In this document: positions 1-64,000 of the stretch, one piece after another
Numbering within the stretch: the first letter of the stretch is position 1
Layout of the letters: each line of letters starts with the position of its first letter
Assembly: GCF_003063245.1 (NCBI RefSeq)
Contig: NZ_MUXE01000006.1
Location: 1 to 64,000, forward strand
DNA from: Arcobacter caeni
Lineage (GTDB): Bacteria > Campylobacterota > Campylobacteria > Campylobacterales > Arcobacteraceae
Length of the DNA stretch: 64,000 bases
Direction of reading: 5' to 3'
The notes under the pieces: model-generated
The model's input: the letters and a program-made list of their open reading frames with translations, nothing else
Databases searched by the model: none
Told to the model about the DNA's origin: nothing
Made by a program: the position numbers and the translations under genes

Positions 1-32
1 ATAATCAACTGTACTGTTGAATCCTTAAACTC

Positions 33-1007
33 TTGACTATATTTACTTTGTCTCATTTGCAACCTTTATTCATTTATTTTATCTCAGAATCTTTTAATTC
101 TGAGTATGAATTTATGTTACCTCTCCAAAGTTCTTTACCAGATACTTTTAATAAATGTATTAATCTCGAACTCTTAAGAATAGCTGCAAATAAACTCATC
201 ACTTTTCCTTCTTGTCTTTTATCTTTACCAAAACTTTCATGGTTGGCATTTAGTGGTAATCCTTTTTGTAAAAAACATCCAGATTCTAATATAAAATTAA
301 AAACTATTTTATGGGATGACCTTGAGATTAAAGAACTTTTAGGGCAGGGTGCATCTGGGAATATTTACAAAGCTAAATATCAAAACAAAGAAGTTGCCAT
401 TAAAATATTTAAAGGTGAAATGACATCGGATGGGCTACCTCAAGAAGAGATGGATATAAATATTTCTATGGGTGTTCATAAAAATCTTATAGATGTATTA
501 GCACATGTATCAAAACATCCTGAGAACAAAGATGTTTTAATGTTAGAATTAATTCCTTCAACTTACACAAATTTAGGTTTGCCACCTAGTTTGGAAAGCT
601 GTACAAGAGATGTTTATCCAAGTGATTTTAAGCTTTCAATACAAAGCAGTCTAAAAATATTAAAAGGAATGGCAACTGCTGCTGTACATATGCATAAAAG
701 AGGAATTATGCATGGGGATTTTTATGCACATAATATTATGATAGATAAAAATGCCAATAGTATTTTAGGTGATTTTGGTGGAGCTTCATATTATGAACCT
801 GAAGATATAGAAATATGTAATACTTTAGAACAGTTTGAAATAAGAGCTTTTGGATGTTTAATTGAAGAGTTATTATTTTTATCAAAAGAAGATAATAGTA
901 ATGAAGATATAAGAGATTTACTTTTCGAGTTACAAATATCATGTTTAAATAAAGTGCCTAAAAAACGACCTTTATTTAAACAAATATTAAAACAATTAGA
1001 TTTTTAG
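33..1007 (+). pseudogene. LRR-protein kinase, 5' end missing or decayed
   Basis: The kinase-like domain (residues about 97-324) looks complete: glycine loop GQGASG (104-109), VAIK lysine (K124), catalytic loop HGDFYAHN (227-234) and DFG (247-249). It is preceded by only one and a half leucine-rich repeats (about 44-78, including LRIAANKL and LSWLAFSGNPF). Relatives in this bacterial LRR-kinase family carry several more repeats. A TGA at 18-20 closes the frame, and the other two forward frames also have stops before base 40, so the missing repeats cannot be read from the window. The reading frame opens at TTG 33; ATG 114 is an alternative. The residues before 30 do not look like an LRR. I read this as a truncated or frameshifted gene with an intact kinase domain. 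The 3' end overlaps the convergent next gene by 12 bases. Confidence 0.65.
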
Positions 1008-2111
1008 GTTATCTAATTTATTTTCTCTAACAGAATGAATAAATGCAATAGCAATTGGAATAATTGCAAAAGCAATTATTAGAGCATGTGGTAAATGCAT
1101 AAAGATTTGAACTATCATACTTATTGCTAAAAATCCAACCGACCACATCGCTCCATGTTCTAAATATCTATATTCAGCAACCATACCTCTATCAACCATT
1201 AAGATTGTAAGATTTCTAACGGCAAATGCACCAGCTCCTAAACCTAACATGATAATAACGATATTTTGACTTACTGCAAAAGCTCCTAAAACTCCATCAA
1301 AAGAGAAAGACATATCAATAAGTTCTAAATATACAAAAGATGCAAATCCACCTTTTGCAAGTTTTGAGTTAGCAACATGTTCTATTTTTTCTCTTTCAGT
1401 TTCCATACTATTTGTTTCATGTTTTGTTCCATCATCTTCTAAAATACCTCTTAAAAATTCAATACAAAGATATAATAAAATACCATAAATCATAGGTAAG
1501 ATTATTTCACTTTTATCAATTTTTTTTACAACATCCACTATCATTATTTCAGAAGGTGCATAAAATCCAATTACTGCAACAATAAATATTGCAATTAGCA
1601 TTTTTAAGTTTCCGATATTTGACCATCTTGAAGCATATTTTTCAATGATAGCAATCCAATGAACATCTTTGTTTTCATTAAATAAAAATGATAAAAATAT
1701 CATTAATAAAAACACTCCACCAAAAGCCATAACTATATGATGTGAAGCTGTGATAATTTTTTCATATTCAGCTGGATTATTTATTGCTAGGGTAAATGAT
1801 TCTACAAAACTTAATTCTGTTGTTGCAAAAACTATCAAAATTGGGAAAACTAATCTCACTCCAAATACTGCAATTAACATACCCCATGTAAGAAATCTTC
1901 TTCTCCAAATAGGAGGCATATTTACTAAAATTAATGCATTTATAACAGCATTATCAAAAGATAAACTTAATTCTAATATTGTAAGAGTTGTACCTTGAAC
2001 TACACCTAATATTCCCATATAAAATAGTTCAATTACAACTGATATAGCAAAAAATAAAAAGAAAGTATTAAAATAACTTAATGTTGATTTTTGTTTAATT
2101 TGTTCGACCAT
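996..2111 (-). CDS. DUF475/TerC-like integral membrane protein
   Basis: A polytopic membrane protein of 371 residues with an internal two-fold pattern. The motif LSLSFDNAVINALI near residue 50 recurs as LIDMSFSFDGVLGAF near residue 265. Each places acidic residues inside a membrane helix, as in the TerC/Alx family, whose members are linked to metal-ion export and tellurite resistance. The length and the long hydrophilic linker at about 225-250 fit the DUF475 branch. It is a single gene: it meets the kinase-like gene tail to tail and diverges from the lipoprotein gene downstream of its start. The family is clear; the transported ion is not known from sequence. Manganese or calcium is an inference from relatives. 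Confidence 0.8.
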   Translation of the reverse strand: MVEQIKQKSTLSYFNTFFLFFAISVVIELFYMGILGVVQGTTLTILELSLSFDNAVINALILVNMPPIWRRRFLTWGMLIAVFGVRLVFPILIVFATTELSFVESFTLAINNPAEYEKIITASHHIVMAFGGVFLLMIFLSFLFNENKDVHWIAIIEKYASRWSNIGNLKMLIAIFIVAVIGFYAPSEIMIVDVVKKIDKSEIILPMIYGILLYLCIEFLRGILEDDGTKHETNSMETEREKIEHVANSKLAKGGFASFVYLELIDMSFSFDGVLGAFAVSQNIVIIMLGLGAGAFAVRNLTILMVDRGMVAEYRYLEHGAMWSVGFLAISMIVQIFMHLPHALIIAFAIIPIAIAFIHSVRENKLDNLKI

Positions 2112-2263
2112 AAATTTATCCTAAATTTGTTAAATAAGCCGAAATCTTAGCAGTTGTAAACTAAATATATGGTTTCAACACAATTTATATACAATTATTT
2201 CGGTATTATTCCATATTGTTTTTTGGGAAACAAAAATTAATTATATTTAAAAGGACGCAATCC

Positions 2264-2539
2264 ATGAAAAGAATTTTATTAGGAACAGCAGTAGCATTAG
2301 TTTTATTAACAGGGTGTAATGAAGATAAAAAAACGGCTCCAGTACAAAAAACTGAAGTAGCTCCAGTAGCTCAAGCAGTAGCTGAAGTGAAAAAAGAAGC
2401 AGAGGCTGCAACTCAAGCAGTTGAAGAAGTAAAAAAAGAAGCAGAAGCAACTGCAACTCAAGTTGTTGAAGATGTTAAAAAAGAAGTAGAAGCTGCAACT
2501 ACTCCAGTAGCTGAAGAGAAAAAAGAAGAAACTAAATAA
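2264..2539 (+). CDS. small repeat-rich lipoprotein
   Basis: A 91-residue lipoprotein. The signal peptide begins MKRILLGTAVALVLLTGC and ends in a lipobox with the lipidated Cys at residue 18. The start at 2264 is chosen over the upstream TTG at 2216 because it follows an AAGGA ribosome site and puts the signal peptide at the N terminus. The mature part is 3.5 tandem repeats of 14-15 residues with core VKKEAEAATQAV, Ala/Glu/Lys rich, predicted to be one long helix. The chain ends in lysine, as does Lpp of enterobacteria. A spacer or rod-like periplasmic role is inference; no homologous domain was recognised. It is monocistronic, with its own terminator. Confidence 0.8.
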   Translation: MKRILLGTAVALVLLTGCNEDKKTAPVQKTEVAPVAQAVAEVKKEAEAATQAVEEVKKEAEATATQVVEDVKKEVEAATTPVAEEKKEETK

Positions 2540-2547
2540 TTCTATTA

Positions 2548-2579
2548 TTCCGTGTTAATCTATAAAATTGACACGGAAC
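2548..2579. terminator. hairpin terminator shared by convergent genes
   Basis: Stem TTCCGTGTTAA (2548-2558) pairs with TTGACACGGAA (2569-2579) with one mismatch, followed by CTTTTAT. It lies between the lipoprotein gene and the convergent membrane-protein gene ending at 2582, so it can serve both. Confidence 0.7.
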
Positions 2580-2581
2580 TT

Positions 2582-3550
2582 TTATAATAAAACTCCATTT
2601 ACCAAATAATATCTAAGCAAATAAAAAGAACATAAAAATACAAAAATCGAATTAAAAATAATTGAATATATAAAAGCATAATTTAAATCTTTATTTATAA
2701 ACTTAGGTACAACAAAACTTGCAATTGCAAAAAAAGTTCCAAAAAATAGCGTCAACCAAATAAAATATCCTATAAAATAATATTCTTTTTGAAGCATACA
2801 AAATGGACATTGATGAGTTGGAAGCTGATAAATATATGTTGAAAAGAAATAAGTAACCGCATAATATGCAATATATAAAAAGAATAAATTTATTATAAAG
2901 TTTAGAGTTTTTTGTTTTTGAATATTTGTAAAAATAGTTAATAAATAAATCAAATAAAATAGACCAATAAGCATTGGAATAGATAAATTAAAAGGTATTT
3001 TAGTTCCTGTTGAATTAACTCCAAAAATTACAGAGCAACACATTACAGGCTCTTTTGTTGAGATATTTGATAAATACAATATATCAAGAGTTGTTTCTAT
3101 TAAAATCAAAGCAAAAATAAAAATATAAAAACCAAATTTCTTTTTTGTATAAGGATAAGTTTTTTCTTTTAAGTCCAAACTATTGATTATCAACCAAACT
3201 CCAATGCAAAATAAAATTATAAGTTTTAAAGCTAATAATATTTCACCATAATTATTTGCTTTTATAACTCCAGCTGCACACATGGCTCCTGGAATTATAT
3301 GCGATAAATTATCTAAACTATAAGCAAAATATGGAAATAAAAATATTTTTACAATTAAAGTAAAAAATATTATAAGTATTACTAAATACGAGGTTTTTTC
3401 AAGTTTATATTGTTTTGATGTTGTTTTCTCATAATCCCAATTTTTAATAATGAAAGTAGAAAAATAAAAAGCAATAAAAAGAAGAATAAATAAAATAGTT
3501 TGAGTAAATAAATAGATAATTATTTCATTTGATAAAAGTATTTCACTCAC
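2582..3550 (-). CDS. polytopic membrane protein with conserved-looking cysteines
   Basis: A 322-residue protein with about eight membrane segments, not assigned to a named family here. Cysteines sit in short motifs next to helices: C91 in PGAMCAAG, the pair C171-C172 in VMCCS, and a CPFC motif (C248, C251) after HQ, like the CXXC of DsbB/VKOR-type redox proteins. The gene start overlaps the end of the ABC ATPase gene by 8 bases, so it is last in a four-gene minus-strand operon with an FtsX-like permease and its ATPase. The arrangement suggests it works with the transporter. Thiol redox or metal (for example copper) handling is a guess from the cysteines. Confidence 0.7.
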   Translation of the reverse strand: MSEILLSNEIIIYLFTQTILFILLFIAFYFSTFIIKNWDYEKTTSKQYKLEKTSYLVILIIFFTLIVKIFLFPYFAYSLDNLSHIIPGAMCAAGVIKANNYGEILLALKLIILFCIGVWLIINSLDLKEKTYPYTKKKFGFYIFIFALILIETTLDILYLSNISTKEPVMCCSVIFGVNSTGTKIPFNLSIPMLIGLFYLIYLLTIFTNIQKQKTLNFIINLFFLYIAYYAVTYFFSTYIYQLPTHQCPFCMLQKEYYFIGYFIWLTLFFGTFFAIASFVVPKFINKDLNYAFIYSIIFNSIFVFLCSFYLLRYYLVNGVLL

Positions 3551-4214
3551 AAATTATTCCATTTTTGATATTTATTATATTATCCACAAAATCAAGATTG
3601 TCAAATATTGGGTCGTGTGTTGCCACAATTATGGTTTTATTTAGACTCTTTAACATTTTTAAAGTTTCAATAAAAATAATAGAGTTATCATAATCCAAAT
3701 TTGCAGTTGGTTCATCACAAAGAATGATTTTTGGATTATTAACAATGGCTCTTGCAATGGCACATCTTTGTTTTTCTCCACCTGAAAGATTATAAACTAA
3801 TTCCTCTTTTTTATGGGAAATATTTGCAAGTTCTAAAGCTTTTAAAACCATTTCATCTATTTGTTTTTGATTAAATCCAAGTGGAATTAAAGCAATTGAT
3901 ACATTGTCTTTTACGCTTAAAGTATCAAATAAATTATAAGATTGGAAAATAAAACCTAACTCTTTTGCTCTAAATTTAGAGCTGTGTAAATCTGGAAGTT
4001 TTGCAATATTTTCATTTTCTACTTCTATACTTCCACTTGTTGGTTTTAATAAAGTTCCAATTATAGATAAAAGTGTAGATTTTCCGCTTCCACTTATTCC
4101 TTTTAATATAACACAAGATGAGTTTTTGATTTCTAAATTGATATTTTTTAAAGCGTGAAATTCTCTTTTTGTATTTTCATTAAATATTTTATTTAGGTTT
4201 GTAATTTTTATCAT
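3543..4214 (-). CDS. ABC transporter ATPase, MacB/LolD type
   Basis: A 223-residue cytoplasmic ATPase with all motifs in place: Walker A GISGSGKST (39-47), Q-loop IFQSYN near 89-94, signature LSGGEKQR (143-150), Walker B IILCDEP (163-169) and the switch histidine in ATHDP. Length and sequence match the LolD/FtsE/MacB class, which pairs with FtsX-type permeases and drives extraction or mechanical transmission rather than classic import. It overlaps the permease gene upstream by four bases (ATGA type) and the membrane-protein gene downstream by eight, showing translational coupling. The substrate is unknown. Confidence 0.9.
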   Translation of the reverse strand: MIKITNLNKIFNENTKREFHALKNINLEIKNSSCVILKGISGSGKSTLLSIIGTLLKPTSGSIEVENENIAKLPDLHSSKFRAKELGFIFQSYNLFDTLSVKDNVSIALIPLGFNQKQIDEMVLKALELANISHKKEELVYNLSGGEKQRCAIARAIVNNPKIILCDEPTANLDYDNSIIFIETLKMLKSLNKTIIVATHDPIFDNLDFVDNIINIKNGIICE

Positions 4215-5389
4215 TTCATACTCTCATTTGCATCAATTACTGAGATTTTCCAAACGGGAATTAAAACAGCACTTAAAAAAGGAATTATAAAAAACAGAAA
4301 AAGTGTCACTATTATTGATAAATCGACATTAGGATTTAAAATAAAATCATTTTGAACATTTGAAAAACCAATAAAAATATTTTTTAATATTGGAGCATTA
4401 AAAATAAATACAAAAATATATGAAATTACAATTCCAATAATAAAAGCCATAAATCCCACAATAAAATTTTCAATAATTTTTAGTTTTATAATATCTTTTA
4501 TACTCCAACCAACAGCTTTTAAAATCCCAATTTCTTTTTTATCATTTGAGCTAATCATTGAATATCTTTGATATAAAATCAAAATAAAAGTAAAAATCAC
4601 AACTATAAATAAAATTAAAAAAATCCCACCTTTATAATTGAACATATTTTCATACTCTTTTTTTAGATTTTCTTTTTGTAAGATCCTAATATTTGAGTGT
4701 TTTAAAATAAGTTGTTCTTTTATATTTTGTCTCTCTAAATTATTTGGAACATTTAAAACAATATCTGTTGATTCATTTTCTTTAATATTTAAAATCTTTT
4801 TTGCAAGATTTATATCCATAATTATCAAATCATTTGCAACTAAATTTGCTTCTTTTGGTAAATCTTTGAATATTTTTACATTTGATAAGTCATTATTAAA
4901 AAGCTTAAAATCATAAGAATCAAAATAGTGATATTTGTCAAATATTTTTTTAATTCCATTTCCCATAATCATTGAATCATTTTGCAAAAAATCAGAGATA
5001 TTTAGAATTTTTAAAAGCTCTTTTAGATTTTCATTACTATTTTCTTCAAATAAATCAACACCAACAATTGTAAAATAAACATTTTCTGGCATAAAATAAT
5101 ATAAACCATAAACTCTTTGTTGAGTATTTTTTACTCCATTTATAGAAGAAAAATCATCAATCCAAGAAGTTGGTGTATCTAAGATTTTTCCACTATTGAT
5201 TTTTTGAATTACAAAATCACTTTGATTATCTAAAGTAAGAAAAACTTCTTTTTTTAAACTATTTGAAATAAATAAAACACTTGAAATTAAAAAAACAATT
5301 AAAATAGAGATAATAAAAATAGCAATATGTTTTGATTTGTGTTTTGAAAGTAGAAGAAATAAAAAGTTAAAAAAAACGCTATTTTTCAT
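4211..5389 (-). CDS. FtsX/MacB-like ABC permease
   Basis: A 392-residue permease with the four-helix layout of the FtsX family. There is one N-terminal membrane segment (about 22-45), a large periplasmic domain of about 200 residues, then three C-terminal segments (about 255-275, 310-335, 360-380). The cytoplasmic coupling stretch KKEIGILKAVGWS is typical of MacB/LolE-type permeases. Only one permease gene is present, so a homodimer with the adjacent ATPase is expected. It overlaps the small upstream gene by 11 bases and the ATPase gene by four. No substrate can be named. Confidence 0.85.
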   Translation of the reverse strand: MKNSVFFNFLFLLLSKHKSKHIAIFIISILIVFLISSVLFISNSLKKEVFLTLDNQSDFVIQKINSGKILDTPTSWIDDFSSINGVKNTQQRVYGLYYFMPENVYFTIVGVDLFEENSNENLKELLKILNISDFLQNDSMIMGNGIKKIFDKYHYFDSYDFKLFNNDLSNVKIFKDLPKEANLVANDLIIMDINLAKKILNIKENESTDIVLNVPNNLERQNIKEQLILKHSNIRILQKENLKKEYENMFNYKGGIFLILFIVVIFTFILILYQRYSMISSNDKKEIGILKAVGWSIKDIIKLKIIENFIVGFMAFIIGIVISYIFVFIFNAPILKNIFIGFSNVQNDFILNPNVDLSIIVTLFLFFIIPFLSAVLIPVWKISVIDANESMK

Positions 5390-5636
5390 AAATAAAATCC
5401 AAGTAGTTTATTTGTAAGTTCATAAAAAGAATTTTTTTTGAGAAATCGTTTTGTTCTTTTATTCTTGATTCATAAATATTATTTGAATAACTAAAATTTG
5501 AAAGTTTTGAAATAGTAGTTATTTTTGTAGCATAGTCAATTTTATTACTTAATTTAGAGTGAAAAAAAACCAAAAAAATAAAAGATAAAATAAAAAAAGT
5601 TATAAAAAAGATAAATTTTTTTGTTAAAGTAGTGAT
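5379..5636 (-). CDS. small anchored protein, first gene of ABC operon
   Basis: A small protein with an N-terminal membrane segment (Lys-Lys then Phe/Ile-rich residues) and a polar tail of about 55 residues; no family recognised. The start is unusual. The strong ribosome site AGGAG (5647-5643) is followed six bases later by ATC at 5636. No ATG, GTG or TTG occurs in frame until TTG 5573, which has no ribosome site and would cut off most of the membrane anchor. From ATC the product is 85 residues; from TTG it is 64. A TAA at 5651-5649 closes the frame. It overlaps the permease start by 11 bases, so it probably contributes to the transporter complex. Confidence 0.55.
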   Translation of the reverse strand: MTTLTKKFIFFITFFILSFIFLVFFHSKLSNKIDYATKITTISKLSNFSYSNNIYESRIKEQNDFSKKILFMNLQINYLDFIYEK

Positions 5637-5838
5637 CGTAAACTCCTCTTAGAACTAAGGTATTTTATCTTTATTTAGTTAATTTATAGTTAAACAATTT
5701 ATATAAAAAAGTAATTTAATGAGATTATTAATAATAATTTTTATTAATGAAAATACCGTAAAATAGGCATTTAAGTCTTATCTAAGTAATAATATATATA
5801 AAAAAGTATATAATTGCGCGAATATTTAAGGAGAAGCT

Positions 5839-6210
5839 ATGCCAAATAAACAGCAAATTGATGAATTAAAAGTAATTTTACTTGAAAGAAAAGAAAATAT
5901 TTTATCAAATATTAATAATAGTAGAGCGAATATTGATCAATTAAAAGAACAAGAAATTAATGATGAATTAGATTATGCTGAGTTAATTAGTGATTCTTTT
6001 ACAGAAGGAATGATTGCTAATCATCAAATTGATGAGTTAAGACAAATTGAAGAGTCTCTTAGAAAAATTGAGCTAGGAACTTATGGAATTTGTGATATGT
6101 GTGGAGTAGTTATTCCTTTGGGCAGATTAAAAGCAAAACCTTTTGCAAAATTTTGTACAGAATGCCGAACAGTTTATGAAAATGAGTTCACAAAGAGAGC
6201 TAAAAATTGA
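5839..6210 (+). CDS. dksA: DksA/TraR-type zinc finger protein
   Basis: A 123-residue protein with an N-terminal helical hairpin and a C-terminal C4 zinc finger: C85-D-M-C88 and C106-T-E-C109. It sits in the size class of campylobacterotan DksA-like proteins. DksA binds the RNA polymerase secondary channel and, with ppGpp, adjusts rRNA and amino-acid gene transcription. Acidic residues at the hairpin tip (NDELDYAEL, about 41-49) occupy the place of the DksA tip aspartates. The start has a good site (AAGGAGAAGCTATG). The stop overlaps the TTG start of truD, so the two are coupled. Confidence 0.85.
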   Translation: MPNKQQIDELKVILLERKENILSNINNSRANIDQLKEQEINDELDYAELISDSFTEGMIANHQIDELRQIEESLRKIELGTYGICDMCGVVIPLGRLKAKPFAKFCTECRTVYENEFTKRAKN

Positions 6211-7205
6211 TAGAAAGATTTTATCCTAAGAATGATAAAACTTTAAATTTTAAATTTGTTCAAAATGATGAGGATTTTATAGTTGAAGAACAACCTCTAA
6301 AATTCTCTGGTGCAGGAAGTTTTTTAGTTTTAAAAATAGTAAAAAACAACTGCGATACATGGGAACTAATAGATAGATTAGCAAAATTCCTAAATGTATT
6401 CTCAAATGAGATTGGATATGCTGGATTAAAAGATAAACGAGCGACAACAACTCAATATATTACAATTCCAAAAAAATACTCAAAAGAGATTAAGCTTTTT
6501 AGAAATAAAAAGATAGAAATTATTGATACTTTTTTACATAAAGAAAAACTAAATATTGGTGATTTAGAAGGAAATAGATTTAAAATAAACCTTCATAATG
6601 TTGAAATTACTGACATAAACCATATTCAAAAAATTATAAAACTTATTGTTAAAGAAGGAATGCCGAACTATTTTGGTTATCAAAGATTTGGAAAAGAAGT
6701 TGTTGACAATCTTGCCAAAGCAAAAGATGTAGTTTATGGTGAAGAAATTGTTAAAGATAAAAAGTTATCTAAAATGCTCATTGCTGCTTATCAAAGTAGT
6801 TTTTTTAATGCATGGTTAGTTGAACGGTTAAAATTATCAAATGAAGAATTTAAACTTTTAGATGGAGATATTTTTCTAGATTTAGAAAAAGATAAATTAT
6901 TTACTCCAAAAGTTATAACAGCAAATATAATAAATGATTTTAATAACTTTAAAATTACACCAACTGGATTACTTCCAGGAAGAAAAGTTTTTAAAGCTGT
7001 TGGTGAGGCATCATTGATTGAACAGAAGCACGATGATTTATATATTCAAGAAAAAGGTTATAGAAGAGAAGCAATCGTTTTTCCAAGAGATATAACATGC
7101 AAATATGATGCTAGTAAAAAAATATGTAGTTTAGACTTTGTTCTTCCAAAAGGTTCTTATGCTACAGTTTTTGTTGAATATTTAGCGAATAGAAATTTTT
7201 CTTAA
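6207..7205 (+). CDS. truD: tRNA pseudouridine(13) synthase TruD
   Basis: TruD converts U13 of some tRNAs to pseudouridine. The family signature GYAGLKDKRATTTQ places the catalytic aspartate at D76, and KINLHNVEI and PNYFGYQRFG are also typical. At 332 residues it is normal for the short campylobacterotan form, and the insertion domain (about 165-270) is present. Translation probably starts at TTG 6207, whose last two bases overlap the TGA stop of the preceding gene, which implies coupling. A strong hairpin terminator follows. Confidence 0.93.
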   Translation: MIERFYPKNDKTLNFKFVQNDEDFIVEEQPLKFSGAGSFLVLKIVKNNCDTWELIDRLAKFLNVFSNEIGYAGLKDKRATTTQYITIPKKYSKEIKLFRNKKIEIIDTFLHKEKLNIGDLEGNRFKINLHNVEITDINHIQKIIKLIVKEGMPNYFGYQRFGKEVVDNLAKAKDVVYGEEIVKDKKLSKMLIAAYQSSFFNAWLVERLKLSNEEFKLLDGDIFLDLEKDKLFTPKVITANIINDFNNFKITPTGLLPGRKVFKAVGEASLIEQKHDDLYIQEKGYRREAIVFPRDITCKYDASKKICSLDFVLPKGSYATVFVEYLANRNFS

Positions 7206-7224
7206 ATTTTAAATTTTCAAACAT

Positions 7225-7263
7225 AAAAAAAGGGATATTTGGAAAACCAAATATCCCTTTTTT
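7225..7263. terminator. strong bidirectional terminator
   Basis: The stem AAAGGGATATTTGG and its exact complement enclose an AAAA loop (7243-7246). A-tracts on one side and T-tracts on the other make it a terminator in both directions, serving truD and the convergent lipoprotein gene. Confidence 0.9.
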
Positions 7264-7278
7264 ATTTTTATTTTTTGT

Positions 7279-8262
7279 TTATGGAAGAGTTATATATTTT
7301 GAATCGAAATATATTTTATTCCCAATTGCTATCATTCTTTCTTTATTATCAAAGCTAAATTTGTAAATTCTATCATCAGTAAAATCATGATTTAAATTTA
7401 TTAAATAACCTTGTGATTCAACTGCATATAATGAATCAGAAAATCCTAAAGCATGGATTTTTGCATATTTATATTTTTTCTTTGTAACTTCTACTAAACT
7501 AGGAGTTAATTTAATAATTTGACCATCAATTGTAGCTATATAAACATCTTCTTTGTTTACAATAATATCTCTTACTTCATAGTTTTTAGTAATAATTTCT
7601 TTTGAAGAAATAGATACAACTTTATTTGGACTAGCAACTATTAATGTTTGTGAACCATCTATTACATTTAATGAAATAATATTATTAAATTCACTGTCTG
7701 GATCAACTGAAATATTTCTAATAGATTCATTTGTTAAAGCTGAAACAATAATAACTTTTCCATTTAATGTTGGGAAAAGTATTAAATTCCCCATAAAATA
7801 AGGATTTGTTATTCTTGTATCATTTGCTAAAGATATTGGTAAATACTCTTTATATAATGTTTTATTTGTTTTAATATCAATTAATTCAATTGTATTATTT
7901 GAATAAACTAATGCTAATTTGTTATCTTTTAAAGATGCTGCAACAACAACATCTTTTACAATTCTCTCTTCGTTACCAATTAATATTTTATTAATATAAT
8001 TTGTTGCAATGATTTTTCCATCAGCACTTACATTTAAAAAATCAAACTTTTCTGGGAGTTCAAAAGATGAAATTCCTTGTGCTGTAATAACTTTTTTATT
8101 GTCTAATGTTGCACCAATTTTATTCATCGATGTGATAGATGAAGACATAGATTCTTTATTTAATTCTATGTTACTGCTTACATCTTCAGGTTCGAAATAC
8201 TTTTTCCCTGAACAAGCTGTAAATAAAAATATTGCTGATAATGAAATTAAAAAATATCTCAT
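7279..8262 (-). CDS. BamB-like beta-propeller lipoprotein
   Basis: A 327-residue lipoprotein. The signal peptide MRYFLISLSAIFLFTAC ends in a lipobox with Cys at residue 17. The rest is all-beta in appearance, with repeated strands of the form KLALVYSNNTIELIDIKTNK and VYIATIDGQIIKL, as in PQQ-type beta-propellers such as BamB. The gene directly upstream encodes a YfgM-like protein. In enterobacteria bamB and yfgM are also neighbours, which supports a role in outer-membrane protein assembly. Sequence similarity to true BamB is weak by eye, so the function rests on fold and context. Confidence 0.65.
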   Translation of the reverse strand: MRYFLISLSAIFLFTACSGKKYFEPEDVSSNIELNKESMSSSITSMNKIGATLDNKKVITAQGISSFELPEKFDFLNVSADGKIIATNYINKILIGNEERIVKDVVVAASLKDNKLALVYSNNTIELIDIKTNKTLYKEYLPISLANDTRITNPYFMGNLILFPTLNGKVIIVSALTNESIRNISVDPDSEFNNIISLNVIDGSQTLIVASPNKVVSISSKEIITKNYEVRDIIVNKEDVYIATIDGQIIKLTPSLVEVTKKKYKYAKIHALGFSDSLYAVESQGYLINLNHDFTDDRIYKFSFDNKERMIAIGNKIYFDSKYITLP

Positions 8263-8270
8263 GTGTTTCC

Positions 8271-8852
8271 TTATTTTGTAAGTAGATAGTGGTTTAATAA
8301 TTTAGCTAATTCAAAAGCTTTTGAAGTTTGCGGAATCAATGCTAGAGTTGTTTTTGCTTCATTAAATTTTCCTTCATTTGTTAAAAAAAGCGCTTTGTTA
8401 AAAATAGCAAATTCTTTTAATAAAAAATCATTTTGCATAGATAAATTATCTAATTCACTAATATTTTTACCAGATAATGCTGTTTGATATTTTGATAACT
8501 CTTTTAAGAAAGGTACACTTATTTGTATAGCTTTATCTTCCTTTTTTGCTTGTAAATAAAGAGCAATATCATAAAGCTGAGGATTTTTATCTTTTAAAAT
8601 AGCTAATGCTTCTGTATCATTGCTATTTTGAAGAACCTGATTGAAAGCAATATTTGCTTTAAGTTTATTTGATTGTGCTATATTTTCTTTAATAAAAAAA
8701 CTAATAATTCCTACTATTATAATAATCACAAATGCAAAGATTAATGTTTTATATTTTTTAAAAAACCTTTCACTTTTTACGAAACTTTCTAAGAATCTCT
8801 CTTCGCTACTTAGCTCTGTTTTAACATAATCAACATTTTCTTTTATACTCAT
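8271..8852 (-). CDS. YfgM-like membrane-anchored TPR protein
   Basis: A 193-residue protein: cytoplasmic N-terminal stretch (1-32), one membrane helix (about 33-53), then a periplasmic helical domain with TPR-like repeats (for example FNKALFLTNEGKFNEAKTTL). This is the architecture of YfgM, a partner of the SecYEG translocon and periplasmic chaperones. It precedes the BamB-like gene by 8 bases on the same strand, matching the yfgM/bamB association elsewhere. The assignment is from layout and neighbourhood; no single diagnostic residue supports it. Confidence 0.65.
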   Translation of the reverse strand: MSIKENVDYVKTELSSEERFLESFVKSERFFKKYKTLIFAFVIIIIVGIISFFIKENIAQSNKLKANIAFNQVLQNSNDTEALAILKDKNPQLYDIALYLQAKKEDKAIQISVPFLKELSKYQTALSGKNISELDNLSMQNDFLLKEFAIFNKALFLTNEGKFNEAKTTLALIPQTSKAFELAKLLNHYLLTK

Positions 8853-8957
8853 TTTTATAACCTTTTTGAAAAGTAGTTGATATGGTACAAAATTTTTAAT
8901 AAAATCTTACTTTTATCTTACTTTTTGTATAATATTTCTCTATAAATTTACAAGGTT

Positions 8958-10259
8958 ATGAAAAATATGAAGAGATTATTATTAGCTTCTGCGCTTACAT
9001 TGGTTATATCGCAAAGTCTTTTTGCAAATGAGGAAGTTGTTCCTGAACAATCAAGATTTGAGTCATTGTCAAAATTAACAAAAGTTATTGGTACAGTTGA
9101 AAAGTATTATGTTGATGACATAAAATTACAAGAAATTGTTGATAAAGCATTAAAAGGTTTAATGCAAGAATTAGATGCCCATTCATCTTACTTAGATAAA
9201 AAAGCATCAAAAGAGATGTCGATTCAAACTCAAGGTGAATTTGGTGGATTAGGAATAACTGTTGGAATGAGAGATGGAGCTTTAACTGTAATCTCACCTA
9301 TTGATGATACTCCTGCATTTAAAGCAGGGATTAAACCATTAGATATTATTTTAAAAATTGATAACACATCATCAATAAATATGACTTTAGATGAAGCAGT
9401 TACATTAATGAGAGGAAATCCTCAAACAGATATAACATTAACTGTTGTAAGAAAAGGTGAACTTAAACCTTTAGAAATAAAAATGAAAAGAGACATAATA
9501 AAAATACAATCTGTTTTTGCTAAGACAATTGAAAATACAGATTTATTATATTTTAGAGTTTCAAGTTTTGATGCAAAAGTTACAGAAGACTTAGAAAAAA
9601 TTATAACAACTAATAAAACTGCTAAAGGTTTCATTTTAGATTTAAGAAATAATCCAGGTGGATTGTTGTCTCAAGCTATTGGTGTAGTTAATTTATTTGT
9701 TGATAAGGGAATAATTGTTTCTCAAAAAGGAAGAAATGCGGATGATGAAGAAAAATTTGAAGCATCAGCATCTAAAACAAAAACAAGATTACCTTTAGTT
9801 GTTCTTGTAAATGAAGGTTCTGCATCAGCTTCAGAAATTGTAAGTGGATCACTACAAGATCATAAAAGAGCAGTTATTGTTGGTGAAAAAACATTTGGAA
9901 AAGGTTCTGTTCAAGCAGTTTTACCTATTGAAAATGACAGAAGTGAAAATATAAAATTAACTATTGCAAAATACTATTTACCAAGTGGAAGAACTATTCA
10001 AGCAACAGGAGTAACACCTGATGTTATTGTAAATTCTGGAAAAGTAACGCAAGATGATGAAGATAAATTTAAGATTAAAGAAGCTGATTTGAAAAAACAT
10101 CTTGAGGGAGAACTTGAAAAAGTAGGAAATAAGAAAAAAGATGAAAAAGCAATAGCAGATGAAAATAAAAAAGTGATTACTGGTGAAGATGTATTAGGAG
10201 ATAATCAATTGAATACTTCTATTGCTATTTTAAAAAGCTTAATTATAATGAATAAATAA
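8958..10259 (+). CDS. ctpA: C-terminal processing peptidase (S41), CtpA/Prc family
   Basis: A 433-residue periplasmic serine protease. It has a signal peptide (1-23, ending SLFA), a PDZ domain (about 95-170, with FGGLGITVGM) and an S41 catalytic domain. The nucleophile region NEGSASASEI lies at 285-294 and the general-base lysine in GEKTFGKG is K315. The family trims protein C termini in the envelope, for example those of cell-wall enzymes. An Asp/Lys/Glu-rich stretch (about 355-405) follows the protease core. It precedes purC by 11 bases, the order seen in Campylobacter. ATG 8967 is a possible alternative start. Confidence 0.92.
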   Translation: MKNMKRLLLASALTLVISQSLFANEEVVPEQSRFESLSKLTKVIGTVEKYYVDDIKLQEIVDKALKGLMQELDAHSSYLDKKASKEMSIQTQGEFGGLGITVGMRDGALTVISPIDDTPAFKAGIKPLDIILKIDNTSSINMTLDEAVTLMRGNPQTDITLTVVRKGELKPLEIKMKRDIIKIQSVFAKTIENTDLLYFRVSSFDAKVTEDLEKIITTNKTAKGFILDLRNNPGGLLSQAIGVVNLFVDKGIIVSQKGRNADDEEKFEASASKTKTRLPLVVLVNEGSASASEIVSGSLQDHKRAVIVGEKTFGKGSVQAVLPIENDRSENIKLTIAKYYLPSGRTIQATGVTPDVIVNSGKVTQDDEDKFKIKEADLKKHLEGELEKVGNKKKDEKAIADENKKVITGEDVLGDNQLNTSIAILKSLIIMNK

Positions 10260-10270
10260 TAGGAGACTAA

Positions 10271-11224
10271 ATGAAAATAAGTGATATCGTAGCGCTTAAT
10301 CTTTGGCCTGATTCAAAGAAAACAACAACTCAAAAAGGTATTTCTGAGTTAGAAGAGTTAGGTTATAATCTATTTTATATTGGCAAAAATGCAGACCTTT
10401 ACACTTGTCCAGGAGTTGAACCAAAAGTTTTATTAGTAAGAAGTGATAGATGTTCTGTATTTGATATTCCATTAAATCTTTTAATTGACGGAAAAGGTGT
10501 TTCTCAAACTGCTATTTCAAATAATGGTGCAGAATTTGCAAAAGAAGCTGGAATAAGAACAGCAATTTTATCAGAAAAAGTTGATCAAACTTTAAGTATA
10601 GCTCCAAGATGTCAACTTATGGAATTATGCAAACCTTTAGAAGCTAAGGTTGATGGAGATGTAGTTCAATTTGAATTAATTTTTAGAAATTATTTAACTG
10701 GTTCACTTTTTGATGCTTGTCAAAATGGTTTAGACCCATATGGTTTAAATTTACCTTCAGATTTAGCGCAATGGCATAAATTTGAAACTCCAATTTTTAC
10801 GCCAACTACTAAAGGTATTAAAGATGAGCCTTTAAATTCACAAAAAATTAGAGAATTATTTCCTGAAATCGTTTCAAGTCTTGAAAAATTATTTAAAGAT
10901 TTTACTAAGTTTGCACAAGATAGAGGTATTATTGTAGTTGATACAAAGTTTGAAATATTTGTTAATTCTAAGAATGAATGGGTTTTAGGTGATGAAGTTT
11001 TAACACCTGAAAGTTCAAGATTTATTTCAAAAGAAGATTTTGATGCTGCTAATTATATCTCTATGGATAAACAACTTCTTAGAGATTTTGGTAAACAAGA
11101 TAACTGGAAAGAAAAAGCAAAAGAGCTTAAATCTGGTGAAAAATTAGATGTAGTTGTTCCTCAAACAATTAAAGATAAAATTTTAAGTGGGTATACGACA
11201 ATCTTAAATAGATTAAGTAAATAG
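10271..11224 (+). CDS. purC: SAICAR synthetase (purine synthesis)
   Basis: PurC joins aspartate to CAIR with ATP to give SAICAR, step 7 of IMP synthesis. The 317-residue length fits the longer form of the enzyme. Typical motifs include VRSDRCSVFDIPL near 55-67, PRCQLMELCKPL, FRNYLTGS and VDTKFEIFV...LGDEVLTPESSRF in the C-terminal half. The start has an AGGAGA site. purS and purQ follow, so three purine genes form a block, and purF lies separately at 38.3 kb. Confidence 0.93.
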   Translation: MKISDIVALNLWPDSKKTTTQKGISELEELGYNLFYIGKNADLYTCPGVEPKVLLVRSDRCSVFDIPLNLLIDGKGVSQTAISNNGAEFAKEAGIRTAILSEKVDQTLSIAPRCQLMELCKPLEAKVDGDVVQFELIFRNYLTGSLFDACQNGLDPYGLNLPSDLAQWHKFETPIFTPTTKGIKDEPLNSQKIRELFPEIVSSLEKLFKDFTKFAQDRGIIVVDTKFEIFVNSKNEWVLGDEVLTPESSRFISKEDFDAANYISMDKQLLRDFGKQDNWKEKAKELKSGEKLDVVVPQTIKDKILSGYTTILNRLSK

Positions 11225-11284
11225 CCTAAATTATTGTAAGGCAGATTTAGATATAATCGCAAAAAAATAAATTGAAGGTAATAA

Positions 11285-11530
11285 ATGAAAGCAATCGTAA
11301 ATGTAGCATTGAAACAAGGTGTATTAGATGATCAAGGTAAAGCAACTCATCACGCATTAGATACTCTAGGATTTAAAGAATTAGTTAAAAATGTAAGAAT
11401 TGGAAAACAAATTATTATAGAATTAAACTCTACTGATAAAGAAGCAGCTAAAGAAGAAGTTACAAAAATGTGTCAAAAACTTTTAGCTAATACTGTTATT
11501 GAAGATTATGATATAGAAATAGTAGGTTAA
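11285..11530 (+). CDS. purS: FGAM synthase subunit PurS
   Basis: An 81-residue protein with the PurS signature (KAIVNVALKQGVLDDQGKATHHALDTLGF is the usual N-terminal pattern, of which KQGVLDDQGKA is most conserved). PurS bridges the PurL and PurQ subunits of the three-part FGAM synthase and helps channel ammonia. It is one base from purQ, so the two are co-translated. No purL is present in the window. Confidence 0.93.
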   Translation: MKAIVNVALKQGVLDDQGKATHHALDTLGFKELVKNVRIGKQIIIELNSTDKEAAKEEVTKMCQKLLANTVIEDYDIEIVG

Positions 11531-11531
11531 T

Positions 11532-12203
11532 ATGAAAATTTCAGTATTACAATTTCCTGGTACAAATTGTGAGTATGATGCAAAATATGCATTTGAGCAA
11601 TTAGGTTGTGTTGTAGAAATTATTTGGCATAAAGAAAAAAACATACCAGCTGATACTGATTTATTAGTAATTCCTGGCGGATTTTCTTATGGAGATTATT
11701 TAAGAAGTGGTGCAATTGCTAGATTCGCAAATGTTATGGATTCTGTTCAAGCATATGCAGCAAATGGTGGAAAAGTTTTAGGAATTTGTAATGGATTCCA
11801 AATTTTATTAGAAGCAGGATTATTACCAGGTGCTATGAAAAGAAATGATTCTTTACATTTTATTTCTAAATATCATACTTTAAAAGTAATAAATACTGAT
11901 AATAAATTTTTATCTTTAATGAAAAAAGATCAAGTTGTAAATATTCCAGTTGCACATCATGATGGAAATTATTACATTGATGACGCGGGATTAAAAGAGT
12001 TAGAAGAAAATAATCAAATTCTTTTAAAATACTGTGATAAAGACGGGAACTTGGTAAATATGAATGGTTCTTTATTAAATATTGCTGGTATTTGTAATAA
12101 AGAAAGAAATGTTTTTGGTTTAATGCCACATCCTGAAAGAGCTATTGAAGAACTTTTAGGTTCAGTTGATGGTGTAAATATGTTAAAGGGTTTTTTACAA
12201 TAA
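11532..12203 (+). CDS. purQ: FGAM synthase glutaminase PurQ
   Basis: The class I glutamine amidotransferase subunit that supplies ammonia to PurL for FGAM synthesis. It is 223 residues. The nucleophile is C86 in VLGICNGFQ; the His-Glu pair is in MPHPERA near residue 195; the oxyanion strand is VIPGGFSYGDYLRSGAIA. It follows purS directly. Its last codons form the left arm of a hairpin (12191-12227) that reaches into the leader of the next gene. Confidence 0.95.
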   Translation: MKISVLQFPGTNCEYDAKYAFEQLGCVVEIIWHKEKNIPADTDLLVIPGGFSYGDYLRSGAIARFANVMDSVQAYAANGGKVLGICNGFQILLEAGLLPGAMKRNDSLHFISKYHTLKVINTDNKFLSLMKKDQVVNIPVAHHDGNYYIDDAGLKELEENNQILLKYCDKDGNLVNMNGSLLNIAGICNKERNVFGLMPHPERAIEELLGSVDGVNMLKGFLQ

Positions 12204-12227
12204 GGGGTTAATCTCCTATTGTAAAAA
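12191..12227 (+). terminator. intercistronic hairpin after purQ
   Basis: TTTTTTACAATAAGG (12191-12205) pairs with CCTATTGTAAAAA (12215-12227), with one bulged A; the purQ stop codon lies in the left arm. The right arm ends six bases before the next ATG. It could act as a partial terminator or limit translation of the downstream gene. Confidence 0.5.
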
Positions 12228-12232
12228 GTAAA

Positions 12233-13303
12233 ATGCTAAAAATATTAAAACTACTTATCTTATTAAATATTTTTTTATGTGTAAATCTTTTTGCATCAAA
12301 AAGTTTATATCTTTCATACAATAAAATACCAACTAATATTTATAAAAATCAGAAATTTGAAGTTGTAGTAAAAGCTTTAATTACAACAAATGATTTTGAT
12401 TCTTTGTCAACAACTTTTTCTAATTCATCAAATATTACAATCTTAAATCCAAAAAATCCTTGGAAAAAAGTTACAAATGATACCTATGAAAATAGTTATT
12501 ATTTTAAAGTTAAACAAGGAAATTTCAAATTTCCAGAGATTAGTATTGTTTTAATGAATGGCAGTGCGATGATTGATTCTAGCGAATTAAGTCCACCTTC
12601 AATTAGATATTCAGATATTGGAAAAGGAGATGAAAGATATTCAGGTGTAATAGCAGATGATATCTTTTTAAAAGCATATAAGACTAAACAATATAATAAT
12701 AAAGAAGCATTGACGATAATAGATATTGATGCAATAAATTCAAATCTTGAAGATTTTAAACTAAAAGATGTTGAAGAACAGGGTGTTTCTGCAATAAAAG
12801 AAAATAATGAAAATCAAAACTTAGTTTATTATTTTGTTACACCAATATATAAAAAGAAAATGGTTATTACTTATTATAATACCAAAACAAAAAGCTTAAA
12901 GGATTTTACTATTCCTTTATTATTACAAAATGAATTAGTAAGTACGCAAACAGATTTAAATCCAAATGATTCAAGTTTTGAGAAATATAAAAAAATAGCA
13001 TCAACAACCTTTTTTATTCTATTTCTAATATTATTTATATTAAAAAGAAAGAAAATATTTTTATATATTTCATTGATACTTTTGATAATTTCGATTATTT
13101 ATTTTTTACCAAATAGTACGGGAATAGTAAAAAAAGATTCTTTTGTCTATATTTTACCAACAAAAAATTCAACCATATTCTTTAAATTAGAGAATGATCA
13201 AAAAGTTGAGATATTAGAGAGAAAACATGGTTTTATAAAAATTCTAGGAACACAGAGTGATTTTATAGGCTGGATAAAGGAAGAAAGTTTTGGCACGAAT
13301 TAG
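12233..13303 (+). CDS. BatD-like periplasmic/membrane protein with SH3-like tail
   Basis: A 356-residue protein: signal peptide (1-21), a periplasmic beta-rich part (about 22-235) of the BatD/oxygen-tolerance type, two closely spaced membrane helices (about 254-290), and a C-terminal SH3-like segment (about 300-350, ending FIGWIKEESFG). The equivalent gene lies between purQ and plsC in Campylobacter, where it is a periplasmic protein of unknown function. It overlaps plsC by 14 bases, so the two are coupled. The BatD resemblance is weak and is not a functional assignment. Confidence 0.6.
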   Translation: MLKILKLLILLNIFLCVNLFASKSLYLSYNKIPTNIYKNQKFEVVVKALITTNDFDSLSTTFSNSSNITILNPKNPWKKVTNDTYENSYYFKVKQGNFKFPEISIVLMNGSAMIDSSELSPPSIRYSDIGKGDERYSGVIADDIFLKAYKTKQYNNKEALTIIDIDAINSNLEDFKLKDVEEQGVSAIKENNENQNLVYYFVTPIYKKKMVITYYNTKTKSLKDFTIPLLLQNELVSTQTDLNPNDSSFEKYKKIASTTFFILFLILFILKRKKIFLYISLILLIISIIYFLPNSTGIVKKDSFVYILPTKNSTIFFKLENDQKVEILERKHGFIKILGTQSDFIGWIKEESFGTN

Positions 13304-13976
13304 AGGACTTATACTATTTATACAATTTTCAATTACTGTTGCAATAACAGTAGTTTTAATGTATATATTTAAAAATCATACTCATAAAGTAATAAAAGCA
13401 TGGATGATTTTTCAAATATATGTTTTAGGAATAAAATTAGAGACAGAAGGAAAATTAGACGAATCATGTGACATGATTTTATTGAATCATCAATCTTTAC
13501 TAGATATTATCGTAATGGAATATATACATTCAAGGGATTTAGCTTGGGTTGCAAAAAAAGAGATAACAGATTTATTCTTTTTTGGTCATATAATAAAAGC
13601 TCCTCGAATGATTAGTATTGATAGGGAAAATAAAGCAGGAATAATGCATCTTTTTAAAGAAGCTCGAGATAGACTAGATAAAGGTCGACCAATTGCAATG
13701 TTCCCTGAGGGAACAAGAAGTAATGGCAAATCAATGTTAAGTTTTAGACCTGGAGCCAAAATGTTAGCAAATAAGTTTAAATTGAGAGTTCAGCCTATTG
13801 TTTTATTTAATACTAGAAATATTGTAGATTCTAAAAAAATGCTAGCAACACCTGGTATTGTGAAAGTTATTTATTTAGAACCTGTTCAAGCAGATAAAAG
13901 TACAGATTGGTTTGAACAAGTTGAAAAAAAAATGAATGAAGCATTTAACAAAGAGTGTAATAATTATGTCTCTTAA
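13290..13976 (+). CDS. plsC: 1-acylglycerol-3-phosphate acyltransferase
   Basis: PlsC adds the second acyl chain to make phosphatidic acid at the inner membrane. The 228-residue protein has an N-terminal membrane helix (8-27), the catalytic NHX4D motif NHQSLLD (66-72) and FPEGTRS (138-144). Translation starts at TTG 13290 inside the end of the upstream gene. Its own 3' end overlaps crcB by 11 bases. This order (purQ, periplasmic protein, plsC, crcB) is shared with Campylobacter. Confidence 0.93.
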   Translation: MARIRGLILFIQFSITVAITVVLMYIFKNHTHKVIKAWMIFQIYVLGIKLETEGKLDESCDMILLNHQSLLDIIVMEYIHSRDLAWVAKKEITDLFFFGHIIKAPRMISIDRENKAGIMHLFKEARDRLDKGRPIAMFPEGTRSNGKSMLSFRPGAKMLANKFKLRVQPIVLFNTRNIVDSKKMLATPGIVKVIYLEPVQADKSTDWFEQVEKKMNEAFNKECNNYVS

Positions 13977-14352
13977 TTGGAATATGATTTTTGCTATTGG
14001 ACTTGGTGGTTTTCTAGGTGCGATTGTAAGAGCATATGTAGTTCAATTTACAAATAAATATATTCCAATTGAATTTCCAGTTGGAATATTATTGGTAAAT
14101 TTAGTTGGTTCGTTTTTAGCAGGTGCTTTATTTGCGTATTTTTCTACTTATTCTCTTTCAGTAAATCTCAAAGCATTTCTTATAACTGGCTTTTTAGGAG
14201 CTTTAACTACTTATTCAACTTTTGCTATTGAATCTTATTTATTATGGGGAACATCTATATATATTGCTATTACAAATATTACATTAAATTTAGTCGGAAG
14301 TATATTAGTAGCAGGTGGTGGATTTAAACTTATTCATTTCTTTTTAAAGTAA
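13966..14352 (+). CDS. crcB: fluoride channel CrcB/Fluc
   Basis: A four-helix membrane protein of 128 residues, a dual-topology fluoride-specific channel. Signature motifs are GGFLGAIVRA near the N terminus and GFLGALTTYSTF in helix 3, plus NLVGSFLAG. ATG 13966 is preferred to the in-frame ATG 13936. It gives an N terminus typical of the family and only an 11-base overlap with plsC. Confidence 0.92.
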   Translation: MSLNWNMIFAIGLGGFLGAIVRAYVVQFTNKYIPIEFPVGILLVNLVGSFLAGALFAYFSTYSLSVNLKAFLITGFLGALTTYSTFAIESYLLWGTSIYIAITNITLNLVGSILVAGGGFKLIHFFLK

Positions 14353-14416
14353 AAATCACAAATTTTTTTAAGCATTATGTAGTTATAATGACACAAAATC
14401 AATAGAAGGAAATCTC

Positions 14417-14644
14417 ATGAGTATGCCAAGTGGTATGGAATTATTAATGATTGTATTAGTAATATTATTAATGTTTGGAGGTAAAAAAATACCAGAATTA
14501 GCAAAGGGTCTAGGTACCGGTATTAGAAACTTCAAAAAAGCTATAAAAGATGATGAAGATGAAGTAGTGCAAAATAAATCAGATGAGATTGAAAAAAAAT
14601 CTGAAACAACTACAACAGAAAAAAATGAAACAAAACAAGTATAA
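14417..14644 (+). CDS. tatA: twin-arginine translocase subunit TatA
   Basis: A 75-residue TatA/E protein: a short N-terminal membrane helix (about 6-21), the [24 protein letters not shown] amphipathic segment that follows it, and a charged tail rich in Asp, Glu and Thr. TatA forms the variable pore that moves folded proteins with TatBC, which are not in the window. Nine bases separate it from argS, so they are probably co-transcribed. Confidence 0.93.
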
Positions 14645-14653
14645 GAGAAAATA

Positions 14654-16243
14654 TTGCAAAATTTAGTAAAAGAATTTATCGAAAATAAATTAAATACAAG
14701 TATAGTCTTAGAAAAACCAAAAGATTTATCTTTTGGTCACTATGCAACACCCGTTGCATTTTCACTAGCAAAAGAACTCAAAAAATCTCCAATGGCCATT
14801 GCCGATGAATTAGTTTCAAGTTTAAGTAATTCTGATATGTTTGAAAAGGTTGAAGCTGTAAAAGGTTTTATTAATTTCAAATTATCATCATCATTTTTAG
14901 AATCATTAGTTAACGATGCGTTAAATAATAAAGAATCATTTGCAAAACAAACAATAAAAGATGAAAAAATTTTATTAGAATTTGTTTCTGCAAATCCAAC
15001 TGGTCCTTTACATATTGGTCATGCAAGAGGTGCAGTTGCTGGGGATTCATTAGCTCGTGTTGGAAAGTATTTAGGTTATGATATAACAACTGAGTATTAT
15101 ATAAATGATGCTGGTGCTCAAATGGATTTATTGGGTTTATCCGTATCTTTAGCTGCTAGAGATTTTCTTTTTAAAGAAGATGTAGCTTACCCAGAAACTT
15201 ATTATAGAGGTGAATATTTAATAGATATTGCAAATATAGTAATAGAAAAATTTGGAAAAGATATAATTTATGATGAATCTAAATATAAAGATATAGCATT
15301 TTTCTCAAAAGATTTGGTTATGGAAATAATAATTAAAGATTTAAAAGATTTAGGAATTACTTTCGATAATTTTGTATCTGAAAAAACATTATATTCTTCT
15401 TGGGATTCTACAAAAGAAGTATTAGAAAAAAATGGTTCACTTTATTCAAAAGATGACAAAGTTTATTTAAAATCAACTCAATATGGAGATGATTCTGATA
15501 GAGTTGTTGTAAGAGATAATGGAATTCCAACATATTTAGCTGGAGATATTATTTATCATAAAAATAAATATGATAGAAAGTTTGATAGATATATAAATAT
15601 TTGGGGTGCCGATCACCATGGTTATATTCCAAGAGTAAAAGCAGCTGTTGAATTTTTAGGAAATGATTCTTCAAAACTTGAAGTAATTTTATCTCAAATG
15701 GTTCAACTTTTAAAAGGTGGTGAGCCTTATAAAATGAGTAAACGAGCTGGTAATGTTATTTTGATGTCTGATATAACAGAAGAAATTGGGGCAGATGCAT
15801 TAAGATTTATTTTCTTAACAAGAAAAAGTGATACTCATTTAGAGTTTGATATTGATATGCTAAAAAATCAAGATTCTTCAAATCCTATTTTTTATATAAA
15901 TTATGCTCATGCTAGAATAAATCAAGTATTTAAAAAAGCTGAAATTACACAAGAAGAGATAAAAAATATTGATATAAAAAATTTAAATCAAGATGGATTA
16001 AATTTAATTTATGAGTCACTTTTATTGGAATCAATTTTAACTGAAGCTTTTTTAAAAAGAGATATGCAAAAAATAACAGAATATTTATATTCCTTGGCTT
16101 CAAGTGTGCATAAATTTTATAATGAGCACAAAGTTATAGGAAGTGATGAACAAAATATGTATTTAAAAGTTTTAGCAATGGCAGCATTAAGTATAAATGT
16201 TGGTTTGAGTCTTTTAGGAATTAAAGCTAAGGAACAAATGTAG
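14654..16243 (+). CDS. argS: arginyl-tRNA synthetase
   Basis: Class I synthetase of 529 residues that charges tRNA-Arg. It has the N-terminal additional domain, the HIGH motif (GPLHIGHARGA, HIGH at 120-123), the conserved GADHHGYIPR, a KMSK loop (KMSKRAGNV) and the C-terminal helical anticodon-binding domain. The start is TTG 14654; no better ATG is nearby. The last base of the stop codon is the first base of a GTG that opens the next small gene. Confidence 0.95.
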   Translation: MQNLVKEFIENKLNTSIVLEKPKDLSFGHYATPVAFSLAKELKKSPMAIADELVSSLSNSDMFEKVEAVKGFINFKLSSSFLESLVNDALNNKESFAKQTIKDEKILLEFVSANPTGPLHIGHARGAVAGDSLARVGKYLGYDITTEYYINDAGAQMDLLGLSVSLAARDFLFKEDVAYPETYYRGEYLIDIANIVIEKFGKDIIYDESKYKDIAFFSKDLVMEIIIKDLKDLGITFDNFVSEKTLYSSWDSTKEVLEKNGSLYSKDDKVYLKSTQYGDDSDRVVVRDNGIPTYLAGDIIYHKNKYDRKFDRYINIWGADHHGYIPRVKAAVEFLGNDSSKLEVILSQMVQLLKGGEPYKMSKRAGNVILMSDITEEIGADALRFIFLTRKSDTHLEFDIDMLKNQDSSNPIFYINYAHARINQVFKKAEITQEEIKNIDIKNLNQDGLNLIYESLLLESILTEAFLKRDMQKITEYLYSLASSVHKFYNEHKVIGSDEQNMYLKVLAMAALSINVGLSLLGIKAKEQM

Positions 16244-16365
16244 TGAGATGGATTATTACTGTATCAGTTATAATTATTGCATATGCAATTTATACAAATA
16301 ATATGGGTGGGGCAAGAGATGCCGCATCGAATTATAATAAATTGTTAAGAACAGGAGAGAAGTAA
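16243..16365 (+). CDS. small single-pass membrane protein after argS
   Basis: A 40-codon ORF starting at GTG 16243, overlapping the argS stop by one base (TAGTG). The product has one membrane helix (RWIITVSVIIIAYAIYT) followed by a short polar tail (GGARDAASNYNKLLRTGEK). It ends inside a strong terminator hairpin, as a real last gene would. No family recognised. The coupled start and membrane-protein composition favour a real gene. Confidence 0.55.
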   Translation: MRWIITVSVIIIAYAIYTNNMGGARDAASNYNKLLRTGEK

Positions 16366-16380
16366 TTCTCTGCTGTTCTT
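16347..16380. terminator. terminator between argS operon and rsfS
   Basis: A 15-bp stem (AAGAACAGGAGAGAA, 16347-16361, against 16366-16380, one mismatch) with loop GTAA. It lies between convergent transcripts, and the rsfS stop begins exactly at its right edge. Confidence 0.8.
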
Positions 16381-16706
16381 TAGTTTTCTATTGTTGGTAA
16401 TTCAGATAAAAATTCTTCTAATGAGTATTTATTTCTGTATTTCTCACTCATTAAATGAATAAACATATCACCTAAATCAATAATTGTCCATTCGTCATCT
16501 TCATCTACTCTTACAAACTCTTCACCTGTTGGTTTTAACTCTGTTTTTAAGTAGTTTAATAATGCGAATCCATGTTTTGAATTTAATGTTGTAGCAATTA
16601 CAACATAATCAACTATATAGTTTTTTGATGTTAAATCAATAATCTCTATATTTTCCGCTTTTTTGTCATCTAATATTTTTTTTATGTTTTCTAATCTAGT
16701 ATTCAA
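16380..16706 (-). CDS. rsfS: ribosome silencing factor RsfS
   Basis: A 108-residue member of the RsfS/Iojap family, which binds uL14 and blocks subunit joining when nutrients are short. The conserved block is present: NYIVDYVVIATTLNSKH, then DEWTIIDLGDMFIHLMSEKYRNKYSLEE. It lies six bases downstream of nadD on the same strand, a pairing found in many bacteria. Confidence 0.93.
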   Translation of the reverse strand: MNTRLENIKKILDDKKAENIEIIDLTSKNYIVDYVVIATTLNSKHGFALLNYLKTELKPTGEEFVRVDEDDEWTIIDLGDMFIHLMSEKYRNKYSLEEFLSELPTIEN

Positions 16707-16712
16707 AAACTT

Positions 16713-17255
16713 TTACCTTTTTTCTTGAAGATTTAATATATCATCTTTAATTTCTTTTGGAATATAGTCCAAATCAATTTTATCTCTTAATAAGCTAGAG
16801 CTAATATCAATATTTACATCCAAATTTTTAAACTCTTTTGCTTTTTTACTCTCAAACCCTTTTCTTGAAACAATTACAAATTCAACAAGTTCTTTTAGTT
16901 TATCAATTTCATGCCATTTATCTAGATTTTTTAGATTATCCTCACCAATTATTAAATAAATTTTTGATGGATTATATAACTCTTTTAGATAATTTACCGT
17001 GTCAATTGAATAGCTAGTTTTTTGTTGATTTATTTCGTAATCACAAATTTGAACTTTTTCAAACTCTTTAAAAACTTTTTTAAGCAGTTTAAATCTAGTT
17101 TCTGGATTTAAGTAAAAGCTACTCTTGAAAGGATTTAGATATGTTGGAACAACAATTACTGTATTGATGTCTAGCTTTTTTAATGCTTCCTTTACGACTG
17201 TAACATGAGCTACATGTATTGGGTCAAAACTTCCACCAAATATTGCAATTCGCAC
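16713..17255 (-). CDS. nadD: nicotinate-nucleotide adenylyltransferase NadD
   Basis: NadD makes deamido-NAD from nicotinate mononucleotide and ATP. The nucleotidyltransferase motif GGSFDPIHVAHV is at 8-19, with VPTYLNPFK and the ISSSLLR region (ISSS-x-LR) near the C terminus. At 180 residues it is slightly short but complete. It diverges from gap. nadA and nadC, earlier in the same pathway, lie together at 58.7 kb. Confidence 0.93.
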   Translation of the reverse strand: MRIAIFGGSFDPIHVAHVTVVKEALKKLDINTVIVVPTYLNPFKSSFYLNPETRFKLLKKVFKEFEKVQICDYEINQQKTSYSIDTVNYLKELYNPSKIYLIIGEDNLKNLDKWHEIDKLKELVEFVIVSRKGFESKKAKEFKNLDVNIDISSSLLRDKIDLDYIPKEIKDDILNLQEKR

Positions 17256-17344
17256 CTATTTAAAACCTTTGTAATATACTTAAATATTATTATAGCAATA
17301 TTTCGATAAAATATCTACAATTAGATTTATTTAAAGGGAAAAAT

Positions 17345-18343
17345 ATGGCTATTAAAGTTGCAATAAATGGTTTTGGAAGAATTGGAAGATGTGTTGCAAG
17401 AATCATCGCAACAAGAGATGATGTAGAATTAGTGGCAATAAATGATACAGCTGCTCCTGAAATGTTAGAATATATTACAAAATATGATACTGTTCATGGA
17501 ACTTTTGCTGGTGATGTAAAAGTTGAAAATGGTTATCTAAAAATGGGAAAAGTAAATGCAAAACTTTATTCAACAAGAGATGCCTCTTTATTAACTTTTA
17601 CTAAAGACTGTGGGGCTGAAATTATTTTAGAATGTACAGGCGCATATTTAACACAAGAAAAATGTCAAATACATATTGATAATGGAGCAAAAAAAGTTGT
17701 AATGTCAGCACCTGCAAAAGACAATACTCCGACTTTTGTTATGGGTGTAAATGAATCGACTTATTCTGGACAAACTATTATTTCAAATGCTTCTTGTACA
17801 ACAAACTGCTTAGGACCAATTGCAAAAATTATTGATGATGCTTTTGGAATTGAAAAAGGTTTAATGACAACTATTCACTCTTATACAAATGATCAAAATA
17901 TTTTAGATGTAAAACATAATTCAGATAAAAGAAGAGCAAGAGCTGGTGCTGCTAATATGATTCCAACATCAACTGGTGCTGCAAAAGCTATGAAATTAAT
18001 TATGCCTCAGCTTGATGGTAAATTACATGGGCAAAGTGTAAGAGTTCCAACACCTAATGTTTCAATGGTTGATGTAAATTTTATGATTAAAAAAGATACA
18101 ACAAAAGAAGAAATAAATGCTTTATTTGAAGCAAAAGCAAAACAATTATCTGGAATCGTAGCAGTTGATAATGACATGATGGTTTCAAGTGATTTAGTTG
18201 GAAATACAAACTCTACGATAGTTGCATCTGATTTAACACAAGTTATTGGTGGAAATATGATAAAAGTTATGAGTTGGTACGATAATGAATGGGGTTACTC
18301 ATCAAGACTGATTGATATGGCTATTTTTGTAGCTAAAAAATAA
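17345..18343 (+). CDS. gap: glyceraldehyde-3-phosphate dehydrogenase
   Basis: The 332-residue phosphorylating GAPDH: Rossmann motif INGFGRIGR (7-15) and catalytic Cys151 in SNASCTTNC, followed by the DNQNILD and RRARAGAANMIPTSTGAAKA motifs. It is the first gene of a glycolysis block gap-pgk-tpiA with spacings of ten bases or less, followed by fabI. An AAAGGG ribosome site lies seven bases upstream of the start. Confidence 0.96.
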   Translation: MAIKVAINGFGRIGRCVARIIATRDDVELVAINDTAAPEMLEYITKYDTVHGTFAGDVKVENGYLKMGKVNAKLYSTRDASLLTFTKDCGAEIILECTGAYLTQEKCQIHIDNGAKKVVMSAPAKDNTPTFVMGVNESTYSGQTIISNASCTTNCLGPIAKIIDDAFGIEKGLMTTIHSYTNDQNILDVKHNSDKRRARAGAANMIPTSTGAAKAMKLIMPQLDGKLHGQSVRVPTPNVSMVDVNFMIKKDTTKEEINALFEAKAKQLSGIVAVDNDMMVSSDLVGNTNSTIVASDLTQVIGGNMIKVMSWYDNEWGYSSRLIDMAIFVAKK

Positions 18344-18353
18344 GGGTTTTTAG

Positions 18354-19556
18354 ATGAAATTACAAGAGATTAAAAATATAGATATTACAGGTAAAAGAGT
18401 TTTTATTAGATGTGATTTTAATGTTCCTATGGATGAATATAATAATATTACAGATGATAGAAGAATTAGAAGTGCATTAAGTACTATTAGATATTGCATT
18501 GACAATGATTGTTCAGTTATTTTAGCTTCGCATTTTGGAAGACCAAAAGGTGGATTTGAAGAAGAATTTTCTTTGCAACCAATCGCAAAAAGATTGCATA
18601 CTCTTCTAAAACAAGAAATCAAAATGGCTCCAAGTATCATTTGTGATGAAACTATGAAAATGGCAAAAGAGCTTAAAGCTGGTGAAATCTTATTATTAGA
18701 AAATATGAGATTTGAATCGGGTGAAACAAAAAATGATGAAGCATTAAGTGCAAAATTAGCTTCAATGGCTGAAGTTTATATTAACGATGCTTTTGGAGTT
18801 TCTCATAGAGCTCATTCATCTGTTGAGGGAATTGCAAAATACTTTGATATGCAACATAAAGCAGCTGGATTTTTAATGGCAAAAGAGATTAAATTTTTTC
18901 ATCATATTGTTCATAATCCAAAAAGACCATTTATTTCAATTGTTGGAGGTTCAAAAGTTTCTGGTAAACTTGAAGCTTTACATAATTTAGTTCCAAAAGT
19001 TGATAAAATCATTATTGGTGGAGGAATGGCATTTACATTCTTAAAAGCATTAGGACATGAAATTGGAAACTCTTTAGTTGAAGAAGATTTAATTCCAGAA
19101 GCTGTAAAAATTATGGAACAAGCAAAAAAACTAGGGGTAAAGCTTTATTTACCTGTTGATGTTGTTGCAGCTGAAGCATTTAGTGCAGAAGCAATTGCTA
19201 AAATTGTAACAATTCAAGAAATTCCAAAAGGTTGGATGGGACTTGATATTGGACCTGCATCAGCTTTATTATTTAGTGAAGCTTTGGAAGATGCAAATAC
19301 TATTTTATGGAATGGACCAATGGGTGTTTATGAAATGGATAAATTTGCAAAAGGAAGTACAAAAATTTCACATGCAGTTGCTAATTCATTTGCAACAACT
19401 GTTGTTGGTGGTGGAGATACTGCTGATCTTGTTAGAATCACAGGTGATGAAGATGAAATGACATTTATTAGTACAGGTGGTGGAGCATCTCTTGAACTAA
19501 TTGAGGGAAAAATTCTTCCAGGTGTTAAAGCACTAGTACTTGAGGAAGATAATTAA
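18354..19556 (+). CDS. pgk: phosphoglycerate kinase
   Basis: A 400-residue two-domain kinase converting 1,3-bisphosphoglycerate and ADP to 3-phosphoglycerate and ATP. The N-terminal signature [13 protein letters not shown] and the substrate motif SHFGRPKGG are present, as is the C-terminal nucleotide-binding GGGDTADL followed by [13 protein letters not shown]. It starts 10 bases after gap. Its last base is the first base of the tpiA start codon. Confidence 0.96.
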
Positions 19557-20266
19557 TGGCAATAATTGCAAGTAATTTCAAAACAAATCACACAAGAAAA
19601 TCAACTGCATTATTTGTAAATGAAGTTAATAATTATTTAAAATCGAATAATATAAAAAATGAAGTTTATGTTTTCCCAACAGCTACTTCATTGGATTTAT
19701 TTGATACGGTTCCTACTTTTTCAATTGGAGTTCAAAATGCTTATGCAACAGCAAATGGCTCATTTACAGGAGAAATAGGAACAACTCAACTTGATGAATT
19801 TGAAATTAAAACAATTTTAATAGGTCATAGTGAAAGAAGACATATTTTAGGTGAATCTCAAAATAAAATTGCAAAAAAATATGAATTCTACAAAGAATTA
19901 GGATATAAAATTATTTATTGTATAGGTGAACCTTTGGAAGTAAAAAATCAAGGTTTAATAAAAACATTAGAGTATATTTATGAACAATTTGATGGAATTG
20001 ATACAAATTATGAAAATTTAATTTTAGCTTATGAACCTGTTTGGGCCATTGGAACGGGAGTTACGGCTACAAATGAAGATATTGAGAATATTCATAATTC
20101 AATAAAAGAAAAAATTAAAAAACCACTTTTATATGGTGGAAGTGTAAAAGTTGAAAATGTTAGAGAAATTTGTCAAATACCAAATGTAGATGGTGCTTTG
20201 ATTGGAACAGCTTCTTGGAAAACAGAAGATTTTATACAAATATTAGAAAATACAAAGGATTTATAG
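19556..20266 (+). CDS. tpiA: triosephosphate isomerase
   Basis: A 236-residue TIM barrel. The catalytic histidine is in IGHSERR (near 94-100) and the catalytic glutamate in AYEPVWAIGTG (near 160-170), with the phosphate-binding YGGSVKVEN at about 195. The N-terminal ASNFKTNHT replaces the usual GNWKMN, a difference common to campylobacterotan TIMs. It overlaps pgk by one base and abuts fabI. Confidence 0.95.
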   Translation: MAIIASNFKTNHTRKSTALFVNEVNNYLKSNNIKNEVYVFPTATSLDLFDTVPTFSIGVQNAYATANGSFTGEIGTTQLDEFEIKTILIGHSERRHILGESQNKIAKKYEFYKELGYKIIYCIGEPLEVKNQGLIKTLEYIYEQFDGIDTNYENLILAYEPVWAIGTGVTATNEDIENIHNSIKEKIKKPLLYGGSVKVENVREICQIPNVDGALIGTASWKTEDFIQILENTKDL

Positions 20267-21094
<828 letters not shown>

Positions 21095-21098
21095 TCAT

Positions 21099-21114
21099 AA
21101 AGCGTAAGCTTTTT
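21099..21114 (+). terminator. short terminator after fabI
   Basis: A small AAAGC/GCTTT stem with loop GTAA followed by a T run. It is weak but well placed, between fabI and lysA. Confidence 0.45.
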
Positions 21115-21197
21115 GACTATTTTGAACAATATAAAATTTTACTTTTAAATTTAATGAAATTTTAAATTAAGATTTTAAATATAGGATAAATATAATA

Positions 21198-22406
21198 ATG
21201 AATATAAATTTTAAAGAATTAGCAAATAAATATCAAACACCTTATTATGTGTACGATTTTGACCATATTACAAAACAATATGAAGAATTAAAAGGTGCAT
21301 TCAAAGCTAGAAAATCTCTTATAGCATATGCTGTTAAAGCAAATTCAAACTTGAGTGTTATCAAACATTTAGCAGATTTGGGAGCTGGTGCTGATTGTGT
21401 TAGTATTGGTGAAGTAAAAAGAGCTTTAAAAGTTGGAATTGCTCCTTATAAAATCATTTTTTCAGGTGTTGGAAAAATCGACTCAGAAATTAAAGAGGCA
21501 TTAGAATCTGATATTTTAATGATAAATGTTGAAAGTGATGCTGAGTTAAATAGAGTTGAACTTATTGCAAAAGAGCTTGGAAAAGTTGCAAGAATTTCAA
21601 TTAGAGTTAATCCAAATATTGACCCTCAAACACATCCGTATATTTCAACTGGTTTACATGAAAATAAATTTGGTGTTGATATTGATACAGCAAAAAGAAT
21701 GTATATTCAATGTAAAAACTCGTCTAGTTTAGATCCTGTTGGAATGCATTGTCATATTGGTTCTCAGTTAACTCAACTTGAACCAATAAAAGAGTCTATA
21801 AAAATCGTTACAGATTTAGTTAGAAATTTAAAAGCTATTAAAATCGAACTATCATTTGTAGATATTGGTGGTGGTTTAGGAATTGTTTACGATGATGAAA
21901 CTTTAATTGATACAAAAGAGTATGCCCAAGCAGTTTTAGAAAATATGTTTGGTTTAGATATTACAATTATTTGTGAACCAGGTAGATTTATGGTTGGAAA
22001 TGCTGGAACTTTTGTAACAAAAGTTCTATATGAAAAAGTAAACGGAAACAAAAGATTTGTTATAGTTGATGGTGCGATGAATGATTTAATTAGACCATCT
22101 TTATATAATGCTTACCATAAAATCGAGGTTTTAAATGACAATGAAGAATTTTCCGATTGTAATTTAGTAGGTCCAATTTGTGAAAGTGGTGACTTTTTTG
22201 CTAAAAATGTTCAATTACAAAAAACGCAACATAATGATTTAGTTGCTATTTATAGTGCTGGTGCTTATGGATTTACGATGGCTAGTAATTATAATACTAG
22301 AGGAAAAGTAGCTGAAATTGCTGTTGAAAAAGGGATTGATAGATTAATCAGAAAAAGAGAAACTTTTGAAGATATAATAGCTTTAGAAGAAGAGTTTATA
22401 AAATAA
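21198..22406 (+). CDS. lysA: diaminopimelate decarboxylase
   Basis: LysA removes CO2 from meso-diaminopimelate to give lysine. It is a 402-residue fold-III PLP enzyme. The PLP lysine is K47 in IAYAVKANSN; GMHCHIGSQ, the glycine-rich VDIGGGLGI and CEPGRF phosphate-binding motifs, and GPICESGDFF (active-site Cys) are all present. It is first in a run lysA-pheA-hisC-dxs. No lysine riboswitch fold was seen in the 103 bases upstream. Confidence 0.95.
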   Translation: MNINFKELANKYQTPYYVYDFDHITKQYEELKGAFKARKSLIAYAVKANSNLSVIKHLADLGAGADCVSIGEVKRALKVGIAPYKIIFSGVGKIDSEIKEALESDILMINVESDAELNRVELIAKELGKVARISIRVNPNIDPQTHPYISTGLHENKFGVDIDTAKRMYIQCKNSSSLDPVGMHCHIGSQLTQLEPIKESIKIVTDLVRNLKAIKIELSFVDIGGGLGIVYDDETLIDTKEYAQAVLENMFGLDITIICEPGRFMVGNAGTFVTKVLYEKVNGNKRFVIVDGAMNDLIRPSLYNAYHKIEVLNDNEEFSDCNLVGPICESGDFFAKNVQLQKTQHNDLVAIYSAGAYGFTMASNYNTRGKVAEIAVEKGIDRLIRKRETFEDIIALEEEFIK

Positions 22407-22428
22407 TTAAGTAAAAAAAGGTCTTTTT

Positions 22429-23505
22429 ATGAGTGAAGAGGGATTATTAGAACTTAGAAACAAACTTGATAAGATTGATAATGATTTATTAGAATTAATT
22501 AATCAAAGAATGAAAATAGTTCATGAAGTAGGCGCTTTAAAAGCAAAAAGTGGTGGAGCAATTTATAGACCTGAAAGAGAAAAATCAATTATTGATAGAC
22601 TTGAAAAAATCAATACTGAAAATAGTGGACTTTTAAATAGAAGTGCAATAGAAGCTTTGTTTTTAGAGATTTTTGCTATATCTCGAAATATTGAATTACC
22701 TGAAAATATAGCATATCTTGGACCTGAGGGAAGTTTTACTCATCAAGCAGCCGAAGGAAGATTTGGTGCTATGAGTTCTTATATTTCAATTGGTTCAATT
22801 AATGGAATATTTAGAGAAGTTGATACAAAAAAAGTAAGATTTGGTGTAGTTCCAATAGAAAATTCATCAAATGGAATAGTTACAGATACAATAAATTGTT
22901 TAAGTAATTATAATTTAAAAATTATTGCAGAAGTTGTTTTGGATATTCATCACACTCTTGCTACTACTTGCGATAAAATAAGTGATATTAAAAGAATTTA
23001 TTCAAAAGATATTGCATTTGAACAATGTAGAAAATTTTTAGCTAATTTTGGTTTAGATGAAGTTGAATTAATTCCAATAGAATCAACAACAAAAGCAGCA
23101 AGAATAGCAGCAAATGAGCCAGGAAGTGCAGCAATTTGTCCACATGTTGGAGCAAAATTGCATAATCTTCCAATATTATTTGAAAATATAGAAGATAAAG
23201 ATAACAATAAAACTAGATTTTTTATAATTAGTGATTTTGAAAATGCGTCATCTGGAAATGACAAAACATCAATATTAGTAAAATTCCCTGATAAACAAGG
23301 AGTTTTGGTTCAATTTTTAACAGATTTTAATGAAGCTGGAATTAATTTAACTAAAATAAAATCTCATATTGTTGAGGGAAATTCAATTTTCTTTATTGAT
23401 TTTGATGGACATAAAGATGATGAAAATGTTAAAAAAGTACTAGAAAAACATAAAAGTAGTGTTAAAGTTTTAGGGTCTTATGTAAAAGAGATAAACGATA
23501 TTTAA
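22429..23505 (+). CDS. pheA: chorismate mutase / prephenate dehydratase
   Basis: A bifunctional enzyme that takes chorismate to phenylpyruvate. There are three parts in 358 residues: an AroQ chorismate mutase domain (about 1-90, LRNKLDKIDNDLLELINQRM), a prephenate dehydratase domain (about 95-275, YLGPEGSFTHQAA, GVVPIENSSNG, TTCDKISD and the TR pair in NKTRFFII), and a C-terminal ACT domain (about 280-358) that normally gives feedback control by phenylalanine. The gene lies between lysA and hisC as in Campylobacter. Confidence 0.95.
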   Translation: MSEEGLLELRNKLDKIDNDLLELINQRMKIVHEVGALKAKSGGAIYRPEREKSIIDRLEKINTENSGLLNRSAIEALFLEIFAISRNIELPENIAYLGPEGSFTHQAAEGRFGAMSSYISIGSINGIFREVDTKKVRFGVVPIENSSNGIVTDTINCLSNYNLKIIAEVVLDIHHTLATTCDKISDIKRIYSKDIAFEQCRKFLANFGLDEVELIPIESTTKAARIAANEPGSAAICPHVGAKLHNLPILFENIEDKDNNKTRFFIISDFENASSGNDKTSILVKFPDKQGVLVQFLTDFNEAGINLTKIKSHIVEGNSIFFIDFDGHKDDENVKKVLEKHKSSVKVLGSYVKEINDI

Positions 23506-23529
23506 TTTTAAATTTAATAGGAAAAGTAA

Positions 23530-24636
23530 ATGCAATTTAATCAAGTATTAGAAAATGTTACAACTTATGAAGCTGGAAAACCAATAGAATTAGTTGTTAG
23601 AGAATATGGTATCGATCCAAAAGATGTTATAAAATTAGCTTCAAATGAAAATCCTTATGGAACAAGTCCAAAAGTTATAGCAAAAATTCAAGAAATAGTT
23701 CAAAATATGTCTGTTTATCCTGATGATTCAATGTATGAATTAAAAGAAGCATTAGCAAATAAATTTGATTTAACGAATAAACATATAATTATAGGTTCTG
23801 GAAGTGATCAGATTTTAGAATATTGTGTTCATGCAAAATGTGAAAAAGATTCAAAAATTTTGATGGCAAAAACAACATTTGCTATGTATGAAATTTATGG
23901 AAAACAAACAGGTGCAAAGATTATTAAAACTGAAGATGACCAACATAATCTTGAACAATTTTCAAAACTATATAAAGAACATGGTGCTGATGTAATATTT
24001 TTATGTTTACCAAATAATCCACTTGGTGAATGTTTAGATAAAGATGCAGTTTATGCTTTTTTAGAAACAATTGATAAAGAAACTTTAATAGTTGTTGATG
24101 GAGCTTATCAAGAATTTGCAGCATTTAAAGATGAGAAAAAAAGAATTGTACCAAAAGATTTAATTGCTAATTTCCCAAATGCTATTTATTTAGGAACATT
24201 TTCAAAAGCATATGGCCTTGGTGGAATGAGAGTTGGATATGGTATAGCTCAACCTGATATTATAAATACTTTTTATAAATTAAGAGCTCCTTTTAATATT
24301 ACAACTTTAACACTTGCAGCTGCTATTGAAGCATTAAAAGATGAAGAATTTGTAACTTCTTGTATTGCTAAAAACTTTGAAGAGATGAAAAGATATGAAG
24401 AGTATGTTACAAAAAAAGGTTTTGAATTTATTCCTTCATATACAAATTTTATTACAATTAAATTTGGTGATAAATTTGTATCAAAAATAGTTGCTCAAAA
24501 ATTACTTGAAAAAGGTGTGATTGTTCGAGATTTAACAAGTTATGGACAAAATGCAATTAGAATTACAATAGGAAGAGCTGAGCAAAATACAAAAGTATTT
24601 GAACAATTAGACGAAGTATTAGAAAAATTAAAATAA
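23530..24636 (+). CDS. hisC: histidinol-phosphate aminotransferase
   Basis: A PLP-dependent class I/II aminotransferase, 368 residues. Typical motifs: [33 protein letters not shown], and the PLP lysine in [17 protein letters not shown]. In histidine synthesis it converts imidazole-acetol phosphate to histidinol phosphate. Next to pheA it may also transaminate phenylpyruvate, which is inference. In Campylobacter flagellar genes follow hisC; here dxs follows after 12 bases. Confidence 0.93.
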
Positions 24637-24648
24637 AGTATTAAATAA

Positions 24649-26454
24649 ATGGAAATAAAAGATAAGTCAGTAAAAGAGTTAGACGCGTTATCACAAGACA
24701 TAAGAGATAGAATTATTGATGTGGTATCAAGAAAGGGTGGGCATTTTTCATCTACCCTTGGGGCGGTTGAGTTAACTCTTGGTATGCATTATGTATTTGA
24801 TGCATACAGTGATCCTTTTATTTTTGATGTTTCACACCAATGTTATCCTCACAAACTTTTAACAGGACGATGGGAAGAATTTGAAACTGTAAGACAATTT
24901 GGAGGACTTAGTGGTTTTACAAAACCAAAGGAGAGTCCTGCTGATTATTTTGTAGCTGGTCATAGTTCAACTTCTATTTCATTAGCTGTGGGAGCTGCTA
25001 AGGCTATCAAACTAAAAAAAGAGAATAGAGTACCAGTTGTTATGATTGGTGATGGTTCTATGACTGCTGGAATGGTTTATGAAGCTTTAAATGAGTTGGG
25101 AGATATAAAACTTCAAGTTGTAATTATTTTAAATGATAATGAAATGTCAATTGCAAAACCAATTGGGGCAATTTCAAAATATCTTTCAAAACTTTTAGCA
25201 GGTAAATATTATCAAGGGTTTAAAACTAAAGTTGATAAGTTTATCAAAAAAAACATGCCAGAAGGCACTATTTATATTGCCAAAAGAATGGAAGAAGCTT
25301 TAAAACTTATTACTCCTGGAATCTTATTTGAAGAAATGGGTATAGATTATATTGGTCCTATTGATGGGCATGATATTGCTGAGATTATTGATACTTTACA
25401 AATTGCAAAAGCTATGGGAAAACCTGTAATTGTTCATGCAAGAACAGTAAAAGGAAAAGGTTATCCAATTGCTGAGGGACAACATGAGCATTGGCACGGA
25501 GTTGGACCTTTTAATGTTGAAGATGGAGTTTTTATAAAAAAAGAAGCACCAAAAGCTGCAACTGCTGTTTTTTCAGATGCTTTAATAACTTTAGCGTCTA
25601 AATATGAAAATATTGTTGGAGTTACCGCTGCCATGCCAAGTGGTACAGGAATAAATAAACTTATGGAAAAATTCCCTGATAGATTTTGGGATGTTGCAAT
25701 TGCTGAACAACATGCAGTTACTTCAATGGCTGCTATGGCAAAAGAGGGCTTTAAACCATACATTACGATTTATTCAACATTTTTACAAAGAGGATTTGAT
25801 CAAATAATCCATGATGTTTGTTTAATGAATTTACCTGTTGTATTTGCAATGGATAGAGCTGGAACTGTGGGAAATGATGGGGAAACTCATCAAGGAGTTT
25901 TTGATATTTCATTTTTGAGATTTATACCAAATATGATTTTATTTGCTCCAAGAGATAATGAAACTCTAATTCAAGGTTTAGAATTTGCTTATACTTTAAC
26001 AAGTCCTAGTGCAATTAGATACCCAAGAGGCGCGTTTAAAGAGTTAGTTTACAAACCAACACCATTTAGTTTAGGAAAAGCAGAACTTCTAAAAGAGGGA
26101 AGTTCTAACAAACTTTTTATTGGATATGGAGCTGGAGTTAGTCGTGCTATTGATACAGAAATTTTACATAAAGAAGATATTGCTATTTTAGATTTAAGAT
26201 TTGTTAAACCAATAGATAAAGATATGTTAATTGAATTATCAAAAAAATATAATGATTGGTATGTTTTCTCAGATTCACAAAAACAAGGTGGAGTATCAAG
26301 TGCTATTTTAGAAGTTTTAAATGATGAAAAAATCCATAATGTTCAAGTAACAACTTTTGAATATGAAGATAATTTTATAGAACATGGTGATACAAAACAA
26401 GTGGAAGAAAGTTTAGGTTTGTTAGCTGAACAACTTGTATTAAAGGTTAAATGA
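24649..26454 (+). CDS. dxs: 1-deoxy-D-xylulose-5-phosphate synthase
   Basis: The first enzyme of the MEP isoprenoid pathway, joining pyruvate and glyceraldehyde-3-phosphate. A 601-residue thiamine-diphosphate enzyme with the ThDP/Mg motif GDGSMTAGMVYEALNELG, catalytic Glu in AEQHAVT, and a C-terminal transketolase-like domain. ispE, another gene of this pathway, is at 44.6 kb. The ATGA overlap with the next ORF shows translational coupling. Confidence 0.95.
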   Translation: MEIKDKSVKELDALSQDIRDRIIDVVSRKGGHFSSTLGAVELTLGMHYVFDAYSDPFIFDVSHQCYPHKLLTGRWEEFETVRQFGGLSGFTKPKESPADYFVAGHSSTSISLAVGAAKAIKLKKENRVPVVMIGDGSMTAGMVYEALNELGDIKLQVVIILNDNEMSIAKPIGAISKYLSKLLAGKYYQGFKTKVDKFIKKNMPEGTIYIAKRMEEALKLITPGILFEEMGIDYIGPIDGHDIAEIIDTLQIAKAMGKPVIVHARTVKGKGYPIAEGQHEHWHGVGPFNVEDGVFIKKEAPKAATAVFSDALITLASKYENIVGVTAAMPSGTGINKLMEKFPDRFWDVAIAEQHAVTSMAAMAKEGFKPYITIYSTFLQRGFDQIIHDVCLMNLPVVFAMDRAGTVGNDGETHQGVFDISFLRFIPNMILFAPRDNETLIQGLEFAYTLTSPSAIRYPRGAFKELVYKPTPFSLGKAELLKEGSSNKLFIGYGAGVSRAIDTEILHKEDIAILDLRFVKPIDKDMLIELSKKYNDWYVFSDSQKQGGVSSAILEVLNDEKIHNVQVTTFEYEDNFIEHGDTKQVEESLGLLAEQLVLKVK

Positions 26455-26924
26455 TGAATGATAATTTAAGTAATTTATTACAAAACTCTTCTTTAGAAGA
26501 GATATTACAAAATATAGATGATAAACTAAAAAAAAGCGATGAAGCTGATTTTTGGAAAGAAAAAATATTACCTTTTTGTGAAGCAATTTTATCAGTATTA
26601 CTTCCTTTAAAAAAGCAAAATTTATTATTTACTCCTGAGGGAGAAATAGTAACTTTAATAGATAGTCAACTCTTTTATAGATGGAGTGATTTGGTTTGTC
26701 TGAAAACACTAGCATTTATAATACAACAAAGTAATGAGCAAAATAAATTAATTAGAACTGACTATAAAAATGTAAAGTATCAAATAATAGATTTAGAAAA
26801 ATTAGGAGTTTATTTATCTTCTAATAAAATCAATTTAGTTGATGAAGACAGTCTTGATTTCCCTCTTTCAATTTATAATATTCATCAAGGGATGATTACT
26901 GTAATTAAAAATCTTTTTAAATAA
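26451..26924 (+). CDS. uncharacterised 157-residue protein coupled to dxs
   Basis: A soluble acidic protein of unknown function, no signal peptide or membrane segment. It contains the segment ILPFCEAILSVLLPLKKQNLLFTPEG and an aromatic LFYRWSDLVCLKTLAF stretch, then a tail ending NIHQGMITVIKNLF. The start overlaps the dxs stop (ATGA), so it is made in step with Dxs. The pattern of a cytosolic N-terminal helix pair resembles type IV secretion or replication accessory proteins only vaguely; I make no assignment. Confidence 0.65.
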   Translation: MMNDNLSNLLQNSSLEEILQNIDDKLKKSDEADFWKEKILPFCEAILSVLLPLKKQNLLFTPEGEIVTLIDSQLFYRWSDLVCLKTLAFIIQQSNEQNKLIRTDYKNVKYQIIDLEKLGVYLSSNKINLVDEDSLDFPLSIYNIHQGMITVIKNLFK

Positions 26925-26947
26925 TCTTTATAAAATCTTATATTAAA

Positions 26948-27011
26948 ACAAGACAAAAAATATCTTATTAAAACCATATAAACACTATAAACAGGATATT
27001 TTTTATCTTGT
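26948..27011. repeat. long inverted repeat upstream of cytochrome c peroxidase
   Basis: Arms 26948-26965 (ACAAGACAAAAAATATCT) and 26994-27011 match as an inverted repeat at 16 of 18 positions around a 28-base spacer. It lies in the 188-base gap between the dxs-linked gene and ccp. It could end the dxs transcript or be a control site for the peroxidase gene. Confidence 0.5.
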
Positions 27012-27112
27012 ATTATAATAAAAACTTATGTAAAATATCTAAATTATTTATAAAATTAATTTTCAATTAATAATAATTATCCTAGAATTAAAATTATATT
27101 AAAGGAGAAGTT

Positions 27113-28135
27113 ATGAAAAAAATAACATTAGCTGTATGTATATTAGGTGCAAGTACTTTATTTGCAAATAGTTCATTATTAACAAAAGCAAAACAAAGTG
27201 GTCTTGAGGCAATTCCTGCTTCAAAAGTTGAATTAATGAAATTAATTGACGATAAGAAAGATCCAATTACAAATGAAAAAGTTGAACTTGGTAAAAAATT
27301 ATATTTTGATCCAAGACTTTCAAAAAGTGGACTTATTTCATGTAATACTTGTCATAATATAGGTTTAGGTGGAGCAGATGGAATTCCTGCTGCAATTGGA
27401 CATGGATGGACACCAAATCCTCATCATTTAAACTCTCCAACAGTTTATAACTCTGTATTTTTCAAAGCACAATTTTGGGATGGAAGAAGTCCTCATTTAG
27501 CAGATCAAGCTCAAGGTCCTGTTCAAGCTGGTCCTGAAATGGCAGCACCTGCATCTCTTGTTGAACAAAGAATAAATTCTATTCCTGAATATGTAAATGA
27601 ATTTAAAAAAGCTTATGGAAAAGATGTAAAAGTAGATTTTGCAACAATAACAGCAACTATTGCAACTTTTGAAAAAACACTAGTTACTCCATCAAAATTT
27701 GATGATTTCTTAAATGGTAAAGAAAAAGCATTAAATGATGAAGAGAAAAAAGGATTAACTTTATTTATAGATAAAGGTTGTACTTCTTGTCATTCAGGAA
27801 TTGCTCTTGGTGGAACAATGCAAGCATTTGAAGTAGCTTCTAAATATAAATTTACAACAGTAGGTGATTTCAAAGGTGATGATAAAGGAATGGTTAAAAC
27901 TCCAACTCTAAGAAATATTACAGAAACAGCACCATATTTCCATAATGGGCAAATTTGGTCATTAAATGAAGCTGTAAAAGAGATGGGTTCTGTTCAATTA
28001 GGAATTGAAATTTCTGATTCAGATGCAGCTCAAATTGTAACATTCTTAAAAACATTAAAAGGTGTAAAACCAGCTATTTCTTATCCTCAACTTCCAGAAT
28101 CTACAATAGATACTGCAAAGCCTGAGTTTAACTAA
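27113..28135 (+). CDS. ccpA: di-haem cytochrome c peroxidase
   Basis: A periplasmic enzyme that reduces hydrogen peroxide using electrons from cytochrome c. Signal peptide 1-18 (ending TLFA). Two c-type haem sites: CNTCH at 77-81 and CTSCH at 223-227. The family block QFWDGRSPHLADQAQGPV and the C-terminal TPTLRNITETAPYFHNG are present. The 340-residue length is normal. It has a strong AAAGGAG site and stands alone, so it is probably regulated separately by oxygen, iron or peroxide. The electron donor would come from the same cytochrome pool as the cbb3 oxidase at 46 kb. Confidence 0.95.
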   Translation: MKKITLAVCILGASTLFANSSLLTKAKQSGLEAIPASKVELMKLIDDKKDPITNEKVELGKKLYFDPRLSKSGLISCNTCHNIGLGGADGIPAAIGHGWTPNPHHLNSPTVYNSVFFKAQFWDGRSPHLADQAQGPVQAGPEMAAPASLVEQRINSIPEYVNEFKKAYGKDVKVDFATITATIATFEKTLVTPSKFDDFLNGKEKALNDEEKKGLTLFIDKGCTSCHSGIALGGTMQAFEVASKYKFTTVGDFKGDDKGMVKTPTLRNITETAPYFHNGQIWSLNEAVKEMGSVQLGIEISDSDAAQIVTFLKTLKGVKPAISYPQLPESTIDTAKPEFN

Positions 28136-28145
28136 AATATTTAGG

Positions 28146-28169
28146 TCTTTAGAGGTTTTCCTCTAAAGA
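28146..28169. terminator. terminator between ccp and maf
   Basis: TCTTTAGAGG (28146-28155) pairs exactly with CCTCTAAAGA (28160-28169) around a TTTT loop. It lies between convergent genes and includes the stop codon of the minus-strand gene. Confidence 0.65.
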
Positions 28170-28708
28170 TAAGGTTTTAGTTTTTCAACACACAATCCCA
28201 TCGCACAACTTTCATATCCAATAACTTTTTTTATATATGGTTTACAAAATCCCTCAACCATAATAGCTCCAGCTTTTCCAAAACATTCACCTGATTTTAG
28301 ATATTCTTCTATATGTTTTTTATCAAATTGTTCAAATTCATAAGTTGTAATTGAAATATCAATTAGTTCTTTTTCTTTGGATTTATAAATCATACAAGTT
28401 ATAACAGATGTTAAATTTCCACTTTGAAGTTCAAGCATAGCTTTTGCATCAGCTAAATCTTTTGCTTTTCTTAATAGTTTTCCTTCACATGTAACAACAG
28501 AATCAGCAACTAATAAAGGCATTTTTTCAACACCATATATTTTATATAAGTCTTTAAATTTCCCCATAGTTGCTTCATAACAAAAAGATTTTGGATTAGT
28601 AGTTATTATAGAATCTTCATCAAAAGTTCCACCATTTTGAATAAAATCAATACCAAAAGTTTTTAAGATTAATGCTCTTGTTGTAGAATTTGAACCAAGT
28701 CTTATCAA
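28163..28708 (-). CDS. maf: Maf-like nucleotide pyrophosphatase
   Basis: A 181-residue Maf/YhdE-type protein that hydrolyses non-canonical nucleoside triphosphates. Support: the N-terminal LGSNSTTRALIL (family LxSxSPRRxxLL), LLVADSVVTCEGK (family ADTVV) and FGKAGAIMVEGF (family GKAGAYAI-G). The N-terminal SNSTTR lacks the usual SPRR, and the aspartate motif is ADS rather than ADT, so this is a divergent member. It starts at TTG 28708 with AAAGG upstream. Confidence 0.75.
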   Translation of the reverse strand: MIRLGSNSTTRALILKTFGIDFIQNGGTFDEDSIITTNPKSFCYEATMGKFKDLYKIYGVEKMPLLVADSVVTCEGKLLRKAKDLADAKAMLELQSGNLTSVITCMIYKSKEKELIDISITTYEFEQFDKKHIEEYLKSGECFGKAGAIMVEGFCKPYIKKVIGYESCAMGLCVEKLKPYL

Positions 28709-28800
28709 ATTAGGCCTTTTTTATTTGGATTATACACAATTTGAATATAATTGCTTTTTAAAAAATGACCAATAAAATTTAATAGGAAAAAAAGTAATTT

Positions 28801-28929
28801 ATGAAATATTATGTATTTTTAGCTTATATTCTTTTATATGAGTTTTTAGAGTTTTATCATTTTATTGGAATTTTATTAATTTCATCAGGAATATATTTAT
28901 CAATCTTTTTTAAAAGAGAAGTGAATTAA
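28801..28929 (+). CDS. 42-residue membrane protein
   Basis: An ORF from ATG 28801 encoding one or two short hydrophobic helices (YYVFLAYILLYEFLEFY and FIGILLISSGIYLSIFF) with a KREVN tail. The stop overlaps the next start (TAATG), so it appears translationally coupled to the 428-residue transporter-like gene. A poor ribosome site (GGAAAAAAAG) lies further upstream than usual. No family recognised. Coupling is the best support. Confidence 0.5.
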   Translation: MKYYVFLAYILLYEFLEFYHFIGILLISSGIYLSIFFKREVN

Positions 28930-30215
28930 TGTTGTTTTTATCAAAAATCGCAGGTTTATTAATCTTTATTTCTTTTTTAACTACTTTATATTCTTATTTC
29001 TTTAATGAAAAATTGTTGATTTTTGCAGGAATTTTTGCATGGATTTCATTTTTAATACTTTTTTCTTCACTCAAAAATAAAAAAATAATTATAATTTTGT
29101 TAATAATGAGTTTTTTAGCTTTTTTTGTTTCATATTTTAATAGCTTTAAAATTGATTTTATAAAAGTATTTACTGTAAATCAATATTTATTAACTCTATT
29201 AATTGCTGTTGGATTTTTAAGACTTATTGCAACACCAAAAAAAGAGAAAGTTTCTGCTCTTCCAAAAGGTAAAAAATCTTTTATAAAAACATATTTAAGT
29301 GTACATCTTTTTGGCTCAGTTATAAATATATCTTCACTTATTTTGATTGCAGATAAAATGTATAAAAAAGCACCTTTAACAAATATCCAAGTTGTTTTAT
29401 TAACAAGAGCCTTTGCAAGTGATGCGTATTGGTCGCCTTTTTTTGTGGCATTTGCAGCTGCTATTACTTATGCTCCTAATTTAGACACTTCTATAATTTT
29501 ATTAAATGGAATAGTTTTAGCAATATTAGCTTTTTTGATTACTTATTATGAAGTAAATAATAAAGAGTTTAATATTGATGAATTTAGAGGTTACCCTTTA
29601 TCTTTAGAGAGTTTATATTTGCCTTTTATGTTGGCATTATTAGTTTTAGCTACAAACTATTTTTTTCCAAATATTAAAGTAATTGTTCTTATTTCAACTT
29701 ATTCAATATTGATGTGTTTGTTTATTTTACCTATAACAAAAGGTTTAAGAAAATCTTTTTCTAATTTAGCTTTTTATATAAGTGAAGAATTGCCAAAAAT
29801 GAAAACAGAAATGTCACTTTTTTTAGTTGCTGGAATGTTTGGTATTTCTATTAGTTCTATATTAATTGGTATGAATTTAGACTTGCCTTTTGAGATTTTT
29901 GATTGGCAAATTGCTTCAATATTACTTTTTATTTTTATTCTCTTAGCTTTTGTTGGAATTCATCCAATTATAACTATTGCAATAATTGGAGATTTTTTAA
30001 ATGGAGTAAATCATACTTTATTAGCTTTGACTTTCTTGATGGCTTGGTCAACTACTGTTTCCACCTCACCTTTTTCAGGATTAAATTTAACAGTTGTTGC
30101 AAGATATGATTTTGATGCCAAAGAGATTTTTAGATTAAATATTTTTTATGCTTTTAAAATGTATTTAATTTGTATAGTTTGTCTATTTATTTTATCAAAA
30201 TATTTAGATTTATAA
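28929..30215 (+). CDS. polytopic membrane transporter-like protein
   Basis: A 428-residue protein with about 11-12 membrane helices in two halves separated near residue 230. The second half holds GIHPIITIAIIGDFL followed by MAWSTTVSTSPFSGLNLTVVARY, resembling substrate-site loops in ion-transporter (DASS/ArsB-like) families. The first half has a matching TRAFASDAYWSPFFVAFA. I infer a secondary transporter but cannot name family or substrate. It overlaps the 42-residue membrane protein by one base. Confidence 0.7.
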   Translation: MLFLSKIAGLLIFISFLTTLYSYFFNEKLLIFAGIFAWISFLILFSSLKNKKIIIILLIMSFLAFFVSYFNSFKIDFIKVFTVNQYLLTLLIAVGFLRLIATPKKEKVSALPKGKKSFIKTYLSVHLFGSVINISSLILIADKMYKKAPLTNIQVVLLTRAFASDAYWSPFFVAFAAAITYAPNLDTSIILLNGIVLAILAFLITYYEVNNKEFNIDEFRGYPLSLESLYLPFMLALLVLATNYFFPNIKVIVLISTYSILMCLFILPITKGLRKSFSNLAFYISEELPKMKTEMSLFLVAGMFGISISSILIGMNLDLPFEIFDWQIASILLFIFILLAFVGIHPIITIAIIGDFLNGVNHTLLALTFLMAWSTTVSTSPFSGLNLTVVARYDFDAKEIFRLNIFYAFKMYLICIVCLFILSKYLDL

Positions 30216-30238
30216 AAAAATCATAAATATATCATTTC

Positions 30239-30260
30239 ATTTGAATAAAATTATTCAAAT
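30239..30260. promoter_or_regulatory. perfect palindrome upstream of AEC transporter
   Basis: ATTTGAATAA, two A, then the exact complement TTATTCAAAT. No T run follows in the forward direction, so it looks more like an operator or weak hairpin than a terminator. It lies in the 163-base gap before the gene at 30379. Confidence 0.4.
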
Positions 30261-30378
30261 AATAGTAAATACATAAAATTTTGTATTCTTTCTGCTTCCT
30301 AGACTTATAAGACTATGTATTTGCTTTATTTTTATCATTATTAGTTACAATTATCCTAAATTATTTTAAGAGATTTAT

Positions 30379-31305
30379 ATGAATTTATTTATTATTTTAT
30401 TAGGAAAAATTTCCCCTTTATATCTAAATATTGCAATTGGATATATTTTAACAAGATATTTTAGGGTTAAACGAAATTTTATAGCCACACTACTTATATA
30501 TATTTTAGGACCAATTGTAATTCTTTTTGCTACTTTATCTATTCAATTAAATTTACAACTACTTTTTTTGCCTCTATTTGTTTTCTTTTTTGGAACGACA
30601 ATAGCCTTTTATGTATTAAGAAAATATAAAAATAATTGGAATGATGCGAGTATAAATACTTTATCATTTACTTGTGGAACAGGAAATACTGGATATTTTG
30701 GTATTCCTTTATCGATGATTTTATTAAGTCCTGAATCAGCAAATATTTTTATTTTTGCAACTCTTGGTTCTTTATTATATGAAAATACAACAGGTTTTTA
30801 TGTAACTGCAAAAGGTAGTTTTACGGCAAGACAATCGATTGTTAAAGTAATTAAACTTCCACTTTTATATGCCTTTATTCTAGGTCTTTGTTTAAATCTT
30901 TTAGGATTTAGAACTCCTGAATCTATTATTCCTTATTTTGAGGGTTTTAAATGGTCTTACGGAATATTAGGAATGATGATGCTTGGTATGGGAATGAAAG
31001 GGTTTAATTTAAAAGCTGATGTAGATATAAAATATCTAAAAATCGCATATTTTTATAAATTTATTTTTTGGCCAACAGTTATATTATTTATTATTTTTAT
31101 AGACAAAAATTTCATAGGCTTTTTAAATGAAGAAGTTTATAAAGTTTTATTTCTATTTTCAGTTGTTCCACTTGCCGGAAATACTGTAACACTTGCAGTT
31201 TTATTAAAGGCAAGACCTGAAAAGGCTTCCTTTACAGTTCTTTTAAGCACTTTAATATCAGTTATTTATATACCGATAGTTTTGATTCTTTATAGTGGGT
31301 TTTAG
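30379..31305 (+). CDS. AEC family transporter
   Basis: A 308-residue, ten-helix carrier of the auxin efflux carrier family (PF03547). In bacteria these move malonate, malate or similar organic acids. The signature CGTGNTGYFGIPLSMIL in the first half and VPLAGNTVTLAVLLKARPEKAS in the second half are typical. It is monocistronic and meets the NlpC/P60 gene tail to tail with five bases between. Substrate not determinable. Confidence 0.85.
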   Translation: MNLFIILLGKISPLYLNIAIGYILTRYFRVKRNFIATLLIYILGPIVILFATLSIQLNLQLLFLPLFVFFFGTTIAFYVLRKYKNNWNDASINTLSFTCGTGNTGYFGIPLSMILLSPESANIFIFATLGSLLYENTTGFYVTAKGSFTARQSIVKVIKLPLLYAFILGLCLNLLGFRTPESIIPYFEGFKWSYGILGMMMLGMGMKGFNLKADVDIKYLKIAYFYKFIFWPTVILFIIFIDKNFIGFLNEEVYKVLFLFSVVPLAGNTVTLAVLLKARPEKASFTVLLSTLISVIYIPIVLILYSGF

Positions 31306-31310
31306 AAGAA

Positions 31311-31958
31311 TTAATTCATAATTCTTCTAGCAGTCCAATAAGTATCTTTATAAAAAGGTTTATCTAATTTTGAAAATTGGATACCATTAATTGATGAGTG
31401 TAAAAAAGCACCATCTCCCATGTAAATTCCTACATGCTTATCTCTTTTACTTGTCTTGAAGAAAACTAAATCACCCATTTTAAGGTCATCTTTTTTAACT
31501 TCTACTCCTACATTCACTTGTGTTACTGTAGTTCTTGGTAATTCAATACCAAACTTTTCTTTAAAAGCTTTTTGAGTAAAGGCAGAACAATCTATACCAG
31601 TTCTTGTGCTTCCACCCATCTTATATTTAACATTTTTCCAGTCGTTATAAAAATCAACGAAAGCTTGTTTTTTTGTTAAAACTCTTGAATTTAAAGATTC
31701 AACTTTTTCTGTATTATCTAAAACCAATTTATCATAATCTTTTTTACTTATTGTAGGCTCATATTTTGAATGAGGTCTATTTTTAAGCTTATTATTCTCT
31801 TCTGATTCATACGATGATTTATAATCATTATAAGATATGCTAGAAGCATTCAAATTACTATTCTTTATCTTATTGTTCTCTTCTATTTGAATATTCTTGT
31901 TACTACAAGCTGAAAGTAATAACATAACTGGTAGAAGTATAAAAGTCTTCTTTATCAC
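31311..31958 (-). CDS. NlpC/P60 cell-wall peptidase, lipoprotein
   Basis: A 215-residue lipoprotein starting at GTG 31958, chosen because AAAGGAG lies just upstream and the signal peptide (KKTFILLPVMLLLSAC) then begins at once; the open frame extends further up without a site. C-terminal NlpC/P60 domain: catalytic Cys in GIDCSAF, His in KHVGIYMGDG, third residue His in FLHSS. The family cuts peptide stems of peptidoglycan. It is a tandem paralogue of the gene upstream, with a longer linker between lipid anchor and domain. Confidence 0.88.
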   Translation of the reverse strand: MIKKTFILLPVMLLLSACSNKNIQIEENNKIKNSNLNASSISYNDYKSSYESEENNKLKNRPHSKYEPTISKKDYDKLVLDNTEKVESLNSRVLTKKQAFVDFYNDWKNVKYKMGGSTRTGIDCSAFTQKAFKEKFGIELPRTTVTQVNVGVEVKKDDLKMGDLVFFKTSKRDKHVGIYMGDGAFLHSSINGIQFSKLDKPFYKDTYWTARRIMN

Positions 31959-31981
31959 TAATTCTCCTTTTATAATAAAAT

Positions 31982-32587
31982 TTAATCGATAATTCTTTGT
32001 GCCTTCCAATAGCTTTTGCTAAAATAAGAATTACTTAATTCGGAAATTGTTACACCAATTTTTGTAGAGGCATGAACAAATAATCCATCTTCAAGATATA
32101 TGCCAACATGGTTTATATCATCACCTGTTTTGAAGAATACTAAATCTCCACTTAGTAATTGACTTTTATCTATTTCTTTCCCAACTTGCGATTGTAAAAG
32201 AGCTGTTCTTGGCATAGATAAATTAAATTTCTCTTTAAAGGCTTTTTGTATAAAACCAGAGCAATCAATTCCGCTTTTTGAATCACCACCTAATTTATAT
32301 TCTACGCCCTCCCATTCACTATAAAAATCGAATAGGTCTAAGTCTAAATCTATTCGTTCATTTTGATAGCTTAAAGAGTCAAGGCTTTTATTTGATTTCA
32401 TAATTTCTTTATACTTTTTAAATTTCATATCTCTTTGTTTTATAGTATTTTCCAAAGAAGCACTTTGAAATATATATTCACCGTTTTGTGAAGATAAACT
32501 ACTATTATCACTATTTTTAAGTGAACAACCAGTCATTATAAGTGACAAAATAAGAAATAGTAAAAAGTTTTTAAAATATATAATCAA
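31982..32587 (-). CDS. NlpC/P60 cell-wall peptidase, lipoprotein (paralogue)
   Basis: A 201-residue lipoprotein (signal peptide ending LIMTGC). The NlpC/P60 domain spans about 80-200: Cys in GIDCSGFIQKAF, His in NHVGIYLEDG, His in FVHAS, with the conserved SGDLVFFKTG. It shares with its downstream paralogue GIDCS-F-QKAFKEKF, MPRT/LPRT and SYWKAQRI/TYWTARRI, which points to a local duplication. The two genes are 23 bases apart and likely one operon. Confidence 0.88.
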   Translation of the reverse strand: MIIYFKNFLLFLILSLIMTGCSLKNSDNSSLSSQNGEYIFQSASLENTIKQRDMKFKKYKEIMKSNKSLDSLSYQNERIDLDLDLFDFYSEWEGVEYKLGGDSKSGIDCSGFIQKAFKEKFNLSMPRTALLQSQVGKEIDKSQLLSGDLVFFKTGDDINHVGIYLEDGLFVHASTKIGVTISELSNSYFSKSYWKAQRIID

Positions 32588-32702
32588 ATTAAATACCTTT
32601 TAAATTATAGGTTTCTGAATTTAATAGTATTAAAAAATAAAACATATGTCAAGTTTTAACATCTGTTTTGTATAATATAATTATAAAAATAAAGGAGTTG
32701 TT

Positions 32703-33269
32703 TTGAAAAAAATTATATATTTGTCATTACTTTTACTGCTAGGTGGTTGTTCTTCGATAGAAAATAATTCGTTAGATAATATTCAAATTTCTAAAAATAA
32801 TAAAAAGAATTTTACCTATGATTCTTGTACAAAATTCTCTTATATTTCACAAAACGAAGAAGAAAAATACGGAAAGCTATTTTATGAGTACATAAACTTA
32901 GATTCAAATTGCTCTTGGAATGGAATGTCTAGAGGTTTTTTTGATGATTTATTTAAATCAACTTTAAAAATTAAAAGTATAAAAACGATAGAAAGAGTTG
33001 AGTATAAGAATTATGAATTTAGTACTTATCTTATAGATGAAAAATATTATATGAATTTAATATATAGTTATTCAGTATTTGAAGATTTTTTTATTATTGA
33101 TTATAAAGGAAAACTTTTTGATGAAATGATTAAAGAATATAATATAAATTATGTAAATAAATATATAAATGAGCCTAGATTTAATTCTAATTATTCAAAT
33201 AGTTTGGTAAGGATGAATATTTTAAATGGGTATTTCTCAAAACAAAGTGAATCTGACTTTGGTAATTAG
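32703..33269 (+). CDS. uncharacterised lipoprotein
   Basis: A 188-residue lipoprotein starting at TTG 32703 behind AAAGGAG. Lipobox LLGGC with Cys at residue 16. The mature part has a Cys pair (FTYDSCTKFSY and NLDSNCSWNGMSRGFF) that may form a disulphide, and a beta-rich centre (YEFSTYLIDEKYYMNLIYSYSVF). No domain recognised. It is alone between two divergent/convergent units and has its own strong terminator. Confidence 0.7.
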   Translation: MKKIIYLSLLLLLGGCSSIENNSLDNIQISKNNKKNFTYDSCTKFSYISQNEEEKYGKLFYEYINLDSNCSWNGMSRGFFDDLFKSTLKIKSIKTIERVEYKNYEFSTYLIDEKYYMNLIYSYSVFEDFFIIDYKGKLFDEMIKEYNINYVNKYINEPRFNSNYSNSLVRMNILNGYFSKQSESDFGN

Positions 33270-33292
33270 AGGATTTTTTTTAATCCTCTAAT
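33265..33292. terminator. bidirectional terminator after lipoprotein and alaS
   Basis: ATTAGAGGATT (33265-33275) and AATCCTCTAAT (33282-33292) are perfect complements around a T-rich loop, between convergent genes. Confidence 0.8.
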
Positions 33293-33294
33293 CG

Positions 33295-35862
33295 TTATAA
33301 ATTTTCTTTAGCATAAGTTAAAGCAGCAATTTTTGCATCTTCAACTTTTGTAACATCTTTTCCACCAGCTTGGGCAAAATCTGGTCTTCCACCACCACCA
33401 CCACCAACGATTGGAGCAATATTTTTAATCCATTCACCAGCTTTGATATTTGTGTTTTTACTTCCTGCAACTATTAATACTTTATCATCTTTTGCTTGAA
33501 GTAATAAAACTGCAAGTTTTTCATTTGCATTTTTTAAATCATCAACAATTTTCTTTAAATCACCATTTTCTACAACGGCTACCACAATTTTTGTATCACC
33601 AATAGTTTCTTCGCTAATTGGTGCTGATGTTTGGCTTTGAACAGTTTCTACTTCTTTTTTAAGTTCTTTGATTTGCTCTTTTAATTTTTTAATTCCAGAA
33701 ATCACATCATTGTTTTTAATTTCAGCTTTTATTTCATTCATAGCAGCGATAATTTCTTTAGTATAAGCAATAGCAGCAGCTCCACAAACAGCTTCAATTC
33801 TTCGCACACCTGCACTTACACCTGATTCTTTAACCACATAAAAACTTCCAATATCTGCTGTGTTTTTTACATGTGTTCCACCACAAAACTCAACAGAAAC
33901 ATCAGAAAAACTAACAACTCTTACCATATCACCATATTTTTCACCAAACATAGCAATCGCACCTTTGTGTTTGGCTTCTTCTATTGGTAACTCTTCAATA
34001 TTCCCAGATATTCCTCTTGAAATCATTGTATTTACTAAATCTTCAACTTCATCAATTTGAGCAGTTGTCATAGCTTTTGGATATGTGAAGTCAAATCTTA
34101 ATCTTGAGCTATCATTTAATGAACCAGCTTGAGAAACGCTATCTCCTAAAACCATTTTTAGTGCACTTTGCAAAAGGTGTGTAGCACTATGATGTTTTGC
34201 TATTTCATATCTATTAACAACTACTGCATCTACGGTTTGATTTTGATTTAAATTTGAATTTGCAACTTTAATTTTTGAAAGATTTAATCCATGAAATTTT
34301 TGTGTATCTTCAATAATTCCAATATGTTTATTATCTTCTAAAGCTCCAATATCTCCACTTTGTCCACCACTTGTTGCATAAAATGGAGTCTTGTCAAGCA
34401 TAACCCAACCAGTAGAATTTTTTTCTAAAGTCGAAACCTCTTTAAAATTTTCATTTAAAAGAGCAAGAATTTTTGATTTATAAGTTACATTATCGTATCC
34501 AACAAATTTATTTATTCCATATTTCTCAATTAATTGTTTAAAATCACCATCATTTGAAGCGTCACCACTTCCTTTCCATGCTGCTTTTGCCATAGCTTTT
34601 TGTGCATTCATTAATTCATCAAATTTTGCTATTTCTACTTTTAAATCTTTATCTCTTAACATATCTTCCGTTAAATCTAAAGGAAAACCATAAGTATCAT
34701 AAAGTTTAAATGCAATTTGACCTGAGAAAATATCTTTTGTATTTGCTAACTCTTCATTAAATAAAGACATACCTAAATCAATAGTTTTAAAGAATCTATC
34801 TTCTTCTAGGGTTAATTGCTCTTTTATAAAGTTTTTATTTTCAACAAGTTCAGAATAGTGTCCACCCATAATATTAATAAGTGTATTAAGAAGTTGTGCC
34901 ATAAATGGTTTTCTAAATCCAATTAGATAACCATGTCTAACAGCTCGTCTTAATATTCTTCTTAAAACATAAGGTCTTCCTTCATTTCCAAATAAAATAC
35001 CTTGAGATAACATAAATGATGTTGCTCTTAAATGATCAGCTATTACTCTGTATGAACCAATATTTTCTTTTGTAGCTTTTTTAGAAGCTAATGTTTCAAT
35101 TTTCTCAATTATTGGTTTAAAATTTGATGAATCAAAGTTATTTAAAACACCTTCTTTAATAGCAATAACTCTTTCAAGTCCCATTCCTGTATCAATAGAT
35201 GGTTTAGGTAATGGATTTAGTTTTCCATCAGCAGATCTTTCATATTGCATGAAAACTAAGTTCCAGATTTCAAGGAATCTATCTCCATCTCCACCCATAT
35301 AATCTTCAGGTCCATTAAAATGTTCATCACCTTGATCATAAAAGATTTCACTGCATGGTCCACAAGCACCTGTGTCACCCATTGCCCAGAAATTATCTTT
35401 ATCTCCAAATCTTATAATTCTCGTTGAATCTATATATTTTGTCCAGATATTAAATGCTTCGTCATCATTTTCATGAACTGTTACCCATAATTTTTCAATT
35501 GGAAGTGCTAAATTTACTGTAATAAATTCCCATGCATAAGCAATTGCATCTTCTTTAAAATAATCTCCAAAAGAGAAATTACCTAACATTTCAAATAGTG
35601 TATGATGTCTTGCTGTATATCCAACATTTTCTAAGTCATTGTGTTTACCACCAGCTCTTACACATAATTGACAAGATGTTGCACGAGGATTTTCAGGTCT
35701 TGGAACTGAACCTGTGAAAATATCTTTAAATTGAACCATTCCTGCATTTGTAAACATTAATGTAGGATCATCTGGAACTAATGGCATAGAAGAAACTATG
35801 TCATGCCCTTTACTTTTAAAAAATTCTAAATATTCTTTTCTGATATCCATAAAATTATCCAT
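33295..35862 (-). CDS. alaS: alanyl-tRNA synthetase
   Basis: An 855-residue class II synthetase with all parts: catalytic core ([47 protein letters not shown]), editing domain with zinc ligands (HHSATHLL and CGGTH), a coiled-coil linker (about 690-735) and the C-terminal domain with the glycine-rich [17 protein letters not shown]. Monocistronic, on the opposite strand to trxA. Confidence 0.96.
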
Positions 35863-36035
35863 TTTAAATTAAATTATCTTATTTTAACTAAAAAATTATT
35901 TAGCCTTGATTAGTGATAACTTGATATAATGTAAAACAAAATTTAAGTTTTCACAAGTTATAATGATTTAGGTTAGTTTATAAGAATAAATAATTAGCTA
36001 AAAATGAAATTAAAATTTAATAATAAGGAAATGAA

Positions 36036-36353
36036 ATGGGAAAATATATTGAATTAACTCCTGCAAATTTTGAAGAAGTTACAAAAGAGGGTGTTTCGAT
36101 GGTAGACTTTTGGGCTCCTTGGTGTGGACCTTGTAGAATGATTGCTCCAGTTATCGAAGAATTGGCTTCTGATTTTGAAGGAAAAGCAAACATTTGTAAA
36201 GTAAATACAGATGAAGAACAAGATTTAGCAGTAAAATATGGGATTAGATCAATTCCTACAATTTTATTCATGAAAAATGGTGAAGTTGTTGATCAAATGG
36301 TAGGTGCTTCTTCTAAACAAGCATTTACTGATAAAATCAATTCATTATTATAA
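36036..36353 (+). CDS. trxA: thioredoxin
   Basis: A 105-residue classical thioredoxin with the WCGPC redox site (29-33) and the cis-proline in IRSIPTILF (near 75-80). It supplies electrons for ribonucleotide reductase, methionine sulfoxide reductases and peroxidases. It is followed by its own terminator, then trxB 220 bases on, so the pair is adjacent but probably transcribed separately. Confidence 0.96.
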   Translation: MGKYIELTPANFEEVTKEGVSMVDFWAPWCGPCRMIAPVIEELASDFEGKANICKVNTDEEQDLAVKYGIRSIPTILFMKNGEVVDQMVGASSKQAFTDKINSLL

Positions 36354-36377
36354 TATATACAATTAAATAAATATTTT

Positions 36378-36411
36378 AAAAAAGGGAGAAGTTTTTACTT
36401 CTCCCTTTTTT
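36378..36411 (+). terminator. terminator after trxA
   Basis: AAAAAAGGGAGAAGT pairs exactly with its complement across a TTTT loop and is followed by a T run. Confidence 0.88.
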
Positions 36412-36572
36412 TATTTTTAAATTTTATCATAGACTTAAGATGGATATAAATTATTATTAGATAAAATTTATCCTTAACTAGTATTGTATTTAACCTATAA
36501 CTTACAAATATTTTTGTATTATTATGCTTTAAAAAATACTATAAAATATTTAATCAAAAATAAGGAATTAAT

Positions 36573-37502
36573 ATGTTGGATTTAGCGATTATTGGTGGAG
36601 GTCCAGCTGGATTAACAGCTGGATTATACGCAACAAGAGGTGGATTAAAAAATGTAGTTATGTTTGAAATGGGAATGCCAGGAGGACAAATTACAAGTTC
36701 ATCGGAAATTGAGAACTATCCAGGACAAGTTGAAGTAGTTTCAGGTATGGATTTAATGGCTAATTGGCCTGAACAATGTCAAAGATTTGGACTAAAACAT
36801 GAAATGGCTCAAATAGACAGAGTTACAAAATCTGGAGATATTTTTACATTAACTACAAATGATAAAAAAGAATTTCAAGCAAAAACAGTTTTAATAGCAA
36901 CCGGTTCAGTTCCTAAGCGAGCTGGGTTTAAAGGTGAAAATGAATTCTTTGGAAAAGGTGTTTCAACTTGTGCTACTTGTGACGGATTTTTTTATAGAGG
37001 AAAAGAAGTTACAGTAATTGGTGGGGGAGATTCTGCTATTGAAGAGGCTGTTTATTTATCAAAAATGTGTTCAAAAGTGTATTTAGTTCACAGACGAGAT
37101 ACTTACAGAGCAGCTCCATCAACAATCGAACATATGAAACACGCTTCTAATATTGAAGAAGTTACAAATGTAATGGTTGAAGAAGTATATGGTGATGCAA
37201 GTGGAGTTCAAGGATTAAAAGTTAAACATAAAGAAACAGGTGAAATAAGAGATTTACCAACTCCTGGTATTTTTGTATTTGTTGGAAGAGATGTATTAAA
37301 TGCTCCATTAAAACAAGAAGATGGAACTTTTCTTTGTAATTTAAATGAAGCAGGTGAAGTTATTGTTGATTTAAGAATGAGAACTTCAGTTGCTGGACTT
37401 TATGCAGCAGGTGATATTAGAATTGATGCCCCAAAACAAGTGGTTTGTGCAGCAGGTGATGGTGCAACAGCAGCTGTTAATATAATTGAATATTTAGGAT
37501 AA
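36573..37502 (+). CDS. trxB: thioredoxin reductase
   Basis: A 309-residue flavoprotein that reduces thioredoxin with NADPH. FAD-binding [10 protein letters not shown] (8-17), redox-active CATC (133-136), NADPH site [10 protein letters not shown] and a second FAD motif AAGDIR near the C terminus. First gene of the likely operon trxB-dapB-purF-radical SAM, with gaps of 14, 12 and 1 bases. Confidence 0.95.
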
Positions 37503-37516
37503 GGAAAATTTTATAA

Positions 37517-38290
37517 ATGATAAAAGTAGGTATTTTAGGTGGTACAGGAAGAGTAGGTTCGCTTTTAATTGATGATTTAGCGAATGATAAAGAAGCTAGA
37601 GTATCAGCTGTTCATGTTTTTGGTAAATTAGAAAAAAATTTACCAAGTGATACAATTGTAACAAATGATATGAAAGTATTATTTGATTCATCAGATGTAA
37701 TCATTGATTTTAGTGCGCCAGCTGCTACTGAAGCACTTTTAACACAAGTTATAGAAAATGGTGGAAATAAACCACTTGTTATTGCAACAACTGGATTTAC
37801 TAAACACCAACAAAATTTGTTGTTAGAAGCTAGTAAAATAGTACCTATCTTATATGCTACAAATATGAGTTTAGGAGTTGCAGTTTTAAATAAACTTGTT
37901 GCTCTTGCTTCTAAAACATTAAGAGATTTTGATATCGAAATAGTTGAACAACATCATAGACATAAAGTTGATTCTCCATCTGGAACGGCTTTAACACTTG
38001 CTGAACATGCAGCAAGTGCTAGAGATTTAAATTTAGATGATGTAAGAATTTCAGGAAGAGATGGTCAAATTGGTGCAAGAACTAAAGATGAAATTGCAGT
38101 AATGGCTTTAAGAGGTGGTGATATTGTTGGTCGCCATACAGTTGGATTATACAATGATGGTGAATTTTTAGAATTAAATCACACAGCAACAGCTAGAAAT
38201 ACTTTTTCAAAAGGTGCAATTAAAGTTGCAAAATGGATTATTGGAAAAGATGCAAAATTATACTCAATCAATGACGCTTTAGGTCTATAA
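37517..38290 (+). CDS. dapB: 4-hydroxy-tetrahydrodipicolinate reductase
   Basis: DapB carries out the NAD(P)H-dependent reduction step in the diaminopimelate/lysine pathway. 257 residues: Rossmann GILGGTGRVGSLL (7-19), catalytic HH pair in EQHHRHKVDSPSGTALTLAE, and the C-terminal HTATARNTFSKGAIKVAKWI. Its product feeds peptidoglycan synthesis and LysA (21.2 kb). Confidence 0.95.
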   Translation: MIKVGILGGTGRVGSLLIDDLANDKEARVSAVHVFGKLEKNLPSDTIVTNDMKVLFDSSDVIIDFSAPAATEALLTQVIENGGNKPLVIATTGFTKHQQNLLLEASKIVPILYATNMSLGVAVLNKLVALASKTLRDFDIEIVEQHHRHKVDSPSGTALTLAEHAASARDLNLDDVRISGRDGQIGARTKDEIAVMALRGGDIVGRHTVGLYNDGEFLELNHTATARNTFSKGAIKVAKWIIGKDAKLYSINDALGL

Positions 38291-38302
38291 GGAAAATTAA
38301 AT

Positions 38303-39652
38303 ATGTGCGCAATAGTTGGAATTTATGGTAATGATAATGCTGCAAGACTAGCCTCAGTCGCTTTGTTTGCAATGCAACACAGAGGACAAGAAGCTACTGG
38401 TATCTCATCATCTTGTAATGGAAAAATCTATACAAAAAAAGATAGAGGTTTAGTTTCAGAAGTATTTACAGATGAGGCATTAAAGTATTTAAAAGGTAAT
38501 ATGGCAATAGGTCATAATAGATATTCAACAGCTGGTGGAGATTCAATTTTAGATGCTCAACCTGTTTATGCGAAATATAAACTTGGAGAAATTTCAATTG
38601 TTCACAATGGTAATCTTATTAATAAAGATGAAGTAAGACAAGATTTAATTGACAAAGGTGCTATTTTCCAGACAGGAATGGATACTGAAAATTTAATTCA
38701 TCTAATTGCAAAAAATACAAAAGATAGATTAAGAGATAGAATTAAAGAAGCATTAACAAGAACTATTGGTGCATATTGTTTTATTGTTCAAAGTAGAGCT
38801 AAACAATTTGTTATAAGAGATAGATATGGGATTAGACCTTTGTCTTTAGGTAAATTAAGAAGTGGTGGTTATATAGTTGCTAGTGAAACTTGTGCTTTTG
38901 ATTTAGTGGATGCTGAGTTTATTAGAGATGTAAATCCAGGTGAAATGTTAATCTTTAGTGAAGATTATGATGAACCTGAATCAATTAAATTATTTGAACC
39001 TGAATATAGACCATGTGCTTTTGAATATGTATATTTTGCAAGACCTGATTCTGTAATTGATGGGAAAAATGTATATAGAACAAGAGAAGATATGGGTAAA
39101 GCTTTAGCTTTAAATGATAAAAATAATGGTATAAAATATGATATGGTTGTACCAGTTCCAGATTCAGGAGTTCCTGCCGCTTTAGGATATGCAGCCCAAA
39201 GTGGAATACCATTTAAATATGGAATTATTAGAAATCACTATATTGGAAGAACATTTATTGAACCAACTCAAGAAATGAGAGACTTAAAAGTAAAAATGAA
39301 ATTAAGTCCAATGAGATCAATGATAGAGGGTAAATCTTTACTTGTAATTGATGATTCAATTGTAAGAGGAACTACATCAAAAAGAATTGTAAAAATATTA
39401 AAAGATGCAGGAGCTAAAGAAGTACATTTTAGAGTTGCTAGTCCTGAAATCAAATATCCATGTTATTATGGAATAGATACACCTCATAAAGAAGAATTAA
39501 TTTCAAATAATATGAGTAAAGAGGAAGTTTGTAAATATATTGAAGCTGATAGTTTAGAATATTTATCAGTTGAAGATTTAGTAAATGCAATAGGAAATGA
39601 TAGAAATTATGCCCTTGAAAGTTTTAATGGGGACTATTTCGTAAAAGAGTAG
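38303..39652 (+). CDS. purF: amidophosphoribosyltransferase
   Basis: The first committed step of purine synthesis: PRPP plus glutamine to phosphoribosylamine. Cys2 directly after Met is the glutaminase nucleophile (MCAIVGIYG), so no propeptide needs removal beyond Met. The PRPP-binding motif is LLVIDDSIVRGTTSKRI. 449 residues. Cysteines near the C-terminal third (KYPCYYGID and EVCKYIEADSLEYLS), with C241 region RPCAFEYVYFARPDS, are compatible with the iron-sulfur form. Confidence 0.95.
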   Translation: MCAIVGIYGNDNAARLASVALFAMQHRGQEATGISSSCNGKIYTKKDRGLVSEVFTDEALKYLKGNMAIGHNRYSTAGGDSILDAQPVYAKYKLGEISIVHNGNLINKDEVRQDLIDKGAIFQTGMDTENLIHLIAKNTKDRLRDRIKEALTRTIGAYCFIVQSRAKQFVIRDRYGIRPLSLGKLRSGGYIVASETCAFDLVDAEFIRDVNPGEMLIFSEDYDEPESIKLFEPEYRPCAFEYVYFARPDSVIDGKNVYRTREDMGKALALNDKNNGIKYDMVVPVPDSGVPAALGYAAQSGIPFKYGIIRNHYIGRTFIEPTQEMRDLKVKMKLSPMRSMIEGKSLLVIDDSIVRGTTSKRIVKILKDAGAKEVHFRVASPEIKYPCYYGIDTPHKEELISNNMSKEEVCKYIEADSLEYLSVEDLVNAIGNDRNYALESFNGDYFVKE

Positions 39653-39653
39653 A

Positions 39654-40616
39654 ATGAATGAATTAAAAAATGTATTAACTATCGGAAGATATTTAAAAAA
39701 TAAGTTTGGTGAAAAAGTTTATAAAGTTCCTATTTCAATATCTGGGTTTACTTGCCCAAATATTGATGGTACGGTTGCTCGTGGAGGATGTTCATTTTGT
39801 GAAAATGACTCCTTTTCTCCAAATTTACAAGAAAAAAAATCTAAGTTTAAATTAAATCCAAGAATCAATGAAAATCCTTATTTAGATAACCAATTAAAAC
39901 AATTAGAAATGCAATTTAATGCAACAAAACAAAGATTACAAAATAAATTTGGAACTAAAAAGTTTATAGTATATTTTCAATCTTTTACAAATACTTATGC
40001 ACCATTTGATACATTAAAAGCTTTATATGAAAAAGCTCTTAGTTTTGAGAATGTAATTGGGCTTAGTATTGGTACAAGAACAGATTGTGTAACTGATGAA
40101 ATATTAGATTATTTAGTAGATTTATCAAAAGATAAAGAGATATGGATTGAGTTTGGAATTCAATCTTTTTATGATGAAACATTAGTAAATATAAATCGTG
40201 GTGATACAGTTTCAAATATGAAATATTGGATACAAAGAAGTAAAGAAAAAGGCTTAAATGTTTGTGGGCATCTAATCTATGGTTTACCAAATGAAACCCA
40301 AGAAATGATGCTTGAAACATTTAGACAAACGGTTGAGCTTAAAGTTGATTCTATAAAGTTTCATCCTTTATATGTTGTAAAAAATACTCTTTTAACAAAT
40401 GAGTTTAAAAAAGGTAGATTTACACCAATTAGCGAAGAATTGTATATTGATACGGTTGTAAAATCAATAAAAAACTTACCTGAAAATATCTCTATTCAAA
40501 GAATAACAGCAGGAATTGATGATAGTTCATTATTATCTCCTGATTGGTGTAGAGATAAACATAAACAAATGAAAAATATTAGATTGGCTTTGGAAAAAGA
40601 GGGATTTAATTATTAG
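39654..40616 (+). CDS. TIGR01212-family radical SAM protein (YhcC-like)
   Basis: A 320-residue radical SAM enzyme with a long-spaced cluster motif: Cys in GFTCPNIDGTVARGG followed by CSFC. The family is conserved and of unsettled function. The ATG overlaps nothing but follows the purF stop by one base, so it is in the trxB-dapB-purF transcript. A 15-bp perfect hairpin after it ends the unit. Confidence 0.85.
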   Translation: MNELKNVLTIGRYLKNKFGEKVYKVPISISGFTCPNIDGTVARGGCSFCENDSFSPNLQEKKSKFKLNPRINENPYLDNQLKQLEMQFNATKQRLQNKFGTKKFIVYFQSFTNTYAPFDTLKALYEKALSFENVIGLSIGTRTDCVTDEILDYLVDLSKDKEIWIEFGIQSFYDETLVNINRGDTVSNMKYWIQRSKEKGLNVCGHLIYGLPNETQEMMLETFRQTVELKVDSIKFHPLYVVKNTLLTNEFKKGRFTPISEELYIDTVVKSIKNLPENISIQRITAGIDDSSLLSPDWCRDKHKQMKNIRLALEKEGFNY

Positions 40617-40649
40617 AAATAATACTAGGAAAAATCCTAGTATTATTTC
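40616..40649. terminator. perfect 15-bp hairpin between convergent genes
   Basis: GAAATAATACTAGGA (40616-40630) and its exact complement (40635-40649) around AAAA. It ends both the purF-containing operon and the LysR-type regulator gene. Confidence 0.85.
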
Positions 40650-41539
40650 ATTTTAAGTAGATAATCAACTACATTCTCAATAAATGCATCATGTTTTCTA
40701 TCTTTTCTATATGCAATATATAGTTTTCTTATCATTCTTTGATTGTTAATTCTTGATTCAAATAAAGCACCTGATTTTAAAAGTGATTCAATCGCATTTC
40801 TTGAAACAATAGAAACAGTTGGAGTTAAATTTTTATCTGAGTGTAAAACAGTTTGAACAATTGTTGTAGCTGAGGTAACTTCGCTTGTAACATTAAATGT
40901 GTCACAATCAGGAAAATTTGCTTTTTCAAGATTTTCTTTAAATATTAATCTAGTATGAGATTCTGGATTTCTGCATACCCATTTATATGATAATAAATCT
41001 TCAGCTTTTGCCTTTGCTGGTAATTTTTGATTAGAAAAAATTACAATTTCATCTTCCATCCATTCTCTATAAACAATATCATCATTTGAAACATAATTTT
41101 CAACTAATGCAATATCAATTTTTTTATCTAATAAATCTTTAATTGCTTCATGTGAAACTGATACATTAATTGAAACATCATTGTGAATATTTTCTTTTAG
41201 ATTATTTAAAAATCTAGGTAAAATATAATTTCCTATTATAAAAGATGCTCCAAAAACAAAAGTAACATTTTTATTCATTATTTTTAATAACTCTTTTTCA
41301 CCATTTGCCACACATTTTTCTATTTTTAAAGCAATAGCATGGAGCATTTGACCTTCTTTGGTAAGTCTAATACCATTTTTTTTTCGATCAACTACTTGTA
41401 CATCTAAATAATCTTCAATAAATTTCATCTGTTGTGTAACAGCTGGTTGCGAAATACCAAGTTTTGCTGAAGCTTTTGAAAAAGATTTTTCTCTAACAAC
41501 TGTCAAAAAAGTTTCTAATTTTGCAAAATCAGTAAGCAT
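40643..41539 (-). CDS. LysR-family transcriptional regulator
   Basis: A LysR-type regulator of 298 residues: N-terminal winged helix-turn-helix (FLTVVREKSFSKASAKLGISQPAVTQQMKFIE) and a C-terminal periplasmic-binding-like effector domain (about 90-295). The ribosome site GGAGG sits inside the first ATG option (41551), so ATG 41539, five bases after it, is the likely start. It is divergent from uvrD with a 116-base gap. The effector and targets are unknown. Confidence 0.88.
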   Translation of the reverse strand: MLTDFAKLETFLTVVREKSFSKASAKLGISQPAVTQQMKFIEDYLDVQVVDRKKNGIRLTKEGQMLHAIALKIEKCVANGEKELLKIMNKNVTFVFGASFIIGNYILPRFLNNLKENIHNDVSINVSVSHEAIKDLLDKKIDIALVENYVSNDDIVYREWMEDEIVIFSNQKLPAKAKAEDLLSYKWVCRNPESHTRLIFKENLEKANFPDCDTFNVTSEVTSATTIVQTVLHSDKNLTPTVSIVSRNAIESLLKSGALFESRINNQRMIRKLYIAYRKDRKHDAFIENVVDYLLKMK

Positions 41540-41655
41540 CATAACCTCCATAAAATAAATTATAATTATAATAACATTTATTTATATATAAATTAATTAA
41601 GAGGAATAATGAATTTATCTTATCTATGATATAATAATCTATTATTGGAGAAAAA

Positions 41656-43710
41656 ATGTCTGAAAATTTATTATCATCGTTGAACGAATCACAACAAACT
41701 GCTGCGCAACATATAGATGGACCGATGCTTATACTTGCAGGTGCAGGTTCTGGTAAGACAAAAACCATAACTACACGACTTGCATTTTTAATATCAATTG
41801 GTATAGATCCAAGGTCAATTTTAACTCTTACTTTTACAAATAAAGCAGCAAGTGAAATGAGAGAAAGAGCTTTTAGAATGATTGATCCATCAATGATAAA
41901 TACTCCTCCTTTATTATGCACATTTCATAAATTTGGACTCTTGTTTTTAAAATTTCATATGAGTGAATTAAATAGAAAAAACAATTTCATAATAATAGAT
42001 ACAGATGATAAAAAAAGAATAATTAAGTCAATTGATAAAGAAATAACGACATCTTTATTGGTTGCTGAAATTTCAAGATATAAAAATTCACTATTAACTC
42101 CAAGTGAAGCAAAAAGTACAGCTCAATTAAAACTTTATCAACAAATTGCAGAAATTTATGAAAAATATGAAGCATATTTGGAAAAAAATAATCTTGTAGA
42201 TTTTGATGATTTATTACTCCTTCCATATAGAATATTAAGTAAAAATGAAAAATTAGCAAATGAAATTAGTCAAAAATATCAATATATTATGGTTGATGAG
42301 TACCAAGATACAAATGAATTACAATATAGACTTTTAAGACTTTTATGCTCAAGTCATAGTAATCTTTGTGTTGTTGGAGATGATGATCAATCTATTTATG
42401 GATGGCGTGGAGCAACTATTAAAAATATTTTGAATTTTTCAGAACATTTTGAAAATACTTTAGTTGTTAAACTAGAAGAAAATTATAGATCAACAGACAC
42501 AATATTAAATCATGCAAATCAGTTAATTGAACACAATCGAGATAGACTTGGTAAAAAATTAATAGGTACAAGACAAAAAGGCGATTCAATTAGAATTTAT
42601 GAATCACAAGATGAAAATGAAGAAACAAGAAAAATAATTGAAGATATAAAACAACTAATTGATAATGGAACAAGCCCTAAAAATATTGCGATTTTATTTA
42701 GAGTAAATGCCTTATCAAGATCACTTGAAGAGGGATTTAATAAAGCTGGATTAAACTATAAATTAGTTGGTGGAATGAAATTCTACGAAAGAACTGAAAT
42801 TAAAGATTTAATTGCATATTTTAGAATTCTTACAAATGCAAATGATAATTTTTCGATTAAAAGAATAATAAATAAACCAAAAAGAGGAATTGGAAAAACA
42901 ACTATTGATAAACTTGAGGCAAAATCAATAGAAAGTGGAAAATCAATTTTTGATTTAATTCAACATTTAGATTCTGATGAGATAACTTCAATAGTTGGAA
43001 AAAAGAATGCAAGAACACTAAAAGTATTTGAGGCTTCTATTTTAGACTTAAAAGAGTTGTTAGAAGAATCTAAAATGAAGTTTTTTGACAGTTTTGAAGA
43101 AACTTTTGATTATAGAGCTTCATATGATAATCTTCCAGATGGATTTGAAAGACAAGCAAATATTGATGAGTTTTACGGATATATTAGAGATTATTTTATT
43201 CAAAATCCTCACTTAGATTTAAAAGATTTTTTAAATGAAATTGCCCTTGAGAGTGAAAAAGATGAATATAATGGAGAAGCTGTTTCTATGATGAGTATTC
43301 ATGCTTCAAAAGGTTTAGAATTTAAAAAACTTTTTATTATTGGTTTTGAAGAGGGATTTTTCCCAATTGTTGGTGATGGAAGTGATTTAGAAGAAGAAAG
43401 AAGATTAGGTTATGTGGCAATTACAAGAGCTATGGATAATTTAACTTTATCATTTGTTCATTCGAGATTTTATAAAGGTAAAAGAGCAACGCTTGTTAAA
43501 AGTAGATTTTTAAGTGAAAGCGGACTTATAAAAGGAAGTTTAACAATTGAAAAACAATCAGGCTTTAAAAAAGGTGATTTAGTACAACATAAAATATTTG
43601 GAATGGGAAGAGTTATCAAAGCTACAAATGCTGGGAAAGATTATAAATTAACAATAAATTTTGGCGGAACACATAGAGATATTTTGTCATCATTTGTTCA
43701 AAAAGCATAA
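41656..43710 (+). CDS. uvrD: UvrD/PcrA/Rep-type DNA helicase
   Basis: A 684-residue superfamily 1A 3'-5' helicase. Motifs: Q-motif NESQQTAAQHIDGPMLI, Walker A GAGSGKT, Ia TFTNKAA, II VDEYQDTN, III GDDDQSIYGWRGA, IV NYRST, V MSIHASKGLEFK, VI RRLGYVAITRA. The C-terminal tail with GDLVQHKIFGMGRVI is the UvrD/PcrA interaction domain. It could be called uvrD, pcrA or rep; the sequence alone does not separate them. Confidence 0.93.
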   Translation: MSENLLSSLNESQQTAAQHIDGPMLILAGAGSGKTKTITTRLAFLISIGIDPRSILTLTFTNKAASEMRERAFRMIDPSMINTPPLLCTFHKFGLLFLKFHMSELNRKNNFIIIDTDDKKRIIKSIDKEITTSLLVAEISRYKNSLLTPSEAKSTAQLKLYQQIAEIYEKYEAYLEKNNLVDFDDLLLLPYRILSKNEKLANEISQKYQYIMVDEYQDTNELQYRLLRLLCSSHSNLCVVGDDDQSIYGWRGATIKNILNFSEHFENTLVVKLEENYRSTDTILNHANQLIEHNRDRLGKKLIGTRQKGDSIRIYESQDENEETRKIIEDIKQLIDNGTSPKNIAILFRVNALSRSLEEGFNKAGLNYKLVGGMKFYERTEIKDLIAYFRILTNANDNFSIKRIINKPKRGIGKTTIDKLEAKSIESGKSIFDLIQHLDSDEITSIVGKKNARTLKVFEASILDLKELLEESKMKFFDSFEETFDYRASYDNLPDGFERQANIDEFYGYIRDYFIQNPHLDLKDFLNEIALESEKDEYNGEAVSMMSIHASKGLEFKKLFIIGFEEGFFPIVGDGSDLEEERRLGYVAITRAMDNLTLSFVHSRFYKGKRATLVKSRFLSESGLIKGSLTIEKQSGFKKGDLVQHKIFGMGRVIKATNAGKDYKLTINFGGTHRDILSSFVQKA

Positions 43711-43721
43711 TTGGAATTAAC

Positions 43722-44573
43722 TTGCAAAAAAGATTTTATGATAAAGAATTAATGAATAAATTAATAGTAGTAAATAAACCTTTGTTTATGAGTTCTAATT
43801 TTTATTTAACAAGAATTAAAAAAAAATATAAAAATAAAAAAGCTGGTTTCAGTGGAACTCTTGACCCATTTGCCAAAGGATGTTTGATAGTTGCTTTTGG
43901 ACAATATTCTAAACTTTTTAAATATTTAAGTAAAACTCCAAAAACATATAAAGCAGTTATTTGGTTGGGAACTCAATCTGAATCTTTTGATATTGAAAAT
44001 ATAATAAGTATAGATTTAGTTAAAAAAATAAATATAGAAAATATCAAATCTGAGTTAAATTCTTTGATTGGTGAAATAGAATATGTTCCACCAAAGTTTT
44101 CAGCAAAAAAAATAGATGGTAAAAGAGCTTATGATTTAGCAAGACAAGGTTGCGAAGTAGAACTTAATAAATGTAAAATGAATATTTATGATGCAAAATT
44201 TATTTCATATAATCACCCTTTTATTACTTTTGAAACAACAGTTAGTGAGGGTTCATATATTCGTTCTTTTGCTCAAATTTTATTGCAAAAATTAGGAACA
44301 ATTGGAACTTTGTCATATTTAGAAAGAATAAATGAAGGAGCTTTTTTTTATGAAAATGAAAAAGAGTTAAATCCTTTGGATTATATTGATTTACCTATAA
44401 ATAAATATTTTGGAACAATAGAATGGTTAGATACAGGTAAAAAGATTTCAATTGATTATTTAGAAAATATAGAAGATGGAAAATATTTAATTATTACAGA
44501 TAAATTTTTTAGTATTATTGAAATAGAAGAGGGAAATGTTAAATATTTATTAAATAAGGTTTTAAGAGTATGA
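43722..44573 (+). CDS. truB: tRNA pseudouridine(55) synthase TruB
   Basis: TruB makes pseudouridine 55 in the T loop of tRNA. Catalytic Asp in AGFSGTLDPFAKG, followed by YKAVIWLGTQSESFD, PPKFSAKKIDGKRAYDLAR and VSEGSYIRSFAQ. The 283-residue ORF opens at TTG 43722 with GGA upstream; ATG 43752 (before NKLIVVNKPLFMSSN) would match the usual N terminus better and is a serious alternative. It overlaps ispE (ATGA). In Campylobacter csrA lies between these two genes; here it does not. Confidence 0.93.
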   Translation: MQKRFYDKELMNKLIVVNKPLFMSSNFYLTRIKKKYKNKKAGFSGTLDPFAKGCLIVAFGQYSKLFKYLSKTPKTYKAVIWLGTQSESFDIENIISIDLVKKINIENIKSELNSLIGEIEYVPPKFSAKKIDGKRAYDLARQGCEVELNKCKMNIYDAKFISYNHPFITFETTVSEGSYIRSFAQILLQKLGTIGTLSYLERINEGAFFYENEKELNPLDYIDLPINKYFGTIEWLDTGKKISIDYLENIEDGKYLIITDKFFSIIEIEEGNVKYLLNKVLRV

Positions 44574-45343
44574 ATGAAATGAATAAAAAATCATATGCAA
44601 AAGTAAATGTTTTTCTAAAAATTTCAGATAAAAGAGATTCATATCATGAACTTGTATCTAGGTTTGTTAGGGTACATAGTTTATACGATACTATCTCTTT
44701 TGTTAAATCTAGCAGGAAAGCATTTGATATTATAGGTGATTTTTCTTGTAATATGGAATCAAATACTGTATATAAAGCATACAATTTATTAAAAGAATTT
44801 GCAGGTGTTGAAGAATTTTTTAAAAGCCATAGTGTAGAAATCGAAAAAAATATTCCAGAATTTGCAGGGCTTGGTGGTGGAAGCTCAAATGCAGCAACAT
44901 TTTTAATTATGACAAATAAATATTGTAATTTGAATTTATCAAAAGATGAGTTATGTAAAATTGCAGTAAAAATTGGTGCGGATGTTCCTTTTTTTGTTTA
45001 TGAATATGATAGTGCAAATGTTACAGGTATTGGTGAAATAGTAGAAAGATTTGATGAAGAGATATTAAATATTGATACAATAACTCCAAATATAAAATGT
45101 AATACGGGTGAAATTTTTAAAGTCTTTAGAGAAAATTTTTATAAACAAATTTCAAAAAATGAAGCTGAAAAATTGTTAAAAATGAAATCAGTAGAAATTT
45201 TGTATAATCTAAATATAAAAGAAGCAAATGATTTATATGAACCTGCTATTAGCGTATATCCAGAATTAAAAGAATATACAAAAAAAGATTGGTTTTTTAG
45301 TGGAAGTGGAAGTTCATTTTTTAAGGTAAACAATGTCAAATAA
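44570..45343 (+). CDS. ispE: 4-diphosphocytidyl-2-C-methyl-D-erythritol kinase
   Basis: IspE phosphorylates CDP-methylerythritol in the MEP pathway. GHMP kinase of 257 residues: [12 protein letters not shown] at the start, ATP loop [17 protein letters not shown] and [10 protein letters not shown]-like [12 protein letters not shown]. It is coupled to truB at the front and overlaps smpB by 11 bases at the back. Confidence 0.93.
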
Positions 45344-45809
45344 AAAAGATACAAAAAAAAACTTAGTTTTTAAAAATAGAAAAGCATTTCATGATTTTAC
45401 TATTATGGAAACATTGGAAGCTGGAATTATGCTTGAGGGAAGTGAAGTAAAAGCAATAAGAGAAGGAAGAATTAATTTAAAAGATTCATTTGTTCGAATT
45501 ATAAAAGGTGAAGTATTTATTTTAAATATGCATATTTCACATTTAAGTACAACTCATACAACTTATAGACCAGATGAAAAAAAAGATAGAAAACTTCTTT
45601 TACATTCAAAACAAATTGCGAAGTTATATTCAAAAGTGACAAAAGATGGAATAACATTAGTTGCAACTAAGTTATATTTTAATGATAAAAATATGATAAA
45701 GGTTGAAGTAGCAACTGCTCAAGGTAAAAAGCTACATGATAAAAGAGAAGATATGAAAGAAAAAACAATGCAAAGAGAGACTCAGCAGATATTAAAAGGT
45801 ATAAAATAA
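45333..45809 (+). CDS. smpB: SsrA-binding protein SmpB
   Basis: SmpB delivers tmRNA to stalled ribosomes. 158 residues: [44 protein letters not shown], and the basic C-terminal tail [13 protein letters not shown] that enters the decoding centre. No ssrA (tmRNA) gene was recognised in this window. It is last in the uvrD-truB-ispE-smpB unit. Confidence 0.95.
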
Positions 45810-45830
45810 GATAAATAGTATCTTATTTTA
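45802..45830 (+). terminator. terminator after smpB
   Basis: TAAAATAAGATA (45802-45813) and TATCTTATTTTA (45819-45830) are perfect complements around AATAG. The stem is AT-only, so its strength is modest. Confidence 0.6.
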
Positions 45831-45928
45831 TAAGTTTAAATTATAATAAAAATAATGTTTTATTTGTTAATTATTCGTTAATTCTTTTGTTTAGTTTAAG
45901 TTTTTCTTGGATATGATTATCGCAATGA

Positions 45929-45960
45929 GTGACATTTTTGTGACTTGTATATAAAATTAG
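45929..45960 (+). promoter_or_regulatory. candidate cco operon promoter with GTGAC repeats
   Basis: Two direct GTGAC repeats (45929-45933 and 45940-45944) are 11 bases apart, one helical turn, just before a TATATAAAAT stretch that could be the -10 element. An AGGAGG ribosome site follows at once. The arrangement suggests a regulated promoter for the oxidase operon; the regulator is unknown. Confidence 0.35.
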
Positions 45961-45973
45961 TAGGAGGAGATTG

Positions 45974-47440
45974 ATGCAAAACGGTGCACAAATTGAGTAC
46001 GATTACTCAGTTGCAAAGGCCTTTACATTTGCAACAATTCTGTTTGGTATCATAGGTATGACTATTGGTGTTATACTTGCGTTTCAATTGGCGTTTCCAC
46101 AGTTAAATAATTTAGCTGGAGAGTATGGTACATTTAGTAGATTAAGACCTTTACACACTAATGGTGTTGCTTTTGGTTTTGCTCTAAGTGGTATTTTTGC
46201 TGGATGGTATTATATCGGACAAAGGGTATTAAAAGTTTCATTAAAAGAGTCACCTTTTTTAATGGCTATCGCAAAATTACATTTTGTTCTTTATTTCATT
46301 ACAATTCTTTTAGCTGTTGTTACACTTTTTATGGGTTATACAACTTCAAAAGAATATGCTGAATTAGAGTGGCCATTAGACATTTTAGTTGTTTTATGGT
46401 GGGTTTTATGGGGTGTTTCTATTTTTGGATTAATTGGAATTAGAAGAGAAAGAACTTTATATATTTCTTTATGGTATTTTATTGCTACATTTATCGCAGT
46501 TGCAATGTTATATTTATTTAATAATATGGAAGTTCCTACAGCTATGGTTTCTGGTTATGGTTCATGGCTTCACTCTGTTTCTATGTATGCAGGTACAAAT
46601 GATGCACTAGTACAATGGTGGTATGGACACAATGCTGTTGCATTCGTTTTCACAACTCCAATTATTGCGTTAATTTATTATTTTTTACCAAAAGAATCAG
46701 GACAAAATGTTTATTCTTATAAACTTTCTATCTTAGCATTCTGGGGATTATTATTTGTTTATTTATGGGCTGGTGGACACCACTTATTATATTCAACTGT
46801 TCCTGACTGGATGCAAACTATGGGTTCTGTAATGTCAGTTGTTTTAATTTTACCATCATGGGGATCAGCTATTAATATGCTTTTAACAATGAAGGGTGAG
46901 TGGCAACAATTACAAACAAATACACTAATTAAATTTATGGTATTAGCTTCAACTTTCTATATGTTATCAACTATTGAAGGACCAATTCAAGCTATAAAAT
47001 CTGTAAATGCTATTGCACACTTTACTGACTGGATTCCAGGACATGTACATGATGGTGTTTTAGGATGGGTTGTATTTATGATTATGGCAGCACTTTTCCA
47101 TATGGTTCCAAGAATGTATAAAAGAGAAATTTACTCTAAATCATTAATGGATACACAATTCTGGTTACAAACTACAGGTATCGTTTTATACTTTACTTCT
47201 ATGTGGATTGCTGGAATTACACAAGGTATGATGTGGAGAGCTTATGACGAATATGGTTCATTAGTTTACTCATTTATTGATACAGTTACTGTATTACATC
47301 CATACTATACAATCAGAGCTGTTGGTGGGTTATTATACCTAATTGGATTCTTTATGTTCTCATATAATATTTATAAAACTATTAGATGTGGAAGAGTACT
47401 TGATAAAGAACCAGTAAATGCTACACCAGTAGCTGCGTAA
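45974..47440 (+). CDS. ccoN: cbb3 cytochrome oxidase subunit I
   Basis: The catalytic haem-copper subunit of the high-affinity cbb3 oxidase: 488 residues, about 12 helices. Metal-ligand helices include LRPLHTNGVAFGF (low-spin haem His), VQWWYGHNAVAF (Cu ligand), and WAGGHHLLYSTVPDW (HH Cu ligands), with GHVHDGVLGWV near the haems. The start is set at ATG 45974 because AGGAGG lies six bases upstream; an adjacent TTG at 45971 is less suitable. First gene of ccoNOQP. Confidence 0.96.
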   Translation: MQNGAQIEYDYSVAKAFTFATILFGIIGMTIGVILAFQLAFPQLNNLAGEYGTFSRLRPLHTNGVAFGFALSGIFAGWYYIGQRVLKVSLKESPFLMAIAKLHFVLYFITILLAVVTLFMGYTTSKEYAELEWPLDILVVLWWVLWGVSIFGLIGIRRERTLYISLWYFIATFIAVAMLYLFNNMEVPTAMVSGYGSWLHSVSMYAGTNDALVQWWYGHNAVAFVFTTPIIALIYYFLPKESGQNVYSYKLSILAFWGLLFVYLWAGGHHLLYSTVPDWMQTMGSVMSVVLILPSWGSAINMLLTMKGEWQQLQTNTLIKFMVLASTFYMLSTIEGPIQAIKSVNAIAHFTDWIPGHVHDGVLGWVVFMIMAALFHMVPRMYKREIYSKSLMDTQFWLQTTGIVLYFTSMWIAGITQGMMWRAYDEYGSLVYSFIDTVTVLHPYYTIRAVGGLLYLIGFFMFSYNIYKTIRCGRVLDKEPVNATPVAA

Positions 47441-47453
47441 GAAAGGAGAAATT

Positions 47454-48137
47454 ATGTTTCATTGGTTTGAACAAAGACCGTTTTTCTTTGCGGTACTAGT
47501 ATTTATATTTGTTGCATTTGCAGGTATTATTGAGGTTATTCCAGATTTTGCAAAACAAAGTAGACCAACTGTTGGTACAAAACCATACAGTGTTTTAGAA
47601 TTAGCTGGTAGACAAGTGTATATTAAAGACTCTTGTAATGCTTGTCACTCTCAATTAGTTAGACCATTTAAAGCAGAAACTGATAGATATGGAATGTATT
47701 CTTTATCTGGAGAGTATGCTTATGATAGACCATTTTTATGGGGATCAAAAAGAACAGGTCCAGATTTAATGAGAGTTGGAAATTATAGAACTACTGATTG
47801 GCATGAAAACCATATGTGGGAACCTTCTGCGGTTGTTCCTGGAAGTATTATGCCAGAATACAAACACCAATTTAAAAACAAAGCTGATTTAGATACTGCT
47901 TATGCTGAAGCTTACACTGTTAAAACAGTATTCGCAACACCATATGATCAAGATTTAGATGGTGATGGAAAAGTTGATGTTGTACTTGGTGATTATGAGA
48001 CAGCTATTGCAAAAGCAAAAGAAGATGCAAAAGCAATTGCTGATGGAATGAAAAATGAAGCTATAAAAGCTGCTGTTGCAAATGGACAAATTCCTGAAAT
48101 AGTTGCATTAATTGCATATTTAAATTCTTTAAAATAG
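47454..48137 (+). CDS. ccoO: cbb3 oxidase subunit II (mono-haem c), with Ca-loop-like insert
   Basis: A 227-residue membrane-anchored cytochrome c subunit: N-terminal helix (about 10-28), CNACH haem motif (61-65), Met ligand region SIMPEYKHQF. Near residues 165-175 it has DQDLDGDGKVD, a D-x-D-x-D-G-x-x-D loop of the EF-hand/dockerin calcium-binding type. This is not a usual CcoO feature. A helical stretch follows (YETAIAKAKEDAKAIADGMK) and the usual end VALIAYLNSLK. Confidence 0.95.
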   Translation: MFHWFEQRPFFFAVLVFIFVAFAGIIEVIPDFAKQSRPTVGTKPYSVLELAGRQVYIKDSCNACHSQLVRPFKAETDRYGMYSLSGEYAYDRPFLWGSKRTGPDLMRVGNYRTTDWHENHMWEPSAVVPGSIMPEYKHQFKNKADLDTAYAEAYTVKTVFATPYDQDLDGDGKVDVVLGDYETAIAKAKEDAKAIADGMKNEAIKAAVANGQIPEIVALIAYLNSLK

Positions 48138-48145
48138 AGGTTATT

Positions 48146-48370
48146 ATGGATTACGAAACACTTTTAACATTTCAAGGATATAGTAGATTCTTTATGATTC
48201 TAGTAATATTTATTATATTTTACTCTTATGCTTATTCTATATATAAAAGGGATAAATCAGGTGAGCGAGATTATGAAAAGTATTCAAACCTTGTTCATGA
48301 TGATTCAAGTGTTTCTGTTCCTCTTGAAGAAAGAAAAAAAGATAAAGATATAGATAATAAGGAGAAATAA
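48146..48370 (+). CDS. ccoQ: cbb3 oxidase subunit CcoQ
   Basis: A 74-residue single-pass protein (helix about 14-34: FFMILVIFIIFYSYAYSIY) followed by a charged tail. Position between ccoO and ccoP and the topology identify CcoQ, which stabilises the oxidase. It is eight bases after ccoO and one base before ccoP. Confidence 0.88.
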   Translation: MDYETLLTFQGYSRFFMILVIFIIFYSYAYSIYKRDKSGERDYEKYSNLVHDDSSVSVPLEERKKDKDIDNKEK

Positions 48371-48371
48371 G

Positions 48372-49262
48372 ATGAAGTCTATGATTATAGGTGGAATAAT
48401 TCTTGTACTCGCTTTATTAGCAGGAACTTACTTTGCAGCAGGTGATGCTTTTATAGGCGATGATTATATTAACAGCTTAACAATGTTAGGTGCAGTAGCT
48501 ATTATTACAATTACTGTATTCGTTGCATTAAAATATGTTAATCAAATGAGAAATGATACTGCGAGTGGTGATTTAGCTGAAGAAAAATGGGATGGTATTG
48601 GTGAATTTAGAAATGCTGTTCCAACTGGTTGGGCTTTAGCATTTATTGGTACGATTATATGGATGTTTTGGTATTTTACAGTTGGTTATCCTATTAATGG
48701 ATTTTCACAAATCGGTCAATGGAATGAAGAAACTTTAGAATACAACGCAAAATTTGAGAAGAAATGGGAAAATCCATCAGAAGAAACTTTAAAAGCAATG
48801 GGTCAATCTACATTCTTAGTTCAATGTGCACCTTGTCATGGTGTTGATGCTGAGGGAATTGATGGAAAAGCTCAAAACTTAACAAAAAGAATTTCTAAAG
48901 AACAAGTTGTTCATGTTATTAAAAATGGTTCAAACAACTTTAAATCGGTATATCCAGATGGAATGCCTCCAATGATGTTAACAGAAGATGCTGATATTAA
49001 TGCAGTTGCTGATTATGTTGCTGGTGGATTTAAAGGTGAACAACCTTCTTCATTTGCCGCTTGTTCTTCTTGTCATGGTGAAGATGGTAAAGGTATGGAG
49101 TTTGTTGCTCCAAATATCAGAGCTTATGATGATGCAGTTGTAGCTGCTGTTCTTAAAAATGGTAAAAAAAGTGCTATTGGTACAATGCCAAGTTTTGACG
49201 GTAGACTAAATGAAACTCAAGAAAAAGCATTAGCTGCATACTTAAGAAGTATAGGAGAGTAA
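48372..49262 (+). CDS. ccoP: cbb3 oxidase subunit III (di-haem c)
   Basis: A 296-residue di-haem cytochrome c that brings electrons to CcoN. Two N-terminal helices (about 3-22 and 32-52) and a third near 85-105 (GWALAFIGTIIWMFWYF), then two cytochrome domains with CAPCH (near 157) and CSSCH (near 235) and Met ligands in YPDGMPPMM and IGTMPSF. It follows ccoQ directly. Confidence 0.95.
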   Translation: MKSMIIGGIILVLALLAGTYFAAGDAFIGDDYINSLTMLGAVAIITITVFVALKYVNQMRNDTASGDLAEEKWDGIGEFRNAVPTGWALAFIGTIIWMFWYFTVGYPINGFSQIGQWNEETLEYNAKFEKKWENPSEETLKAMGQSTFLVQCAPCHGVDAEGIDGKAQNLTKRISKEQVVHVIKNGSNNFKSVYPDGMPPMMLTEDADINAVADYVAGGFKGEQPSSFAACSSCHGEDGKGMEFVAPNIRAYDDAVVAAVLKNGKKSAIGTMPSFDGRLNETQEKALAAYLRSIGE

Positions 49263-49263
49263 G

Positions 49264-49506
49264 ATGGCTGGAAATACACAAATGAATGATAACGAAAGAG
49301 GTATTTTTAAACTAAGTGGTATAACTGGAATGTTAATTGCAACTGTGTTGTTGTTAACTATTCTTGGTGTACTAACATTTAGTGGAATAAAAGTACAACA
49401 AAGTGAAGCTAGTAATTTTTATAAAATCAATCAAGATTTAAATGGATTAAAAATGAATAGTTCAGAAAATCATAAACAGTATCAACTTGTTGGTACTGGA
49501 AAATAA
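49264..49506 (+). CDS. DUF4006 membrane protein
   Basis: An 80-residue protein with one membrane helix (about 21-43) and the family start NDNERGIFKLSGITGMLIA. DUF4006 is found downstream of ccoP in campylobacterotans. It starts one base after the ccoP stop. A role in oxidase assembly or stability is inferred from this fixed position. Confidence 0.85.
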   Translation: MAGNTQMNDNERGIFKLSGITGMLIATVLLLTILGVLTFSGIKVQQSEASNFYKINQDLNGLKMNSSENHKQYQLVGTGK

Positions 49507-49516
49507 GGGGTAAGAT

Positions 49517-49609
49517 ATGGAAAGAATTATTGGTATTTTACTTGTTGTAGCAGCTGTTATGACAGCATATTATGCTTTCTTTGACTCAACAAAAGTGTTT
49601 GTTGGATAA
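49517..49609 (+). CDS. 30-residue membrane protein in cco operon
   Basis: An ORF from ATG 49517 (site AAGGGGTAAG upstream) coding for MERIIGILLVVAAVMTAYYA and a short tail (FFDSTKVFVG). It fills the 103-base gap between the DUF4006 gene and the next ORF, whose ATG follows its stop directly. Size and topology recall the very small subunits of haem-copper oxidases (such as CcoM/CydX-like peptides). Not previously named here; conservation not checked. Confidence 0.65.
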   Translation: MERIIGILLVVAAVMTAYYAFFDSTKVFVG

Positions 49610-50239
49610 ATGAAAAACATAAATTTCATGAAAATAGGAGTGATTTTTTCACTTCTATTTTTTTTATGCCAGAACTTAAGTGCTCAAGAGTTTATTTTAA
49701 ATGATGATAAATTAATAGATATAAGAGCAAAAGAAAAAATTGATCAAATCGGTGCTGAAACTAAATCTAAATTAGGTGTTAATATATATATTTATGCAAA
49801 ATCTACTTTAGGATTAGACGAAAATATAAAAACAAAAGAAAAAATTAATTTTATCAGAAATCATGAAAATCAAATAATTGCTTCGCTTGAAAAACCATAT
49901 GTACTTTTAAGTATATCGGTTGAAGAAACTCATGTAAATTTATTATTCAGTGATGAATTAAAAGAAGTATTAGATAAAAATGATATTTTAAATGGGTATG
50001 TTGTTCCTTTATTAGCTTCAAATGATAAAAATACTTTATTCGCAAAAGTAAGTGCTGCTGCTTTAAATGGTTATGCTGCAATTGCAGACACTATTGCTGA
50101 GTCTAAAAATATTAAATTAGAAAGTAGTATTGGAAATGCTGGAAAAGTTTCTAGTACTATCTGGAGAGTTTTAATGTATACAATAGTTCTTTTAGGATTA
50201 TTAGCTTATACTTACGCCGTATTAAAAAATAGAAAGTAG
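49610..50239 (+). CDS. periplasmic TPM-like domain protein of cco cluster
   Basis: A 209-residue protein: signal peptide (about 1-25, ending LSAQ), a periplasmic alpha/beta domain (about 30-175) resembling the TPM domain (for example GVNIYIYAKSTLGLDENIKT), then a C-terminal membrane helix (about 184-204). It is the counterpart by position of the periplasmic protein after the DUF4006 gene in Campylobacter. It abuts the 30-residue gene and is four bases before the FixH-like gene. Confidence 0.65.
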   Translation: MKNINFMKIGVIFSLLFFLCQNLSAQEFILNDDKLIDIRAKEKIDQIGAETKSKLGVNIYIYAKSTLGLDENIKTKEKINFIRNHENQIIASLEKPYVLLSISVEETHVNLLFSDELKEVLDKNDILNGYVVPLLASNDKNTLFAKVSAAALNGYAAIADTIAESKNIKLESSIGNAGKVSSTIWRVLMYTIVLLGLLAYTYAVLKNRK

Positions 50240-50243
50240 ATTT

Positions 50244-50801
50244 ATGAAAAGAAATTATTGGCCAATATTTTTTATTGGAATTTTTACTTTTGTCTTTTCA
50301 ATGATTGTTTGGACAGTAAAAAGTGCAGTGAGTTTACCTGTGATTGAAGATCATAGTTTTATGAAAAAATATCAAGATGTTGATAAAGATTATAATGATA
50401 TGATGACTTCTAATAGTGTTTTTTTATCAAAATATAATTTGGAATTAGATGTAAATGAGAATAAATTTGATTTAACAACATCAGATATAAAATATTCGCA
50501 AAGAGTTTTAGAAAAATATTCACAACATAAAGATGTTCTAAAAGTTGGAAAAAATAATTTAAAAGTTGTTGTAACTGATAAAAATACAAATGAAAAAAAA
50601 GATATTAATATTGAGTTGGTTGTAACTAAAACTATAACTTCAGATTCAGATTTAATAATTAATAATGATAAATTCCAAAATAATGACAAAATTTACAGTT
50701 CAGAATTTGAGCTAAAAGAATCTAATAATTGGATTATTACTGGTAGTTTTACTGTTGATGGAACTGTAGGTTATATCTATATTAAAACAAATGCTATTTA
50801 A
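50244..50801 (+). CDS. FixH-like membrane protein
   Basis: A 185-residue protein with an N-terminal membrane helix (about 7-26) and a periplasmic beta-sandwich-like domain, matching FixH/CcoG-cluster proteins (YWPIFFIGIFTFVFSMIVWTV, then VEDHSFMKKYQDVDKDYN-like spacing). FixH helps deliver copper or otherwise mature the cbb3 oxidase. It overlaps the next gene by 11 bases. The C-terminal half is divergent. Confidence 0.75.
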   Translation: MKRNYWPIFFIGIFTFVFSMIVWTVKSAVSLPVIEDHSFMKKYQDVDKDYNDMMTSNSVFLSKYNLELDVNENKFDLTTSDIKYSQRVLEKYSQHKDVLKVGKNNLKVVVTDKNTNEKKDINIELVVTKTITSDSDLIINNDKFQNNDKIYSSEFELKESNNWIITGSFTVDGTVGYIYIKTNAI

Positions 50802-53151
50802 AAAAAAACTTCTAATTTTTCCTACTTCAAGGGCAATTAGAGATTTTATTACTTCACAAAAGAGTAGCAATACTCTTTTGCCTTTTATACTAACAATCGA
50901 TGAGTTTTTTAAAAAATCTATAGTTTTTGACAATATGAAATATTGTGAAGAAGAACAAAGAGTTCTTTTTTTAAATGAAGCTATTAAAGATACGAATATC
51001 CAAAAACTTGGAATTTCAAATAATTTTACAAAATTTTTAAAACAAAGTGATTATATATATAGATTTTTTTTAGAACTTGCGAGTGAAAAAATAGAAATCT
51101 CTAATATTCAAAATGTAGATACTTATGATTTTTATTTTGAACATTTGCAAATTTTACAAACAATAAAAAATAACTATATAGAAATATTAGAGAAAAATTC
51201 TTTTGTTGATAGAATCAATATGTCAAATCACTATAAAATTAATGAGAATTTCTTGAAAAAGTTTGAAAATGTAGAGTTATATTTTGAAGGTTATTTTACA
51301 AAAGTTGAGTTTGATATTATTGAAAAAATATCAAAAGTTATAAATCTAAATATAAGTTTTTATTCAAATATTTATAATCAAAAATCTCTTGAAGTTTTCA
51401 AAAATCTTAATTTAGATATTAAAATTGATTATAAATATAAAATTAATTTATCAAAACAAATAATTGAAGATGAAGAAAAAATCTTAAATAATCTATCTTT
51501 TATTGAATTAAAAGGTTTTTCATCAAGACTTAATCAAATTGCTTATATTAAAAGCATAATAGCAAAATCTGTAGAAAACGGCGTAAATCCATCTAATATT
51601 GCTTTGGTATTACCTGATGAGAGTTTTGCTGTTAGTATGCAATTATTTGATGATGAGGGCTATTTTAACTACGCAATGGGTAAAAGTATTAAAAATACAA
51701 ATTTATATCAAGTTGCATATTCAATATATTCATATTTAAATGAAGATGAACCTAAACATCTTGAGTTTTTGAAGTTTTTTAAAATAGATAAAATATTCAT
51801 CGATAAAAATATAAAAACTATTTGGAATAAGAAAGCTACAAAAGAGAGTTTTTTAATCATAACAGATTTTCTTAAATCTTTTGAAAAAAATAGTGAGTTA
51901 CTTGAGAAATATGATGAATTACTTTATAAACTAAATATTATTTTATTTTCATCTAATCATAATATTTTATTAAAAGATGTATATAAAATATTTTTACAAA
52001 GGTTAAATGCTTTAACTTTGGATGATATAAACTCAGGAAAAGTTACAGTTCTAGGACTTCTTGAAACTAGAGCTGTTTCTTTTGAGACTATAATTATTTG
52101 TGATTTTAATGAGTCCTTTATTCCTAAAATTTCTATAAAAGATAAGTTCTTATCAACTAAATTAAAACAGCTTTCTCATCTTCCAACGCAATTTGATAGG
52201 GAAAGTTTACAAAAATATTATTACAAAAGATTGATTGGCTCATCAAAAAATGTATTTATATCTTATGTAAATTCAGATACAAATCAAATCTCAAGATTTG
52301 CAAATGAACTATTTAATACATATATAAAAACAGATACAAATGATAATATTTACAAGCATATACTTTACGATAATCATAAGATAAATCATTTTGATGATGA
52401 AATCATAGATAAAATTGATTTAGCTTCTATTACTTGGTCTGCTACATCTTTACGAGCATATTTACAATGTAAAAGAAAGTTTTATTTACAAAATGTTTTA
52501 AAAATTAAAGAACATACAATTTCTCTAAAACCAAAAGCTTATGAATTAGGACAAATTATTCATTCGATTTTGGAAGATTATTATAAAGACTTTACAGAAC
52601 ATAATTTTGAAAAAATTGAAGAGTTATTTAATAAATACAAAAGTACAAATCCTTTTTTAATTTTAGATTTAGAAATTTGGAAAAAGAAGTTATATGACTT
52701 TTATTTATATGAAAAACAAAGATTAGAAAATAGAAAAATATTATCATTAGAAAAACCCTTTGAATGTGAATTTGAAGGAATAAAAATTAAAGGCGTTATT
52801 GATAGAGTTGATTTATACAATGATATTTTTGAAGTTATAGATTATAAAACATCTAGTTCATTAAGTGTGGATACATTAAAGAAGTATGAAAAAACCGATG
52901 ATTTTCAATTGGAATTTTATTATCTTGCAATGAATGAACTTTATGAAACAGATAAAATTGAAACTTATTATTATGATTTAAATAATTGTGTGCTTATTAA
53001 TGAAATAGCACTTGATAAAAAACTTGAGTTATTGAGTGAAAAATTTAAAGAGTTAAAAGAGATTTCAAAAAATGAAATCTCTTTTTCTAAATGTGAAGAT
53101 AAATCAAACTGTACTTATTGTGCATATACAATAATTTGCGATAGGGAATAA
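50791..53151 (+). CDS. addB: AddB-like helicase/nuclease subunit
   Basis: A 786-residue protein. The N-terminal two thirds resemble an inactivated UvrD-type helicase (PTSRAIRDFITSQK at the start in place of a Walker A). The C terminus is a PD-(D/E)XK nuclease: GVIDRVDLYN and EVIDYKTSS. An AddB-type iron-sulfur site is visible: Cys in YLQCKRKFYL and C-x2-C-x5-C in SNCTYCAYTIIC. It works with AddA in double-strand break repair. addA is not next to it; a convergent prfB follows. Confidence 0.88.
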   Translation: MLFKKKLLIFPTSRAIRDFITSQKSSNTLLPFILTIDEFFKKSIVFDNMKYCEEEQRVLFLNEAIKDTNIQKLGISNNFTKFLKQSDYIYRFFLELASEKIEISNIQNVDTYDFYFEHLQILQTIKNNYIEILEKNSFVDRINMSNHYKINENFLKKFENVELYFEGYFTKVEFDIIEKISKVINLNISFYSNIYNQKSLEVFKNLNLDIKIDYKYKINLSKQIIEDEEKILNNLSFIELKGFSSRLNQIAYIKSIIAKSVENGVNPSNIALVLPDESFAVSMQLFDDEGYFNYAMGKSIKNTNLYQVAYSIYSYLNEDEPKHLEFLKFFKIDKIFIDKNIKTIWNKKATKESFLIITDFLKSFEKNSELLEKYDELLYKLNIILFSSNHNILLKDVYKIFLQRLNALTLDDINSGKVTVLGLLETRAVSFETIIICDFNESFIPKISIKDKFLSTKLKQLSHLPTQFDRESLQKYYYKRLIGSSKNVFISYVNSDTNQISRFANELFNTYIKTDTNDNIYKHILYDNHKINHFDDEIIDKIDLASITWSATSLRAYLQCKRKFYLQNVLKIKEHTISLKPKAYELGQIIHSILEDYYKDFTEHNFEKIEELFNKYKSTNPFLILDLEIWKKKLYDFYLYEKQRLENRKILSLEKPFECEFEGIKIKGVIDRVDLYNDIFEVIDYKTSSSLSVDTLKKYEKTDDFQLEFYYLAMNELYETDKIETYYYDLNNCVLINEIALDKKLELLSEKFKELKEISKNEISFSKCEDKSNCTYCAYTIICDRE

Positions 53152-53161
53152 AACTACTAAA

Positions 53162-54256
53162 TTATTTAGCAGTTGCAATTAAAACATCTTCGATAATTTT
53201 TGTTATATCTCCATCTAAAATAGCATCAACATTTGAATATCCAATATTACTTCTACTATCTTTTACTTGTTGATATGGTTGTAAAACATAAGAACGAATT
53301 TGATGTCCCCAACCATTATCACTTTTTTCTACTCCATCTTTTGTTGCTTGTTGTTTCTCAAGTTCAAACTCATAAAGTCTTGATTTCAACATTTTCATTG
53401 CACTTGCTTTGTTTTTATGTTGAGATCTATCATTTTGGCATTGAACTACGATATTTGTAGCAATATGCGTAATTCTAATAGCTGATTCTGTTTTATTAAC
53501 ATGTTGCCCACCAGCACCACTTGCTCTATATGTATCAATTCTAATATCTTTATCTTCAATTACAATAGCAATATTATCATCAACTTCAGGACTCACCATT
53601 ACAGATGAAAAAGATGTGTGTCTTTTTGCATTTGAATCAAAAGGTGAAATTCTTACGAGTCTATGAATTCCATTTTCAGCTTTCATATAACCATAAGCAT
53701 TTTCACCTTTGATGATAAATGAAACATCTTTGATTCCAGCTTCATCACCATTTTGATAATCAAGAAGTTCTATTTTAAAATCATTTCTTTCAGCCCATCT
53801 TAAATACATTCTATAAAGCATTGAAGCCCAATCTTGTGATTCAGTTCCACCAGCTCCTGGATGAATAGATACTATTGCATTTGATACATCATCGGGATGG
53901 CTTAGCATTACAGAAATTTCAGTTGATTTGATAAGTTTATCAAGTTCTGGTGCTTCATCATAAAGCATTTCCAAAGTCTCATCATCTTTTTCATCATTTG
54001 CCATTTCATAAAGTTCATTTGTACCTTTTAATGAGTCATTGGCTTTATTAAATTTATTTAGTTTTCCTAAAATTCTATTTTTTTCAATACCACTTTTTGT
54101 AGCATTTTCTATATTATTCCAAAAATCTTGTGCTGATTCTTCTTCTTTGATTTCATCTAATCTTTGATTTAAATCATCAGGTTTTAAAATACCTTTTATG
54201 TTATTAAGTTTGGTGTTTAGAAGTTTTAGTAGTTCTGAATATTCGTATGCATCCAT
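53162..54256 (-). CDS. prfB: peptide chain release factor 2
   Basis: RF2 ends translation at UGA/UAA. 364 residues with the GGQ loop in [17 protein letters not shown] and the codon-recognition [13 protein letters not shown] (SPF tripeptide). The reading frame is continuous from ATG 54256, so the programmed +1 frameshift seen in many prfB genes is absent. It meets addB tail to tail with ten bases between. Confidence 0.95.
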
Positions 54257-54337
54257 TTAGTGTAATCCTTTAAAAAAAGTGATTATACTTAAAGTTTGTA
54301 TAAAGAGTGATTAGGTTTTTATATGGTAAGAAAATAT

Positions 54338-54363
54338 AAAAGAGGAGTGAAAACTCTTCTTTT
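54338..54363. terminator. terminator of the c-type cytochrome gene
   Basis: AAAAGAGGAGT (54338-54348) pairs with ACTCTTCTTTT (54353-54363), one G-T pair, loop GAAA. On the minus strand it follows the cytochrome gene closely. Confidence 0.65.
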
Positions 54364-54365
54364 AT

Positions 54366-54998
54366 TTATTTCTTATTAATACTTTGTAAATAAGCATGAA
54401 TACCTTTGATTTCTTTATAATCTATAAAGTTTGCATAAGATGCCATAATATTTGCATTCATAGAATCAGCTTTTCCAACTTTATAGTTTTTGATTGATTC
54501 TTGCATATCTTCAACTGATAAATCTTTTAAAGGTCGTGAAGAATTATAAGCACTTTTTTCGCCATTTACACCATGACATGTTTGACATTTTGCTGTATAA
54601 AGTTCTTTTGCAATAGTTGCACTCTCTTTTATCTCTTGTTCAACTTTTGCTTTTTCTTCTACTTCTTTTTTCTTTTCAAGTTTAGCCATGATATTAGCTT
54701 CCATTTGAGCTTGATTTCCTATAAAATTTGATGATGAAGAAGTTGCAGTTGAGGCAGTTTTTAACACATAAATAAAACTCATACCAGTTGCTGTTTGCGA
54801 GATTTTTATATCATCCACGCTCCAACCTTTTGCTTTCATGTCATTTACTGTAAATTTTCCATTACAAAGTCCACCATCAAGAGCTGTATTTTCTATTGTA
54901 GCCATAGATTTATGGTTTTCTTTAAAACACATAGTTGTATCTGCAAGAATTGCAGTTGAGCTTAATAATAATATAGTTGAAAGAATCGCTTTTTTCAA
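54366..54998 (-). CDS. periplasmic c-type cytochrome with extra N-terminal domain
   Basis: A 210-residue exported protein (signal peptide 1-19). The N-terminal part (about 20-90) has two cysteines (TTMCFKE and GGLCNGKF) and no known motif. A charged helical linker (MAKLEKKKEVEEKAKVEQEIKE begins near 106) leads to a class I cytochrome domain with CQTCHG near 140 and a Met in NANIMASYANF. The electron donor or acceptor role is not known. Monocistronic. Confidence 0.8.
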   Translation of the reverse strand: MKKAILSTILLLSSTAILADTTMCFKENHKSMATIENTALDGGLCNGKFTVNDMKAKGWSVDDIKISQTATGMSFIYVLKTASTATSSSSNFIGNQAQMEANIMAKLEKKKEVEEKAKVEQEIKESATIAKELYTAKCQTCHGVNGEKSAYNSSRPLKDLSVEDMQESIKNYKVGKADSMNANIMASYANFIDYKEIKGIHAYLQSINKK

Positions 54999-55137
54999 GA
55001 TAAAATCCTTTTTTTAATTTTGTTGATTTTATCATAATAAGGTTAAATTTAGGTAATAGTTACTTTTAGGAATCTGAAACTTATTTCAGATGGTTTAGAT
55101 TTGTATGCAATAAATATTTAAATTTTACAAGATTTTA

Positions 55138-55245
55138 TTAAAATAATTCTGAGTGTTTACCGACTCTAATTAATAAACCTTTATTTTTTTGTGATAATTT
55201 TTTATAATCTTTTTTAAAAGAAGAGGTTCTAAAGATTTGATACAT
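55138..55245 (-). pseudogene. internally deleted YafQ/RelE-family toxin
   Basis: A 35-codon ORF whose ATG overlaps the antitoxin stop (TAATG), the usual layout of relB/yafQ-type pairs. Its first 22 residues (MYQIFRTSSFKKDYKKLSQK...) match the N terminus of YafQ-type toxins. Its last 12 (LLIRVGKHSELF) match their C-terminal strand, including the family histidine of the T-x-x-S/A-LF end. The 50 or so residues in between are missing and the join keeps the frame. The product cannot form the RNase fold, so the toxin is almost certainly inactive. Confidence 0.75.
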
Positions 55246-55496
55246 TAATTATCCAAATCGTCAAATAATTCATCAATATTTTTGAAAGTTTTACCATCTT
55301 TATTTTCTAACTCTTTTAAAGCTTTTTTTGTTTTATTATTTTGAATTTTAACTTCAAAAGGTAAGCCATTATTTAAAATAATCATTTTATTAAAAACACT
55401 GATAGCTTGAGAATAATTTAATCCTAAATCATTTAGAATTTCTTTTGCTTTATTATAAGATGATTCATCAACTCTAATTGTTGTTTGAGTTTTCAT
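55245..55496 (-). CDS. RelB/DinJ-family antitoxin
   Basis: An 83-residue antitoxin with an N-terminal ribbon-helix-helix (TQTTIRVDESSYNKAKEILNDLGLNYSQAISVFNKMI) and a C-terminal toxin-binding tail (ELENKDGKTFKNIDELFDDLD). Upstream is a GGAG site. The partner toxin gene is a remnant, so the antitoxin may now act only as a repressor of its own promoter or against a related toxin elsewhere. Confidence 0.9.
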   Translation of the reverse strand: MKTQTTIRVDESSYNKAKEILNDLGLNYSQAISVFNKMIILNNGLPFEVKIQNNKTKKALKELENKDGKTFKNIDELFDDLDN

Positions 55497-55595
55497 AGAA
55501 ATTCTCCATTTTAAATATTATAAAAGTATATCCCATTTAAAGTATAAATAGTATAAAAGATAAAACAAAAAATAATTTGCTTAACCTTTTATTAA

Positions 55596-55617
55596 CGCTC
55601 CCACCCAACACTACCCA
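55596..55617. repeat. 22-nt G-rich block, copy 1
   Basis: On the minus strand this reads TGGGTAGTGTTGGGTGGGAG plus CG. It matches the block at 57549-57570 at 21 of 22 positions. Both lie just past the terminator of a small-RNA gene. It is strikingly G-rich for this genome. Confidence 0.7.
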
Positions 55618-55698
55618 TAAAAAAAGGGGATAAGGAAAAATCCTTAGCCCCTTTTTTCAGCGTCCATTTGGGTAATCACTCCCAAAAATCTTTAAATC
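55618..55698 (-). ncRNA. candidate small RNA, copy 1 (downstream of porin)
   Basis: A predicted 81-nt RNA starting about seven bases after a TACAAT -10 element. It holds a stem-loop with stem TTTGGG/CCCAAA (55681-55686 with 55667-55672) and loop AGTGATTA (55673-55680), and an intrinsic terminator (stem 55626-55636 with 55641-55651, one mismatch, then seven T on the minus strand). The layout and loop match the RNA at 57573-57662 although the stem bases differ, which indicates selection on structure. No adjacent target peptide ORF with a good start was found here. Confidence 0.65.
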
Positions 55699-55704
55699 GA
55701 TAAA

Positions 55705-55733
55705 ATTGTACTTTAAAAATATTCTGATGTCAA
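55705..55733 (-). promoter_or_regulatory. sigma70 promoter of small RNA copy 1
   Basis: On the minus strand TTGACA (55733-55728), a 17-nt spacer, and TACAAT (55710-55705). A full -35 match is rare in this lineage, where most promoters rely on the -10 element. Confidence 0.75.
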
Positions 55734-55765
55734 GAAATTCTTTTTAATTAATTTTAGAAATAAAA

Positions 55766-55794
55766 AAAGGCTAGAGAAAAAATCTCTAGCCTTT
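55766..55794 (-). terminator. porin gene terminator
   Basis: AAAGGCTAGAGA and its exact complement around AAAAA; on the minus strand it ends in a seven-T run 30 bases after the porin stop. Confidence 0.85.
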
Positions 55795-55823
55795 AAGAAA
55801 AAAGTTTTTATACTCTAAAAATA

Positions 55824-57170
55824 TTAGAATGTATATTCAACTTGTAATCTTCCTCTTACATCATCATTGATATCAACTGAACTAGTATTATCAGAAGCTT
55901 CTTTAGTATATGTTCCATATCTAACATAAGTGTTTAAATTTTTACTCATTTTATACATTAATTGAGCATAAATTTCTTCTTCTTCAACATCTACAGTTGA
56001 ATTAGCAGCTGCAATATATTGAATATTTCCATAGTTAGCTGATAAGTTTAAGTTAGATAAAATATCTACACCAGCAACTACTTGCCAGTAATCAGCATCC
56101 GCTTTACCATTAGATGTAATAGACCAACCTAATAATGTTGTAGTAGCATCATTATCTAATGCAGTTAACCCACCTTCTTTACCAGTCATTGCATACGCAA
56201 CTTTAGCATCAAAAATTCCTGCTTTTGCAGTTAAAGCAAGTTTTGCAATAGAGTTATCTTCTTCTGCAACACCATTTGCACTAATTACATCTTTAAGAGC
56301 AACAGCAACAGATTTATCTAAAGAAAGAGAAGCATATCTTGCATCAATACCTAATTTAACTCCTGATAAATCCAGAGATGATTTCGCACCAACAGTGTAA
56401 GAATCAAATTTATCTTGAGCATCTAAATACCATGCATCAATTGTAACTGGACCAGCAACAACTATAGCACCAATTGTTGCGATATCTTCTGAACCATCTA
56501 ATACATTACCTTTAACAACAGCAGCATCAATAATATCTTCATCAGGACTTGTGTCATTTGCAAATCCACCTAGTTTAGCATCTAAAGAATTATTTAAATT
56601 TGTTTGATTGAAATATGCAGCAGCTAAAGTAACTGGTCCTACTGTTGAAAGAGCTAGGATACCAGTTCCTGTTTGTTCATTTCCATCAGAATCTACCGCA
56701 ACAGTCCATGGAGTTGTTAAACCTTGTTTACCAACATTTACAGTTGTATTTTTGATTCCTGTATAACCAAAGTAAGCATTAGTTAACTCAGTACCAACAT
56801 TTTGGTCTCCATTTTCACTTGAATTTAGAGAAGCAAAACCTGCATCACCAGTTCCAGTACTTGTTGGCGCACCAACAACAAATCTTGAGTTAAATTTAAC
56901 ATCATCATTTACTTTTGAAGATAGACCAAGTGCAACTTTATAATTATTAGTTGCAGAAGATTCTTTAGATAAATCTTTTTTATCAGCACCAAGTTTACCA
57001 TTGTATAATGATCCTGCTGTTGTATCATTAGAGTTATCATTATATCTATAAACTACAGATCCTGTTACTTCTACATTTTTGATTGCTTCTTCTAATGGTT
57101 GAGCATTAGCAGTAGTTAATCCCATAACTGCAACAGCAGCTACTAAACTTAATTTTGCGATTTTTTTCAT
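55824..57170 (-). CDS. outer-membrane porin (campylobacterotan MOMP/OprD-like)
   Basis: A 448-residue outer-membrane beta-barrel: signal peptide 1-23 (MKKIAKLSLVAAVAVMGLTTANA), many alternating strands with turns rich in Asn, Asp and Gly, and a C-terminal phenylalanine (GRLQVEYTF) for BAM recognition. The N-terminal NVEVTGSVVYRYNDNSND is like Campylobacter major porins. It probably forms the main pore for small solutes. Monocistronic, with a 540-base non-coding region upstream and small-RNA genes on both sides, so post-transcriptional control is possible. Confidence 0.85.
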   Translation of the reverse strand: MKKIAKLSLVAAVAVMGLTTANAQPLEEAIKNVEVTGSVVYRYNDNSNDTTAGSLYNGKLGADKKDLSKESSATNNYKVALGLSSKVNDDVKFNSRFVVGAPTSTGTGDAGFASLNSSENGDQNVGTELTNAYFGYTGIKNTTVNVGKQGLTTPWTVAVDSDGNEQTGTGILALSTVGPVTLAAAYFNQTNLNNSLDAKLGGFANDTSPDEDIIDAAVVKGNVLDGSEDIATIGAIVVAGPVTIDAWYLDAQDKFDSYTVGAKSSLDLSGVKLGIDARYASLSLDKSVAVALKDVISANGVAEEDNSIAKLALTAKAGIFDAKVAYAMTGKEGGLTALDNDATTTLLGWSITSNGKADADYWQVVAGVDILSNLNLSANYGNIQYIAAANSTVDVEEEEIYAQLMYKMSKNLNTYVRYGTYTKEASDNTSSVDINDDVRGRLQVEYTF

Positions 57171-57440
57171 TTGTTCTCCTAAAATTTCGAAATTCTATTT
57201 TCAGTCTATCGGAGCGCGCGAACTCATCTAAAACTTATAGTCTTAAACCTTTTCCGACATACCGTTGCGACCATTCTACATTACTAAATTTTAAAGTTTT
57301 CTTAAAATGTGATTTTTGGTGTTAATTAACTGTTAATTTAAGTTAACTTTCAATTAACCTTTTGTTATTGCTGTGTTATTGCTATTTAAGAGTTTTTTGG
57401 TCTTGTTTATATAGTAGAAATAAAGTTATGAAGTAGTAAC
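57171..57440 (-). promoter_or_regulatory. porin upstream region
   Basis: The AGGAGAAC ribosome site is followed by ATG 57170. Upstream is a patch unusually rich in G and C (around 57209-57265, including GCGCGC) that would form the 5' leader. Further up is a cluster of five GTTAAT/GTTAAC repeats (57320-57358) of operator type. No single promoter could be fixed with confidence. No ORF of interest was seen here. Confidence 0.4.
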
Positions 57441-57441
57441 A

Positions 57442-57465
57442 GGGGAGTGACTAATTCCCCCTTTT
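57442..57465. terminator. hairpin with the small-RNA loop complement
   Basis: GGGGA (57442-57446) pairs with TCCCC (57456-57460) and is followed by CTTTTATT on the plus strand. The plus strand shows AGTGACTA at 57446-57453. The minus-strand transcript of the peptide ORF, whose stop is at 57467, carries TAGTCACT here, the exact complement of the loop of the small RNA at 57622-57629. Confidence 0.6.
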
Positions 57466-57466
57466 A

Positions 57467-57529
57467 TTAATACATTTTGATAGCAAAGACCAAAAGTATT
57501 AAAATTAATACTACTAATTTGAACTGCAT
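57467..57529 (-). CDS. 20-residue hydrophobic peptide, candidate type I toxin
   Basis: ORF of 20 codons, ATG 57529 to TAA 57467, preceded by AAGGA six bases upstream. Product MQFKLVVLILILLVFAIKMY: one hydrophobic helix with Lys near each end, very like Ibs-type and other type I toxin peptides that insert in the inner membrane. The start region (57514-57535) is complementary to the 5' end of the small RNA encoded 110 bases upstream on the same strand. The 3' flank carries a hairpin complementary to that RNA's loop. Toxicity is inferred; no family match was computed. Confidence 0.6.
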   Translation of the reverse strand: MQFKLVVLILILLVFAIKMY

Positions 57530-57548
57530 TTAATTTCCTTTCAATAAA

Positions 57549-57570
57549 CGCTCCCACCCAGCACTACCCA
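57549..57570. repeat. 22-nt G-rich block, copy 2
   Basis: Matches 55596-55617 except for one base. On the minus strand it sits between the small-RNA terminator and the ribosome site of the 20-codon ORF, and so would be part of the peptide mRNA leader. Its GGGTAG can pair with CTACCC in the terminator stem just upstream. Confidence 0.7.
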
Positions 57571-57572
57571 CA

Positions 57573-57662
57573 TAAAAAAAGGGTAGGAATAAATTCCTAC
57601 CCTCTACATTTATCTAGTAAGTAGTCACTCTTACAAGAAAAATTAAATGTTTAGTTCAAATT
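57573..57662 (-). ncRNA. candidate antitoxin small RNA, copy 2 (upstream of porin)
   Basis: A predicted 90-nt RNA. The 5' end (AATTTGAACTAAACATTTAA, 57662-57643) can form two 10-bp helices with the start region of the 20-codon ORF, separated by a small internal loop. A central stem-loop has stem GTAAG/CTTAC (57630-57634 with 57617-57621) and loop AGTGACTA (57622-57629). A terminator follows: stem GGGTAGGAAT (57581-57590) with its complement ending at 57602, then T run. It also lies after folB and could end that transcript. Confidence 0.68.
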
Positions 57663-57668
57663 AGAAAA

Positions 57669-57697
57669 ATTATACACAAAAAATAATTGTTTGTCAA
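57669..57697 (-). promoter_or_regulatory. consensus sigma70 promoter of small RNA copy 2
   Basis: On the minus strand TTGACA (57697-57692), a 17-nt spacer, TATAAT (57674-57669): a perfect match to both hexamers with the best spacing. It lies just after the folB stop at 57711. Confidence 0.85.
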
Positions 57698-57710
57698 TAG
57701 TTTTATTTTA

Positions 57711-58022
57711 CTAATTTGACAAAGAAACAACACAATCTTTTAAGATATTTGGTTTTGATATTTTGATATTTAGCTTGTTTATTTTGTAACTATTTTGTAA
57801 TAATGATTCAAAATATAAAATCGCATCTTCAAGAAGTAAGAACTTTTGTTTTTTCATAGTTTTTTTTACAAGTGTAGATATTTCTGAGTAGTCTATAAAT
57901 AAATCTTTTGAAAAGTCGTATTCAAAAGAGATATTTATTATAACTTTTTGTTTTTTTGTTCGTTCGAAGTCTAAAATTCCTATTATACATTTAAATGTTA
58001 AATCAGTAATTTCAATTTTCAT
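57711..58022 (-). CDS. folB: dihydroneopterin aldolase
   Basis: FolB cleaves dihydroneopterin in folate synthesis. 103 residues, a little short of the usual 115-120. The signature is CIIGILDFERTKKQKVIINISFEYD near the N terminus (family G-x-x-x-E-R). The active-site lysine region is seen in the C-terminal KLNIKISKP. It overlaps plsY by four bases (ATGA), so the two are coupled. Confidence 0.82.
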   Translation of the reverse strand: MKIEITDLTFKCIIGILDFERTKKQKVIINISFEYDFSKDLFIDYSEISTLVKKTMKKQKFLLLEDAILYFESLLQNSYKINKLNIKISKPNILKDCVVSLSN

Positions 58023-58642
58023 ATAACTTTTTTCTCTTCACCTTTTATGATTCTTAGGATATTTGGAATATGTTTATATATAATGATAAAAGCAATAATA
58101 TACATAGGAACATTTGAACCTACATTTAATCCGTCATTTAAAAAACTAGCACTTACAATAACTGCGATAAGTCCTAAAAGAGAAGATAATGAAGATATTT
58201 TTAAAACTTTTGCACAAACTATCCAAACAACAGCACCAATAAGTGTAGGAATTGGAATAAGCACTAAATAAACACCAAGTCCAGTAGCAACACCTTTTCC
58301 ACCTTCAAGTCCTAAATATATTGAATAACAGTGTCCTAAAACAGCTAAAATCGCAATAGCCCAAAGTGTAGATGGACTAACTTCAAAATACATCGCTACG
58401 AGTAATACAACTGCACCTTTTAATGCATCTAATAAAACAGTTGCAATTCCTAGTTTTTTTGCTAGTTTTGGATTGGTTTCTTTTACCACTCGAAGAACAT
58501 TTGTCGCTCCAATTGATTTACTTCCAGAGGCTGTAATATCAACTCCTGCAAATGTTTTTGCCAAGATTGAACCAAAAGGAATAGAACCCACTAAATAGGC
58601 AGCTAGAAAAAATAAAATATTTATATTTGTGAAAAAATCCAT
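58019..58642 (-). CDS. plsY: glycerol-3-phosphate acyltransferase PlsY
   Basis: PlsY uses acyl-phosphate to make lysophosphatidic acid, the substrate for PlsC (13.3 kb). A 207-residue membrane protein with five helices and the three family motifs: LVGSIPFGSILAK, GSKSIGATNVLR and GLEGGKGVATGLGV. The start is ATG 58642. It is divergent from nadA. Confidence 0.94.
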   Translation of the reverse strand: MDFFTNINILFFLAAYLVGSIPFGSILAKTFAGVDITASGSKSIGATNVLRVVKETNPKLAKKLGIATVLLDALKGAVVLLVAMYFEVSPSTLWAIAILAVLGHCYSIYLGLEGGKGVATGLGVYLVLIPIPTLIGAVVWIVCAKVLKISSLSSLLGLIAVIVSASFLNDGLNVGSNVPMYIIAFIIIYKHIPNILRIIKGEEKKVI

Positions 58643-58731
58643 ATATAACCCTTGTTTTAAGTGTGTGATTAAATGAGATTATAACTAAAGTTTTGTTATA
58701 TTCACATTTAACAAAAATTTGAAGGTTTATT

Positions 58732-59721
58732 TTGAATTTAAAAGAAGAAATACTAAAATTAAAAAAAGAGTTAGATGTTACATTAGTTGCTCACTTTTAC
58801 CAAAGGGACGAAGTATTTGAATTAGCTGATATTACAGGTGATTCATTGGAACTTGCTAAAAAAGTGATGCTTACAGATTCAAAATATGTTGTATTTTGTG
58901 GAGTTGGTTTTATGGGCGAGAGCGTAAAAGTTATGAGTCCAGAAAAAACAGTTCTTATGCCAAAAATCGCCTGTTGTGCAATGGCTAGGATGATCGATGT
59001 TGGATATTTTGAAGAGAATCTAAAAAAGATAAATGAAGCTGGAATTTCAAACGATGATATTTTACCAATAACTTATATAAATTCAAGTGCTGCTGTTAAA
59101 GCAAAAGTTGGACAAATGGGTGGAATGGTTTGTACTTCTTCAAATGCTTATAAGATTATTGAAAAAGGTTTGAAATCTGGTAAAAAAATATTTTTTGTTC
59201 CAGATAGATGTTTGGGACAAAATTTTGCAAAATCTTTAAATCTAAAATCTGCAATAGTTGGTGATGGAAGTGATTTAAATGAAGCTGATGTTATTTGTTA
59301 TAACGGCTTTTGTTCAGTTCATCAACAATTTTCTGTAGAAGATATAGCGTTTTATAGACAAAAATTTCCAGAGATTTTGATAGCTGTTCATCCTGAATGT
59401 GATCCTAGTGTTTGTGATGCGGCTGATTTTGTTGGTTCAACTTCTCAATTGATTACTTATATTAAAAATCTAAAGCCAGAGCAAAAAATTGCAGTTGGAA
59501 CAGAGTTTAATATGGTAAATAGATTAAGAGATAAAAATACTTATATTTTAAGTTCAACAAAACCAGAATGTCCAACAATGAATGAAACAACACTACAAGA
59601 TGTTTACAATACTTTAAAATCTATAAAAGATAATAATATATCAAAAGAGTGTGAAATTGTTGTTTCACAAGATACAGCAAAGTGGGCGAAAGTTGCTCTT
59701 GAAAGGATGTTTGAAGTATGA
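58732..59721 (+). CDS. nadA: quinolinate synthase
   Basis: NadA condenses iminoaspartate with dihydroxyacetone phosphate using a 4Fe-4S cluster. 329 residues: AHFYQRDEVFELADITGDSLELAKK, CGVGFMGESVKV (first cluster Cys), GMVCTSSNA, CSVHQQF, HPECDPSVCDAADFVGST and KPECPTMNETTL. The start is TTG 58732 behind GAAGG. It overlaps nadC by four bases. nadB is not in the window. Confidence 0.95.
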   Translation: MNLKEEILKLKKELDVTLVAHFYQRDEVFELADITGDSLELAKKVMLTDSKYVVFCGVGFMGESVKVMSPEKTVLMPKIACCAMARMIDVGYFEENLKKINEAGISNDDILPITYINSSAAVKAKVGQMGGMVCTSSNAYKIIEKGLKSGKKIFFVPDRCLGQNFAKSLNLKSAIVGDGSDLNEADVICYNGFCSVHQQFSVEDIAFYRQKFPEILIAVHPECDPSVCDAADFVGSTSQLITYIKNLKPEQKIAVGTEFNMVNRLRDKNTYILSSTKPECPTMNETTLQDVYNTLKSIKDNNISKECEIVVSQDTAKWAKVALERMFEV

Positions 59722-60539
59722 TAAATATTAAAAGATTTGTTAAAAATGCCATTATTGAAGATAATGGAAGAGGAGATTTATTCTTTGATGTTGCTCCAAA
59801 AGGAAGATTTACAGCTCGTGCGATTTGTAAATCAGATGGAATTTTAGCTGGTGTTCAATATGCAAAAGTATTAGCCAGAACTGAAAAGTTTGATTGTAAA
59901 TTTTTGAAACATGATGGTGATGTATTAAAAAAAGGTGATGTTATTGCTGAACTTGAAGGAAAAGCATCAATTTTACTTTCATCAGAGAGAACTTTTTTGA
60001 ATATGCTACAACACGCAAGTGGAATTGCAACTATGGCAAATAAATATGCAAAACTAATTGAGGGAACAGGTGTAGTTTTGCTTGATACTAGAAAAACAAG
60101 ACCACAACTTAGAGATTTTGAAAAATATGCTTCTAGAGTTGGTGGAGCTATAAATCATAGACTAGGACTTGATGATTGTTTGATGTTAAAAGATACTCAC
60201 TTAAGAACAATAGATAATCTTGAAGAGTTTGTAAAAAAAGCTAGAAAAAGAATTTCTTGGGTTACAAAAATAGAAATTGAATGTGAAACTTTTGAGCAAG
60301 TTAAAGAAGCTATGCATGCAGGTGGAGATATTATAATGTGCGATAATATGAATATTAAGCAAATCGAAAAAGTTGTAGCTTTTAGAAATGAAAAATATCC
60401 TCATATTTTATTAGAAGCTAGTGGAAATATTAATCTTGATACTATAAAAACTTATGCTTTATCAGGTGTTGATGCTATTAGTAGTGGAAGTATTATTCAT
60501 CAAGCAACTTGGCTTGATTTTTCTATGAAGTTTGATTAG
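59718..60539 (+). CDS. nadC: nicotinate-nucleotide pyrophosphorylase
   Basis: NadC makes nicotinate mononucleotide from quinolinate and PRPP. 273 residues: ERTFLNMLQHASGIAT, LDTRKTRPQLRDFEKYA, GGAINHRLGLDD, KDTHL, IEIECETFEQ and the C-terminal EASGNINLDTIKTYALSGVDAISSG. With nadA it forms a two-gene step, and NadD at 16.7 kb follows in the pathway. Confidence 0.95.
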   Translation: MINIKRFVKNAIIEDNGRGDLFFDVAPKGRFTARAICKSDGILAGVQYAKVLARTEKFDCKFLKHDGDVLKKGDVIAELEGKASILLSSERTFLNMLQHASGIATMANKYAKLIEGTGVVLLDTRKTRPQLRDFEKYASRVGGAINHRLGLDDCLMLKDTHLRTIDNLEEFVKKARKRISWVTKIEIECETFEQVKEAMHAGGDIIMCDNMNIKQIEKVVAFRNEKYPHILLEASGNINLDTIKTYALSGVDAISSGSIIHQATWLDFSMKFD

Positions 60540-60547
60540 AGTTTGAT

Positions 60548-61534
60548 TTGAAAAAAGATTTTATAACATGCAATAAAGTAGATATGTCTGAATATACAAA
60601 AGCTTTACAGCTTATTGAAAAAAGTAGATATATTTTAATAATTACTCATGTAAATCCAGATCCTGATTCGATTGGGTCTGCCTTGGCACTATCTAATTTA
60701 TTTCATGAAAATAAGATAAAACATAAAGTTTTTAATATAAGTTCAGATTTACCACAAAACCTTGATTTTATACCAAGATTTGATAAAATTAGCGATCAGT
60801 TACCAGCGTTTTTTGATTTAGCTATTAGTGTTGATTGTGGAACTTATAAAAGATTGGGGTTTGAGCTTGATCCTACAATTCCACTAATAAATTTTGATCA
60901 TCATAAATCAAATAATAATTTTGGAACAGTAAATATAGTAGATTCACAAAAAAGTTCAACTGCTGAATTGGTTTTTGAATTTTTTAAACATAATGGATTG
61001 TATATTACAAAAGATTCAGCGACAGCACTTTATGTTGGTATTTATGATGATACTTTAGCATTTTCTTTGGGAAGATGTGATGAAAAAACATTTGAAAAAA
61101 TAAATTTTTTAGTGGAGTGTGGAGCAAGTCCCTCTGAAATAGCAAATAAACTTTTACGAAGAGATTCTTTGGCAAAATACAGAATTATTCCAAGAATTTT
61201 AGATAGTTTAGAGTTATTTAAAGATGGAGAAGTAGCTTCAATAGTTGCTTACGAAGAGTGGTTTAAGCAAACGGGCGCTCATAATAGAGATTGTGAAGAT
61301 GCCCTTGATATGATTATGAGTATAGCAATTGTAAGAATTGCATTTTTTATAAGAGTAGTAAATGGAGTATCAAGGGTATCATTACGATCAAAAGGGCAAA
61401 TAGATGTTTCTAAAATTGCAGGAGAATTTGGTGGCGGTGGTCATTTTAATGCTTCTGGTTGTACAATAGAAACAGCAGATGTTGAAAAAGCAAAAGAAAT
61501 AGTATTAAAGGAAATTTTTGAAATTTACAAGTAA
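60548..61534 (+). CDS. DHH-DHHA1 phosphoesterase (NrnA-like)
   Basis: A 328-residue phosphoesterase of the NrnA/RecJ superfamily, which degrades short oligonucleotides, pAp or cyclic dinucleotide products. Metal motifs THVNPDPDSIGSALAL, SVDCG and NFDHHKSN, then the DHHA1 domain with GEFGGGGHFNASG. It opens at TTG 60548; ATG 60584 is possible. It overlaps the M23 peptidase gene by 17 bases. Confidence 0.88.
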   Translation: MKKDFITCNKVDMSEYTKALQLIEKSRYILIITHVNPDPDSIGSALALSNLFHENKIKHKVFNISSDLPQNLDFIPRFDKISDQLPAFFDLAISVDCGTYKRLGFELDPTIPLINFDHHKSNNNFGTVNIVDSQKSSTAELVFEFFKHNGLYITKDSATALYVGIYDDTLAFSLGRCDEKTFEKINFLVECGASPSEIANKLLRRDSLAKYRIIPRILDSLELFKDGEVASIVAYEEWFKQTGAHNRDCEDALDMIMSIAIVRIAFFIRVVNGVSRVSLRSKGQIDVSKIAGEFGGGGHFNASGCTIETADVEKAKEIVLKEIFEIYK

Positions 61535-62900
61535 AAACGGAACAGCATTTGGGATTTTTATAATCCTTTTAGTATTGGTTTTGGCAATTGTTGCCTTTTT
61601 ATTTTTATCACCTACATTCGAAAGGGTTGCTCCTAAAGTATTAGTTGAAAAAGAGATTTACTGGAACTTACAAAAACCAATAAAAATAAATATTACAGAT
61701 AATAATGAAATAAAATCATATATGATTAGTTTTAATGATGGACAAAAACAAATTACATTAGATACAAAAGTTGTTAAAAATGAAAAAGGTTCACTAGAAT
61801 TAGAAATATTACCTCCTTCATTTGATGAAAGTTATAAACCAAAAGAAGGAACGCTTAAATTTGATGTTTATGATGCAAGTAAATGGAATTTTTTTAAGGG
61901 AAATCAAACAGTTGTAACTTCTAAATTGATAATTGATAGAAAAAGTCCAATTGCAAATGTTATTTCAAATTCTTATTTATTAAGACAAGGTGGAGCTGGA
62001 GTTATTGTTGTTGAAGTTTCGGATGAGAATTTAAAAGATTATTATATTTCATTTAATGATGAAGAAGTTTTTGAACTTTTTCCTTTTTATAAAAAGAATT
62101 TTTATATATCTATTATAACTTGGCCTGTTCAAACTAAAGAGTTTAAAAGAGTAAATTTGGTGGCTGTGGATATGGCTGGAAATAAAACTGTAACAAAAGT
62201 TCCTTTTTATATTAAAAACTTTGTAGAAAAAACTGATGATATAAAGGTATCTGATGATTTTATTAATAGTGTAAGTAGACAAGTTTTAGAAACAAGTGAA
62301 ATGAGTATCCCAAATGATGCTCCTGAAATATTTGTAAAATCTAATAAAGAACTTAGAGAAAAAAATATTAAAACTATTAAAGAAGTTGTGAAAAAGAATT
62401 TTTCTAATACTTTAATTACTTCATATGATATTAAACCTTTTTTAAGATTAGAAAATGCAGCAACAGTTGCTGGTTTTGGAGAAAGAAGAAGTTATTTTTA
62501 TAATGATCAAAAAATTGATGAAGAGTGGCATTTAGGAAATGACTGGGCAAGTGTTAAAAGAGCACCAATTAAAACATTTAATGATGGAAAAGTAATATTT
62601 AAAGATTATTTAGGAATTTATGGAAATGCAATTATTTTAGATCATGGACTAGGAATTGCGAGTCTTTATGCACATACAAGTAGTGCAAATGTTGAATTAA
62701 ATGATGAAGTAAAAGCTGGACAACAAATAGCAAATACAGGTGCAACAGGAGCTGTATTTGGAGATCATTTACATTTTGGTATGTTAGTTCAAGGAATAGA
62801 AGTAAATCCTAATGAATGGCTTGATTTTACTTGGATGAAAACTAATGTTACAAAAACAATAGAAGATTCTATAAAAATAATAAATGGAAGCACTAAATGA
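61518..62900 (+). CDS. M23 peptidase (LytM domain), membrane anchored
   Basis: A 460-residue protein: N-terminal membrane helix (about 10-33), a beta-rich periplasmic region (about 40-240), and a C-terminal LytM/M23 zinc peptidase domain (about 310-440). Zinc ligands: H and D in EWHLGNDWAS, and the HXH in FGDHLHFGM, with SLYAHTSS. These enzymes cut peptidoglycan cross-links; in Helicobacter and Campylobacter relatives affect cell shape. It starts at TTG 61518 and overlaps lpxC by four bases. Confidence 0.9.
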   Translation: MKFTSKNGTAFGIFIILLVLVLAIVAFLFLSPTFERVAPKVLVEKEIYWNLQKPIKINITDNNEIKSYMISFNDGQKQITLDTKVVKNEKGSLELEILPPSFDESYKPKEGTLKFDVYDASKWNFFKGNQTVVTSKLIIDRKSPIANVISNSYLLRQGGAGVIVVEVSDENLKDYYISFNDEEVFELFPFYKKNFYISIITWPVQTKEFKRVNLVAVDMAGNKTVTKVPFYIKNFVEKTDDIKVSDDFINSVSRQVLETSEMSIPNDAPEIFVKSNKELREKNIKTIKEVVKKNFSNTLITSYDIKPFLRLENAATVAGFGERRSYFYNDQKIDEEWHLGNDWASVKRAPIKTFNDGKVIFKDYLGIYGNAIILDHGLGIASLYAHTSSANVELNDEVKAGQQIANTGATGAVFGDHLHFGMLVQGIEVNPNEWLDFTWMKTNVTKTIEDSIKIINGSTK

Positions 62901-63802
62901 AGCAAAGAACAATAGCAAAATCTATTGAAATAGTTGGGATTGGACTTCATAAAGGAGTTCCTGTAAAAATGAAACTTGAACCACTTGATAGTGATATGGG
63001 AATTGTTTTTTACAGAGTTGATGCAGGAGTTACAATTCCATTAAAAAAAGAGTATGTAGTTGATACAAAAATGGCAACTGTAATAGGAAAAGATGGAGTG
63101 GTGATTTCAACAATTGAACATCTTTTATCAGCTGTTTATGCTTATGGAATTGATAATTTAAGAATAGTAATTGATAATGATGAAGTTCCTGTTCTTGATG
63201 GAAGTTCTGCTGGATATTGCATGTTACTTGAAGAAGCTGGAATCAAAGAATTAGAAAAATCAAAAAAAGCAATTAAAATCAAAAAAATGGTTGAAGTAAC
63301 AACTCCTGATGGAAAAAGAGTTTGTTTAAAACCATCAAATAGAATTGTTTATGATTTTGAAATTGATTTTGAACATCCAGCAATTGGAAAACAAAAGTTT
63401 CATTTTGATTATTCGATTTCAGAATATAAAGAAAATATTAGTCGTGCTAGAACATTCGGTTTTTTACATGAAGTTCAATATTTAAGAAGTATTGGATTAG
63501 CTCAAGGTGGAAGTATGGAAAATGCTATTGTTCTTGATCAAACAAAAGTTTTAAATCCTGAGGGTTTAAGATTTGATGATGAGTTTGTAAGACATAAAAT
63601 CTTAGATGCAATTGGTGATATGGCACTTTTAGAATATACAATGGTTGGAGAATATGATGCAATTGCTGGAAGTCATCATTTAAATCATTTACTTACGAAA
63701 AAACTTTTTGAGAGTGCTGAAAATTATGAAATAATTGATTTAGAAGAAGCAAGTAGTGAAGCTGTTGTATTTGAAATGGCTTATGCGAATGCTGATAACT
63801 AA
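62897..63802 (+). CDS. lpxC: UDP-3-O-acyl-GlcNAc deacetylase
   Basis: LpxC is the committed zinc-dependent step of lipid A synthesis. 301 residues: TIAKSIEIVGIGLHKG at the start, zinc His in STIEHLLSAVYAYGIDN, DGSSAGYC, SRARTFGF, and the catalytic/zinc block RHKILDAIGDM and GSHHLNHLL. It is coupled to the M23 peptidase gene (ATGA). Confidence 0.95.
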   Translation: MKQRTIAKSIEIVGIGLHKGVPVKMKLEPLDSDMGIVFYRVDAGVTIPLKKEYVVDTKMATVIGKDGVVISTIEHLLSAVYAYGIDNLRIVIDNDEVPVLDGSSAGYCMLLEEAGIKELEKSKKAIKIKKMVEVTTPDGKRVCLKPSNRIVYDFEIDFEHPAIGKQKFHFDYSISEYKENISRARTFGFLHEVQYLRSIGLAQGGSMENAIVLDQTKVLNPEGLRFDDEFVRHKILDAIGDMALLEYTMVGEYDAIAGSHHLNHLLTKKLFESAENYEIIDLEEASSEAVVFEMAYANADN

Positions 63803-63810
63803 GGTAAAAA

Positions 63811-64000
63811 TTGATTGAAGTTTTAGTAATTACTATTTCAAATCCATTATTAATTGGAATTTATGAAAATAAGAAATTAATAAAAGAACATAAATTAGAT
63901 GGTAAAACATCTGATTTATTACCAAGTTTATTTGAACAACTTCTTAAAGATTATAATATTGATAAAATAATTTATGTAAATTCACCAGGCTCATTTATGG
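63811..64000 (+). CDS. tsaB: TsaB-like protein, 5' part only
   Basis: An open frame from TTG 63811 that runs off the window. The visible 63 residues fit the N terminus of TsaB, a partner of TsaD in t6A modification of tRNA: VLVITISNPLLIGIYENKK, then LLPSLFEQLLKDYNIDKIIYV and SPGSFM (family GPGSFTG). The start motif ITIS replaces the usual IDTS, so it is a divergent, possibly catalytically inactive ASKHA member, as TsaB usually is. Confidence 0.7.
   Translation, partial: MIEVLVITISNPLLIGIYENKKLIKEHKLDGKTSDLLPSLFEQLLKDYNIDKIIYVNSPGSFM

Follow-up and report, generated by a model that had tools for sequence, protein, structure and literature searches.

A candidate tandem toxin-antitoxin module of Campylobacterales whose antitoxin RNA and toxin mRNA probably share one promoter

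In the Arcobacter caeni window (the whole stretch of 64,000 nucleotides analysed here), a region of about 270 bases on the minus strand, adjoining an outer-membrane porin gene, holds what we take, with a probability of roughly 0.7, to be a type I-like toxin-antitoxin module in which the antitoxin RNA and the toxin mRNA come from one promoter. Its parts follow each other in the order promoter, RNA of ~89 nt, strong terminator, G-rich leader, 20-codon ORF and 3' hairpin. A type I-like module had been proposed at this place by a sequence-only reading of the window, and that proposal is now supported, at the level of sequence comparison, by a conserved ORF and by compensated pairings, with the toxicity of the peptide and the RNAs themselves being predicted. 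What this comparison supports is the layout, the four pairings and the protein-coding character of the ORF.

Parts of the module and their conservation

The promoter consists of TTGACA (57697-57692), a 17-nt spacer and TATAAT (57674-57669) on the minus strand, and matches the consensus at 12/12 positions, as the sequence-only reading had said of 57697-57669; it probably drives the antitoxin RNA and the whole module with it. The small RNA would run from ~57662, a start placed by the distance from the -10 element, to 57574, and its predicted fold is stable relative to dinucleotide shuffles (z -4.7). It contains a hairpin (57634-57617) with the loop AGTGACTA (57629-57622), complementary to the loop of the 3' hairpin, and ends in an intrinsic terminator (57605-57574) with a 12-bp stem and T7, in agreement with the RNA gene of about 90 nt and the good terminator originally described. 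Start sites, terminator strength and read-through are predicted from sequence in all that follows. Behind the terminator comes the toxin leader (57573-57530), which is present in the 51 loci introduced below and has no promoter-like site; it is made up of a G-rich element (57569-57551), a site called C' (57551-57544) and the SD AAAGGA (57541-57536). The G-rich element, GGGTAGTGnTGGGTGGGAG and variants of it, is strongly conserved, and it might serve in processing, form a G-quadruplex or act as a folding switch. Its pairing with the C-rich 3' arm of the 3' hairpin, which looked promising by eye, was rejected as it showed no cognate preference (z +0.9).

The 20-codon ORF MQFKLVVLILILLVFAIKMY lies at 57529-57467 on the minus strand with AAAGGA upstream, so that the hydrophobic reading frame and the AAGGA site reported from the letters are indeed present. 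Its length is exactly 20 codons in nearly all 51 loci, with ATG, TTG or GTG as the start, and the loss of the ORF in relatives keeping the RNA, which would have spoken against the module, is not what the loci display. Codon position 3 is the most variable and position 2 the least, dN/dS is 0.33, and the ORF evolves as a coding sequence. The peptide consensus is M-x-x-[KR]-[LI]-V-V-L-L-L-I-L-L-V-F-A-T-[KR]-L-Y. As in type I systems, the candidate toxin gene thus codes for a small hydrophobic product, of 20 aa and of the form M-x-x-[KR]-hydrophobic-[KR]-L-Y, and this product could be a membrane-inserting toxin peptide. No family in Pfam or NCBIfam matches the peptide, and none in Pfam, NCBIfam or Rfam matches the module, which is a real and apparently undescribed family. 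Past the stop codon lie a 3' hairpin (57462-57441, minus strand), whose loop TAGTCACT (57453-57446) has a YUNR U-turn, and a 3' tail (57440-57430). The U-turn is found in 46/51 loci, compared with 21.6 expected from shuffled loops.

Related genomes were searched with BLAST and with covariance models, the latter having been suggested as a check by the sequence-only reading, and the same module was recovered at 51 complete loci, extracted from Arcobacteraceae and from other families of the order Campylobacterales. Within the genus, BLAST gave 14 distinct loci, and the ORF is intact in 13. With a covariance model for the toxin region (R1), 40 matches were obtained, in 27 of the 104 genomes of the family and 11 of its 20 genera; across the order R1 matched in 27 of 399 genomes, and a broader model (R3) in 28 of 399 genomes and 13 of 87 genera. 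A model called R2 matches the small RNA with and without the toxin. Every one of the 51 loci has a promoter-like site, an RNA of ~81-100 nt, a terminator, a leader of ~40-66 nt, the ORF and the 3' hairpin, and the upstream promoter is close to consensus in most of them (perfect TATAAT in 37/51, perfect TTGACA in 29/51).

Four pairings within and between the two RNAs

Four pairings were tested by comparing cognate with non-cognate energies over the 51 loci, and the z values below come from permutations that ignore relatedness among loci. The first, site A, joins the 5' end of the small RNA (57662-57640) to the SD and start region of the toxin message in two blocks: AATTTGAACT (57662-57653) pairs with AGTTCAAATT (57525-57516), and CATTTAATTT (57649-57640) with AAATTAAATG (57536-57527). 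This is the complementarity of 10 + 10 bp noted at the outset, and in the window its duplex reaches -18.7 kcal/mol, a value that 0/5000 dinucleotide shuffles equalled. Over the 51 loci, cognate partners give -18.7 and non-cognate partners -7.4 kcal/mol (z -25), and in 41 loci the best of all 51 partners is the cognate one; the RNA pairing with the toxin mRNA that characterizes type I systems is therefore seen here at the sequence level as a cognate-specific complementarity to the SD and start. Kinship among the loci is ignored in these statistics, yet the start sequences differ widely and two distant loci outside the set agree: found by the toxin-region model alone, they also have the small RNA, with site A energies of -25.0 and -28.3 kcal/mol. 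A few loci (L072, L093 and L106) have a weak site A.

At site B, the loop AGTGACTA of the small RNA (57629-57622) is the exact complement of the loop TAGTCACT (57453-57446) past the stop of the ORF, just as the sequence-only reading had it. At least 6 contiguous Watson-Crick bases are kept in 49/51 loci across 21 sequence variants, among them GAGTGATTA/TAATCACTC, GTGGTTA/TAACCAC, TGATAA/TTATCA and TGGCTA/TAGCCA, and the cognate test gives z -11; the loops of L104 and L105 pair poorly. Both pairings claimed from the window alone are hence kept in relatives with compensating changes, as the cognate test of site A and the loop variants indicate.

The other two had been missed at first reading. 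Site C is the spacer of the small RNA between hairpin and terminator (57613-57606), which pairs with the leader at 57551-57544, just upstream of the SD; over the 51 loci the cognate energy is -8.6 versus -4.1 kcal/mol (z -16.7). Sites A and C flank the hairpin of the small RNA, and their partners are neighbours on the mRNA, which leaves this hairpin free to bulge out and contact the 3' loop. Site D lies within the toxin message, where the stretch of ORF codons 5-8 (57515-57509) forms a long-range helix with 57438-57432 in the 3' tail; 6 of its 8 pairs are changed on both sides in 14 sequences, and the cognate test over the 51 loci gives z -14.7.

Transcription, rival readings and spread

Whether one promoter or two serve the module was left undecided by the sequence-only reading, and a single promoter with read-through is now favoured: a terminated antitoxin plus a read-through toxin mRNA has the better support, since the loci share no promoter-like site between terminator and ORF. 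From the T run to the SD of the 51 loci, the closest approach to a -10 element usually agrees at 3 or 4 of 6 positions, fewer than in shuffled leaders, and in the body of the small RNA there is no excess of -10-like sites over shuffles. These counts speak against a tandem type I pair with two promoters, in which the toxin promoter would lie in or near the G-rich leader and the small RNA would act only in trans. Such a pair would be in keeping with most known type I toxins, which have their own promoter, and with the orphan small RNAs described below, which imply action in trans; the conserved leader could moreover hold a non-sigma-70 promoter, and a promoter of a type outside our scan could drive the toxin. 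We nevertheless regard two promoters as unlikely, and read-through into the toxin gene would be the simplest and likeliest reading of these sequences.

If the toxin is reached by read-through, the antitoxin is also held in cis in the read-through RNA. The RNA spanning the whole module is predicted to fold more stably than shuffles (z -7.0) with its 5' end on the SD and start, and the start region is paired with the 5' end of the small RNA in the predicted read-through RNAs of 41/51 loci. The predicted median unpaired probability from SD to AUG is 0.22 in the read-through RNA, versus 0.42 in an RNA starting after the terminator.

In the single-promoter scheme, for which we infer toxicity, read-through, processing and the order of decay, most transcripts would stop at the first terminator and yield the ~89-nt antitoxin RNA, and a minority would pass the terminator and extend over the 20-codon ORF, which would encode a membrane-inserting peptide. 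The first contact of the antitoxin with the toxin mRNA would probably be loop-loop kissing with the U-turn loop of the 3' hairpin; the 5' end and the spacer of the small RNA would then zip across the SD and start and the preceding leader, its hairpin bulged between them, so that translation would be blocked. The read-through RNA, carrying the antitoxin sequence at its own 5' end, could block its own ribosome site in cis, and 5' processing would thus be needed for a translatable mRNA, the body of which would be folded by the helix between ORF and tail. Once transcription stops (loss of a plasmid, a phage, stress), the short RNA would decay first and the processed toxin mRNA would be translated.

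The ORF might also code for a small membrane protein that is controlled by the RNA and is not a toxin, such as a modulator of an envelope protein. Small single-span proteins do have many roles, and the toxin role proposed here is a judgement from sequence; the traits of the module, however, are those of an addiction module, namely several silencing pairings, a patchy spread in multiple copies, a plasmid copy and the lack of any intact toxin found without its RNA, and we consider a non-toxic function quite unlikely. The spread is patchy, most copies sit at unrelated places, and one copy is on pACIB, a 237-kb plasmid of Aliarcobacter cibarius whose annotation has no gene for it, with an adjoining Fic gene and an integrase gene ~2 kb away. 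Because of this patchy spread, the plasmid copy and the empty sites in sister species, a mobile addiction-type module fits. A phage origin was considered and dropped, as neither phage records nor viral contigs, the latter screened with a strict pattern, yielded a match to the module. In another family of the order, the modules at L096 and L099 have a neighbouring ParE/RelE-like toxin gene on their upstream side (PF05016 at L096, similar by eye at L099); modules thus share neighbourhoods with type II systems.

Units of the small RNA without a toxin occur at four or five loci of the genus (55731-55591 in the window, L053, L119, L140 and a partial one upstream of L051). The copy in the window, on the minus strand downstream of the porin gene and missed at first reading (R2 match, E 2.3e-8), keeps promoter, small RNA, terminator and G-rich leader next to a decayed toxin ORF. 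No intact toxin without the small RNA was found, the sole ORF of this kind (L109) also being without leader and SD; orphan RNAs on one side and no intact RNA-less toxin on the other make up the asymmetry that toxin-antitoxin logic predicts. The same orphans bear on a cis-only riboregulator, in which the 'small RNA' would be the attenuator leader of a small-peptide mRNA, without action in trans. The predicted fold of the read-through RNA does place the 5' end over the start site and blocks it, and all pairings could form in cis; against this, the RNA unit is retained, complete with promoter and terminator, where the toxin is missing, one orphan (L140) has a matching toxin at another place in its genome (-24.9 kcal/mol), and U-turn kissing loops are known from two-RNA contacts in Fst/RNAII (PMC7472228), all of which makes regulation in cis alone very unlikely. 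For the orphan in the window, no good site A partner was found in its genome. This orphan adjoins a RelB-family antitoxin gene (55245-55496, PF04221). At the corresponding place in genome G001, an intact module (L041) adjoins prfB, a gene also found downstream of the porin in the window, and the orphan is probably its decayed counterpart. At L138 (G021:C13:2910-2976), a complete module is immediately preceded by a second hairpin and terminator resembling those of the small RNA, which looks like a duplication of the antitoxin.

The module lies between folB and the gene for a Campylobacter-type major outer membrane protein (MOMP) porin (57170-55824), directly upstream of the latter as the sequence-only reading had stated, and this position is what a role of the RNA in regulating the porin could appeal to, a role that we reject, given that the folB-porin interval is present without the module in a dozen sister species and that the other copies mostly lie elsewhere. 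Since sister species have the interval without it, the module is an insertion rather than the leader of the porin gene. Contig C33 of this genome carries a second full copy, and further copies were located by sequence search. The MOMP porin is flanked by modules on both sides in the window (55591-57697, minus strand), apparently also in G001, and in G007 and G008 copies lie within a few kb of a porin gene or of the conserved region upstream of one; modules may have a hot spot at the porin locus. On both sides of another G001 module (L040, G001:C1:2679300-2680400) stands a direct repeat of ~40 nt consisting of the 3' end of folB, a pattern suggestive of an insertion in which either the target was duplicated or a gene end was brought along.

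The module would bring a widespread and unannotated family of RNA-controlled peptides to a phylum for which the literature we found names only AapA/IsoA as type I, and would show a type I antitoxin and its toxin mRNA as two outcomes of one transcription start. With fewer than 300 bases, it would be a minimal model for telling apart, by experiment, read-through at the terminator, folding in cis, pairing in trans and processing, and its naturally varied pairings (51 loci, 21 loop variants) would provide a ready set for studying the specificity of RNA partners.

Comparison with known systems

In Fst/RNAII, the par system of pAD1, the loop contact is made at a 3' hairpin with a YUNR U-turn, and pairing spreads to the SD and start codon (PMC7472228). 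The module resembles it, in sequence features, by complementary loops at a 3' hairpin, a U-turn and complementarity to the SD and start. The par genes, however, converge on one shared bidirectional terminator, which makes their loop complementarity inherent, whereas the module is tandem and its two separate hairpins have been kept complementary; its peptide has 20 aa and no charged tail, versus 33 aa in par. We do not place the module in the Fst family, the genes being tandem, the peptide having no Pfam match, and Rfam fstAT finding nothing above its cut-off.

The Ibs peptides, of 19 aa, are likewise very short and hydrophobic, and like the 20-residue peptide described here they end in Y. A further likeness is that Sib RNA has two recognition domains (PMC8309996), and a difference is that Sib is antisense to ibs, whereas the RNA of the module lies upstream on the same strand. 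The resemblance to Ibs drawn by the sequence-only reading holds for size and hydrophobicity only, and not for the Pfam Ibs model: PF13956, which exceeds its cut-off in one control genome, found nothing over the cut-off in this genome and did not pick up the ORF. Together with a Sib score below the Rfam cut-off and the position of the RNA on the same strand, this led us to reject membership in Ibs/Sib. Rfam sbrA of Listeria gave a weak match of 31 bits, below the cut-off of 45.

AapA/IsoA, from Helicobacter and hence from the same phylum, has a toxin mRNA kept inert by a long-distance fold between its 5' and 3' ends, and an antisense RNA, IsoA (PMC6733600). The AapA fold hides the SD; in the module, the tail pairs with codons 5-8 and this conserved helix leaves the SD uncovered, the predicted cis block coming from the small RNA part upstream. 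Nor is there an antisense overlap, the small RNA being upstream on the same strand in all loci.

It is with type III systems that the operon plan is shared. In ToxIN and AbiQ, one promoter is followed by the antitoxin RNA, an intrinsic terminator and a toxin reached by read-through (PMC5086642, PMC8167048), and a terminator between antitoxin and toxin has been called unique to type III in a review (PMC5086642). The module has the same gene order behind one promoter, antitoxin RNA, intrinsic terminator and downstream toxin gene, at the 51 loci, with transcripts being predicted. In type III, on the other hand, a repeat RNA binds a ribonuclease protein, whereas the RNA of the module has no repeats and would pair with an mRNA whose product is a peptide of 20 residues. 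Tandem orientation alone is not new, because some adjacent type I antitoxins are, according to another review, parallel to their toxin (PMC8167048); in the open-licence literature we found no description of a single promoter combined with an intervening terminator and with a cis and trans role of one RNA, and nothing useful on type I systems in Arcobacter or on a transcript-start map of the genus. On balance, we think it somewhat better than an even chance that the module joins the operon plan of type III to the base-pairing of type I, and that this combination has spread over the order Campylobacterales.
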